DNA from: Syntrophomonadaceae bacterium
GTDB taxonomy: Bacteria > Bacillota > Syntrophomonadia > Syntrophomonadales > DTU052
Assembly: GCA_012728655.1 (NCBI GenBank)
Contig: JAAYEQ010000036.1
Location: 1-35,739, forward strand
Direction: 5' to 3'
Length of the DNA stretch: 35,739 nt
Shown piece after piece: positions 1 through 35,739 of this stretch. The notes beneath the pieces are model-generated. The model searched no databases and was not told the origin of the DNA. It saw nothing but the letters and a program-made list of their open reading frames with translations. The translations under genes and the position numbers were made by a program. Each line of letters opens with the position of its first letter. Within the stretch, counting starts at the first letter, position 1.

Positions 1-1
1 C

Positions 2-1043
2 CAAAGACTGGTTCAAAAGATTACAGGCCAGTTGCTGGAATGGTCACTAAGCGAGATAGATGCTCGTTTAGCAAAAGACGTGGACTCGGGTAAATATGAG
101 AATAAGGGTATCCGTTCAAGAACCCTGGTAACAACCGTAGGAGAAATCGAGATAAAACGAAGATATTATCGTGGAAAGGCTAAACATAGAAGCTGACGGG
201 GTAATGATAAGACAACAACGATCATCCAGGCGACAGGAGGAAGTAAAACTGGTAGTAGCTTACGAAAGCAAAGAAGAAGGTAAGCCCCTGGTTAACTGTA
301 AGACCGTTGCAGGATTAGCAGACGGCAGCACCATATGGGAACAGGCCAGCGCCAAATTCGGTCAGGAATGGCGGCTAATAGGCAAAGAAGATATTCGAAT
401 TGGCGGAGACGGCGCGTCCTGGAGCAAAGAAGGGCTGGAGGTATTTCCCGGGGCAACTTATCACCTGGATTTATTCCACTTGCGAAGGAGACTTACCGAA
501 GCTCTTGGTTTTAACGGTGATTATTATCAGGCGGTAGCGGAGAAAATCTGGGAGTTGGATCAGCAGGGTTTAGAAGAAGTCTTTAGCCATATTCTTAAGA
601 ACACCCGTGAAAGAACGAGACGAAAGCGAATAAGGGAATTAAAGAACTACATATTGAGTAATTGGGCAGGAATATCAGATTTGCCCAAGGAAGACCGCCT
701 GGGAGTCATCGAGGGTCAGGTAAGGCATACCATAGCCAGGCGCATGAAAAATATAGGCGGGGGCTGGAGTCCAAGGGGAACCGATCACATGGCCCGGTTG
801 TTAGCGGCCAAGGCAAACAACGAATTATCCAGGTATTCGGGTAGCTCAGTGGATTTTAACCGGGAGCGGATAACGAGAGTACTGCCTATAAAAATAGTTG
901 ATCCCAAATCTAAGCCAAGCAAAGAGGATTTAAGTAAGTGGCTGGCAGCGACTGTGCCACTGCTGGAAGGACCGTCATCGGGCCAAATGTGGGTCAAATA
1001 CGTTCTGCGGCCATTAACCTCAGCCGGTTATCGAACTGCATGA
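2..1043 (+). pseudogene. ISLre2-family (UPF0236) transposase remnant with internal deletion
   Basis: The long open frame (GTG at 171 to 1043) contains LNIEADGVMI, EVKLVVAYES, RIGGDGASW and YHLDLFHLRRR, which recall the catalytic half of ISLre2-type transposases. A different frame, open from base 2 to a stop at 194-196, encodes the family's upstream segment (ENKGIRSRTLVTTVGEIEIK followed by RRYYRGK). In intact members about 90-100 residues separate the RRxYR motif and the (Y/N)IEAD motif. Here they abut at about 170-180 in different frames, so an internal piece is gone and the reading frame is broken. The N-terminus is cut by the window edge. The last residues (LRPLTSAGYRTA) also look slightly off the usual end. 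An inactive IS relic is most likely. The family call rests on motif memory and is fairly confident. Confidence 0.75.
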
Positions 1044-1110
1044 GGTTGAGAAATACATTATGCGGGAGTTTACCCACTTAATCTTGACAGGGACCAAAAA
1101 TCCGGAAAGC

Positions 1111-1139
1111 TTGACAGGTGCGGTTCTGCGATATAGAAT
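1111..1139 (+). promoter_or_regulatory. sigma-A promoter for tRNA-Leu
   Basis: TTGACA (1111-1116), a 17-bp spacer and TAGAAT (1134-1139) form a near-consensus housekeeping promoter. It would start transcription about 40 bases before the tRNA. It lies between the transposase relic and the tRNA. Confidence 0.75.
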
Positions 1140-1185
1140 AATTATTGCCGCCAGGAGATAAGGCGTGAGAAACTGCTAGAGACAT

Positions 1186-1272
1186 GCGGCAGTGGCGGAA
1201 TTGGCAGACGCGCTAGATTCAGGTTCTAGTGAGTGTACGCTCATGGGGGTTCAAGTCCCTTCTGCCGCACCA
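1186..1272 (+). tRNA. tRNA-Leu (anticodon CAG)
   Basis: An 87-base class II tRNA with encoded CCA. The acceptor strands GCGGCAG (1186-1192) and CTGCCGC (1262-1268) pair perfectly, followed by discriminator A and CCA. The anticodon arm CTAGA-TTCAGGT-TCTAG gives anticodon CAG, which reads CUG. The long variable arm (GAGTGTACGCTC region) and the T-loop TTCAAGT are typical of leucine tRNAs. It has its own promoter upstream and a terminator downstream. Confidence 0.96.
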
Positions 1273-1285
1273 TAGAAAAACAAGG

Positions 1286-1315
1286 ATTCCGGGGTTTTCA
1301 GTCCCGGAATTTACT
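1286..1315 (+). terminator. Terminator after tRNA-Leu
   Basis: ATTCCGGG (1286-1293) pairs with CCCGGAAT (1303-1310) around a short loop and is followed by a T-rich run. It lies 14 bases after the tRNA CCA end. Confidence 0.65.
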
Positions 1316-1342
1316 TTTTAACAACTCGGTAATGCAATTTGG

Positions 1343-1393
1343 TTGCAGTCTGAGACCGAAAACTTGCAGGATTCGTATCCCTGCCATGCAACA
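1343..1393 (+). other. Possible decayed tRNA-like sequence
   Basis: GTTGCA (1343-1348) and TGCAAC (1388-1393) could form an acceptor-like stem. Just inside the 3' strand, CAGG-A-TTCGTAT-CCCTG (1368-1384) resembles a T-arm with a near-canonical loop. Only about 51 bases are present, too short for a tRNA, and no anticodon arm is visible. It sits between two terminators, immediately after tRNA-Leu. It could be the relic of a former second tRNA or plain coincidence. Confidence 0.2.
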
Positions 1394-1415
1394 TAAAGAA
1401 TCATTTCGGGATTTA

Positions 1416-1440
1416 GCCTGCACCTCGGCAAGGCCTTTTT
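1416..1440 (+). terminator. Possible second terminator downstream of tRNA-Leu
   Basis: GCCTGC (1416-1421) pairs with GC-A-AGGC (1428-1434) with one bulge, followed by CTTTTTATTT. It is weaker than the terminator at 1286. From here to 1622 I see only a short hairpin (GTAGAA/TTCTAC, 1520-1537) and no gene. Confidence 0.4.
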
Positions 1441-1622
1441 ATTTGCCCACTGACGTTCAACAGTACCGCTCCCGCTTCCTGCATTGACGGCGTACTTGGT
1501 AATAGCACCTACTCATAGGGTAGAATCGCCCTTCTACACCCGTAATCGCAATCACCAAACCGCCATGATTACCATATATTGGGAATTAAGGTGCAGCCTA
1601 GAATATCGAAGGGGGTATTTAA

Positions 1623-2048
1623 GTGGCGGTTGTAGAAGGGAGAATCGATGCCCGAAATGCGGAAACCACATTCCGGGCCACCGCAGACTGTTCTAACAAT
1701 GAACCGACCGGTTCCATTTTCGGGTGCCTGGAGGCGGAAATCAATGACCGGGATTTTCGCTATGTCTTTAAAGCCGACAGACCGAGCCGGGTTGTCACCA
1801 CCACCGGAAGAACTCGAAGCGTAACGGTGGTTTACCGTAACGCTACCGTGACCAACATCACCAGCAGGTTCAGCGTCTTCAACGCGACCATCACCCTGGT
1901 AGCCAGAAGAAGTTCCTCCGGCGTAATCAATGCCACCCTTACTATCAGGAGACCTGGTCGTGTTACCTTGAGGGCCTCGGGAAGATTGCAAAACGGTGTA
2001 ATCATCGTAAACCGGGCGGTGTCCTGCAATTTGTTGCTTAATTCCTGA
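1623..2048 (+). CDS. Hypothetical beta-rich protein
   Basis: A 141-residue ORF starting at GTG with a good ribosome-binding site (AAGGGGG, about 7 bases upstream) and followed by a strong terminator. I do not recognise a family. There is no signal peptide or membrane segment. The sequence is rich in Thr, Arg, Val and Asn with alternating hydrophobic residues, as in beta-strands. Residues about 68-115 carry three spaced copies of an N-A-T-(V/I/L)-T motif (NATVT, NATIT, NATLT), which suggests short strand repeats. Cys is present near residues 23, 34 and 135. It looks monocistronic. An antisense ORF covers part of it but has no ribosome-binding site and a biased composition, so this strand is preferred. 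It could be a spore or cytoplasmic structural protein, but nothing in the sequence proves that. Confidence 0.6.
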   Translation: MAVVEGRIDARNAETTFRATADCSNNEPTGSIFGCLEAEINDRDFRYVFKADRPSRVVTTTGRTRSVTVVYRNATVTNITSRFSVFNATITLVARRSSSGVINATLTIRRPGRVTLRASGRLQNGVIIVNRAVSCNLLLNS

Positions 2049-2082
2049 ACCGGGCAGGGTTTAATCCTCACTTCCAAGTTAT

Positions 2083-2114
2083 GCCTGGCGGCAAATATTG
2101 CCGGCAGGCTTTTG
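2083..2114 (+). terminator. Intrinsic terminator
   Basis: GCCTG-g-CGGCA pairs with TGCCG-g-CAGGC (2083-2109) and is followed by TTTT. It ends the hypothetical gene at 1623-2048. Confidence 0.75.
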
Positions 2115-2310
2115 CATTAAATATACCAATTGAAAGGAAATTTACCATCGTAACAAACCGCCTAATCATGTAACATTCATGCTATCCTAGAGTTAGGGCC
2201 GGATGCCTGCCGCATTAATTGAACTGTCCTTTATATTGATGAATAGCCGAAATATCGGCTCGCGCGTAACGTCAGAGAGTTGGGACTATCACAGGAAGCA
2301 GGAATGTTTA

Positions 2311-2955
2311 GTGTTGCAAGATACCGTGAAGAAAGCTTCAATAACAAGATATTTGCTGTGGTTTGTTCTGGGAGGACTTTGTTTTTTCATCTCTCAGCCC
2401 CTGATCAGGATACCAATTCTTAATTGGGTACAATCAACCACGCAGTTCTCGATGTTTGCCATTTTTCACCCCTTGCCGGCGGGAATTCTGATTGGTCTTT
2501 CGGCCGGAGTCGCGGAAGAATCCTTTAGATTTATTTTTAAGCAATTCTTTATGAAGCCGGCTCGAACAAGCATAGTTCAACCCGTAATATTTGGATGCGG
2601 ACACGGGCTGGTGGAGGCGGCAATGGTTTTGGGGCCGGCAATATTTGCCGGTTATTCCTTGATGGATTTGTCATGGGGAATTGTCGAGCGGATCATTGCT
2701 GTGACCATGCATGTGTCTTTTACCATTGTGGTCTGGAACGGCTTTCAAATAGATAAAAGGGCTCTTTATTTGATTCTGGCCATTTTGCTTCACGGTGCTG
2801 TGGACGGCTCGATCCCGTTTTTCTATCACTTCAACCTTTCCGTTCCAACGATTGAAGGAATACTTGCCGCAATGGCCCTGGGATTGGTTCTTTATTCCTT
2901 CAAGTCCCGAAAATACTATATCAAAGGAGGTGAGACCCTTGAAAAGGAAGGTTAG
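2311..2955 (+). CDS. YhfC-family intramembrane glutamic-type protease
   Basis: Predicted polytopic membrane protein of 214 residues. Start GTG 2311 is chosen because AGGAA ends six bases upstream; the frame is open back to 2203 but has no ribosome-binding site there. Motifs seen: AGVAEESFRFIFKQ (E69, E70, R73), a GCGHGLVEA segment (H98, E102) and a later AILLHGAVDG His motif. These fit the YhfC/DUF2324 group, related to CPBP (Abi) intramembrane proteases that use Glu and His in membrane helices. At least five hydrophobic stretches are visible. The substrate is unknown. The gene overlaps the next one by 17 bases, whose ribosome-binding site lies inside this coding region, so the two are translationally coupled. 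YhfC-type proteins next to DUF3887 lipoproteins is a pairing I recall from other Firmicutes, which supports the call. Confidence 0.75.
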   Translation: MLQDTVKKASITRYLLWFVLGGLCFFISQPLIRIPILNWVQSTTQFSMFAIFHPLPAGILIGLSAGVAEESFRFIFKQFFMKPARTSIVQPVIFGCGHGLVEAAMVLGPAIFAGYSLMDLSWGIVERIIAVTMHVSFTIVVWNGFQIDKRALYLILAILLHGAVDGSIPFFYHFNLSVPTIEGILAAMALGLVLYSFKSRKYYIKGGETLEKEG

Positions 2956-3355
2956 TTTAATGACCGCGATTGCTGTTTTGTGTCTGGTGTTTTTGACCGG
3001 CTGTGGCGGCGGCCCGGAACTGTCTGACAAGTTTGATCAGGCGAAAGTCGAGTCTTCGGCGAAAGAAGTCATTCAATTGGTAAATGCCAAAGACGGTGAA
3101 GCCCTGCGGGCAATGGGTACCCCCGAGGTTAAGAAAAAGCTTACTGATGCGGCAATGGAGGACGTCTATGCGATGGTTGATGAAGCAGGTGTGTTTAAGG
3201 GTGTCGAGGACATCCGTGTTGCCGGGTACACAGACAAGAAATCGAAAACGGAATATGCTGTTGTTGTCGCCAAAGCGGAGTATGAAAACCGGACCCTGAC
3301 CTACACCATCTCATTCACGACTGACATGGAATTGGCAGGTTTGTATTGTAAATAA
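2939..3355 (+). CDS. DUF3887-like lipoprotein
   Basis: A 138-residue protein starting at TTG 2939, eight bases after a perfect AAAGGAGG site that lies inside the upstream protease gene. The N-terminus has a short basic segment, a hydrophobic stretch and the lipobox FLTGC with Cys22, so it should be lipidated and anchored outside the membrane. The mature part (residues about 35-138: KVESSAKEVIQLVNAKDGE, then TPEVKKKLTDA) resembles DUF3887, a small alpha+beta fold of unknown function. It forms a two-gene operon with the YhfC-like protease and ends at a strong terminator. Whether the protease acts on this lipoprotein cannot be told from sequence. Confidence 0.75.
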   Translation: MKRKVSLMTAIAVLCLVFLTGCGGGPELSDKFDQAKVESSAKEVIQLVNAKDGEALRAMGTPEVKKKLTDAAMEDVYAMVDEAGVFKGVEDIRVAGYTDKKSKTEYAVVVAKAEYENRTLTYTISFTTDMELAGLYCK

Positions 3356-3405
3356 ACGGGCGGATTTAGAATTACTGCATCAACGGCCCATGAATGGGTG
3401 AAAAG

Positions 3406-3434
3406 GGTCCCCGAAATTATGGGGGGACCTTTTT
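3406..3434 (+). terminator. Terminator of the YhfC/lipoprotein operon
   Basis: GGTCCCC (3406-3412) pairs with GGGGACC (3423-3429), directly followed by TTTTT. Confidence 0.8.
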
Positions 3435-3550
3435 AATTTGCCTTTAATCAGGCAATAATCTGGCTGGGCTTTTTCATGATTAAATCCGACCCATTTTACT
3501 GTTCCGGGTCTTGCCGGCGAATATGGGGGTTTTTTCTTCGGTTCGGTGTT

Positions 3551-3579
3551 GTATATGAGATTTTTGCGCAACATATAAT
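3551..3579 (+). promoter_or_regulatory. Sigma-E-like sporulation promoter upstream of ytxC
   Basis: GTATATG (3551-3557), a 14-base spacer and CATATAAT (3572-3579) fit the mother-cell sigma-E pattern (-35 ATA-type, -10 CATAnnnT). It lies 27 bases before the ytxC start. Assignment to sigma-E is inference. The -10 also fits the sigma-K pattern CATAnnnTA. Confidence 0.45.
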
Positions 3580-3606
3580 AAAACATCATGCCCGGAGGGC
3601 TATACT

Positions 3607-4521
3607 ATGAACTATTCCCTGGAATTGATTATGCAAAATGGCTGCCGGCATATCTTGGATCAATTTGAGAACGGCTTTTACTGGCTCAAGGAACAGGGTT
3701 TTCAGTTAAGATTTCAGATCATCGATGGGGAGCCGTTTAGCCGCTTGCAGGTGACCTTGAACGGTTCCACCCGCGGCGGGATTTTTCATGATGAAGACAT
3801 AATCTATATATTCAAACACCAGTTGGCGGAGATCCTTTCGGAAGCAATACTCAATCACTGGGAAAAGAGACTTATCCGCAGACAGGTGGGAAGAAGCTGT
3901 AAAGGCTTAACGCCCGAGGAACAGGCGGAACTGGCGGAGAGAGCGGTTCATTTCCTGCGTCGCTGCAATGAAAATGAAAGCCTTAACCTGTTGCTGAAAT
4001 TCGGGCGGAAAAACAAGATCTCTCATAGCATCCTGGAGCACCTCGAGACTCATGATACCCTTAACCTTGAAGGATTGGTGAACTTCGGCCTGCGGGAGTA
4101 TTGGCGGGAGATAAGATTCGCGGTCGAATTGGCTTACGAGGATTTCAAGAGTGAGAAACGGTACCACGACTTTATCCGCCTGCTGAAGCATTTTGTTGAG
4201 GCTCAGCCTCCCATAAACCCGGAAGTCAATGTATACCTCACGGAAAACGGTTCTTTTCATTTTTGGGATGAAAACGGCCGGGTTATAGAACATGATATCA
4301 TTGATCTTTACCTGGAAGATGGTTCCTGCAGCCGTGAGAGCCTGGATGACATTATTATCAGCATCCTGATTACGGTTGCACCAAGGCGGATCGTATTACA
4401 CTTATCAGGAACGCAGCCGCATACGGGGTCGGCCTGGCCCATTAAGCGGGTCTTTAAAGAAAGGGTATTGATGTGCCCAGGATGTGATCGATGCCTGGGG
4501 CCAAGGCGTTTCGAACACTAA
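3607..4521 (+). CDS. ytxC: Putative sporulation protein YtxC
   Basis: 304 residues, ATG start with GGAGG eight bases upstream. The overall pattern matches the YtxC family: an N-terminal alpha/beta part, a middle segment with FGLREYWREIRFAVELAYED, and a C-terminal part with DLYLEDGSCSRESLDDI and a Cys pair in the last 20 residues (CPGCDRC). YtxC is a clostridial and bacillar protein of unknown biochemical role tied to sporulation, often encoded close to thrS, as here. It is preceded by a sigma-E-like promoter and followed by a strong terminator, so it is probably monocistronic. There is no signal peptide or membrane helix, so it should be cytoplasmic. The CxxCxxC tail could bind metal, but that is speculation. 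Confidence 0.85.
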   Translation: MNYSLELIMQNGCRHILDQFENGFYWLKEQGFQLRFQIIDGEPFSRLQVTLNGSTRGGIFHDEDIIYIFKHQLAEILSEAILNHWEKRLIRRQVGRSCKGLTPEEQAELAERAVHFLRRCNENESLNLLLKFGRKNKISHSILEHLETHDTLNLEGLVNFGLREYWREIRFAVELAYEDFKSEKRYHDFIRLLKHFVEAQPPINPEVNVYLTENGSFHFWDENGRVIEHDIIDLYLEDGSCSRESLDDIIISILITVAPRRIVLHLSGTQPHTGSAWPIKRVFKERVLMCPGCDRCLGPRRFEH

Positions 4522-4559
4522 AGGACCAACAAACGAATACTCACTATGATTCAAGGCAT

Positions 4560-4590
4560 GCCCTGCATACCGATGCAGGGCTTATTATTT
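4560..4590 (+). terminator. Terminator of ytxC
   Basis: GCCCTGCAT (4560-4568) and ATGCAGGGC (4573-4581) form a perfect 9-bp stem with a 4-base loop, followed by TTATTATTT. Confidence 0.85.
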
Positions 4591-4745
4591 GGTAGACTAT
4601 TACTGATGATCGATGGTTCCGCTGACAAAATCTATTACCGGAGAATCTGCCGTGTACACAATATCCCTTGAAATCCGGTATAATTGCAGCATAAAACAAG
4701 ATTTGTTATATTCTTAGGGTACGGGCGAGGAGTAGAGGTGGTAAA

Positions 4746-5339
4746 TTGTTCCGTTTACTTGCCGTACCGTTGATCAGCGCCATGATCGGCTACCTGACAA
4801 ATGTTGTCGCCATCAAGATGCTTTTTCATCCCCGGGAGCCGATCAGATTACTCGGTTTGGAAATTGAGGGACTGCTCCCCCGGCGGCAGGAAGCAATAGC
4901 CAACAAGATCGGAGAAGTGGTAGAGAGAGAGTTATTGTCGGTTGAGGACCTTGTCAGCCAGTTCAGCAATCCTGAAATGCAAGACAAGATGGTTAAGATC
5001 GTCTCGGAAAAGGTCAGGACCAGGCTGGAAGAAGCCATGCCGCGGCTGATTCCCCAGAACCTGGCTCGGATTCTGGCTGATTTGGTTGAAGGCGTCCTGG
5101 TTAGGGAAAGCCGGAACTTGGTGCCCCAAATGACCGAATCCGCCGGTCGACATTTGACCGAGGAGATTCGAGTGAGCGAGATTGTCAGGAATCGTATTCT
5201 GGCACTTGACGTCATGCAACTGGAGGGGCTGGTTCGGGAAGTGGCATCCAGGGAATTGAGGCTCATCGAAGTCATGGGGGGAGTACTGGGTTTTCTTATT
5301 GGACTGGTTCAGGTTGCGATAATTGTATTATTTCCGTAG
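4746..5339 (+). CDS. DUF445 family membrane protein
   Basis: 197 residues, starting at TTG 4746 behind AGAGGTGG. The N-terminal helix contains the family hallmark PLISAMIGYLTNVVAIKMLF and then HPREPIR and GLLPRRQEAIA. The middle is a long amphipathic helical region, and a last hydrophobic helix (GGVLGFLIGLVQVAIIVLF) ends the protein, giving a hairpin-like protein anchored at both ends. DUF445 (YheB-like) proteins have no firmly assigned reaction; in bacilli some are linked to sporulation or the cell surface. The gene ends 13 bases before thrS, so the two are probably cotranscribed. A TATAAT (4679-4684) lies 67 bases upstream but has no convincing -35. Confidence 0.8.
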   Translation: MFRLLAVPLISAMIGYLTNVVAIKMLFHPREPIRLLGLEIEGLLPRRQEAIANKIGEVVERELLSVEDLVSQFSNPEMQDKMVKIVSEKVRTRLEEAMPRLIPQNLARILADLVEGVLVRESRNLVPQMTESAGRHLTEEIRVSEIVRNRILALDVMQLEGLVREVASRELRLIEVMGGVLGFLIGLVQVAIIVLFP

Positions 5340-5352
5340 GGAGGATTGCGGT

Positions 5353-7254
5353 ATGATAAAGATCACCTTGAAGGACGGTGCCGTAACGGAGTATCCCCGC
5401 GGGATTTCGGCCCTGGAGATAGCCAAACAAATAAGCGGCCGACTCGCCCGGGAGGCTATAGCCGCCCGCTTCAACGGACGGTTAATCGATCTGAGTACCC
5501 CCTTGAACGAGGACGGTCACCTGGAAATATTGACGGCCGATGATCCGGAGGCCTTGGATGTTTACCGTCACACAACCGCCCACGTAATGGCTCAGGCGGT
5601 AAAGCGGCTGTATCCTGATGCGGCCCTGGCCATAGGCCCGGCGATAGAAAAGGGATTCTACTATGACTTTGATTTCCCCGAAGCCATAGGGCCGGATGAA
5701 CTCGCAGCAATTGAAGAGGAAATGAACAAGATCATCAAAGAAGACTATCCTCTTTTACGCAGCGAACTGAGCCGTTCCGAGGCTCGCAAGATGTTTGAAG
5801 ATGCGGGAGAGAAGTACAAGGTTGAGCTGATCGACGACCTGCCGGAGGATGCCACCATCAGCGTCTACCGCCAGGGTGAATTCGTCGACCTCTGTGCCGG
5901 TCCCCACCTGCCGAGCACCGGCAGGATAAAAGCCTTCAAGCTGATGAACCTGGCCGGAGCCTACTGGCGCGGTGATGAGAAGCAGAAGATGCTGCAGAGG
6001 ATTTACGGTACTTCCTTTTTCAAAAAAGAAGAGCTTGACGATTACCTATACAAGCTGGAAGAAGCGAAAAAACGCGACCACCGCAAGCTGGGACGGGAAC
6101 TGGGCCTGTTTGTAATCCTGGATGAGGGTCCGGGGTTTCCCTTCTTTCTGCCCAAAGGCATGATTATCCGAAATGAACTGGAGAAATACTGGCGCGAAGT
6201 CCATGAAGAAGCCGGGTACCTGGAAATAAGAACCCCTATCATCCTGGAACGGTCTCTGTGGGAGCGTTCCGGCCACTGGGATCACTATCGGGAAAACATG
6301 TACTTCACCAAGATCGATGACGTCGACTTCGCGGTGAAACCCATGAACTGTCCCGGAGCGTTGTTGGTTTACAAACAGAACCTGCACAGCTACCGCGAAC
6401 TCCCGATACGATTGGCGGAGATGGGATTGGTCCACCGCCACGAGATGTCGGGGGTATTGCACGGGTTGATGAGGGTCAGGGCCTTTACTCAGGACGATGC
6501 TCACATATTCATGCTTCCGGAGCAGATGATCGACGAGATAACCGGGGTAATCGACCTCATCGACAAGGTGTACACCAAGTTTGGTTTCTCGTACCATGTG
6601 GAGGTTTCCACGAAACCGGAAAAGGCCATAGGATCCGACGAGGATTGGGAGAGAGCCACCCAGGTCCTCATACAGGCTCTGGATAACAGGGGCATGGAGT
6701 ATAAGATAAATGAGGGTGACGGTGCTTTTTACGGTCCCAAGATCGATTTTCACCTGAAGGATTCTCTGGACCGCACCTGGCAGTGCGGTACCGTTCAGCT
6801 TGACTTCCAGCTTCCGGAGCTGTTTGACCTCACCTATATTGGTGAAGACGGAGAGAAGCATCGCCCGGTCATGATCCACCGGGTGGTATTCGGAAGTATG
6901 GAACGGTTTATCGGCATCCTGACCGAACACTACGCGGGGGCTTTTCCGGTATGGCTGGCTCCGATTCAAGCCCGGATCATCCCCATAACTGAACGCCACC
7001 ATAGTTATGCCCACGAACTGGCCGCGGAAATGAAAGAGGCCGGTATACGAGTTGATGTTGATGCACGCAGCGAAAAGATGGGCTATAAGATCAGGGAAGG
7101 GCAGCTCCAGAAGATCCCGTATATGTTGGTGGTGGGGGACAAAGAGGTTGAATCTCGTACCGTATCGGTCCGTAAACGCGGAGAAGGAGATTTGGGCAGC
7201 CGGCCAAGTACAGATTTCATAAACGAGTTGGTGCGGGAAATAAAGGCGAGATAA
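5353..7254 (+). CDS. thrS: Threonyl-tRNA synthetase
   Basis: 633 residues, the usual length. Start ATG 5353 follows GGGAGG at normal spacing; the open frame extends to 5323 without a better start. Domains in order: TGS (1-62), the second additional (editing) domain with HTTAHVMAQAVKRLYP and the DLCAGPH motif (about 65-225), the class II core (about 240-535) and the anticodon-binding domain (about 540-633). Core motifs: KPMNCPG (zinc Cys), HRHEMSG, DDAHIF (zinc His) and HRVVFGSMERF (zinc His and motif 3 Arg). It charges tRNA-Thr and hydrolyses Ser-tRNA-Thr in the cytoplasm. I see no T-box in front of it or of the upstream DUF445 gene, unlike many Firmicutes. It converges with yjbQ across a strong hairpin. 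Confidence 0.98.
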   Translation: MIKITLKDGAVTEYPRGISALEIAKQISGRLAREAIAARFNGRLIDLSTPLNEDGHLEILTADDPEALDVYRHTTAHVMAQAVKRLYPDAALAIGPAIEKGFYYDFDFPEAIGPDELAAIEEEMNKIIKEDYPLLRSELSRSEARKMFEDAGEKYKVELIDDLPEDATISVYRQGEFVDLCAGPHLPSTGRIKAFKLMNLAGAYWRGDEKQKMLQRIYGTSFFKKEELDDYLYKLEEAKKRDHRKLGRELGLFVILDEGPGFPFFLPKGMIIRNELEKYWREVHEEAGYLEIRTPIILERSLWERSGHWDHYRENMYFTKIDDVDFAVKPMNCPGALLVYKQNLHSYRELPIRLAEMGLVHRHEMSGVLHGLMRVRAFTQDDAHIFMLPEQMIDEITGVIDLIDKVYTKFGFSYHVEVSTKPEKAIGSDEDWERATQVLIQALDNRGMEYKINEGDGAFYGPKIDFHLKDSLDRTWQCGTVQLDFQLPELFDLTYIGEDGEKHRPVMIHRVVFGSMERFIGILTEHYAGAFPVWLAPIQARIIPITERHHSYAHELAAEMKEAGIRVDVDARSEKMGYKIREGQLQKIPYMLVVGDKEVESRTVSVRKRGEGDLGSRPSTDFINELVREIKAR

Positions 7255-7332
7255 AACCGCTCAGCACGCTTGGTGCCATACTGTGGGTAATTTAACCTCG
7301 CGGAAATAAGGGAGAGAGATAAAGCTGTTGAG

Positions 7333-7365
7333 CCGGGCCATCCTCCACCCCGGAGGAAGGCCCGG
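7333..7365. terminator. Strong hairpin between convergent thrS and yjbQ
   Basis: CCGGGCC-a-TCCTCC (7333-7346) pairs with GGAGGA-a-GGCCCGG (7352-7365) around a 5-base loop: 13 pairs with one symmetric A/A mismatch. The T tract is weak on both strands (TTTT only some nine bases later on the plus strand). It probably ends transcription of both genes. Confidence 0.6.
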
Positions 7366-7391
7366 AAACCGTTTTCCCCGAAAGCCGGGAA

Positions 7392-7805
7392 TTATTCTCC
7401 CATAACCTTGATCAGAAGGCGCTTGCGGCGCTGACCGTCAAACTCCGCATAAAAAATCTGCTGCCACGGCCCCAGGTCCAGTTTCCCGGCGGTAACCGGC
7501 ACCACAACCTGGTGGTGGAACAGGATGCTCTTCAAGTGGGCGTCACCGTTGGTTTCGCCGGTACGGTGGTGCTGGTAGTCGATCCGGAAAGGAGCCAGGG
7601 TTTCTGCCCACTCCATAAAGTCGTTTTTGATCCCGGGTTCCTCGTCATTGACAAAAACCCCGGCGGTGATATGCATGGCGCTGACCAGGACCATGCCTTC
7701 CTGGATGCCGGCGGTTTCTACCGATTGGCGGACCAGATCGGTGATGTTAACGAATTCTTTCTTTTTTCTTGTGTTCATCCAGTGGTATTCGGTGTGCCAT
7801 TTCAT
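7392..7805 (-). CDS. yjbQ: YjbQ / UPF0047 family protein (secondary thiamine-phosphate synthase-like)
   Basis: 137 residues, the family length. Start ATG at 7805 follows AAGGAGG nine bases upstream on the minus strand; the longer frame has no ribosome-binding site. Conserved features: FVNITDLVRQSVETAGIQEG, the HITAGVFVNDEEPGI segment with its His and paired Glu, TGETNGDAHLKS and FHHQVVVPVT, and GPWQQIFYAEFDGQRRKR. The fold is a small beta-sandwich-like trimer. A weak thiamine-phosphate synthase activity has been described for E. coli YjbQ, but the physiological role is open. The gene is divergent from the infC operon and convergent with thrS, so it is likely monocistronic. Confidence 0.9.
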   Translation of the reverse strand: MKWHTEYHWMNTRKKKEFVNITDLVRQSVETAGIQEGMVLVSAMHITAGVFVNDEEPGIKNDFMEWAETLAPFRIDYQHHRTGETNGDAHLKSILFHHQVVVPVTAGKLDLGPWQQIFYAEFDGQRRKRLLIKVMGE

Positions 7806-7876
7806 AGGCTGTAACCTCCTTAAAATTTGGGTTTGGGAGAAAGAAGTGATTGCGGGAGAAGCATGACCGACACCGG

Positions 7877-7905
7877 TTGACACCGATAAATCCATATGGT
7901 AATCT
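7877..7905 (+). promoter_or_regulatory. Promoter of the infC-rpmI-rplT operon
   Basis: TTGACA (7877-7882), a 17-base spacer and TAATCT (7900-7905). It would start an untranslated leader of roughly 135 bases. Confidence 0.65.
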
Positions 7906-7911
7906 GATTTA

Positions 7912-8040
7912 GCGAAGTCTAATACTGTTAAGTAGAGGCCCACGCTTCTCACCCTATGGTATCGCCAATAGGGTCACCAATCAAGTTTCTGCGGAGTGTA
8001 TCTTCGGAGAATGCGGGGGTATTCCCGCATTAATTATTTT
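7912..8040 (+). promoter_or_regulatory. infC leader with attenuator hairpin (L20-leader-like)
   Basis: Between the promoter and the infC ribosome-binding site lie a hairpin ACCCTAT/ATAGGGT (about 7951-7974) and then an intrinsic-terminator-like hairpin AATGCGGG/CCCGCATT (8010-8031) followed by AATTATTTT, ending right at the Shine-Dalgarno. In Firmicutes, infC-rpmI-rplT operons are commonly autoregulated by ribosomal protein L20 through a leader of this architecture. Position and the terminator are seen; the L20 assignment is inferred. Confidence 0.55.
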
Positions 8041-8049
8041 GGAGGTGAA

Positions 8050-8613
8050 TTGTTTATTAGCAAGGACTGGAGGATCAATGAGGAAATCCGGGCACGAGAG
8101 GTTAGACTGGTGGATGAAAACGGAGAACAGGTAGGAATTGTGCCCATTCGCGAAGCCCTGCAAATGGCCGAGGAAAAGGGGCTGGACCTGGTTGAGGTTG
8201 CGCCGGGAGCCAAGCCGCCGGTCTGTCGCTTGATGGACTATGGGAAATTCCGATACGAACAGAGCAAGCGGGATAAAGAGGCTCGAAAAAAGCAGAAGGT
8301 CATTACGGTCAAAGAAGTAAAGATGAGAACCAGGATCGAGGATCACGATTTTATGGTTAAGTCCCGAAATGCTCGCAAATTCTTGGATGCCGGCGACAAG
8401 GTGAAAGTCACCATTATGTTCAAGGGGCGCGAGATTTCCCACATTGATCTCGGAAAGGACTTGTGTAATAAACTCGCCGAAGAACTCAAAAATGTTGCTC
8501 TGGTTGAGAGAGAGCCAAGAGTTGAAGGGCGTAATATGGTGATGATATTGGCTCCGAGACTTGATGTTGCCAAGGGTGACAGCGCCAACAACGCCAACAA
8601 TAATGCGAGTTAA
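8050..8613 (+). CDS. infC: Translation initiation factor IF-3
   Basis: About 187 residues. It keeps the 30S subunit free and checks start-codon pairing during initiation. Seen: the N-domain ISKDWRINEEIRAREVRLVD, the linker with PPVCRLMDYGKFRYEQSKR, and the C-domain EVKMRTRIEDHDFMVKSRNA and VKVTIMFKGREISH. No ATG exists near the start. After GGAGGTGA (8041-8048) come TTG at 8050 and, two codons on, ATT at 8056, which would give a protein beginning exactly at the family's ISKD position. TTG gives very short spacing, ATT a long one. Rare start codons are a known device for infC autoregulation. The C-terminus has a short Asn-rich tail. First gene of infC-rpmI-rplT. Confidence 0.95.
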   Translation: MFISKDWRINEEIRAREVRLVDENGEQVGIVPIREALQMAEEKGLDLVEVAPGAKPPVCRLMDYGKFRYEQSKRDKEARKKQKVITVKEVKMRTRIEDHDFMVKSRNARKFLDAGDKVKVTIMFKGREISHIDLGKDLCNKLAEELKNVALVEREPRVEGRNMVMILAPRLDVAKGDSANNANNNAS

Positions 8614-8630
8614 AGGAGGATTCTTCTTAA

Positions 8631-8828
8631 ATGCCTAAGATGAAAACCCATCGCGGAGCCGCCAAGCGTTTTAAGAAAACCGGCAAGGGCAAGATTAAGC
8701 GGGCGTGCGCATTTCACAGCCACCTGCTGTCTTCCAAAACCTCCAAACGCAAGAGAAGACTGCGTAAGGGTGGTTATACCAGCGCAGCCGATACCGCCAA
8801 AGTGGCGCAGCTGATCCCTTACAAATAA
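8631..8828 (+). CDS. rpmI: 50S ribosomal protein L35
   Basis: 65 residues, highly basic. It begins [20 protein letters not shown], the standard L35 start, and contains [24 protein letters not shown] lies upstream of ATG 8631. It sits 17 bases after infC and 19 before rplT, so it is in the same operon and presumably under the same leader control. L35 binds 23S rRNA in the large subunit. Confidence 0.98.
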
Positions 8829-8847
8829 ATAAGGAGGTTGTTAGATT

Positions 8848-9201
8848 ATGCCGAGAGTAAAGCGCGGAACGACCACCCGCAGAAGACATAAAAAGATCCT
8901 CAAGCTGGCCAAAGGGTATCGGGGAGGCAAGTCCAAACTGTTTCGGGTTGCCAACCAGCAGGTGTTGAAGAGCTACAACTACGCCTATGCACATCGCAGA
9001 CTCAGGAAAAGAGATTTCCGCAAGCTGTGGATTGCCCGCATAAATGCGGCGGCTCGTAATAACGGGCTTAATTATAGCAGGATGATCTACGGCTTAAAGT
9101 CGGCGGGAGTTGAGATTAACCGCAAAGTTCTGGCGGAAATGGCTGTGAGCGATCCCCAGGCTTTTTCCAAATTGGCTGAACTGGCGAAAAACAATCTTTA
9201 A
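8848..9201 (+). CDS. rplT: 50S ribosomal protein L20
   Basis: 117 residues, the usual length. It begins [20 protein letters not shown] and contains [38 protein letters not shown] and [11 protein letters not shown], all L20 hallmarks. AAGGAGG precedes the ATG. L20 is needed early in 50S assembly and in Firmicutes represses its own operon by binding the infC leader. A terminator follows 29 bases after the stop. Confidence 0.98.
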
Positions 9202-9230
9202 GTTACAGAAAAAAGGTGATAAAATAAATA

Positions 9231-9252
9231 AGGCACCCTGGCGGTGCCTTTT
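9231..9252 (+). terminator. Terminator of infC-rpmI-rplT
   Basis: AGGCACC (9231-9237) pairs with GGTGCCT (9243-9249), followed by TTTT. A second hairpin, CTGCACA/TGTGCAG (9257-9279), lies just after it without a T tract. From there to 9440 I see nothing else recognisable, including no c-di-AMP riboswitch signature for ktrA. Confidence 0.85.
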
Positions 9253-9440
9253 AATTCTGCACAAAAACAGCTTGTGCAGTATAAGCGGCTGCAAAAAATG
9301 TACTGCAAGACATACCTGTCGACGGCGAAACTTGAGCGAGAAATAATACTGATAGTTCAGGTTCGGAGACACCGTTGCCGGTAATACCGCGAGAGTTCAC
9401 ACAGGCTCTAGGCTGCCATTACTGACTGGGAGGCAGGGAC

Positions 9441-10094
9441 TTGAAGAAAAAGCAGTTTGCAGTGATTGGTATGGGACGGTTTGGGAGCAGTGTTGCTCGG
9501 GCCCTTTACCAGATGGGTTATGATGTTATGGTTATCGACCTGGACGAGGAAATCATTGATGAATTAAAAGATGAAGTTACTTATGGAATCACCGCCGATG
9601 CCCAGGAAGAAAGAGTGCTGGAGAGTCTGGGAATTCGCAACTTTGATGTAGTAATTGTGGCCATCGGCAATGACATACAGGCCAGCATACTGATTACCCT
9701 GACCCTTAAGGAAATGGGAGTACAGAAAGTGGTAGCCAAGGCCATTGATGAGCGACATGGCCGGGTACTCGAAAAACTGGGTGCAGACAAGATTGTGTAT
9801 CCCGAAAGGGATATGGGTGAAAAACTGGCCCACTACCTGGTAAGTGCCAATCTCCTGGATTATATCGAGATTTCTGACAAATACAGCCTCTCCGAGGTTA
9901 CGGTACCAAGCTTTATGGCGCAGAAATCCTTGAAACAGGTAAACCTTCGTGTAAAATACGGGGTCAATGTGATTGCGATCAAAAGAGGGGATAAACTTAT
10001 TGTAGCTCCTCCCGGAGAAGAGGTTCTCCATCCTGACGATGTGCTGATATGTATCGGCCTGACTCAGGATCTGGACAGGTTTGCCTCGATGTAG
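9441..10094 (+). CDS. ktrA: KtrA-type potassium channel regulatory subunit (RCK)
   Basis: 217 residues, starting at TTG with GGGAGG upstream. The N-terminal RCK_N Rossmann domain shows FAVIGMGRFGSSVARAL (G10, G12, G15) and VIDLDEE (D33, D35), the nucleotide-binding pattern. The C-terminal RCK_C domain (about 135-217) shows SLSEVTVPSFMAQKSLKQVN and GDKLIVAPPGEEVLHPDDVL, where Firmicute KtrA binds c-di-AMP. It forms a cytoplasmic octameric ring that gates the KtrB pore with ATP or ADP. ktrB follows directly, giving a complete KtrAB potassium uptake system. Confidence 0.92.
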   Translation: MKKKQFAVIGMGRFGSSVARALYQMGYDVMVIDLDEEIIDELKDEVTYGITADAQEERVLESLGIRNFDVVIVAIGNDIQASILITLTLKEMGVQKVVAKAIDERHGRVLEKLGADKIVYPERDMGEKLAHYLVSANLLDYIEISDKYSLSEVTVPSFMAQKSLKQVNLRVKYGVNVIAIKRGDKLIVAPPGEEVLHPDDVLICIGLTQDLDRFASM

Positions 10095-10181
10095 GTGCAG
10101 GCCGGCTATGTTCGTTGGGAACCGCGGACCCGGATTGTTACCGGCAAGAACGGCTTAAATTGATTGATTGCGAGGCCTGTC

Positions 10182-11531
10182 GTGTTAAGACAAATGCAGT
10201 CCAAGAAGGCATTAACCCCGGCACAGTTGATAGTATTGACTTATATTGCCCTGATTCTGGCAGGCACACTGCTCCTCTACCTTCCTTTCGCGTTGAAATC
10301 CGGCGATTACAAAAACCTGCTGGACGCCCTTTTTACCGCTACCAGTGCCGTATGTGTGACGGGATTGACGGTTGTTGATACCGGAACTTTTTACAGCTCG
10401 TTTGGCCATGCGGTTATACTGCTCCTGATCCAAATCGGGGGTCTGGGGCTTATCACTGTCACCACCTTTTATGCCCTGTTGTTGGGCAAAAGGATTGGAC
10501 TTCGGGAACGGGTGGTGCTGAAGCAGGCTCTCAAAAGTGACACCCTCGGGGGGGTGGTTCGCCTGGCCCGTGCTATTCTGATGATTACCCTGGCAACTGA
10601 AGCTATTGGCGCCGCTCTCCTTACCGCCGCCTTTCTCAAGTATTTCCCTGCGGACAAAGCCCTATGGTATGGTATTTTTCATGCGGTTTCCGCCTTTTGC
10701 AACTCAGGATTCGATATCCTGGGGCAGGAGTATTACGCCTATTCCAGCCTGATCCCCCTGCAGCAGGACAAGTTGGTTCTGATGATTATCGCAGTACTTA
10801 TTGTCCTTGGGGGTCTGGGTTTTACAGTAATACTGGATGTATTGAAAAAGAAGCGGTTTGACCGGCTGTCATTGCACAGTAAACTGGTCATTGTAAGTTC
10901 GGTTGTGCTGATACTTTTCGGAATGGTGTTCTTTTTCTTTACCGAGTCCGGGACTTTGTGGGGGCAAATGGGGGTCGCAGACCGTCTGACGAATTCGCTA
11001 TTCTTGAGCGTTACATCGAGAACGGCCGGGTTTACCACCGTTGATATTAATCAGGCTGTCCCTGCTACCTGGATGGTTCTAATACTGTTGATGTTCATCG
11101 GGGCTTCACCGGCCGGAACCGGAAGCGGTATCAAGACCACCACCTTTGCGGTTCTCTTTTTGGCTGCCAAATCCAGGATGCAGGCCCAGGGAGATTTGGT
11201 GGTTTACAATCGACGCATCGATAACGATACGGTTACCAGGGCCATGACCGTAACGGTGGTGGCGATTGGGGTCCTGTTCGGTGGCGCTATCCTTCTGAGC
11301 CTGTTGGATCCTCATGATATAATGAAGCTCATTTTGGAGGTTTTTGCCGGTTTTGGAACCGGCCTCAGCACCGGGATTACCCCTGATTTAGAGGCCGGGG
11401 CCAAGATGGTGTTGATATTTTTGATGTTCTTTGGCCGACTGGGCCCGTTAACCTTGGGATTTGCCCTGCTTGAACGCAGCGCCCGCAAAGAACACATCAA
11501 GTTCCCGCAGGGCAATGTGATTATCGGTTAG
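10182..11531 (+). CDS. ktrB: KtrB/TrkH-type potassium transporter subunit
   Basis: About 449 residues with 8-10 membrane helices: the ion pore of the Ktr system. The four degenerate selectivity-filter loops are visible: TSAVCVTGLTVVD, AVSAFCNSGFDI, SVTSRTAGFTTVD and GFGTGLSTGITPD, each with its filter Gly. Start GTG 10182 is preferred because GAGG lies six bases upstream. TTG 10164 and ATG 10194 are alternatives in the same frame. It follows ktrA by about 87 bases and is likely cotranscribed. No terminator separates it from the rRNA methylase gene. Confidence 0.92.
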   Translation: MLRQMQSKKALTPAQLIVLTYIALILAGTLLLYLPFALKSGDYKNLLDALFTATSAVCVTGLTVVDTGTFYSSFGHAVILLLIQIGGLGLITVTTFYALLLGKRIGLRERVVLKQALKSDTLGGVVRLARAILMITLATEAIGAALLTAAFLKYFPADKALWYGIFHAVSAFCNSGFDILGQEYYAYSSLIPLQQDKLVLMIIAVLIVLGGLGFTVILDVLKKKRFDRLSLHSKLVIVSSVVLILFGMVFFFFTESGTLWGQMGVADRLTNSLFLSVTSRTAGFTTVDINQAVPATWMVLILLMFIGASPAGTGSGIKTTTFAVLFLAAKSRMQAQGDLVVYNRRIDNDTVTRAMTVTVVAIGVLFGGAILLSLLDPHDIMKLILEVFAGFGTGLSTGITPDLEAGAKMVLIFLMFFGRLGPLTLGFALLERSARKEHIKFPQGNVIIG

Positions 11532-11587
11532 AAGGATAACCGATGCGAAGCGCAATGGCATCGTAATGAAGGGTGAGTCAAGCCGTT

Positions 11588-12388
11588 ATGCAAAGGCCGG
11601 AAGATTTAAAGCTTATCACCTCCCGGGACAATCCGGTATTCAAACTGGCCCGGAGTCTGGGGAGCCGTAAGGGCCGGGAAAAGACCGGCAAGTTCCTGGT
11701 TGAAGGGGTAAAGCTGGTCAAGGAGGCCCTGGCGCACCCAGAGCTGGTGGAGACAATTCTGGTCAGCGATGCCGTCAGGGAATCCCTGGTCGACGATCTC
11801 CTTAATTACGGGATTCCCCTGGTAAGGATCTCCTCCGGGCTGGCTCAAACCCTGGCGGAGACCGAAACTACCCAGGGGGTATGGGCAATTTGCAGGCGTC
11901 CGGAATGGGGCGGGGTGGAGGAGACTGCCTCCCTTGATTTTATACTGGTAATGGTCCAAATACAGGATCCCGGCAACCTGGGAACCATGCTGCGCACTGC
12001 CTGGGCGGTCGGAGTGCAGGCGGTTTTGTTAACCGCGGGCAGTGTTGATGTATATAACCCCAAAGTCATACGCTCCGCTATGGGGGCCACTTTTAATCTG
12101 CCGATATATACCGGCGTTTCGCTGTCGGATGTTGAAGGGCTGCGGAAACAGGGCTTTCGGGTCCTGGCCTGCGATCCCCGGGGGGAGATGAGCCTCTTTC
12201 AAAGCGACCTGCAGGGTAAACTGACAATTGTGATGGGCAATGAGGGGCAGGGGCTATCGCCGGATTGGAAGAGGGCTGCGGATCATCTGCTGAAAATACC
12301 GCTGGCGGCAGAAGTGGAATCCTTAAACGTGGCCGTGGCCTGCGGCATAATTCTGTACGAGGCCTACCGCCAGCGAAACCGCCCGTGA
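11588..12388 (+). CDS. SpoU/TrmH-family 23S rRNA 2'-O-methyltransferase
   Basis: About 266 residues. The N-terminal SpoU substrate-binding domain (ITSRDNPVFKLARSL, KTGKFLVEGVKLVKEAL) is followed by the SpoU methyltransferase knot domain with its three motifs: VQIQDPGNLGTMLRTAWAVG, VMGNEGQGLSPDW and IPLAAEVESLNVAVACGIIL. Such enzymes use S-adenosylmethionine to methylate ribose 2'-OH in 23S rRNA (RlmB/TsnR/YsgA group). The exact target nucleotide cannot be read from sequence. The start is uncertain: ATG 11588 has a distant AAGGGTGA, and GTG 11573 has no spacing at all. Such a methylase just upstream of pheST is a common Firmicute arrangement. After it, 12389-12519 holds an inverted repeat (GAGGTT/AACCTC around 12470-12511) but no clear terminator. 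Confidence 0.9.
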   Translation: MQRPEDLKLITSRDNPVFKLARSLGSRKGREKTGKFLVEGVKLVKEALAHPELVETILVSDAVRESLVDDLLNYGIPLVRISSGLAQTLAETETTQGVWAICRRPEWGGVEETASLDFILVMVQIQDPGNLGTMLRTAWAVGVQAVLLTAGSVDVYNPKVIRSAMGATFNLPIYTGVSLSDVEGLRKQGFRVLACDPRGEMSLFQSDLQGKLTIVMGNEGQGLSPDWKRAADHLLKIPLAAEVESLNVAVACGIILYEAYRQRNRP

Positions 12389-12519
12389 CCGCGGTAAGAA
12401 AGACTAATAAAGCCAAGGATTGATTTACATAATTTGCCGTAAATACTAATCCGATAGCAACAAAGAACGGAGGTTGGTTTGCACACGGTGGCTGCTTTAG
12501 GTCCGAACCTCACGGTTCC

Positions 12520-12548
12520 TTGTACCTCGGGGATGCGTATGCTATAAT
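12520..12548 (+). promoter_or_regulatory. Promoter upstream of the small ORF and pheST T-box
   Basis: TTGTAC (12520-12525), 17 bases, then a perfect TATAAT (12543-12548). A second weaker candidate, TTGAGT-17-TACTAT (about 12616-12644), lies closer to the T-box. Confidence 0.65.
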
Positions 12549-12583
12549 CAGTTCAAACCAAAATAAAAGGGGTGGACCGGCGG

Positions 12584-12676
12584 ATGTGCGGGTACGCCAA
12601 AGTATTTTGGGAGCTATTTGAGTCCTCGGGATTAATAGTTTACTATCTTTGGTACAGGATGTTCATGTATCAATAA
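12584..12676 (+). CDS. YqzL-like small protein (30 residues) ahead of the pheST T-box
   Basis: ATG 12584 follows AAGGGGTGG with about 8 bases spacing and lies 36 bases after a perfect TATAAT. The 30-residue product contains FWELFESSGLIVYYLWYRMF. The pattern W-x-x-F-x-x-(S/T)-G-x-I-x-x-Y-L-x-Y is what I remember of the YqzL family, small Firmicute proteins of unknown function. The stop TAA overlaps the point where T-box stem I begins, so the ORF is in the same leader transcript. It could be a real microprotein or a leader peptide. Identification is by pattern memory, hence moderate confidence. Confidence 0.5.
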   Translation: MCGYAKVFWELFESSGLIVYYLWYRMFMYQ

Positions 12677-12905
12677 AGACGAGGATCAGGACTAGTAATC
12701 TGCTGGAAACCATCCAGGGAGACGGTGCCGTGACTGCAAGCACGTCTGGTGAAAGGCAGATGAATTCACCTGGGAGTTGGCGGCTGAACCGTTAGCAGTA
12801 GGCTGTCCCGGAACCTTTCCGTTATCAGGGTTAAAGTGAGCCGTAAGGCTAAATAGGGTGGTACCGCGGAAGAGAGCTTTCGTCCCCATAGGATGAAAGC
12901 TCTTA
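12677..12905 (+). promoter_or_regulatory. T-box riboswitch (Phe) controlling pheST
   Basis: The T-box motif AGGGTGGTACCGCG (12855-12868) is exact and would pair with the tRNA acceptor end. The terminator stem AGAGCTTTCGTCC (12873-12885) pairs with GGATGAAAGCTCT (12891-12903) with one G.T pair; the antiterminator uses the T-box instead. Stem I spans about 12677-12790. The specifier is read as TTC (12765-12767, in GATGAATTCACC), matching tRNA-Phe. Uncharged tRNA-Phe should allow readthrough into pheS, whose start lies 25 bases beyond. Confidence 0.95.
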
Positions 12906-12927
12906 GTATTATAGAGGGGGTTTGGTG

Positions 12928-13950
12928 GTGCACAACAAACTGGAACAGATAGCAAAGGAAGCCGAAGAAAAGATTAAGGCGGCTTCGAACCTGGAAGCAT
13001 TGAAGAATTGTCGGGTGGAGTACCTGGGGCGCAAAGGCGAGATAACTGCCGTTCTGCGCAGCCTAAAAGATCTGCCTCCGGAGGAGCGGGCTGCGGTGGG
13101 GCAGGCGGCCAACCGGGTACGGGATCACCTGGAAGAATTGATTGAGTCGAAAACTCAGGAACTCAATGCTCGGGCCTTACAGGAGCGATTGATGCAGGAA
13201 AAGCTGGATGTTACTCTTCCCGGTACTCCCAGGGTATACGGGGGGAAGCACCCGTTAACCCTGGTCAGGGAGGAAATTGAAAACATATTCCTGGGATTGG
13301 GATTTGAAATAGTTGAAGGACCCGAGGTTGAGCTTGACTACTACAATTTCGAAGCCCTTAATATGCCTGCGGATCATCCGGCCCGGGATATGCAGGACTC
13401 CTTCTACATGAGCGACCAGGTCCTGCTCAGAACCCATACCTCTCCCGGCCAGGTGAGGACGATGGAGCAGAAAAACCCGGCATTGCCCATCAAGATAATT
13501 ATTCCCGGCCGGGTATATAGACGGGATGATGATGCCACCCATTCCCCGATGTTTCACCAGGTAGAGGGATTGTACATCGGGGAGCGGGTAACCTTTGCCG
13601 ACTTGAAGGGCATCCTGATGCTGTTTGCCCAAAAGGTTTTCGGGCAGGATGTCAGAGTAAGGTTCAGGCCCAGTTATTTCCCATTTACAGAACCCAGCGC
13701 GGAAATGGACATTTCCTGCGTCATATGCGGCGGAATCGGCTGTCGCACTTGCTCCAATACCGGATGGCTGGAAATACTGGGCTCGGGGATGGTACACCCC
13801 AATGTGCTGCGGGCCGGCGGCTACGACCCGGAAAAGGTAACCGGTTTTGCCTTTGGCATGGGAATAGAGCGAATCGCCATGTTGAAGTTCGGGATCGACG
13901 ACCTGCGCCTCTTTTTTGATAATGATATCCGGTTTCTGGCGCAGTTTTAA
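12928..13950 (+). CDS. pheS: Phenylalanyl-tRNA synthetase alpha subunit
   Basis: 340 residues. GTG 12928 is chosen because AGAGGGGG ends seven bases upstream; GTG 12925 and TTG 12922 lie too close to it. An N-terminal coiled coil (1-85, contacts tRNA) precedes the class II core with [34 protein letters not shown] (motif 2), [14 protein letters not shown], the [16 protein letters not shown] segment and the [15 protein letters not shown] motif 3. A Cys cluster, C264-x2-C267-x4-C272-x2-C275 ([12 protein letters not shown]), may bind zinc and occurs in many Firmicute PheS. It forms the alpha2-beta2 enzyme with PheT and is controlled by the upstream Phe T-box. Confidence 0.98.
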
Positions 13951-14049
13951 AAGCGTTTGTGCGATTCCGTCAGGGGAGCCACCGGAATTGACCGGGGAAG
14001 GACCCCAAAATAAAACCTTAATTAAAGTAGTTTAAGGGGGAATAACCGT

Positions 14050-16107
14050 ATGCGGTTGCCGCTGGAGTGGTTAAGGGATTACATCGAGATTGATATGTCG
14101 GCTGAGGAACTGGCTCACAGATTGACCATGGCCGGACTGGCAGTGGAAAACATAGAAAAAGTGGAGAATGATACCATCCTGGAACTGGATCTGACACCCA
14201 ACCGGGGTGACTGTCTGGGAATCATCAACGTGGCGCGCGAGGTGGCGGCCATAACCGAAAAACCCCTCGAAATTCCCCGGGTCAAACCTGATGAGATTGA
14301 TGAGAAAATCGAGGATTTTATTAGAATAACCATCGAGTCCGACATGTGTAAGAGATACAGCGCCCGGGTTATGAAGAATGTACGAGTGGAACCGTCCCCG
14401 GCCTGGATGCAGGAGCGGCTTCTGAAAGCCGGCATCAGACCGATAAACAACGTGGTTGATGTAACCAACTACGTTATGCTGGAAACCAATCAACCGATGC
14501 ATGCCTTCGATTACGACTTGTTGGAAGGGAAACAGATTATAGTGCGCGAAGCCCGCCCCGGGGAGGAACTGGTAACCCTTGACGGCACCAGGAGAGAACT
14601 TGAGCCCGGGATGCTGGTCATCGCCGATGCAAAAAAACCGGTGGCCCTGGCCGGGGTTATGGGAGGGGAGAGTTCCGAAATCAGGGAAGGGACTACGACC
14701 ATCCTCCTGGAATCGGCCAAATTTGACGGAATCAGCATCCGGAGAACCTCCAGGAAAGTAGGGCTTCGGACCGAGTCCTCCATGAGATTTGAAAAGGGAG
14801 TGGACATCGGCGGAGTAGTCCAGGCCCTTGATCGGGCCGCTCATTTGCTGGAAATACTGGGGGCTGGTGAAGTGGTGCAGGGGGTTTGTGACGTTTATCC
14901 TCACCCCCAACCGGAAACTGCTGTACGGCTGCGGCTGGATAGGGTCAACCATGTACTGGGGACCGATATTACACCGGCTGAGATTGAGGGATATCTCAGG
15001 AGGCTGGGCTTTCCGGTGGAGGTTCAGGGTTCCGAGTTGGTGGCGTCTATACCTTCTTACCGTCCGGACCTGGCGATTGAGGAGGATCTGATTGAAGAGG
15101 TGGCCCGCCTGCACGGGTACGACAATATCTCCTCCGAGTTGAAACCGGCGGTTCCCACCCATGGATACCGTACCGACTACCAGATATTCAAAGACCGGCT
15201 GCTGGGTTATGCCGCCCACAGGATGCGCGAGGTGATTACGTACAGCTTTATAAATCCGCGCTGGTTGGATATTCTGGAGGTTCCGCAAGGCCATCGTCTG
15301 CGCAGCACCGTCCGGTTGGCCAACCCGTTTTCAGAAGAGCAGGGGATAATGCGGACCACCCTGTTGCCGAGTCTTCTGGACGTAGCCGCCCGCAATTTAT
15401 CTCGCCGCAATGAGGATCTGGCCATTTTTGAGCTGGGCAGTGTTTATTGGCCCCGGGAATCTGAACTGCTGCCGCAGGAAGCCCCGATGATGGCCGGCCT
15501 GGTTACCGGAAAGGTCCCGGGCGGATGGCAGGGCAAAGGCGGTGAGATGGACTTTTTCTTCCTCAAGGGGATCGTTGAGGAGCTGTTCGCCAGGTTGCAC
15601 CTTGAGGGAGTGAAGTTTAATCCATCGGTGCCGGAGCACTCCTATCACCCCGGACGATACGCCGTCATTACGGCGGGTGACAGAATAATCGGCTCCATTG
15701 GCGAGATCCACCCCCTGGTTTTGGAGAAGCTCGACATCGAGAGCAGGGTTTGCGCTTTTGAGATCGATGTCAATCAACTCTATGAAGCAGTATCGCGCTC
15801 GCACCATCAGGTTCGGGGGATTTCCAGGTACCCCGCGGTTAAACGGGACCTGGCCCTGGTCGTTTCCGAGGAGGTGAATGCCGCCGACCTGGCGGAGACC
15901 ATAAAGAAAGCGGGGACGGATCTCCTGATCAGGGTTGATCTGTTTGATGTCTATCGATCACCTCAGTTGGGTGAGGGTAAAAAGAGCCTTGCTTTCGCCC
16001 TTACCTTTCAGTCGTACGAGCATACGTTGCAGGATGAAGAGATCAACCGCATCATCAACGGGATCCTGGAAAAGGCGGGCGAAGTCTTTGGAGCCCGCAT
16101 AAGGTAA
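14050..16107 (+). CDS. pheT: Phenylalanyl-tRNA synthetase beta subunit, short form lacking the N-terminal tRNA-binding domain
   Basis: 685 residues, against about 790-810 for the usual bacterial PheT. ATG 14050 follows AAGGGGG. The first B1 piece (RLPLEWLRDYIEIDMSAEEL, then AGLAVENIEKV) runs straight at residues 38-48 into DTILELDLTPNRGDCLGI, which normally comes about 115 residues later. The EMAP-like OB-fold domain that sits between them is absent, with no frame break. The rest is present: B3/B4 editing (about 105-280, YSARVMKNV, PINNVVDVTNYVMLE), B5 (about 295-370), the catalytic-like core (about 375-585) and FDX-ACB (about 593-685, ISRYPAVKRDLALVV). Catalysis and editing should remain. 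It follows pheS by 99 bases in the same T-box operon. Confidence 0.95.
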   Translation: MRLPLEWLRDYIEIDMSAEELAHRLTMAGLAVENIEKVENDTILELDLTPNRGDCLGIINVAREVAAITEKPLEIPRVKPDEIDEKIEDFIRITIESDMCKRYSARVMKNVRVEPSPAWMQERLLKAGIRPINNVVDVTNYVMLETNQPMHAFDYDLLEGKQIIVREARPGEELVTLDGTRRELEPGMLVIADAKKPVALAGVMGGESSEIREGTTTILLESAKFDGISIRRTSRKVGLRTESSMRFEKGVDIGGVVQALDRAAHLLEILGAGEVVQGVCDVYPHPQPETAVRLRLDRVNHVLGTDITPAEIEGYLRRLGFPVEVQGSELVASIPSYRPDLAIEEDLIEEVARLHGYDNISSELKPAVPTHGYRTDYQIFKDRLLGYAAHRMREVITYSFINPRWLDILEVPQGHRLRSTVRLANPFSEEQGIMRTTLLPSLLDVAARNLSRRNEDLAIFELGSVYWPRESELLPQEAPMMAGLVTGKVPGGWQGKGGEMDFFFLKGIVEELFARLHLEGVKFNPSVPEHSYHPGRYAVITAGDRIIGSIGEIHPLVLEKLDIESRVCAFEIDVNQLYEAVSRSHHQVRGISRYPAVKRDLALVVSEEVNAADLAETIKKAGTDLLIRVDLFDVYRSPQLGEGKKSLAFALTFQSYEHTLQDEEINRIINGILEKAGEVFGARIR

Positions 16108-16182
16108 TACGGTACGGTGCAAGGTCGATCATTGCTTGCATCATCTCCGCCGGTTTGGAGCCCGCATAAAGTGACACGATAC
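16087..16182 (+). repeat. Direct repeat of the pheT 3' end
   Basis: TTTGGAGCCCGCATAA at 16087-16102 recurs at 16154-16169. The following bases also match imperfectly (GGTAATACGGTAC against AGTGACACGATAC), about 29 bases in total, 67 apart. The first copy encodes the last residues of PheT (GARIR and stop). Confidence 0.7.
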
Positions 16183-16205
16183 AGGAGGGATTGACGCCCT
16201 CCTGT
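16181..16205 (+). terminator. Hairpin terminator after pheT
   Basis: ACAGGAGGG (16181-16189) and CCCTCCTGT (16197-16205) form a perfect 9-bp stem, followed by AAGTTTATTCTT. Confidence 0.65.
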
Positions 16206-16576
16206 AAGTTTATTCTTGCCTGACGACCGGCTGAGTGTATGCGATAAAACCGCTGGGATGCCTTTCCCCCAAGTGTATCCCTGCCTAAAGAACCCTTGTC
16301 GGATGCTGTGGTCCGTTTCCAATGACGTCCGCCAAGGCCTTTTTTCCCTTCCATCTCTGCTCGCAGTTTGATTAACTGCTTCGTCCTGAGCTGTTTATTC
16401 ACCGCCTGCTCTGGCAATCCTTACTACTGCCGGTGCTGACCGTGCCGTGACCCAGTCTCCGGTCGAATGCCGTCGTCAAAACCCCGGCGTAATGGGTTGA
16501 TTTATGGCACAAAAAGGAGATTAATCTGTTAATATCGAAGCATAAAAACACCACTTCTCGAGGGAGGTTTGCGGGT
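16206..16576. other. Intergenic region without recognised gene
   Basis: About 370 bases between the pheT terminator and zapA. Frames on the minus strand are open but lack ribosome-binding sites and give low-complexity basic peptides I do not recognise. The composition looks like decayed coding sequence, but I cannot name a source. The last 20 bases hold the GGGAGG site of zapA. Confidence 0.4.
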
Positions 16577-16897
16577 ATGGTCAGCAGGAAGAAGGAAATC
16601 GCTAAAGTGGCGGTAGAGATCTTCGGCGAAAAATATGTGATCAAGGGACCCGAAGATCCGGACTACATCCAGCTCTTGGCTGACAGGGTGGATCAAAAGA
16701 TGCACGAACTCTCTATTAAATGCCCTAACCTCAGTGTGAGCAAATTGGCAGTTCTTACCGCAATCAACCTGGCGGACGAATTGAGCAAGCTGCAGGAGGA
16801 TTATGATCATCTGGTAAATCTTTTGGAGGAGAAAAAGCGGCTGGGCAGTCTTGAGGCGGAAATGGGACCCAGGCTAAGGCAATCGCAGGCAACATAG
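16577..16897 (+). CDS. zapA: Cell division protein ZapA
   Basis: 106 residues, ATG with GGGAGG nine bases upstream. The N-terminal segment KVAVEIFGEKYVIKGPEDPD matches the ZapA beta-hairpin domain, followed by YIQLLADRVDQKMHELS and a C-terminal coiled coil (LADELSKLQEDYDHLVNLLE). ZapA binds FtsZ and bundles its filaments in the cytoplasm at midcell. zapA between pheT and polX/mutS2 is the standard Firmicute position. It ends 24 bases before polX and both are likely cotranscribed. Confidence 0.93.
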   Translation: MVSRKKEIAKVAVEIFGEKYVIKGPEDPDYIQLLADRVDQKMHELSIKCPNLSVSKLAVLTAINLADELSKLQEDYDHLVNLLEEKKRLGSLEAEMGPRLRQSQAT

Positions 16898-16921
16898 GAG
16901 GAAGTCGAAGGGGGTACCTGA

Positions 16922-18604
16922 TTGGTAGACAACCGCGAAGTTGCCGCTATTCTGGAAGAGGTAGCCAACATACTGGAGATTTTGGGTGACAACCCCTACA
17001 AGATCAGGGCATACCGGAGAGCATCTCAGACCATATGTGAACTTGGGGATGACCTGGAGGATATATGGCGGCAGGGCAAGCTGCGTACGGTCGACGGCAT
17101 CGGCAAGGCCTTGCAGTCGAAGATAGAAGAGATCCTGCAGACCGGTTCCCTGAAGTACCACCAGGAACTGCTGGACCGCGTTCCCCGCGGTGTGCTTAGA
17201 ATGCTGGAATTGCCCGGTTTGGGACCGCGAACAGTAAAGGTTATTTATGAACACCTGGGTATTACCAATCTGGACGATCTGCTGGAGGCGGCCAAAGCCC
17301 GCAAGATCCGGGAACTGCCCGGCCTGGGAGCCAAAACCGAATACAACATAAAAAAAGGCATCGAGATGCTTGAGTCCATAGGTGAAACCGTGACCCTGGG
17401 GACGGTTCTGCCCGTAGCCCGGGATTTTTGCACTTTCCTGAAAGACGGCGAGGGCATTGAAACGGCGGAATTGGTGGGCAGTATCAGACGCCGGAAACCG
17501 GTGGTGCACGACATTGACATACTGGCAGCCTCCAACGAACCGGAAAAGGTCAGAGAGCGGGTAGCCCGGTACCGAAGGCTTAAGGCTCTTGACGAGACGG
17601 GAAACGGGGTTATCAGAGGCCGAATCGGCCTCGGTTTTAAATTCGAAGTAATTGTAGTCAGTCCTTCCGATTTCCCCCTGGCTTTATTGTTGACGACCGG
17701 TTCCAAAGAACACCGAGAAGTTATATTAAATCGCATGCGGGAAGCCGGAGTCGCTTCCGGCAGTAGTGAAGCCGAAATCTACGAGAAATTGGGGATGCAG
17801 TGGATACCGCCGGAACTCAGGGAGAACCGGGGGGAGATTGAGCAGGCCGCCGCTCGGAGGCTGCCGCTGCTTGTCAACCAGTCCGAGATAAAAGGAGATC
17901 TCCACTTACATACGGATTGGACTGACGGTGCCCATTCCCTGGAACAAATGGTGGAGCAGGCCCGCGCCATGGGTTATTCTTATATAGCCGTTACCGACCA
18001 TTCCCAGTCGCTCAAGATCTCAAAGGGACTGGACGAGAAACGCCTGCGCGACCAAATGCGCTTAATTGCCCGCATGAATGAAGAGATGACGGACTTCCGC
18101 ATCCTCAGCGGGATTGAGGTTGACATATTTCGCGACGGCACCCTGGATTTCCCTGATGAGATCCTGGAGCAACTGGACGTTGTAGTGGCCTCGATCCACA
18201 GCGCCTTCCACCTCTCCCCGGAAGAACAGACCCACCGTATTATAAAGGCGATTGAAAACCCCAATGTGGATATTATCGGACACCTGACCGGCAGATTGCT
18301 AACCCGCCGCGCCGGTTACCAGGTCGATATTGACAAGGTCTTAAAGGCGGCCTCCCGCCGGGGAACCATCCTGGAGATAAACGCTCATCCGGATCGCTTG
18401 GACATTTCAGAAGAGGTGGTCATGCAAGCCCGGAAGGAAGGAGTGAAGGTGGCCATCAACAGTGATGCCCACCAGGCCGGAGATATGATGCTGATTGAAT
18501 ACGGAATATACAATGCCCGCCGTGGTTGGCTGGAGGCCGACGATGTGGTAAACACCTGGTCCCTGGACCGGCTGCTGCAGTATCTTGAGAATAAACCTCT
18601 ATAG
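16922..18604 (+). CDS. polX: DNA polymerase/3'-5' exonuclease PolX
   Basis: 560 residues, near the family length, TTG start behind AAGGGGG. Order: helix-hairpin-helix region (1-150; LEILGDNPYKIRAYRRAS, LPGLGPRTVKVIYE), nucleotidyltransferase palm (about 155-310; VGSIRRRKPVVHDIDIL with D197 and D199), then a PHP domain (about 322-560; GDLHLHTDWTDGAHS with H328 and H330, AVTDHSQSL, GIEVDIF, INAHPDRLD, INSDAH). It fills gaps in base excision repair, with Mn-dependent exonuclease activity in the PHP domain. Oddity: the third catalytic carboxylate, Asp in family VDFRL-type motifs, aligns with Glu242 here (FKFEVIVV), and the FTGSK motif reads TTGSK, so polymerase activity may be altered. The PHP metal ligands look complete. 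Confidence 0.95.
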   Translation: MVDNREVAAILEEVANILEILGDNPYKIRAYRRASQTICELGDDLEDIWRQGKLRTVDGIGKALQSKIEEILQTGSLKYHQELLDRVPRGVLRMLELPGLGPRTVKVIYEHLGITNLDDLLEAAKARKIRELPGLGAKTEYNIKKGIEMLESIGETVTLGTVLPVARDFCTFLKDGEGIETAELVGSIRRRKPVVHDIDILAASNEPEKVRERVARYRRLKALDETGNGVIRGRIGLGFKFEVIVVSPSDFPLALLLTTGSKEHREVILNRMREAGVASGSSEAEIYEKLGMQWIPPELRENRGEIEQAAARRLPLLVNQSEIKGDLHLHTDWTDGAHSLEQMVEQARAMGYSYIAVTDHSQSLKISKGLDEKRLRDQMRLIARMNEEMTDFRILSGIEVDIFRDGTLDFPDEILEQLDVVVASIHSAFHLSPEEQTHRIIKAIENPNVDIIGHLTGRLLTRRAGYQVDIDKVLKAASRRGTILEINAHPDRLDISEEVVMQARKEGVKVAINSDAHQAGDMMLIEYGIYNARRGWLEADDVVNTWSLDRLLQYLENKPL

Positions 18605-18632
18605 GTGATCCATACTAAGAGAGGGGGAATTG

Positions 18633-19310
18633 GTGGGGATAAATGTGTTCGCTTTTATCGTGCGGGCTGTAGCCATGTATGTGGTGGCTTTGATAGTGAT
18701 CAGATTGATGGGGAAGAGAGCCCTGGGAGAACTGGGGCTTTTTGATTTTGTGGTTATGACCGGAATCGGCCATGTACTGACTTCGGTGGCCTTGGACCAG
18801 AGCCTGCCTTTCTACGAAGGGGTAGGGGTTCTTATCACCCTGGCGATCATGGAATACGGGGTATCTTTTTTGTCCATGAAGAACCAGCGGCTGAGCCGTT
18901 TGATTCAGGGGAGCCCGGTTGTTATGATAAAGGACGGCAAGATCATCAGGGAAAACCTGGGCAAGGAGAAATTCAATGTTGATGACCTGATGCAGGAACT
19001 GCGCAAGCAGGGAATAAGGGATGTGAACGAGGTGGAAACCGGGATTCTGGAACCTTCCGGGGGGTTTAGCGTTATTCTCAAAGGCACGGAAGAACCGGTT
19101 ACCAGGGGTGAACTGGGGCTTGATTGGCAGCCTTCTCCCAACAGCATCCTGACCAACCGGATGGCCAACCGGGAGGAGATCTTTGCTTTGTCTCGGCGCT
19201 CGGACGTACCTCAACCGCCCCCCCTGTCCGTGGTCCGGAGTTTGGAAGAGATTCAGCTTAAACTGGATCAGGTTATCCAGCGCCTTGAAACCCTGGAAAA
19301 GAGAGAATAG
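18633..19310 (+). CDS. DUF421 (YetF-like) membrane protein
   Basis: 225 residues. GTG 18633 is chosen because GAGGGGG ends five bases upstream. Three N-terminal membrane helices (about 5-80) are followed by the DUF421 cytoplasmic domain: SFLSMKNQRLSRLIQGSPVV, MIKDGKIIRENLGKEKFNVD and DLMQELRKQGIRDVNEVETG. A short coiled coil ends the protein (EEIQLKLDQVIQRLETLEKR). Early Arg-Lys and Gly motifs (RLMGKRALGELGLFDFVVM) are typical of the family. Members are linked to the cell envelope and sporulation in bacilli, without a known reaction. It follows polX by 28 bases and is probably in the same transcript. Confidence 0.88.
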   Translation: MGINVFAFIVRAVAMYVVALIVIRLMGKRALGELGLFDFVVMTGIGHVLTSVALDQSLPFYEGVGVLITLAIMEYGVSFLSMKNQRLSRLIQGSPVVMIKDGKIIRENLGKEKFNVDDLMQELRKQGIRDVNEVETGILEPSGGFSVILKGTEEPVTRGELGLDWQPSPNSILTNRMANREEIFALSRRSDVPQPPPLSVVRSLEEIQLKLDQVIQRLETLEKRE

Positions 19311-19391
19311 CGGTTACGGCGTTATGTTATAATTTTTGGGGAATCGAGATTTATTGCTGAATGCTGCAGAAATAGTTGGGGAGGCTGAATC

Positions 19392-20399
19392 ATGAAGCTT
19401 TACGAGATATATGAACTTGCTGTCAGATTGGGGATTGAGAAAGACGTCAGGGGGCAGGAGGAGATTATCCGTATATTGGAGCGAAACCGCCGAGAGTTTG
19501 AGCGGAAGTCGGACAAGGAATCGACCTTCTTCGACCGGGAAACGCTCACCAACCCCTTTAGCGATACCAGAATTCTTTACGGAACGGGGGAGGAGGAGAT
19601 CACGTCTATTTTTTGCGGGATCGATATGGAAACCCCTGAGATTATCCTGGCAGACCGGCTGCGCGAGAAGGGCTGGAAAATCGACCTGGTTCTGGCCCAC
19701 CACCCGGAGGGCATCGCCCAGGCTGCTTTGTTTGGGGTAATGGATTTGCAGGCTGACCTGCTGTTGAGGGCGGGCATTCCCATAAATGTTGCCGAAGGGA
19801 TTATGGATTCACGCATCTCGGAAGTCAGGCGCAACATGATGCCGTTGAACCACCAGCGAGCGGTGGAAGCGGCGCGCCTGTTGGACATACCTTTTATGTG
19901 TGTGCATACTCCGGCCGATAACCTGGTGAACGATTATCTGCAGCGATATATCGACGACCGGAATCCCTGTTACCTGGAGGAATTGCTGGAGGTGCTCCTG
20001 GAAATACCGGAGTACCGTGAAGCCAAGCGGTTAAAAGCCGGTCCGGAACTGGTGGTGGGGGACAAAAAGAAACGAGCTGGCAGGATTTTGGTGGATATGA
20101 CCGGTGGAACCTCAGGATCGGCCGATATGTACGAGAAGCTGGCCGCCGCCGGCGTAGGAACGGTTATCCGCATGCACCTGACGGAAAAGCACCGGGAGGA
20201 GGCCAGGAAACATCATATAAATATTGTAGTGGCCGGACACATGGCCAGCGATTCGCTGGGGTTGAACCTTTTCCTGGACCGGTTGGAGGAGCGGGGAATC
20301 ACAATTATCCCGGCCTCGGGCCTCATCAGGATAAGTAGGCTCCAGGGCCGGCAAAATGAGGGCGATTCCGCAAATTCCGGCACCGGCGAGCATCAGTGA
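19392..20399 (+). CDS. NIF3-like (NGG1p-interacting factor 3 family) protein
   Basis: 335 residues, ATG with GGGGAGG seven bases upstream. Features suggesting the NIF3 fold are the metal-site-like DLVLAHHPEGIAQ motif in the first half and the DMTGGTSGSADMYEKL and HHINIVVAGHMASDSLGLN (His-containing) segments in the second. NIF3 proteins form toroidal hexamers with a two-metal site; no reaction is firmly assigned. This version has a longer N-terminal helical part (KLYEIYELAVRLGIEKDVRG) typical of a clostridial subgroup. The last about 15 residues are polar and probably disordered. It lies between the DUF421 and mutS2 genes on the same strand. Confidence 0.75.
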   Translation: MKLYEIYELAVRLGIEKDVRGQEEIIRILERNRREFERKSDKESTFFDRETLTNPFSDTRILYGTGEEEITSIFCGIDMETPEIILADRLREKGWKIDLVLAHHPEGIAQAALFGVMDLQADLLLRAGIPINVAEGIMDSRISEVRRNMMPLNHQRAVEAARLLDIPFMCVHTPADNLVNDYLQRYIDDRNPCYLEELLEVLLEIPEYREAKRLKAGPELVVGDKKKRAGRILVDMTGGTSGSADMYEKLAAAGVGTVIRMHLTEKHREEARKHHINIVVAGHMASDSLGLNLFLDRLEERGITIIPASGLIRISRLQGRQNEGDSANSGTGEHQ

Positions 20400-20456
20400 G
20401 GTCTTCCCGGCAGAGATCTAACGGGAAAGATGGGATCTTCCTTTGAGTCCAAGTTT

Positions 20457-20470
20457 TAAACGGCCGTTTA
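20457..20470. promoter_or_regulatory. 14-bp perfect palindrome upstream of mutS2
   Basis: TAAACGG-CCGTTTA lies 70 bases before the mutS2 start in the gap after the NIF3-like gene. No T tract follows, so an operator is as likely as a terminator. It may be chance. Confidence 0.3.
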
Positions 20471-20539
20471 GTGGGAACGCAATCTGTACTCCAGTTCATG
20501 TGTGGGATAATTGCTTAATAATACATTGGGGAGCCAGCC

Positions 20540-22876
20540 ATGAAAGAGATTTTGAGGAGACTGGAATTTAACCGGATAGTGGAGATGCTGACCGCCCATA
20601 CCCGCTCAGAAGGTGGGAAAAGGAAGGTCCTTGTCCTGGAGCCGTCTTTTGATATCGATACAGTGAAGATGCGGCTCGATGAAACCGACGAAGCTCTGGA
20701 ACTGCTGCACCATCAGGAGCCGGCATTCTTAGATGAAGTACCGGACATCAGGCCGCATTTAAGCAAGGTAAGAGCAGGAGGCATGGTTTATCCCGCCGAG
20801 ATTCTCGAGGTTCTGCAGGTTCTGCAGGCTTCGAGGCGAGCCCTGGATTTTTTGGCTCCCGGCGATGGAGAGCGAGCCCGACGGCTCCGGGATGGCCTGA
20901 CGGCGAACAGCAGTTTGGAGCGTACAATTAAGGCGGTGATCGACGAAGCCGGGGAGATCCGGGACGATGCTTCCCCCAAGCTTCAGTCCGTCAGGAGCAG
21001 CCAGAATACCTTGCGCAACCGCATTAAGGATTACCTGCGCGATTTCATCAGGTCGGCTCACAACCGGAAGTATCTCCAGGAGAGTCTCGTAACCGAGCGG
21101 GGAGGAAGATACGTGGTGCCGGTAAAGGCTGAATACCGGCACGAGGTGAGAGGAATCGTCCACGACGAATCGGCAAGCGGGGCCACTGTTTACATCGAGC
21201 CCGAACCGGTGGTGACGGCAAATAATGAGATCAAGAAACTGGAAGCCGAAGAAGCCCGGGAAGTGGCCCGAATACTGCGCGAGCTGTCAGCCAGGATCGC
21301 CGAGTTTGCCGATGACCTGCAGAGCAGTCTGGAAAGCTTGGAGACTTTGGACTTCTGGGTTGCCAAAGCCAGGCTGGCCCTTGAAATGGACGCCTTTCGT
21401 CCCCATCTGAATTCGGAAGGGAGGATAAGGCTTGTAAGAGCCCGGCATCCCCTCCTGGGTTCCAGGGCGGTACCGATAGACGTTGAGCTCGGGGACAGGT
21501 TTAACATCCTGGTGATTACCGGCCCCAACACCGGGGGGAAAACCGTGGCCTTGAAGACGGTGGGGCTGCTGGCGCTCATGATCACCTGCGGTTTGTTCAT
21601 CCCTGCTTCCTCGGAGTCGGAGATGCCGGTATTTGATAAGATCCTGGTGGATATCGGCGATGAGCAGAGTATTGAGCAGTCATTAAGCACTTTTTCTGCG
21701 CATATGACTAACATCAACCGCATTCTGAAAGAGGCTGGACGCGAATCCCTGGTTATTCTCGATGAGTTGGGCGCCGGTACGGACCCTCTGGAAGGGGCGG
21801 CACTGGCCAGGGCCATTCTGGAAAGGCTGTTGGAGAAGGAATGCAGGGTGCTGGTATCTACTCACCACAGTGAACTCAAGACCTTCGCCTACCGGCACGA
21901 CGGGGTCGAAAACGCCTGCGTGGAGTTTGACCCGGTTTCCCTGCGGCCCACTTACCGGTTGACCATCGGCCTCCCCGGTCAGAGCAATGCCTTTGAGATC
22001 GCCGAGAAGCTGGGTTTTGATGCCATGCTGGTCCAAAGGGCTCGTCAATACGTGCCGCAGCAGGAACAGGAGATTTCCCGGCTGTTAACTGATTTGAAAG
22101 AACAGCGCTTCCAGGCCCGTGCGGAAAAAGAAGCGGCCAGGAATTTACAAAAACAGTTGGAGGAAGAAAGGAACCGCCTGCAGCAGAAAGCGCTGGAAAT
22201 GGAACGGGAAAAAGAGCAGTTTATTAACCGGGTGCAGGCTGAAGCCTCACAGTACCTTAAATCGGTTCGCCAAGAGGTGGAAGACCTGCTGAATGAACTC
22301 AAGCGGCGGGCTCGTGAAGCCGAAGCCCCCAAATGGCATGAGATTGAGGAAATGAGGAAGCGTTATCAACAGGCGGTACCGGATCTTAATTTGCGGGTCG
22401 ACCCGGACTCGCAGCCGGTTGATGCCAAAAGCCTGAAACCGGGGGATTACGTTGAAGTCAAGAGTGTCAAACAGAAAGGATACGTTTTGGAGTTAAGCGA
22501 TGACGAGGTGGTGGTGCAGGTCGGCATAATGAAGTTGACCGTGCCCAGGAGAGACGTTGTTGTTCGGCCCTCCCCGGAGGAGGTCGCCAGCAGGCAGAGG
22601 AACCGCAGCTATCTTGAAAACCGTAAAAACATCCCTACGGAAATCAATCTGCGGGGTATGCTGGCCGAGCAGGCTCTGGATGAGACGGAAAGGTACGTGG
22701 AGGAAGCTTTTTTGGCGGGTCTGGACAAGATCCGTATTATTCACGGCAAGGGAACGGGGGCCCTGCGCCGGGCGGTTCGCGAGCACCTCGCACGCCACCC
22801 TTATATAAAAGAATTTCGGGACGGCGAAAACAGCGAAGGGGGTAACGGGGTAACTATTGCCTACTTGAATACGTAG
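20540..22876 (+). CDS. mutS2: MutS2 ATPase/endonuclease
   Basis: 778 residues, the usual length, ATG with GGGGAG upstream. Seen: a MutS-like core and clamp (about 1-310, SASGATVYIEPEPVV), the ABC-type ATPase with Walker A GPNTGGKT (328-335), the Q/signature region EQSLSTFSAHMTNI and Walker B LVILDELGAGTDP, a long coiled coil (about 510-610, Lys/Glu/Gln rich), a KOW-like segment (LKPGDYVEVKSVKQKGYVLE) and a C-terminal Smr nuclease domain (702-778; INLRGMLAEQALDE, IRIIHGKGTGALRRAV). It lacks the mismatch-recognition N-terminal domain of MutS. Known roles are suppression of recombination and, in Bacillus, splitting collided ribosomes. It converges with the PBP gene across a shared terminator. 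Confidence 0.97.
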   Translation: MKEILRRLEFNRIVEMLTAHTRSEGGKRKVLVLEPSFDIDTVKMRLDETDEALELLHHQEPAFLDEVPDIRPHLSKVRAGGMVYPAEILEVLQVLQASRRALDFLAPGDGERARRLRDGLTANSSLERTIKAVIDEAGEIRDDASPKLQSVRSSQNTLRNRIKDYLRDFIRSAHNRKYLQESLVTERGGRYVVPVKAEYRHEVRGIVHDESASGATVYIEPEPVVTANNEIKKLEAEEAREVARILRELSARIAEFADDLQSSLESLETLDFWVAKARLALEMDAFRPHLNSEGRIRLVRARHPLLGSRAVPIDVELGDRFNILVITGPNTGGKTVALKTVGLLALMITCGLFIPASSESEMPVFDKILVDIGDEQSIEQSLSTFSAHMTNINRILKEAGRESLVILDELGAGTDPLEGAALARAILERLLEKECRVLVSTHHSELKTFAYRHDGVENACVEFDPVSLRPTYRLTIGLPGQSNAFEIAEKLGFDAMLVQRARQYVPQQEQEISRLLTDLKEQRFQARAEKEAARNLQKQLEEERNRLQQKALEMEREKEQFINRVQAEASQYLKSVRQEVEDLLNELKRRAREAEAPKWHEIEEMRKRYQQAVPDLNLRVDPDSQPVDAKSLKPGDYVEVKSVKQKGYVLELSDDEVVVQVGIMKLTVPRRDVVVRPSPEEVASRQRNRSYLENRKNIPTEINLRGMLAEQALDETERYVEEAFLAGLDKIRIIHGKGTGALRRAVREHLARHPYIKEFRDGENSEGGNGVTIAYLNT

Positions 22877-22955
22877 TTCGTCGAGAACCCCGCGGCGACG
22901 GGCCGGAACGGCTTGGTCGAATCCACACTTCGGCCTGCGCATTCATGAACAGAAA

Positions 22956-22999
22956 GTCCTCGGTTGGGCTATAAACCCAGCCGAGGACTCGTGATTTTT
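22956..22999. terminator. Terminator between convergent mutS2 and PBP genes
   Basis: GTCCTCGGTTGGG (22956-22968) pairs with CCCAGCCGAGGAC (22976-22988), 13 bp with one T.G pair. A TTTTT run lies six bases after it on the plus strand. Confidence 0.8.
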
Positions 23000-23027
23000 C
23001 CGGATTTGTTGCTTTAGCCGCCCGATC

Positions 23028-25391
23028 TTATTCGGTAGGAAGCCGTTGTATTTGGTGCTCAGGCAGCGGACAGTGAGTCAACTGCTCAGGATTATTGATT
23101 TCAATCTCGGCGATGTATTCCCCGGGACAGCCTCCCGTTTCACCGTTCCCGGATACATTGGCCAGGTATATCCGGCCATGATGCCTGGGATCAGTACAGA
23201 TCGTTACTCTGTGGGTGCTCACCTGGCCCCCATGAATCGGGCAGTATTCCTGCGGTATGGCTCCGGGGACACCGGGAGCCAGGGTCTTATCGAACCCCTG
23301 TTGTACCGGGGTCGGACACCCCGGTGTGGCGAGCAAACCGGTTTCGGAACATATATCAATTAAAACATGCACATCGCACGATTCCTGACGCACGCTGCCC
23401 GCACCGACATAACTGGCCATGATTTGTTCATCCGGGCAGGCGGGGGTGGCCAATTTGTTTGATACCTTGCAGATGCGAACGCTTGTAATCCCGGAGGGAA
23501 CAGAGAACTCCCCTTTAGAGATCGCCACCGCTTTGGTCATAGCCGCCTTCCATATGCGGGCGGGGTAAGAACCGCCATAGATATTCTTCATGGTCTCTTT
23601 TTGATCGTATCCCATCCAGACTGCACAGGTGTAATGCGGGGTATAACCGACAAACCAGGCATCATTGTCGTTTTGTGTAGTCCCGGTTTTGCCGGCGCAC
23701 TGAACTCCCGGTATTCGGGCGGTGGTTCCGGTACCTGCCTGAACCACCGTCATCAGCATGTCGGTCATCAACCAAGCGGTTTCCTCTTTCATCACCCGGG
23801 TGTATTTGGGACGGTATTCGTAAATGATGTTGCCCGCATTATCCTCAATCTTTTTGATGATATGGTGCTGAGCCCGGATTCCGTTATTGGCAAAGCACCC
23901 GTAAGCGGAAGCGATTTCCAGGGGTGACACCCCTTTGGTGATGCCGCCCAATGCGGTTGCAAGATTCATGTCGTTGGTGCGTCCGGACTTGACCAGGGAT
24001 GTTATTCCGAGTCTTTCCGCAAACTCGATTCCGTTCTTTATGCCGATCTCATTGGCCAGCTTTACTGCATACACGTTGACCGACCACTGTACAGCCGTAC
24101 GCATGGTAATCATTCCCCGGTACTTGCCGTCGTAGTTCTTGGGTGAATACGATTGTCCTCCGACCCTGAACGTTACCGGAGCATCCTCCAAGACATAATC
24201 CGGGCTGTAACCCATTTCCAGTGCCGGTCCGTAAACCACGATTGGCTTGAAGGCTGAACCCGGCTGCCGCAACATATCAACCGCCCGGTTGAAGCCTCTC
24301 TGGTAGGTGTAGCTGCGTCCGCCGATCAGGGAAAGGATTTCTCCGGTACGGTGATCAAGCAGTATCATGGCGGACTGCACTTCCTGCCCGGTCTTGCTTT
24401 TGATGTTGGGAAAAGCATTGGGCTGGGCATAGGCTTCCTCGGCGGCTAATTGAATCGAGGGCTCCAGAGTGGTATAAATCTTTAACCCACCCTTGTAGAT
24501 GGCGTCCTGAGGATTGTCGTAGAGCCCCTCTTCTTCCAGTATTCTTTCGGCCTCATCAACCACGTAATCGACGAAAAAGCCGTACTGGTTCTGCGACTTT
24601 ACCGGTTCTTTGAAGTGAAGCTCCTGTGCATAGGCTTCATCGGCCTCCTGTTGGGTTATAAACCCGCAGTCCACCATAGAATTCAGCACAATTCGCTGTC
24701 TTTTTTTTGCCAGTTCGGGGTTCTTAAATGGAGAGTAAGTATTGGGCCTCCGAACCAGACCGGCGAGCAATGAGGACTCGGCCAGGTTTAGCTGATTCAC
24801 ATCTTTGCCAAAGTATGTCTGAGCAGCCGTCTGTACTCCCCAGGCTCCGCTGCCGAAATAGATACGGTTCAGATAGAACTCCAGGATTTCGTCCTTTGAA
24901 TACTTGCTTTCCAACTGAAACGACAGGATCATTTCCTTGATTTTCCGTTCCCAGGTCTTATCCGGGTAGAGAAAGGCATTCTTGGCCAGCTGCTGGGTAA
25001 TGGTGCTGCCTCCCTGAACTTTCTCGCCTGCCATAATGTCAACGATAAGAGCCCGGACAATGGCAACGGGGTTAATGCCGTGGTGCTCGTAGAACTGCTG
25101 ATCCTCAACCGCAATAAAGGCTTGTTTCATATGTTCCGGGATCAGGCTTAATGGGACTTGAATGCGGTTTTCTTCCGCGTGCAAACTGTAGAATGCTTTG
25201 CCGTGTCTGTCGTAAAGAGTGGTAGTCTCTGAGCCATACAAGGTTTCGGGACTCCAAGCCGGTATGTTAAGGATGGCTCCGATAACCGTTCCCAATACTG
25301 CTCCCAGGAGGACTACAGCCGTAATCACGACGGCTGACAAAATCCATTTCCGCGCATTACGTTTGGATATCTTTTTCCTGCGCTTAGACAT
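23028..25391 (-). CDS. Class A penicillin-binding protein (PBP1A-like), bifunctional
   Basis: 787 residues; ATG at 25391 with GGGGAGG eight bases upstream on the minus strand. A basic N-terminus and one membrane helix (about 15-42) anchor it outside. The GT51 glycosyltransferase domain (about 60-240) shows VEDQQFYEHHGI (catalytic Glu96) and QGGSTITQQLAKN, with FYLNRIYFGSGAWG. The transpeptidase domain shows RQPGSAFKP (SxxK), SVNVYAV (SxN) and GKTGTT (KTG). It polymerises and cross-links peptidoglycan. Oddity: after the transpeptidase, a tail of about 140 residues carries nine Cys in CP/TPxC-type repeats (LATPACPDE, LATPGCPTP, PQEYCPIHGG, TGGCPGEY). Its use in disulfides or binding is unknown. 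Monocistronic and divergent from tyrS. Confidence 0.95.
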   Translation of the reverse strand: MSKRRKKISKRNARKWILSAVVITAVVLLGAVLGTVIGAILNIPAWSPETLYGSETTTLYDRHGKAFYSLHAEENRIQVPLSLIPEHMKQAFIAVEDQQFYEHHGINPVAIVRALIVDIMAGEKVQGGSTITQQLAKNAFLYPDKTWERKIKEMILSFQLESKYSKDEILEFYLNRIYFGSGAWGVQTAAQTYFGKDVNQLNLAESSLLAGLVRRPNTYSPFKNPELAKKRQRIVLNSMVDCGFITQQEADEAYAQELHFKEPVKSQNQYGFFVDYVVDEAERILEEEGLYDNPQDAIYKGGLKIYTTLEPSIQLAAEEAYAQPNAFPNIKSKTGQEVQSAMILLDHRTGEILSLIGGRSYTYQRGFNRAVDMLRQPGSAFKPIVVYGPALEMGYSPDYVLEDAPVTFRVGGQSYSPKNYDGKYRGMITMRTAVQWSVNVYAVKLANEIGIKNGIEFAERLGITSLVKSGRTNDMNLATALGGITKGVSPLEIASAYGCFANNGIRAQHHIIKKIEDNAGNIIYEYRPKYTRVMKEETAWLMTDMLMTVVQAGTGTTARIPGVQCAGKTGTTQNDNDAWFVGYTPHYTCAVWMGYDQKETMKNIYGGSYPARIWKAAMTKAVAISKGEFSVPSGITSVRICKVSNKLATPACPDEQIMASYVGAGSVRQESCDVHVLIDICSETGLLATPGCPTPVQQGFDKTLAPGVPGAIPQEYCPIHGGQVSTHRVTICTDPRHHGRIYLANVSGNGETGGCPGEYIAEIEINNPEQLTHCPLPEHQIQRLPTE

Positions 25392-25749
25392 ACCTTTGCC
25401 TCCCCAAGGTCAATCTAACTAGAATTATATCAATAAGAGCAGAGTCCTGCTCTGAAAAGATTTTCTATCCATTAAATGTTGATGAAATCTTGACCTGGCC
25501 AACGCCAAAAGGCGGCATCCCCGTCAAACTTTCCTTCTGAGCAGAATACGCCCGAACGTTGCCGGGGCTTACCGTATCACGCACCGGAAGGAAACGATCC
25601 GGTGCCTGCACGGCGCAAGGTGTCAATGTGTACTGCGTTTGGAGCAATACGATGGGGAGAATTATACCTTGACCCGGGCTTTGGGGAGGGCATTTGTTGA
25701 ACCGCTTTTCTAGTTATGGTATGATTTTGGGGTCAGGGAGGTAATAGCT
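25392..25749. other. Divergent intergenic region with several hairpins
   Basis: The roughly 360 bases between the PBP and tyrS starts hold AGAGCAG/CTGCTCT (about 25437-25455), CGCC-AAAA-GGCG (25503-25514) and GCACCGG/CCGGTGC (25581-25605), plus the tyrS promoter. I see no T-box motif and no riboswitch I recognise. A structured 5' leader for the PBP transcript is possible. Confidence 0.4.
25697..25725 (+). promoter_or_regulatory. Promoter of tyrS
   Basis: TTGAAC (25697-25702), 17 bases, TATGAT (25720-25725), 25 bases before the start codon. Confidence 0.6.
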
Positions 25750-26976
25750 GTGGATAAGAAAACTCGGGAACAGGCTGTTAAACAGTTGGAATTGCTCAGG
25801 CGGGGAACGGCGGAGATCATTCCTGAAGATGAGCTTTTGCGAAAGCTTGAGCACTCCATCAAGAATAAGAAACCGTTAAACATCAAGCTCGGACTTGATC
25901 CTACCGCTCCCGACATTCACCTGGGACATACCGTAGTCCTCAATAAGCTGAGACAGTTTCAGGAGCTTGGACATGAGGTGCGTTTAATAATCGGGGACTT
26001 TACCGCCAGAATTGGGGATCCCAGCGGCAAATCGGAAACCAGGAAGCAGCTTACCGAAGAAGAGGTAAAGGTTAATGCCCGGACTTACCAGGAGCAGATC
26101 TTCAAAATTCTGGATAAAAGCCGCACCACAATCTATTTTAACAGCGAGTGGCTTTCCCCCATGAACTTTGCCGATGTTTTGACCCTGGGAGCCAAATACA
26201 CCGTTGCCCGCATGATGGAACGGGACGATTTTGCCAAGCGCTATAAGGAAGGTCTGCCCATCGGTGTTCATGAGTTCTTTTACCCTTTAATGCAGGGCTA
26301 TGACTCGGTGGTACTTGATGCTGATGTCGAGTTGGGAGGTACGGATCAGAAATTTAATCTCCTGGTCGGCCGCCATCTGCAGAGAGAATACGGCCAGGAA
26401 CCGCAGATTGCAATGATGATGCCTATCCTGGAGGGTATTGACGGGGTCCAGAAGATGAGCAAGAGCCTCGGCAACTACATCGGTGTAAATGAAGATCCGA
26501 ACGAGATATTCGGCAAGACCATGTCGATACCGGATGAGCTCATCACCCGCTACTTTGAACTGGTAACCAGGGTTCCCATGGAAGAAATCAAACGGCTGGA
26601 CCGAGCCATGAAAAACGGCCAGGTCAATCCCCGTGATGCCAAAATGCGTTTGGCCCGGGAGTTAATAACCATGTTCTACGATGCCGAGCAGGCCCAAATG
26701 GCGGAAGAAAGGTTTAAACTGATCTTCCAGAAGCGCGATGTTCCCGAGGATATTCCGGAAATAAAGGTCTCTTACCGTGAAGCCTGGCTGCCCAAACTGC
26801 TTCAGGATACCGGACTGGTGTCCTCAACCAGCGAAGGCAAGCGCATGATCAAACAGGGAGCCGTCAAGATTAACGGCGAGAAGTGCGAAAATGATGAAGC
26901 GGTGGTTAACATTGAGAACGGCACGGTGATACAGGTGGGCAAGCGCAAGTTTGCTCGCCTCCTGATAGAAGGATAA
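25750..26976 (+). CDS. tyrS: Tyrosyl-tRNA synthetase (TyrZ-like type)
   Basis: 408 residues, GTG start with GGGAGG at good spacing. The class I Rossmann core shows [15 protein letters not shown] (HIGH motif at 57-60), [33 protein letters not shown] (tyrosine pocket) and KMSKS (235-239). The C-terminal S4 RNA-binding domain (about 345-408; [18 protein letters not shown]) contacts tRNA. Lys/Glu-rich linkers and the [10 protein letters not shown] form put it with the second bacterial tyrosyl-tRNA synthetase type (TyrZ-like) rather than the Geobacillus type. No T-box precedes it; the transcript leader would be short. A terminator follows. Confidence 0.97.
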
Positions 26977-27043
26977 ACGGTTTTTTGCCAAAACACACGG
27001 CAGCCGCCACAAAATGATACTGACCTGGCCGGTCTCCAGAGAG

Positions 27044-27074
27044 CACCCCGGGATTACCAGGGGTGTTTATTTTT
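27044..27074 (+). terminator. Terminator of tyrS
   Basis: CACCCC (27044-27049) pairs with GGGGTG (27060-27065), followed by TTTATTTTT. Confidence 0.75.
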
Positions 27075-27199
27075 GGTTTCATGTTTTTTTCTGTTATCAT
27101 TTTTCGGCTAAAGCCTTGGTTAATCGTACCAGGTTTTGTCCCAACTCAATTTAAGTAATATCAAGATTGTTTACCACGGACTACTTTAGTTGATTTTAC

Positions 27200-27228
27200 T
27201 TGATAATAATTGGCGGGCGAATTATAAT
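27200..27228 (+). promoter_or_regulatory. Strong promoter of the HTH-Uma2 gene
   Basis: TTGATA (27200-27205), 17 bases, perfect TATAAT (27223-27228), 54 bases before the start codon. Confidence 0.7.
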
Positions 27229-27281
27229 TGAGATGGAAAGTGGGCGGAAAAACTAACCCGGCATTATGGGGGTAAAAGGGC

Positions 27282-28031
27282 GTGAACAAGGAGCTTATTA
27301 CAGCCCAGGCTCTCGCCGAGATCCTGGATCTGTCGGTGGAAACGATCTGGAGATATACCAGGGAGAACAGGATACCCTATATTGAGTTGGGAAGCAGACA
27401 ATACCGATACAAACTGGACGATGTGATCAAAGCGCTCAGCAGTGACACCGTCAGCGAAAAACCCGCTCCGTATGAAACTCAACCGGTGAAAAAGCTAACT
27501 TACCAGGATTACCTGGATATACCGGAAGAGCCGGGCTACCGTTTTGAAATCCTGGAGGGCATGCTGATCAAGGAACCGTCGCCCAATGTTGCCCACCAGC
27601 GTGCTTCCCGCAAGCTGCAAAGGATTCTGGAAGACTATTTTGCGGAGGTTGATCCCGAAGGCGAGGTCTTCAATGCCCCGCTGGATGTTACCCCGCTTGA
27701 TTACAACGTAGTCCAGCCGGATCTCTTTTACGTATCGGGTGAACAGAAAATGATGGTGAAGGATGAACGGATTGATGGAGCCCCGGCCTTGGTGGTTGAG
27801 ATTATATCCCCTTCCAGCGGACGTAAAGACCGGCTGCAGAAAATGCGGATATACCGGAAGGCAGGGGTACAGCACTACTGGCTGCTCGATCCGCAGCAAA
27901 AAACCCTGGAATGCTTTGCCTTGCGTGATGGTTATTACGCCCTGATTGCAAGCGGAATGGACGAAGATGTTGTCGAGCATCCGGATTTTGCCGGTTTGTC
28001 AATTGAACTGAAATCCCTGTGGTCCAAATAA
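27282..28031 (+). CDS. Excisionase-type HTH fused to Uma2-family (DUF820) nuclease-like domain
   Basis: 249 residues, GTG start with a modest AAAGGG site. Residues 1-52 form an excisionase/MerR-like winged helix-turn-helix (LITAQALAEILDLSVETIWR, ENRIPYIELGSRQYRY), which should bind DNA. Residues about 70-249 match Uma2/DUF820: LTYQDYLDIPEEPGYRFEIL, then VVQPDLFYVS with the PD Asp, PALVVEIISPSS (Glu of the PD-(D/E)xK core) and KMRIYRKAGVQHYWLLDP. Uma2 domains have a restriction-endonuclease fold, are abundant in cyanobacteria and some Clostridia, and have no settled role; mobile-element ties are often proposed. The fold and catalytic residues look intact. It has its own strong promoter and no partner gene. 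Confidence 0.85.
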   Translation: MNKELITAQALAEILDLSVETIWRYTRENRIPYIELGSRQYRYKLDDVIKALSSDTVSEKPAPYETQPVKKLTYQDYLDIPEEPGYRFEILEGMLIKEPSPNVAHQRASRKLQRILEDYFAEVDPEGEVFNAPLDVTPLDYNVVQPDLFYVSGEQKMMVKDERIDGAPALVVEIISPSSGRKDRLQKMRIYRKAGVQHYWLLDPQQKTLECFALRDGYYALIASGMDEDVVEHPDFAGLSIELKSLWSK

Positions 28032-28329
28032 GAAGTAATACCGGAATGTCTTCAGTTGGGCACTATTGATCCCTACTTTATTACCGGTCATATAATCATT
28101 CCTTTTTCGATCTTTTCATTTCAGGTCAGTACTTCACATGACCTCATGTCAGTTTTTCGAAAGAAGCTGCTGCACTCACCAATTGAGCCTGGGCAACTGC
28201 AGAAGGTTTTACCAGCCGCAATGATTGACAATCAGAGATGTTTGTCGCGTTAATGAAAGCTCATGGAAACAGTTTCGTGACGGATTATGGAGCAGGCGGA
28301 CTTCTATCGGGTCAGGAGGAAGAGACAAG
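28032..28329. other. Intergenic region, no recognised feature
   Basis: About 300 bases between the HTH-Uma2 gene and the ABC permease. The permease frame is open back to 28225 but without a ribosome-binding site. I see no terminator, ATPase fragment or clear promoter. Confidence 0.4.
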
Positions 28330-29187
28330 ATGGTGACTTCGCTGTTGAACCGGGGTTTGCTTTGGACGGAATGGAAGCAGCACTGGTGGAAGTGCTGGAC
28401 CGCTTTGGTCTTGATGAGCATAACTCCCATCATATCACCGGCATTTGGTTACATAATCTCGAAGTTTGATCCCAATGTCAGCCGTCAGCTTTGCTCAGCC
28501 TGGCTCGACGCTCTTTTGCAGATTGCCGGTGGTGACGCGGGCCAATCCTCACTGGGGATGGTGGCGGTATGGGTCGTTCTCAGCTTGGGAGCAGTGCTGC
28601 TGGGGGAGGAACGCAACCAGAAGTCCATTGAGTGTCTGGCTGCAATGCCCGTCAGCAGGCAGGAGATTGTATCCGCCAAGTATCTCCTGGGGATTATGGC
28701 TGTCATAATCGTAATGCTGTTGAATCTGGCAGCCTTATCCATCGCCGTGTATTCGCTATCCAAGCCGCAGATGCACCCGGCTATCCTGGTATGGTTTGCA
28801 GTTACTGCTTCCGTACTCCTTGCGGTATACTCCATAGCCTTTTTGGCGGCAACCATTACCGGTAACCTGGCGGCATCACTGATGGGAGCCATAACCCTGG
28901 TTTTTGGGCCGCAGTTGATACTGACCTTGATTTCTGGACTGCTTGCTTCGCATGGTATCATCAGTGGAGATGCAAGTCAGATGATACTGGATATCGGACG
29001 AACTCTTACTCTTCCAGAGTACATAAAAACCTATAAATATGGGGAGACCAGCCTGATGACCGTCCCGGCCATGCTGGCCGTTGCCGGAACCTCTTTCGCA
29101 CTGGCAGTGAAGATGTTTGAGAACAATCATTTGGAAAGGGACGGGCGAATAATTATGCTGGATATCTCTTTGAAAAAGCGTAGCTGA
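28330..29187 (+). CDS. ABC-2-type transporter permease (no adjacent ATPase)
   Basis: 285 residues. ATG 28330 is chosen because AGGAGGA ends nine bases upstream. About six membrane helices are visible: near 15-40, 65-90, 110-135, 140-165, 170-200 and 245-265. The segment VVLSLGAVLLGEERNQKSIE, followed within about ten residues by PVSRQEIVSAKYLLG, is the hallmark of ABC-2 membrane subunits (the E-x(n)-T/S-x-E-x-L-x-x-x-P-V-S-R pattern). Such subunits normally need an ATP-binding partner encoded next to them; none is present on either side, so it is an orphan or relies on a distant ATPase. The substrate is unknown. Confidence 0.75.
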   Translation: MVTSLLNRGLLWTEWKQHWWKCWTALVLMSITPIISPAFGYIISKFDPNVSRQLCSAWLDALLQIAGGDAGQSSLGMVAVWVVLSLGAVLLGEERNQKSIECLAAMPVSRQEIVSAKYLLGIMAVIIVMLLNLAALSIAVYSLSKPQMHPAILVWFAVTASVLLAVYSIAFLAATITGNLAASLMGAITLVFGPQLILTLISGLLASHGIISGDASQMILDIGRTLTLPEYIKTYKYGETSLMTVPAMLAVAGTSFALAVKMFENNHLERDGRIIMLDISLKKRS

Positions 29188-29286
29188 CTATGTCTTTGAA
29201 AATACTTGCCCATATGAAGATTCAGAATAGCAGTCGTCGTACTCCTGACCCGTTCCTTGCCCAAAACCGATGTTGACCGCGAGTAT

Positions 29287-29466
29287 CTAATCAATTAATC
29301 TTTTAAGTTTCTCCATCTGCCATCTCTGAAGATACTGCAATTCTTTGAGCTTGCGCCGTAGACGGTTGACCTCTTTCGGATCACAAGCCTGGTCCATCTC
29401 CTTTTTGACCCGGAGCATATTCTCCATTGTTTTTAATAAAGACTGCTCTAATTCCGATCTTGTCAT
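29287..29466 (-). CDS. Small helical protein, possibly Spo0E-like in shape
   Basis: 59 residues from ATG 29466 (GTG 29472 is an alternative two codons upstream; the ribosome-binding site is weak in both cases). The whole protein is predicted helical with heptad-like Leu/Met spacing: SELEQSLLKTMENMLRVKKE, then DPKEVNRLRRKLKELQYLQR, so a helical hairpin or coiled coil. The size and D-P-x-E-V turn recall Spo0E-family phosphatases, but the SQELD signature is missing, so I do not assign that function. Highly charged, with no signal peptide. I do not recognise the family. Confidence 0.45.
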   Translation of the reverse strand: MTRSELEQSLLKTMENMLRVKKEMDQACDPKEVNRLRRKLKELQYLQRWQMEKLKRLID

Positions 29467-29623
29467 AATCACCTATCCCAAAGTGCCGTTGCTAATCTAA
29501 TTTCCCTGCCGCGAGGCGGGAGTGCTTTTTCCGACCTTTAGTGTCCGGCAATAGACGGTATTATTGTCCAAAGGGTGAAAGATGTGGTGATGTAGTGCCC
29601 AACAATTGTCGCCCCACAGGGGC

Positions 29624-29648
29624 AGGGAGAACCAAACCTGTTCTCCCT
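29624..29648. other. Perfect 9-bp hairpin downstream of the secreted-protein gene
   Basis: AGGGAGAAC (29624-29632) and GTTCTCCCT (29640-29648). It lies about 115 bases past the stop of the minus-strand gene and could end that transcript, although no T tract follows on the minus strand. The 29473-29764 gap holds nothing else except a small hairpin with CTTTTT near 29508-29532 on the plus strand. Confidence 0.4.
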
Positions 29649-29764
29649 GAATGACCGAGTGTTGTTTTATGCATTATCCAAACTCGGCATGGTTAAGGTG
29701 GGGTAGGGTGCAGCTCAGGTCAACCTTTGTCCGAATCGCAGCATAAGATTTGATAATTAACAAT

Positions 29765-30205
29765 TTAATAAGTCACCGTGTCCGAATATACTGTCTTATC
29801 CTCCAGCAGCGTGCCGGAAGAGTTATACACTTTCACGTTATTGCTTACCCGATAGGTGCCATGGACAACATAATAATCCTCCTCAAGAGCAGCGATAGTG
29901 GACCCTGGGGGTGAGGTTGCGGACCACGATTTAATTGTGCTCCATCCGCTGGAGGTGGATTTCTGCAAGTTGACGGTCAGCTTGACTGTGTGCGATCTGT
30001 CATATACTTGAGCAATTCCCGTACATGTGGCTTTCCCTAGAGAGTTGATCGAAAGGCCCGGACATATTAACGCAATGTAAGTCCACTGGGGTGTTATCAC
30101 CCCTTGCGTCCCTGCATTTTGGGCCACTTCAACTGTAGCGTAGGCCGGAGCCGCGACCAAAATAGTCATAAGAGCAATAATCCCCATACAGATGAGTTTC
30201 TTCAT
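29765..30205 (-). CDS. Secreted DUF6147-like protein
   Basis: 146 residues; ATG at 30205 with AAAGGAGG nine bases upstream on the minus strand. The first about 24 residues form a classical signal peptide (MKKLICMGIIALMTILVAAP, cleavage after AYA). The mature part has the pattern I associate with DUF6147: LSINSLGKATCTGIAQ, VKLTVNLQKSTSSGWSTIKS and EEDYYVVHGTYRVSNNVKVY, ending in SDTVTY. It looks like a small beta-sandwich, exported and not anchored. Cys is present at about 48 and 61, a possible disulfide. It is the last gene of a cassette with a sigma factor and a DUF4367 protein. Its ribosome-binding site lies in a long inverted repeat (30212-30259), suggesting translational control. Confidence 0.75.
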   Translation of the reverse strand: MKKLICMGIIALMTILVAAPAYATVEVAQNAGTQGVITPQWTYIALICPGLSINSLGKATCTGIAQVYDRSHTVKLTVNLQKSTSSGWSTIKSWSATSPPGSTIAALEEDYYVVHGTYRVSNNVKVYNSSGTLLEDKTVYSDTVTY

Positions 30206-30211
30206 AGATTA

Positions 30212-30259
30212 AAACCTCCTTTGAAATGTCTTTATTAGAAAAGACAACCAAGGAGGTTT
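30212..30259 (-). promoter_or_regulatory. Inverted repeat that sequesters the ribosome-binding site of the secreted-protein gene
   Basis: Outer arms AAACCTCCTT (30212-30221) and AAGGAGGTTT (30250-30259) are perfectly complementary. Inner arms TGTCTTT (30227-30233) and AAAGACA (30240-30246) are too. In the minus-strand transcript the AAGGAGG of the downstream gene would be paired with an anti-Shine-Dalgarno CCTCCTT about 30 bases upstream. Confidence 0.65.
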
Positions 30260-30296
30260 AATGCAACAGGTTCTTTCCATTCATAACAATATTTTT

Positions 30297-31058
30297 TTAT
30301 TCTATGTATTTCACTCCCTCGGCAATCCTTACCGCCGTGTCTTTGTCTATCTGTCCCCTGATCATGAACATGCGGTCATCCATTGCCCAAATGAGAGTGA
30401 CCGAAGATTCTTTCATAACAAGAGTTCCCTCAAACCCGTTGATGCTGACTGTTTCTATCTCGGAAGCATTTTCAGTATCCAGATGAGGCTTGATTTCCTG
30501 CATTAACTCCATATACGTAATGGATTCTCCTTTAGGATTTTGGAATTCAATAAAACTTGATTGTTTGTCTTTCCGGGCATTAACTATTTCGTATCCCTCT
30601 GGTATATAAGTCGGGATGTAAGATCGGGGCCAGTCGATGGTTACGCTTCCGCCTTCTGCATCGCTGCTGTCCTTTAGCTGAAATGACGTATATTCCTGCT
30701 GAATGTCCATGAGAAAATTCAGTGCTCTGACTCTAACCGCCTCCACAGTCACTACCGTGGAACCAAGGATAACCAGCACAATCAGCATGGCTATTGCCGC
30801 TTTGTTTAAGGCCTGCCAAATGAGCAGACTTCCAGCATAAACCCGCGGTTTTCTTAGTTGGGCATCCAACTGCCGGCTGAATTTTTGGACTGCCGCCTGG
30901 GAAGGCAAGTACTCCGGGTCATTTTTCAGCTTTTCTTTTTCTTCCAGGAAGAGCCGGCCTTCTTTTTCTGCAACATCGTGCATGACCAATTTGAACAGAC
31001 TATCCTCATATTCTTCATAAAGCTTTTTGCGAATCTGTTCCGGACTGTTATTCGGCAC
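30297..31058 (-). CDS. DUF4367 domain membrane protein, putative anti-sigma factor
   Basis: 253 residues from a GTG at 31058 with GGAGG nine bases upstream inside the sigma-factor gene, which it overlaps by 11 bases. Residues 1-80 are cytoplasmic and helical (QIRKKLYEEYEDSLFKLVMH), one membrane helix follows (about 86-108, AAIAMLIVLVILGSTVVTVE), and the outside part (about 130-253) matches DUF4367: SYIPTYIPEGYEIVNARKDK, then FIEFQNPKGESITYMELMQ and VSINGFEGTLVMKESSVTLI. In Firmicutes this architecture directly after an ECF-type sigma gene usually is its anti-sigma factor or a membrane partner, which I infer here. It may sense an external signal through DUF4367. Confidence 0.8.
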   Translation of the reverse strand: MPNNSPEQIRKKLYEEYEDSLFKLVMHDVAEKEGRLFLEEKEKLKNDPEYLPSQAAVQKFSRQLDAQLRKPRVYAGSLLIWQALNKAAIAMLIVLVILGSTVVTVEAVRVRALNFLMDIQQEYTSFQLKDSSDAEGGSVTIDWPRSYIPTYIPEGYEIVNARKDKQSSFIEFQNPKGESITYMELMQEIKPHLDTENASEIETVSINGFEGTLVMKESSVTLIWAMDDRMFMIRGQIDKDTAVRIAEGVKYIE

Positions 31059-31623
31059 GCTGACTCGCCTCCTTATCCAAGAGCTTTTTCGCCTCTCTCC
31101 GGGCTCTGGTCAGATACTGTCGTACACTGTCCGGAGCTATTTGTAAAATCCCTGCTATCTCCCGGTCATGCATTCCCAGCATGTATTTAAAATACAACAG
31201 ATCTTTATACTTCTCCGGCAGTTTTAATATGGCGTTACCCAGTTCTTCTATTTCCTCCTGACGGATGATCCTGTCTTCAATGTTATCTCCCCGGTTGGAA
31301 AGCTTCTCCGACAAATCAAGGTCTTTACCGTGATATACATGCTTGTTCTGTACATCGCGGTGTTTTATGAAGTTGATGGCCACGCTCTTGGAAGTATAGA
31401 CAACATAGGCGGCCAATCTGCAACAGTCTAATGTCTGCAGCAGAGAAACTTTTTCGATTAGCTTGATAAAAGTATCGTTGATAAGGTCCTCCACTTCGGT
31501 TGTATTACGGGTAATACCGTAAATCGTCTTTCGCACCAGGCCGTAATAATCGTTGTACAAATTCAGCATAAACGCCTTATCGTCATCGCTCTCCATGGCA
31601 CTGACTGGCAGCATAATCACCAC
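31048..31623 (-). CDS. RNA polymerase sigma-70 family (ECF-like) sigma factor
   Basis: 191 residues; GTG at 31623 with AAGGA upstream on the minus strand. Region 2 spans about 18-85 (LYNDYYGLVRKTIYGITRNT, then VEDLINDTFIKLIEKV). Region 4, about 125-185, shows LPEKYKDLLYFKYMLGMHDR, then EIAGILQIAPDSVRQYLTRARREAK with its helix-turn-helix. There is no region 1 or 3, so it belongs to the ECF/group 4 type. It would direct RNA polymerase to a small regulon, probably including its own operon. It overlaps the DUF4367 gene and is divergent from the membrane protein at 31791. A TATAAT lies at 31644-31649 (minus) next to an 8-bp palindrome. Confidence 0.88.
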   Translation of the reverse strand: MVIMLPVSAMESDDDKAFMLNLYNDYYGLVRKTIYGITRNTTEVEDLINDTFIKLIEKVSLLQTLDCCRLAAYVVYTSKSVAINFIKHRDVQNKHVYHGKDLDLSEKLSNRGDNIEDRIIRQEEIEELGNAILKLPEKYKDLLYFKYMLGMHDREIAGILQIAPDSVRQYLTRARREAKKLLDKEASQRAE

Positions 31624-31666
31624 GATTCACATCCTTTGCCATGATTATATAAGCCTTTATGCGAGA

Positions 31667-31688
31667 ATTGTTACATAAAAGTAACAAT
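31667..31688. promoter_or_regulatory. Perfect 8-bp palindrome in the divergent promoter region
   Basis: ATTGTTAC (31667-31674) and GTAACAAT (31681-31688) around ATAAAA. It lies 44 bases before the sigma-factor start and 103 bases before the divergent membrane gene, near the position of a -35 element for the TATAAT at 31644-31649. Operator or sigma-recognition site; inference. Confidence 0.5.
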
Positions 31689-31790
31689 ATCCCATGGGGC
31701 GGCCTGTTTTCTGCGCAGCATCCGTTTCATTGACAACATTTTACACATACTCAACAATAATATAAATTGCATTGACAGGGGTTTGAGAAG

Positions 31791-32360
31791 ATGCGGCGTG
31801 TTATATGGGCGATATATTTCTGGCTGTTTGTTGTAACCGTAATTCTTATTTTCGACTTTGCGCGTCATGGCGTTTTTAACACCGGTTTCATCCTGGCCAC
31901 CTCCGGTGGTTGGTTTCTGGCACTGTTAATAATGACATGGGCGAGGGGAAAAGACACCGGAACCGGCTGGGCGGTCGCGCTGATGTCCCTGATGTTCATA
32001 CCGGTAGTGCTTTTCTTCCTGGTCATGGGTCTTAACAAGGCTTTGAACCTGCATCTTTCACTGCCGCTCCTGATGGTTATCTACCTGGCTTTACTTATTG
32101 CCATTTTCCTCGCCGCCCAGCGGATAATGGGACGGATGATGACCGGGCCAGTTTTGCCTCCACCGGAAATGGATGAGAAGGATGTAAAGTCCATGGCCTG
32201 GTCCGGTTTCATCGGGTTTGGGGTTCTGTCCACTCTTCTGATTGCTGCTCTGCTCCAGCCCTGGATTAGCTACAACGATTTGCGCCTCTGGTTGGGAGTA
32301 CTGGGAACCGGTATGTTATCGTGGTTTTTATCGTTTTTGGTGTTCTCTCTGGCAAAATAG
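31791..32360 (+). CDS. Hypothetical polytopic membrane protein
   Basis: 189 residues, ATG behind a modest AGGGG. Five to six membrane helices are visible: about 4-22 (VIWAIYFWLFVVTVILIF), 33-50, 60-80, 90-110, 132-152 and 165-186. The loop at about 115-130 (MMTGPVLPPPEMDEKDVKS) is polar and acidic. I do not recognise a family. The gene is divergent from the sigma/DUF4367/secreted-protein cassette, sharing about 170 bases of upstream DNA that contains the palindrome, so joint regulation is possible. A weak TTTTAC-16-TATAAA could be its promoter. Confidence 0.65.
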   Translation: MRRVIWAIYFWLFVVTVILIFDFARHGVFNTGFILATSGGWFLALLIMTWARGKDTGTGWAVALMSLMFIPVVLFFLVMGLNKALNLHLSLPLLMVIYLALLIAIFLAAQRIMGRMMTGPVLPPPEMDEKDVKSMAWSGFIGFGVLSTLLIAALLQPWISYNDLRLWLGVLGTGMLSWFLSFLVFSLAK

Positions 32361-32383
32361 GGGGAGTTAAGGAGGTAAAAGCC

Positions 32384-32632
32384 TTGGTGCAGATGAAGAA
32401 CCACTGTATAAGTCCACTTCGGGGGTGCTCCAGTATCCCTCTAAAGGCAATGGGGTTGATGAGGATCCCTTTGTTTGGAAATCAACCGGTTTACGTGTCA
32501 TTAGTGATGGCGTGGCTGCCGGGAGATGATGCGCCGGCCGGGCTTGTTTACCGGCATTTACTTGTCATCGGTGACGGTGTAGCTGATTGCTTTCGCCATA
32601 ATGAGGTGTCACATGGAGCTGCAGATCCGTAA
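32384..32632 (+). CDS. Questionable small ORF overlapping the recQ start
   Basis: 82 residues from TTG 32384, with a perfect TAAGGAGGT eight bases upstream, overlapping recQ by 20 bases. The product (residues include PLFGNQPVYVSLVMAWLPGD) resembles nothing I know. A second frame over 32393-32528 encodes DEEPLYKSTSGVLQYP and DEDPFVWKSTGLRVI, which looks more protein-like but lacks a start codon behind the ribosome-binding site. So this may be a frameshifted small gene or a translated leader coupling to recQ. Confidence 0.3.
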   Translation: MVQMKNHCISPLRGCSSIPLKAMGLMRIPLFGNQPVYVSLVMAWLPGDDAPAGLVYRHLLVIGDGVADCFRHNEVSHGAADP

Positions 32633-34787
32633 AGCCATGAAAAGATTCTTTGGTTATGATGAATACAAGCCCGGTCAGGAGGCGGTAGTCAAAAGTATTC
32701 TGCAGGGCCGTGATACCGTGGGAGTGATGCCGACCGGTGGCGGCAAATCACTGTGTTACCAACTTCCGGCCCTGCTCCTGCCCGGTCTCACCCTGGTTAT
32801 TTCCCCCCTGATCGCCCTTATGAAAGACCAGGTGGATGCCTTGAATGATCAGGGGGTTGCGGCTTCTTTTATCAACAGCTCTCTGGAACCGGATGAGGTA
32901 AGGTTTAGGCTTTCTCAGGCCTTGCGGGGCCGGTACAAGTTACTGTATGTCGCTCCGGAAAGGCTTACCTCCGAACACTTTAACAACTTCTTAAACAAAA
33001 TCTCCATTTCATTGGTCGCGGTTGATGAGGCGCACTGCATTTCTCAGTGGGGACACGATTTCAGACCCAGCTACCTCGGTATCGGGACCTGGATAGCCTC
33101 CCTACCGAAGCGACCCATTGTGGCAGCTTTTACGGCCACGGCCACCCCGAAAGTTAGAGAAGATATCATTCACCTGCTGGACCTGAAAGATCCTCAGGTC
33201 TTTATCAACAGTTTTGACCGTCCCAACCTGCGGTGGATGCTGATGAAAGGGGTGGACCGGGAGCGTTTTATCACCCGTTATCTGAGAGAACATCCTGAAC
33301 AACCGGGTATCATATATGCCGCAACCCGCAAAGAGGTGGACAGCCTGTTTGCGGAATTACGTGCCCGCAGGTTCAAGGTCGGGAAATACCACGCAGGGAT
33401 GAGCAGCGACGATAGGACGCGCAATCAGGAGGCGTTTATCCATGACGAGGTTCAGGTGATCGTGGCCACCAACGCTTTTGGGCTGGGCATAGACAAGTCC
33501 AATGTCCGTTTCGTTATCCATCACAATATGCCCCGTCACCTGGAAGCCTATTATCAGGAAGCCGGTCGGGCCGGGCGTGACGGTCAGGCGGCGGATTGCA
33601 TCCTGCTCTATCGTGCCGGGGATATACATATTCAGAAGTATTTGATTGAAAACGGGGGCCTCTCCCCGGAAAGGAAAGCTGTGGAGCATATCAAGCTGCA
33701 GGACATGATCGACTATTGCCATACCCCCGGTTGCCTGCGTGCCTATATCCTGAGCTATTTTGGGGAGCGGGATTTCAAATCTGAATGCGGCAACTGCAGC
33801 AATTGTAAAGACTATGCCGTAAGGGACATTACTGTCGAAGCCCAGAAGATCTTTTCCTGTGTTTACCGGATGAAGCAGCAATACGGGAGTTCGATGGTGG
33901 CGTCGGTTCTTAAAGGCTCACAACAAAAGAGGATTTACCAGTTGGGGTTTCATGAGCTTTCCACCTATGGAATTATGAGCGACGTAGCGACCGAGGATAT
34001 CATCGAGATGATAAATCTGCTGGCGGCCGAGGAATACCTCACTATAACCGCAGGCAAATACCCGATAGTAAAGCTCTGTCCCAAAGCGGCTCCGGTTTTG
34101 CGGGGAGAGAAAAGGGTGATCGTCAAATTCCCTCAACCCCCGAAATCGGTCGGCAACGAAAGTCCCGTCTTTCGGGCACTGCGTTCCCTGCGCCAGGCGA
34201 TAGCCCGGCAGCATAGTGTTCCCCCGTATGTTGTTTTTCCCGACAGTACCCTGCGGGAGATGTGCGAACGGTTGCCGCTGGACCGGGAAGAGATGCTGCG
34301 CATCACCGGAGTGGGGGAGATCAAGTTCGAAAGGTACGGATATCAGTTCCTGGAGCTGATACAAAAATACGTAGCCGATCCGGAGTCAATCGAGGATGAG
34401 AGGGGTCTGGCGGGTAAACTTTTTAAAAAAGGTGTTCCGGGCAAGAAAAAGAACAGTATTGCCGGCCGGAAATCCAGCCACCTTATCACCTGGATGCAGT
34501 TTCAAGAGGGGATGTCGTTGGATGAAATCTCCCAGGAGAGGGATCTGCGGCTGGCAACCATTCAGGAGCATTTGTTACAGGCGGTAAGAGAGGGCTATGA
34601 AGTCGACTGGGACCGGCTGATACCTCGGCACCGGGAAGAGCAGGTCTTACGAACCGCCCGGGAACTGGGGACAAACAGGTTGAAGCCGATTAAGAAAGCC
34701 CTGTCGGCAGAGATCGATTATTTCACCATAAGGATGGTCATGGAGAAAAATGGCATACGTCCTTCCCAGGGATCTCGTGCACCTTAA
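32613..34787 (+). CDS. recQ: ATP-dependent DNA helicase RecQ
   Basis: 724 residues. ATG 32613 is preferred to ATG 32601 because GAGGTG ends five bases upstream. Two RecA-like domains hold GVMPTGGGKSLCYQ (Walker A, K45), SPLIALMKDQVDAL, DEAH (138-141), FTATATPKVREDI and ATNAFGLGIDKSNVRFVIHH, then HNMPRHLEAYYQEAGRAGRDG. The zinc subdomain shows CRAYILSYFGE and CGNCSNC. The RQC winged helix is followed by an HRDC domain (about 525-595, FRALRSLRQAIARQHSVPPY) and a C-terminal HTH_40 segment (about 640-680, QFQEGMSLDEISQERDLRLA). It unwinds DNA 3'-5' in recombination repair. Full length with all family domains. Confidence 0.97.
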   Translation: MELQIRKAMKRFFGYDEYKPGQEAVVKSILQGRDTVGVMPTGGGKSLCYQLPALLLPGLTLVISPLIALMKDQVDALNDQGVAASFINSSLEPDEVRFRLSQALRGRYKLLYVAPERLTSEHFNNFLNKISISLVAVDEAHCISQWGHDFRPSYLGIGTWIASLPKRPIVAAFTATATPKVREDIIHLLDLKDPQVFINSFDRPNLRWMLMKGVDRERFITRYLREHPEQPGIIYAATRKEVDSLFAELRARRFKVGKYHAGMSSDDRTRNQEAFIHDEVQVIVATNAFGLGIDKSNVRFVIHHNMPRHLEAYYQEAGRAGRDGQAADCILLYRAGDIHIQKYLIENGGLSPERKAVEHIKLQDMIDYCHTPGCLRAYILSYFGERDFKSECGNCSNCKDYAVRDITVEAQKIFSCVYRMKQQYGSSMVASVLKGSQQKRIYQLGFHELSTYGIMSDVATEDIIEMINLLAAEEYLTITAGKYPIVKLCPKAAPVLRGEKRVIVKFPQPPKSVGNESPVFRALRSLRQAIARQHSVPPYVVFPDSTLREMCERLPLDREEMLRITGVGEIKFERYGYQFLELIQKYVADPESIEDERGLAGKLFKKGVPGKKKNSIAGRKSSHLITWMQFQEGMSLDEISQERDLRLATIQEHLLQAVREGYEVDWDRLIPRHREEQVLRTARELGTNRLKPIKKALSAEIDYFTIRMVMEKNGIRPSQGSRAP

Positions 34788-34894
34788 ATGCAGGGTTCTC
34801 CCGGTCGCTGGGCGGGGTTAATACCTGATTATATTAAGAGTATTCACCTCTTGTGAACTTTTTTCATACTATGGGTTTGCGGGGGTGAATTCGT

Positions 34895-35545
34895 TTGTAT
34901 GGCCGAAGGTCACGATTCAAGTGGTTCATTATAATTCTTATTCCATTGCTGGTGGTTTTATATCTTTTTATAGATCACAATCTTGAACGGACCCTGAAAG
35001 AGATCGCCAAATCGAAGGCACAATTGGCGGGGCAGGAGATAATCACGCGGGCCGTTAACGAAAAGGTGGCATTGAAAACCGAGTACCAGGATCTGGTTGC
35101 GGTTCACAAGGATGGAGAGGGAAGGATAGTCCTGATCCAGCCCAACACGGTTAAGATTAACCGGATGATGGCCGAGACCCTGCTCGAGGTTGAGACCGGC
35201 TTTGCCGAACTGGAAAAGCAGAATTATTCCATTCCCTTGGGGCAGGCCTTAGGGAGCAGGGTTTTTGCCGGGTATGGGCCGGGGATAAAGGTGAAGATGA
35301 TCCCGGCCGGGCAGGTAAGTGCCGATTTTATCGACAGCTTTGAAGAGGCGGGAATAAACCAGACCCGGCATTTAATCAGCCTTAGAATTTCAGGAAAAAT
35401 CAAGGTGGTTGTTCCGTTTAACGATGAAGAGGTTGACGTTAAAATGACGATACCGGTGGCGGAGACTATCGTGGTAGGACAGGTGCCGCAGACCTATATG
35501 ATGCTCAAGAATCAGGGCAAGATCCTGGGCTTGAGCGCAGAATGA
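34895..35545 (+). CDS. yunB: Sporulation protein YunB
   Basis: 216 residues, TTG start behind GGGGGTGA. One N-terminal membrane helix (about 9-28, FKWFIIILIPLLVVLYLF) is followed by the YunB outer region: IAKSKAQLAGQEIITRAVNE, then LIQPNTVKINRMMAETLLEV, VFAGYGPGIKVKMIPAGQV, TRHLISLRISGKIKVVVPF and MTIPVAETIVVGQVPQTYM. YunB is a sigma-E-dependent mother-cell protein needed for full sporulation in Bacillus; its biochemical role is open. A CATACTAT at 34865-34872, 22 bases before the start, fits a sigma-E/G -10 element, although no convincing -35 is seen. recQ upstream has no clear terminator. Confidence 0.9.
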   Translation: MYGRRSRFKWFIIILIPLLVVLYLFIDHNLERTLKEIAKSKAQLAGQEIITRAVNEKVALKTEYQDLVAVHKDGEGRIVLIQPNTVKINRMMAETLLEVETGFAELEKQNYSIPLGQALGSRVFAGYGPGIKVKMIPAGQVSADFIDSFEEAGINQTRHLISLRISGKIKVVVPFNDEEVDVKMTIPVAETIVVGQVPQTYMMLKNQGKILGLSAE

Positions 35546-35618
35546 CGGTTTTCAATAAACCTGTATGACATAGACTTGAGGCTGGCAAAATATGAATAGA
35601 AAAGGGGACAAAAGGGCC

Positions 35619-35648
35619 TTGACTGAGGGAAGGGGGGCATGATAATAT
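35619..35648 (+). promoter_or_regulatory. Promoter near the right edge
   Basis: TTGACT (35619-35624), 18 bases, TAATAT (35643-35648). It drives whatever begins at or beyond the window edge. A GCGGC/GCCGC hairpin follows at about 35656-35670. Confidence 0.5.
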
Positions 35649-35688
35649 AACTTTCGCGGCGGGGAGCCGCAGGGAGAGGAGACCGAGC

Positions 35689-35739
35689 CTGGAAATAAAG
35701 GTCAGCCGGGAGAAAGGGTTGACGCGACAGGCGAGGACA
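35689..35739 (+). CDS. Possible start of a truncated coding region (CTG start)
   Basis: The frame from CTG 35689 is open to the window end and reads LEIKVSREKGLTRQART, a plausible protein start, with AGGAG seven bases upstream. No ATG, GTG or TTG lies between the promoter and this point in that frame. A TTG at 35719 is the next candidate. The alternative is an untranslated structured leader cut by the edge. Identity cannot be judged. Confidence 0.25.
   Translation, partial: MEIKVSREKGLTRQART

Follow-up and report, generated by a model that had tools for sequence, protein, structure and literature searches.

What controls the secreted protein gene that lies directly behind an ECF sigma factor gene and a DUF4367 membrane protein gene in a Syntrophomonadaceae bacterium, and is it simply the third gene of one operon? 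The initial annotation of the window (the whole 35,739-nucleotide stretch analyzed here, contig JAAYEQ010000036.1 of assembly GCA_012728655.1) described an envelope-signalling module in which the secreted protein is the product or the signal, and implied a simple three-gene operon. The three open reading frames lie at the coordinates given there, all on the minus strand, with the reported overlap of 11 bases between the first two. The idea of an envelope-signalling module, comprising an ECF sigma factor, a single-pass, anti-sigma-like DUF4367 protein and a conserved secreted neighbor, is well supported. The most informative feature, a promoter and hairpin element between genes 2 and 3, had been missed.

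31048-31623, minus strand: ECF sigma factor gene (191 aa; regions 2 and 4 only)
30297-31058, minus strand: DUF4367 gene, presumed anti-sigma factor (253 aa; single transmembrane (TM) segment)
29765-30205, minus strand: secreted protein gene (146 aa; predicted signal peptide and 7-strand beta-sandwich; at most a distant DUF6147 relative)
31048-31058, minus strand: overlap of the sigma and DUF4367 reading frames (11 nt)
31644-31649, minus strand: TATAAT, candidate sigmaA -10 of the sigma/DUF4367 operon (a sequence reading, weak evidence)
30738-30746, minus strand: codons V105-E106-A107 of a [V/A]-x-A motif that resembles a signal-peptidase site, where the TM helix ends on its outer side
30312-30620, minus strand: predicted extracytoplasmic DUF4367 domain (residues 147-249), an RseB/MucB-like beta domain in the structure model
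29205-31724: segment without a counterpart at the same site of a congener (G002), in which both flanks are colinear and 84-90% identical

The sigma protein matches Pfam Sigma70_r2 (4.8e-9, residues 22-89) and Sigma70_r4_2 (5.2e-11, residues 126-176), and TIGR02937 above the cut-off (6e-22). With regions 2 and 4 present, region 3 absent and a length below about 200 aa, it is an ECF (group IV) sigma-70 factor. No clear -35 for the sigma/DUF4367 operon was seen in the window, while TGTATAAT or a similar sequence recurs ahead of orthologous sigma genes; the operon's own promoter tentatively looks sigmaA-like.

The DUF4367 protein consists of a helical, conserved N-terminal region, one TM segment at about residues 87-107 and the DUF4367 domain (Pfam, 1.4e-19) after it. 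Encoded together with a sigma factor and, on the topology suggested by its sequence, having a cytoplasmic N-terminus, one TM helix and an outer domain, it has the layout of a membrane anti-sigma factor. We presume that it is the anti-sigma factor of the adjoining sigma factor because of the 11-nt overlap, the single TM segment, the conserved [V/A]-x-A and the identity of its best fold matches. At this site, V or A occupies position -3 in 20/20 DUF4367 orthologues and A occupies position -1 in 20/20; in all 20, the motif adjoins the end of the TM helix and has x-R behind it. The RsiV/RsiP type is marked by small residues at -3 and -1 immediately beyond the TM helix, and signal peptidase cuts such a small-x-A site to release the sigma factor (PMC8844934, PMC6066255). 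The order of genes is also that of sigmaV-RsiV and sigmaP-RsiP, an ECF sigma factor followed by a single-TM protein with the site near its TM helix. In contrast to RsiV and RsiP, the outer domain here is DUF4367, and a secreted output is physically attached with a predicted read-through lock. The DUF4179 domain found in RsiV is absent from the DUF4367 protein, in which Pfam recognizes DUF4367 only, and we do not class it as RsiV.

The best nine PDB fold matches of the DUF4367 model are all chains of RseB or MucB, with E values from 1.6e-4 to 1.3e-3. RseB and MucB are sensors that control the release of sigmaE and AlgU, respectively. With low TM-scores and a model pTM of 0.45, the likeness to the proteobacterial sigmaE-RseA-RseB and AlgU-MucA-MucB systems is a lead rather than established homology. 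Whereas RseB is a separate periplasmic protein, the RseB-like domain here would be fused to the presumed anti-sigma factor.

The secreted protein begins with a hydrophobic, signal-peptide-like stretch ending in A-Y-A, and its model is a 7-strand beta-sandwich (pLDDT 84) whose fold matches are generic beta-sandwich domains only. Its earlier description as DUF6147-like is a borderline case: Pfam and NCBIfam gave no match that counts for the window protein, DUF6147 at its Pfam cut-off included, and two of eight orthologues hit DUF6147, with a best E of 0.0066. We found no paralogues of its gene in its own genome. An origin in a phage or plasmid was considered and rejected, as neither collection gave a match to the gene.

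The association of the secreted gene with the sigma/DUF4367 pair is old and broad, judging from counts of loci. A full DUF4367 orthologue is present at 23 genome-contig loci; the secreted gene is directly downstream in 15 of them (including one truncated secreted gene and two near-identical loci) and not in 8. Relatives of the secreted protein occur in 47 of 399 genomes of the phylum; starting from similarity to this protein alone, 31 of 40 secreted genes with flanking sequence have a sigma or DUF4367 gene within 3.5 kb, 15 of them directly behind a DUF4367 gene and 16 more nearby. Because it is conserved in many genera, the trio arrangement exceeds chance. The initial annotation had made the module depend on the secreted gene lying next to orthologous pairs and on its being transcribed with them; adjacency holds at most loci, whereas the secreted gene is predicted to be transcribed independently.

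The trio has a G+C content of 45%, compared to 51% in the window, and at its position G002 carries a binding-protein gene. In the three other genomes of the genus that were searched, the DUF4367 and secreted genes and a close sigma orthologue were absent. Orthologues at 60-73% identity are found in other families, in Syntrophomonas, Pelotomaculum, Desulfotomaculum, Desulfosporosinus and Desulfoscipio, with a further orthologue at 40% identity in Caproicibacter. Horizontal transfer, or else loss in congeners, best accounts for this distribution. Two other reading frames in this region were noted. An ABC-2 permease frame (28225-29187, plus strand) looks like a fusion of two neighboring permease genes that are separate in G002 (L138 6490-7545 and 5642-6490), and the ATPase and GntR-like genes beside the permeases in G002 have no counterpart in the window, which suggests a deletion. 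A 61-aa coiled-coil-like frame (29287-29472, minus strand), within the segment absent from G002, had no meaningful family match.

Between the stop codon of the DUF4367 gene and the start of the secreted gene, a gap of 91 bp in the window, lies the composite element TGTTGCATTAAACCTCCTTGGTTGTCTTTTCTAATAAAGACATTTCAAAGGAGGTTTTAATCTATG, which has the following parts.

30203-30268, minus strand: composite element of promoter and hairpin, between the DUF4367 and secreted genes
30240-30268, minus strand: candidate ECF-type promoter, TGTTGCA-N14-TTGTCTTT (-35-like, 30262-30268; -10-like, 30240-30247)
30250-30256, minus strand: anti-Shine-Dalgarno CCTCCTT in the promoter spacer
30215-30221, minus strand: Shine-Dalgarno (SD) sequence AAGGAGG of the secreted gene, forming the 3' arm of the hairpin
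30212-30259, minus strand: RNA hairpin predicted to sequester the SD, in the read-through transcript only (fold z -2.49)
30211-30214, minus strand: terminator-like TTTT run immediately downstream of the 3' arm

TGTTGCA and TTGTCTT resemble an ECF-type -35 and -10, respectively, and we searched genomes for the motif TGTTGCA-N14-TTGTCTT. In the 63 genomes of the order there are 30 exact matches, of which 26 belong to genomes where a close sigma orthologue is present, and presence of the motif is associated with presence of the sigma factor (Fisher p 4.6e-5). The motif thus behaves like the promoter of this sigma factor, although its use as such is inferred. The genome under study (2.3 Mb) contains one exact match and none at one mismatch. 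A wider regulon at two mismatches was rejected, since the 12 matches are at background level (17 in the control). The single exact match therefore suggests that the regulon in this genome, whose assembly is 96% complete, consists of perhaps one gene.

Many orthologous sigma genes carry the motif in their upstream region in the opposite orientation, and the genes that follow copies of the motif mostly start with signal peptides. Since the same motif precedes other predicted secreted genes in sigma-carrying genomes, the secreted protein is more readily seen as the product, a target of the sigma factor, than as the signal. Some motif matches stand apart from a detected sigma factor. In one genome (G023) that has a match, the secreted gene lies where a contig ends and no sigma gene was recovered, and others have matches without a detected orthologous sigma factor (G004, C71:37925 and C73:13677; G050, C30:8308), which a related sigma factor may use; the G004 matches precede secreted-looking genes. 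More distant sigma groups have the related -35 sequences TGTTACA, TGTCACA and TGTAACA. Behind a distant sigma/DUF4367 pair at one such locus (L082, from 5759) lies a promoter of the TGTAACA type whose spacer contains CCTCCT. The gene that follows it encodes a secreted protein of another kind, 561 aa long, which may mean that the output slot is exchangeable. A second match in the window, TGTTGCAGATTGGCCGCCTATGTTGTCT, lies inside the sigma gene (31398-31425, minus strand). Two Caproicibacter sigma genes also hold an internal match (position 4613 of L079 and L080), and none was seen in other orthologues; the match may be a coding coincidence.

The promoter spacer contains the sequence predicted to close the hairpin. 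CCTCCTT pairs with AAGGAGG about 33 nt downstream, and an inner stem, TGTCTTT/AAAGACA, lengthens the structure. In the window, as in most trio loci, the promoter motif overlaps the 5' arm. The predicted mean unpaired probability of the window SD is 0.07-0.09 in a long transcript compared to 0.46-0.50 in one started at the promoter. Among trio genes whose SD is strong (n = 28), the unpaired probability has a median of 0.002, compared to 0.46 in 152 control genes taken from the same loci (p 1.5e-12). A strong hairpin, in which the partner of the SD lies 28-42 nt upstream, precedes 20 of the 28 trio genes and 1 of the 152 controls, in counts that are not phylogenetically independent. The full promoter and hairpin pattern gave 14 matches in 5 genomes, all sigma-carrying, none in 58 others and none in reversed controls. 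Divergent copies of the promoter, which face away from the sigma gene, have no anti-SD, as expected if the hairpin guards against read-through. We rejected the possibility that the hairpin is a genome-wide repeat, as the CCTCCTT/AAGGAGG core recurs at 3 further places in the genome, where the promoter motif is absent. Elsewhere in this genome (L058, G000 C41:5262-5315), a strong hairpin (dG -30.6) that is not accompanied by this promoter motif hides the start site AAAGGAGG upstream of ATGAGAATATTCGGC..., possibly a second locked gene.

Because the secreted gene has its own sigma-dependent-looking promoter and a hairpin predicted to block read-through expression, the simple operon implied by the initial annotation is probably wrong. 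In such an operon, all three genes would share one mRNA and the secreted protein would act as a signal or a co-regulator, for example by binding the DUF4367 ectodomain as its ligand. The close co-directional spacing kept across many genera is what this arrangement would produce, but it leaves the intergenic promoter motif unaccounted for, places the sequestered SD in exactly the polycistronic transcript, and does not fit the duplicated, element-bearing copies that lie away from a complete sigma operon in two genomes (G013 and G036). We therefore regard it as unlikely.

The copies in G013 (C16; L043 10-150, 2665-2800 and 4865-5005) and G036 (C27, C38 and C6) are repeated cassettes made of a DUF4367 tail (about 38-89 aa), the promoter-hairpin and a variable downstream gene, which may be the secreted gene, a truncated holin with a SleB-like hydrolase, or remnants of the secreted gene. 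They resemble recombining or silent copies. That the G013 element drives the holin cassette was rejected, as the holin frame lacks a normal start and looks truncated and fused to a duplicated leader.

The pairing itself is maintained where the SD has changed. At one locus (L193) a changed SD has a matching partner, GTGAGGTGAT with ATCACCTCAC; at another (L206) the pair is GGGTGG with CCACCC; and in Caproicibacter an altered SD, GGAGA, is accompanied by a changed partner. Two-sided, pair-preserving changes are found at SD-core and flanking positions and G-U pairs are common, in a pair table that was built from folds predicted by thermodynamic models and hence leans towards pairing. The tables were anchored on the SD, as a MAFFT alignment put the anti-SD out of register where the spacer differs by 1 base between sub-groups. 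Inverted repeats near promoters are commonly operators, and the repeat could instead be a DNA site for a repressor or for the sigma factor. The frequency of G-U pairs favors RNA over a DNA operator: one SD position has changed from G-C to G-T in 8/22. Moreover, compensatory changes alter the sequence freely while one arm always remains the SD, and we consider a DNA operator very improbable.

A more serious alternative, which we hold to be possible though less probable than not, is that the hairpin is the intrinsic terminator of the sigma/DUF4367 operon, in which the ribosome-binding site (RBS) of the next gene happens to form the 3' arm and its sequestration is incidental. The element has an A-rich 5' flank, a G+C-rich stem core and a T-run after the 3' arm; across 30 trio genes, the longest T-run between SD and start codon averages 4.1, compared to 1.6 in controls (p 1.5e-12). 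In addition, at L068, a locus that lacks the secreted gene, a hairpin of the ordinary terminator-like kind takes this place. An incidental role for the SD is harder to reconcile with arms that track the SD in lineages that changed it (such as L193, L206 and Caproicibacter), and the loop, at about 30 nt, is longer than is typical of terminators; a standard terminator scan did not call the hairpin. The two roles are compatible, and the structure may stop read-through RNA besides hiding the RBS.

Alternatively, the hairpin could be an RNA switch in the mRNA of the secreted gene itself, such as a thermosensor, a riboswitch or a protein-binding leader, acting on transcripts that contain the whole structure. 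A stable hairpin over the SD is a classic architecture for such switches, and the inner stem-loop is conserved, but the loop sequence is not. Because the 5' arm overlaps a conserved ECF-type promoter, that arm would be missing from the main transcript. A known riboswitch or RNA family was rejected, as Rfam gave no match up to E 1 over 28000-33000. We judge an RNA switch of this kind improbable.

The main weakness of the reading as a guard against read-through is that its link to an upstream co-directional gene is loose. A hairpin is present without such a gene at L206 and, more weakly, at L147, and it is weak despite such a gene at L194, L195, L198, L212 and L214. Within the secreted family, the difference in hairpins between trio and non-trio genes reaches only p 0.05. 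A strict link between hairpin and co-directional neighbor was therefore rejected in favor of a tendency.

Taking these observations together, we think it likely that the locus is a self-contained, horizontally moving ECF module whose secreted output lies behind an RNA read-through lock. The sigma factor and the DUF4367 protein would be made together, with the N-terminus of the latter holding the sigma factor at the membrane. When the RseB-like outer domain senses a signal, the signal-peptidase-type site outside the TM helix would become exposed and, by analogy with RsiV and RsiP, regulated proteolysis would free the sigma factor. Free sigma factor would then start transcription at TGTTGCA-N14-TTGTCTT, immediately ahead of the secreted gene that is its output. 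This promoter would lie inside the 5' arm of a hairpin whose 3' arm is the SD of the gene, with the T-run after it. Transcripts arriving from upstream, chiefly by read-through from the sigma operon, would fold, hide the RBS and perhaps terminate, whereas a transcript started at the promoter would begin in the loop, lack the 5' arm and, with its RBS free and no terminator formed, be translated. The secreted protein would thus be made only when the sigma factor is active, even though its gene sits 91 bp behind the operon of its regulator. The computational support for this model is solid and consists of gene order and its conservation, the co-occurrence of motif and sigma factor, and the conservation and covariation of the hairpin; from these we infer promoter use, the start site, anti-sigma binding, proteolysis and the lock itself.

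The same logic operates in bacteriophage T4, where late genes and homing endonuclease genes (I-TevI, segB, Aeh1 mobE, e and soc) are controlled by promoters within hairpins (PMC2988022). Read-through mRNA hides the RBS, and each gene's own regulated promoter inside the structure yields a transcript without the 5' arm (PMC2988022). As in T4, the SD here is predicted to be base-paired in the transcript initiated upstream. In contrast to T4, the element is chromosomal in Bacillota, is associated with an ECF sigma factor and a secreted output, is conserved across families and has a terminator-like T-run, and the controller would be a product of the very operon being insulated. Read-through transcripts of the IS10/Tn10 transposase gene likewise fold so that translation is blocked, while the transcript of the internal promoter is spared. 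That system limits a transposon's own activity, whereas here the gene in question would be the output of a stress response. Among open-licence papers, we found none naming DUF4367 or DUF6147 and no description of a read-through lock in an ECF regulon, which is weak evidence of absence; the lock logic, known from T4, would be present here in an ECF-regulon version for which we found no description.

On balance, we lean slightly towards the broader view that one 60-nt element combines the end structure of the regulator operon, the promoter of the target and the RBS of the target. Such an element would hard-wire an ECF sigma factor to the adjacent secreted gene with very little leak, would allow a regulon of as few as one gene, and would move between species as a unit. 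It may also serve as a compact, low-leak expression part, and the promoter consensus could help to annotate, in syntrophic and sulfate-reducing Firmicutes, the output genes that belong to these sigma factors. For the families involved, DUF4367 gains a testable role, that of sensor within an anti-sigma factor, and a candidate regulator emerges for the secreted family. A phage trick, the promoter within an RBS-hiding hairpin, would thereby reach beyond phages to a signalling family that is encoded on chromosomes and has dozens of natural variants.
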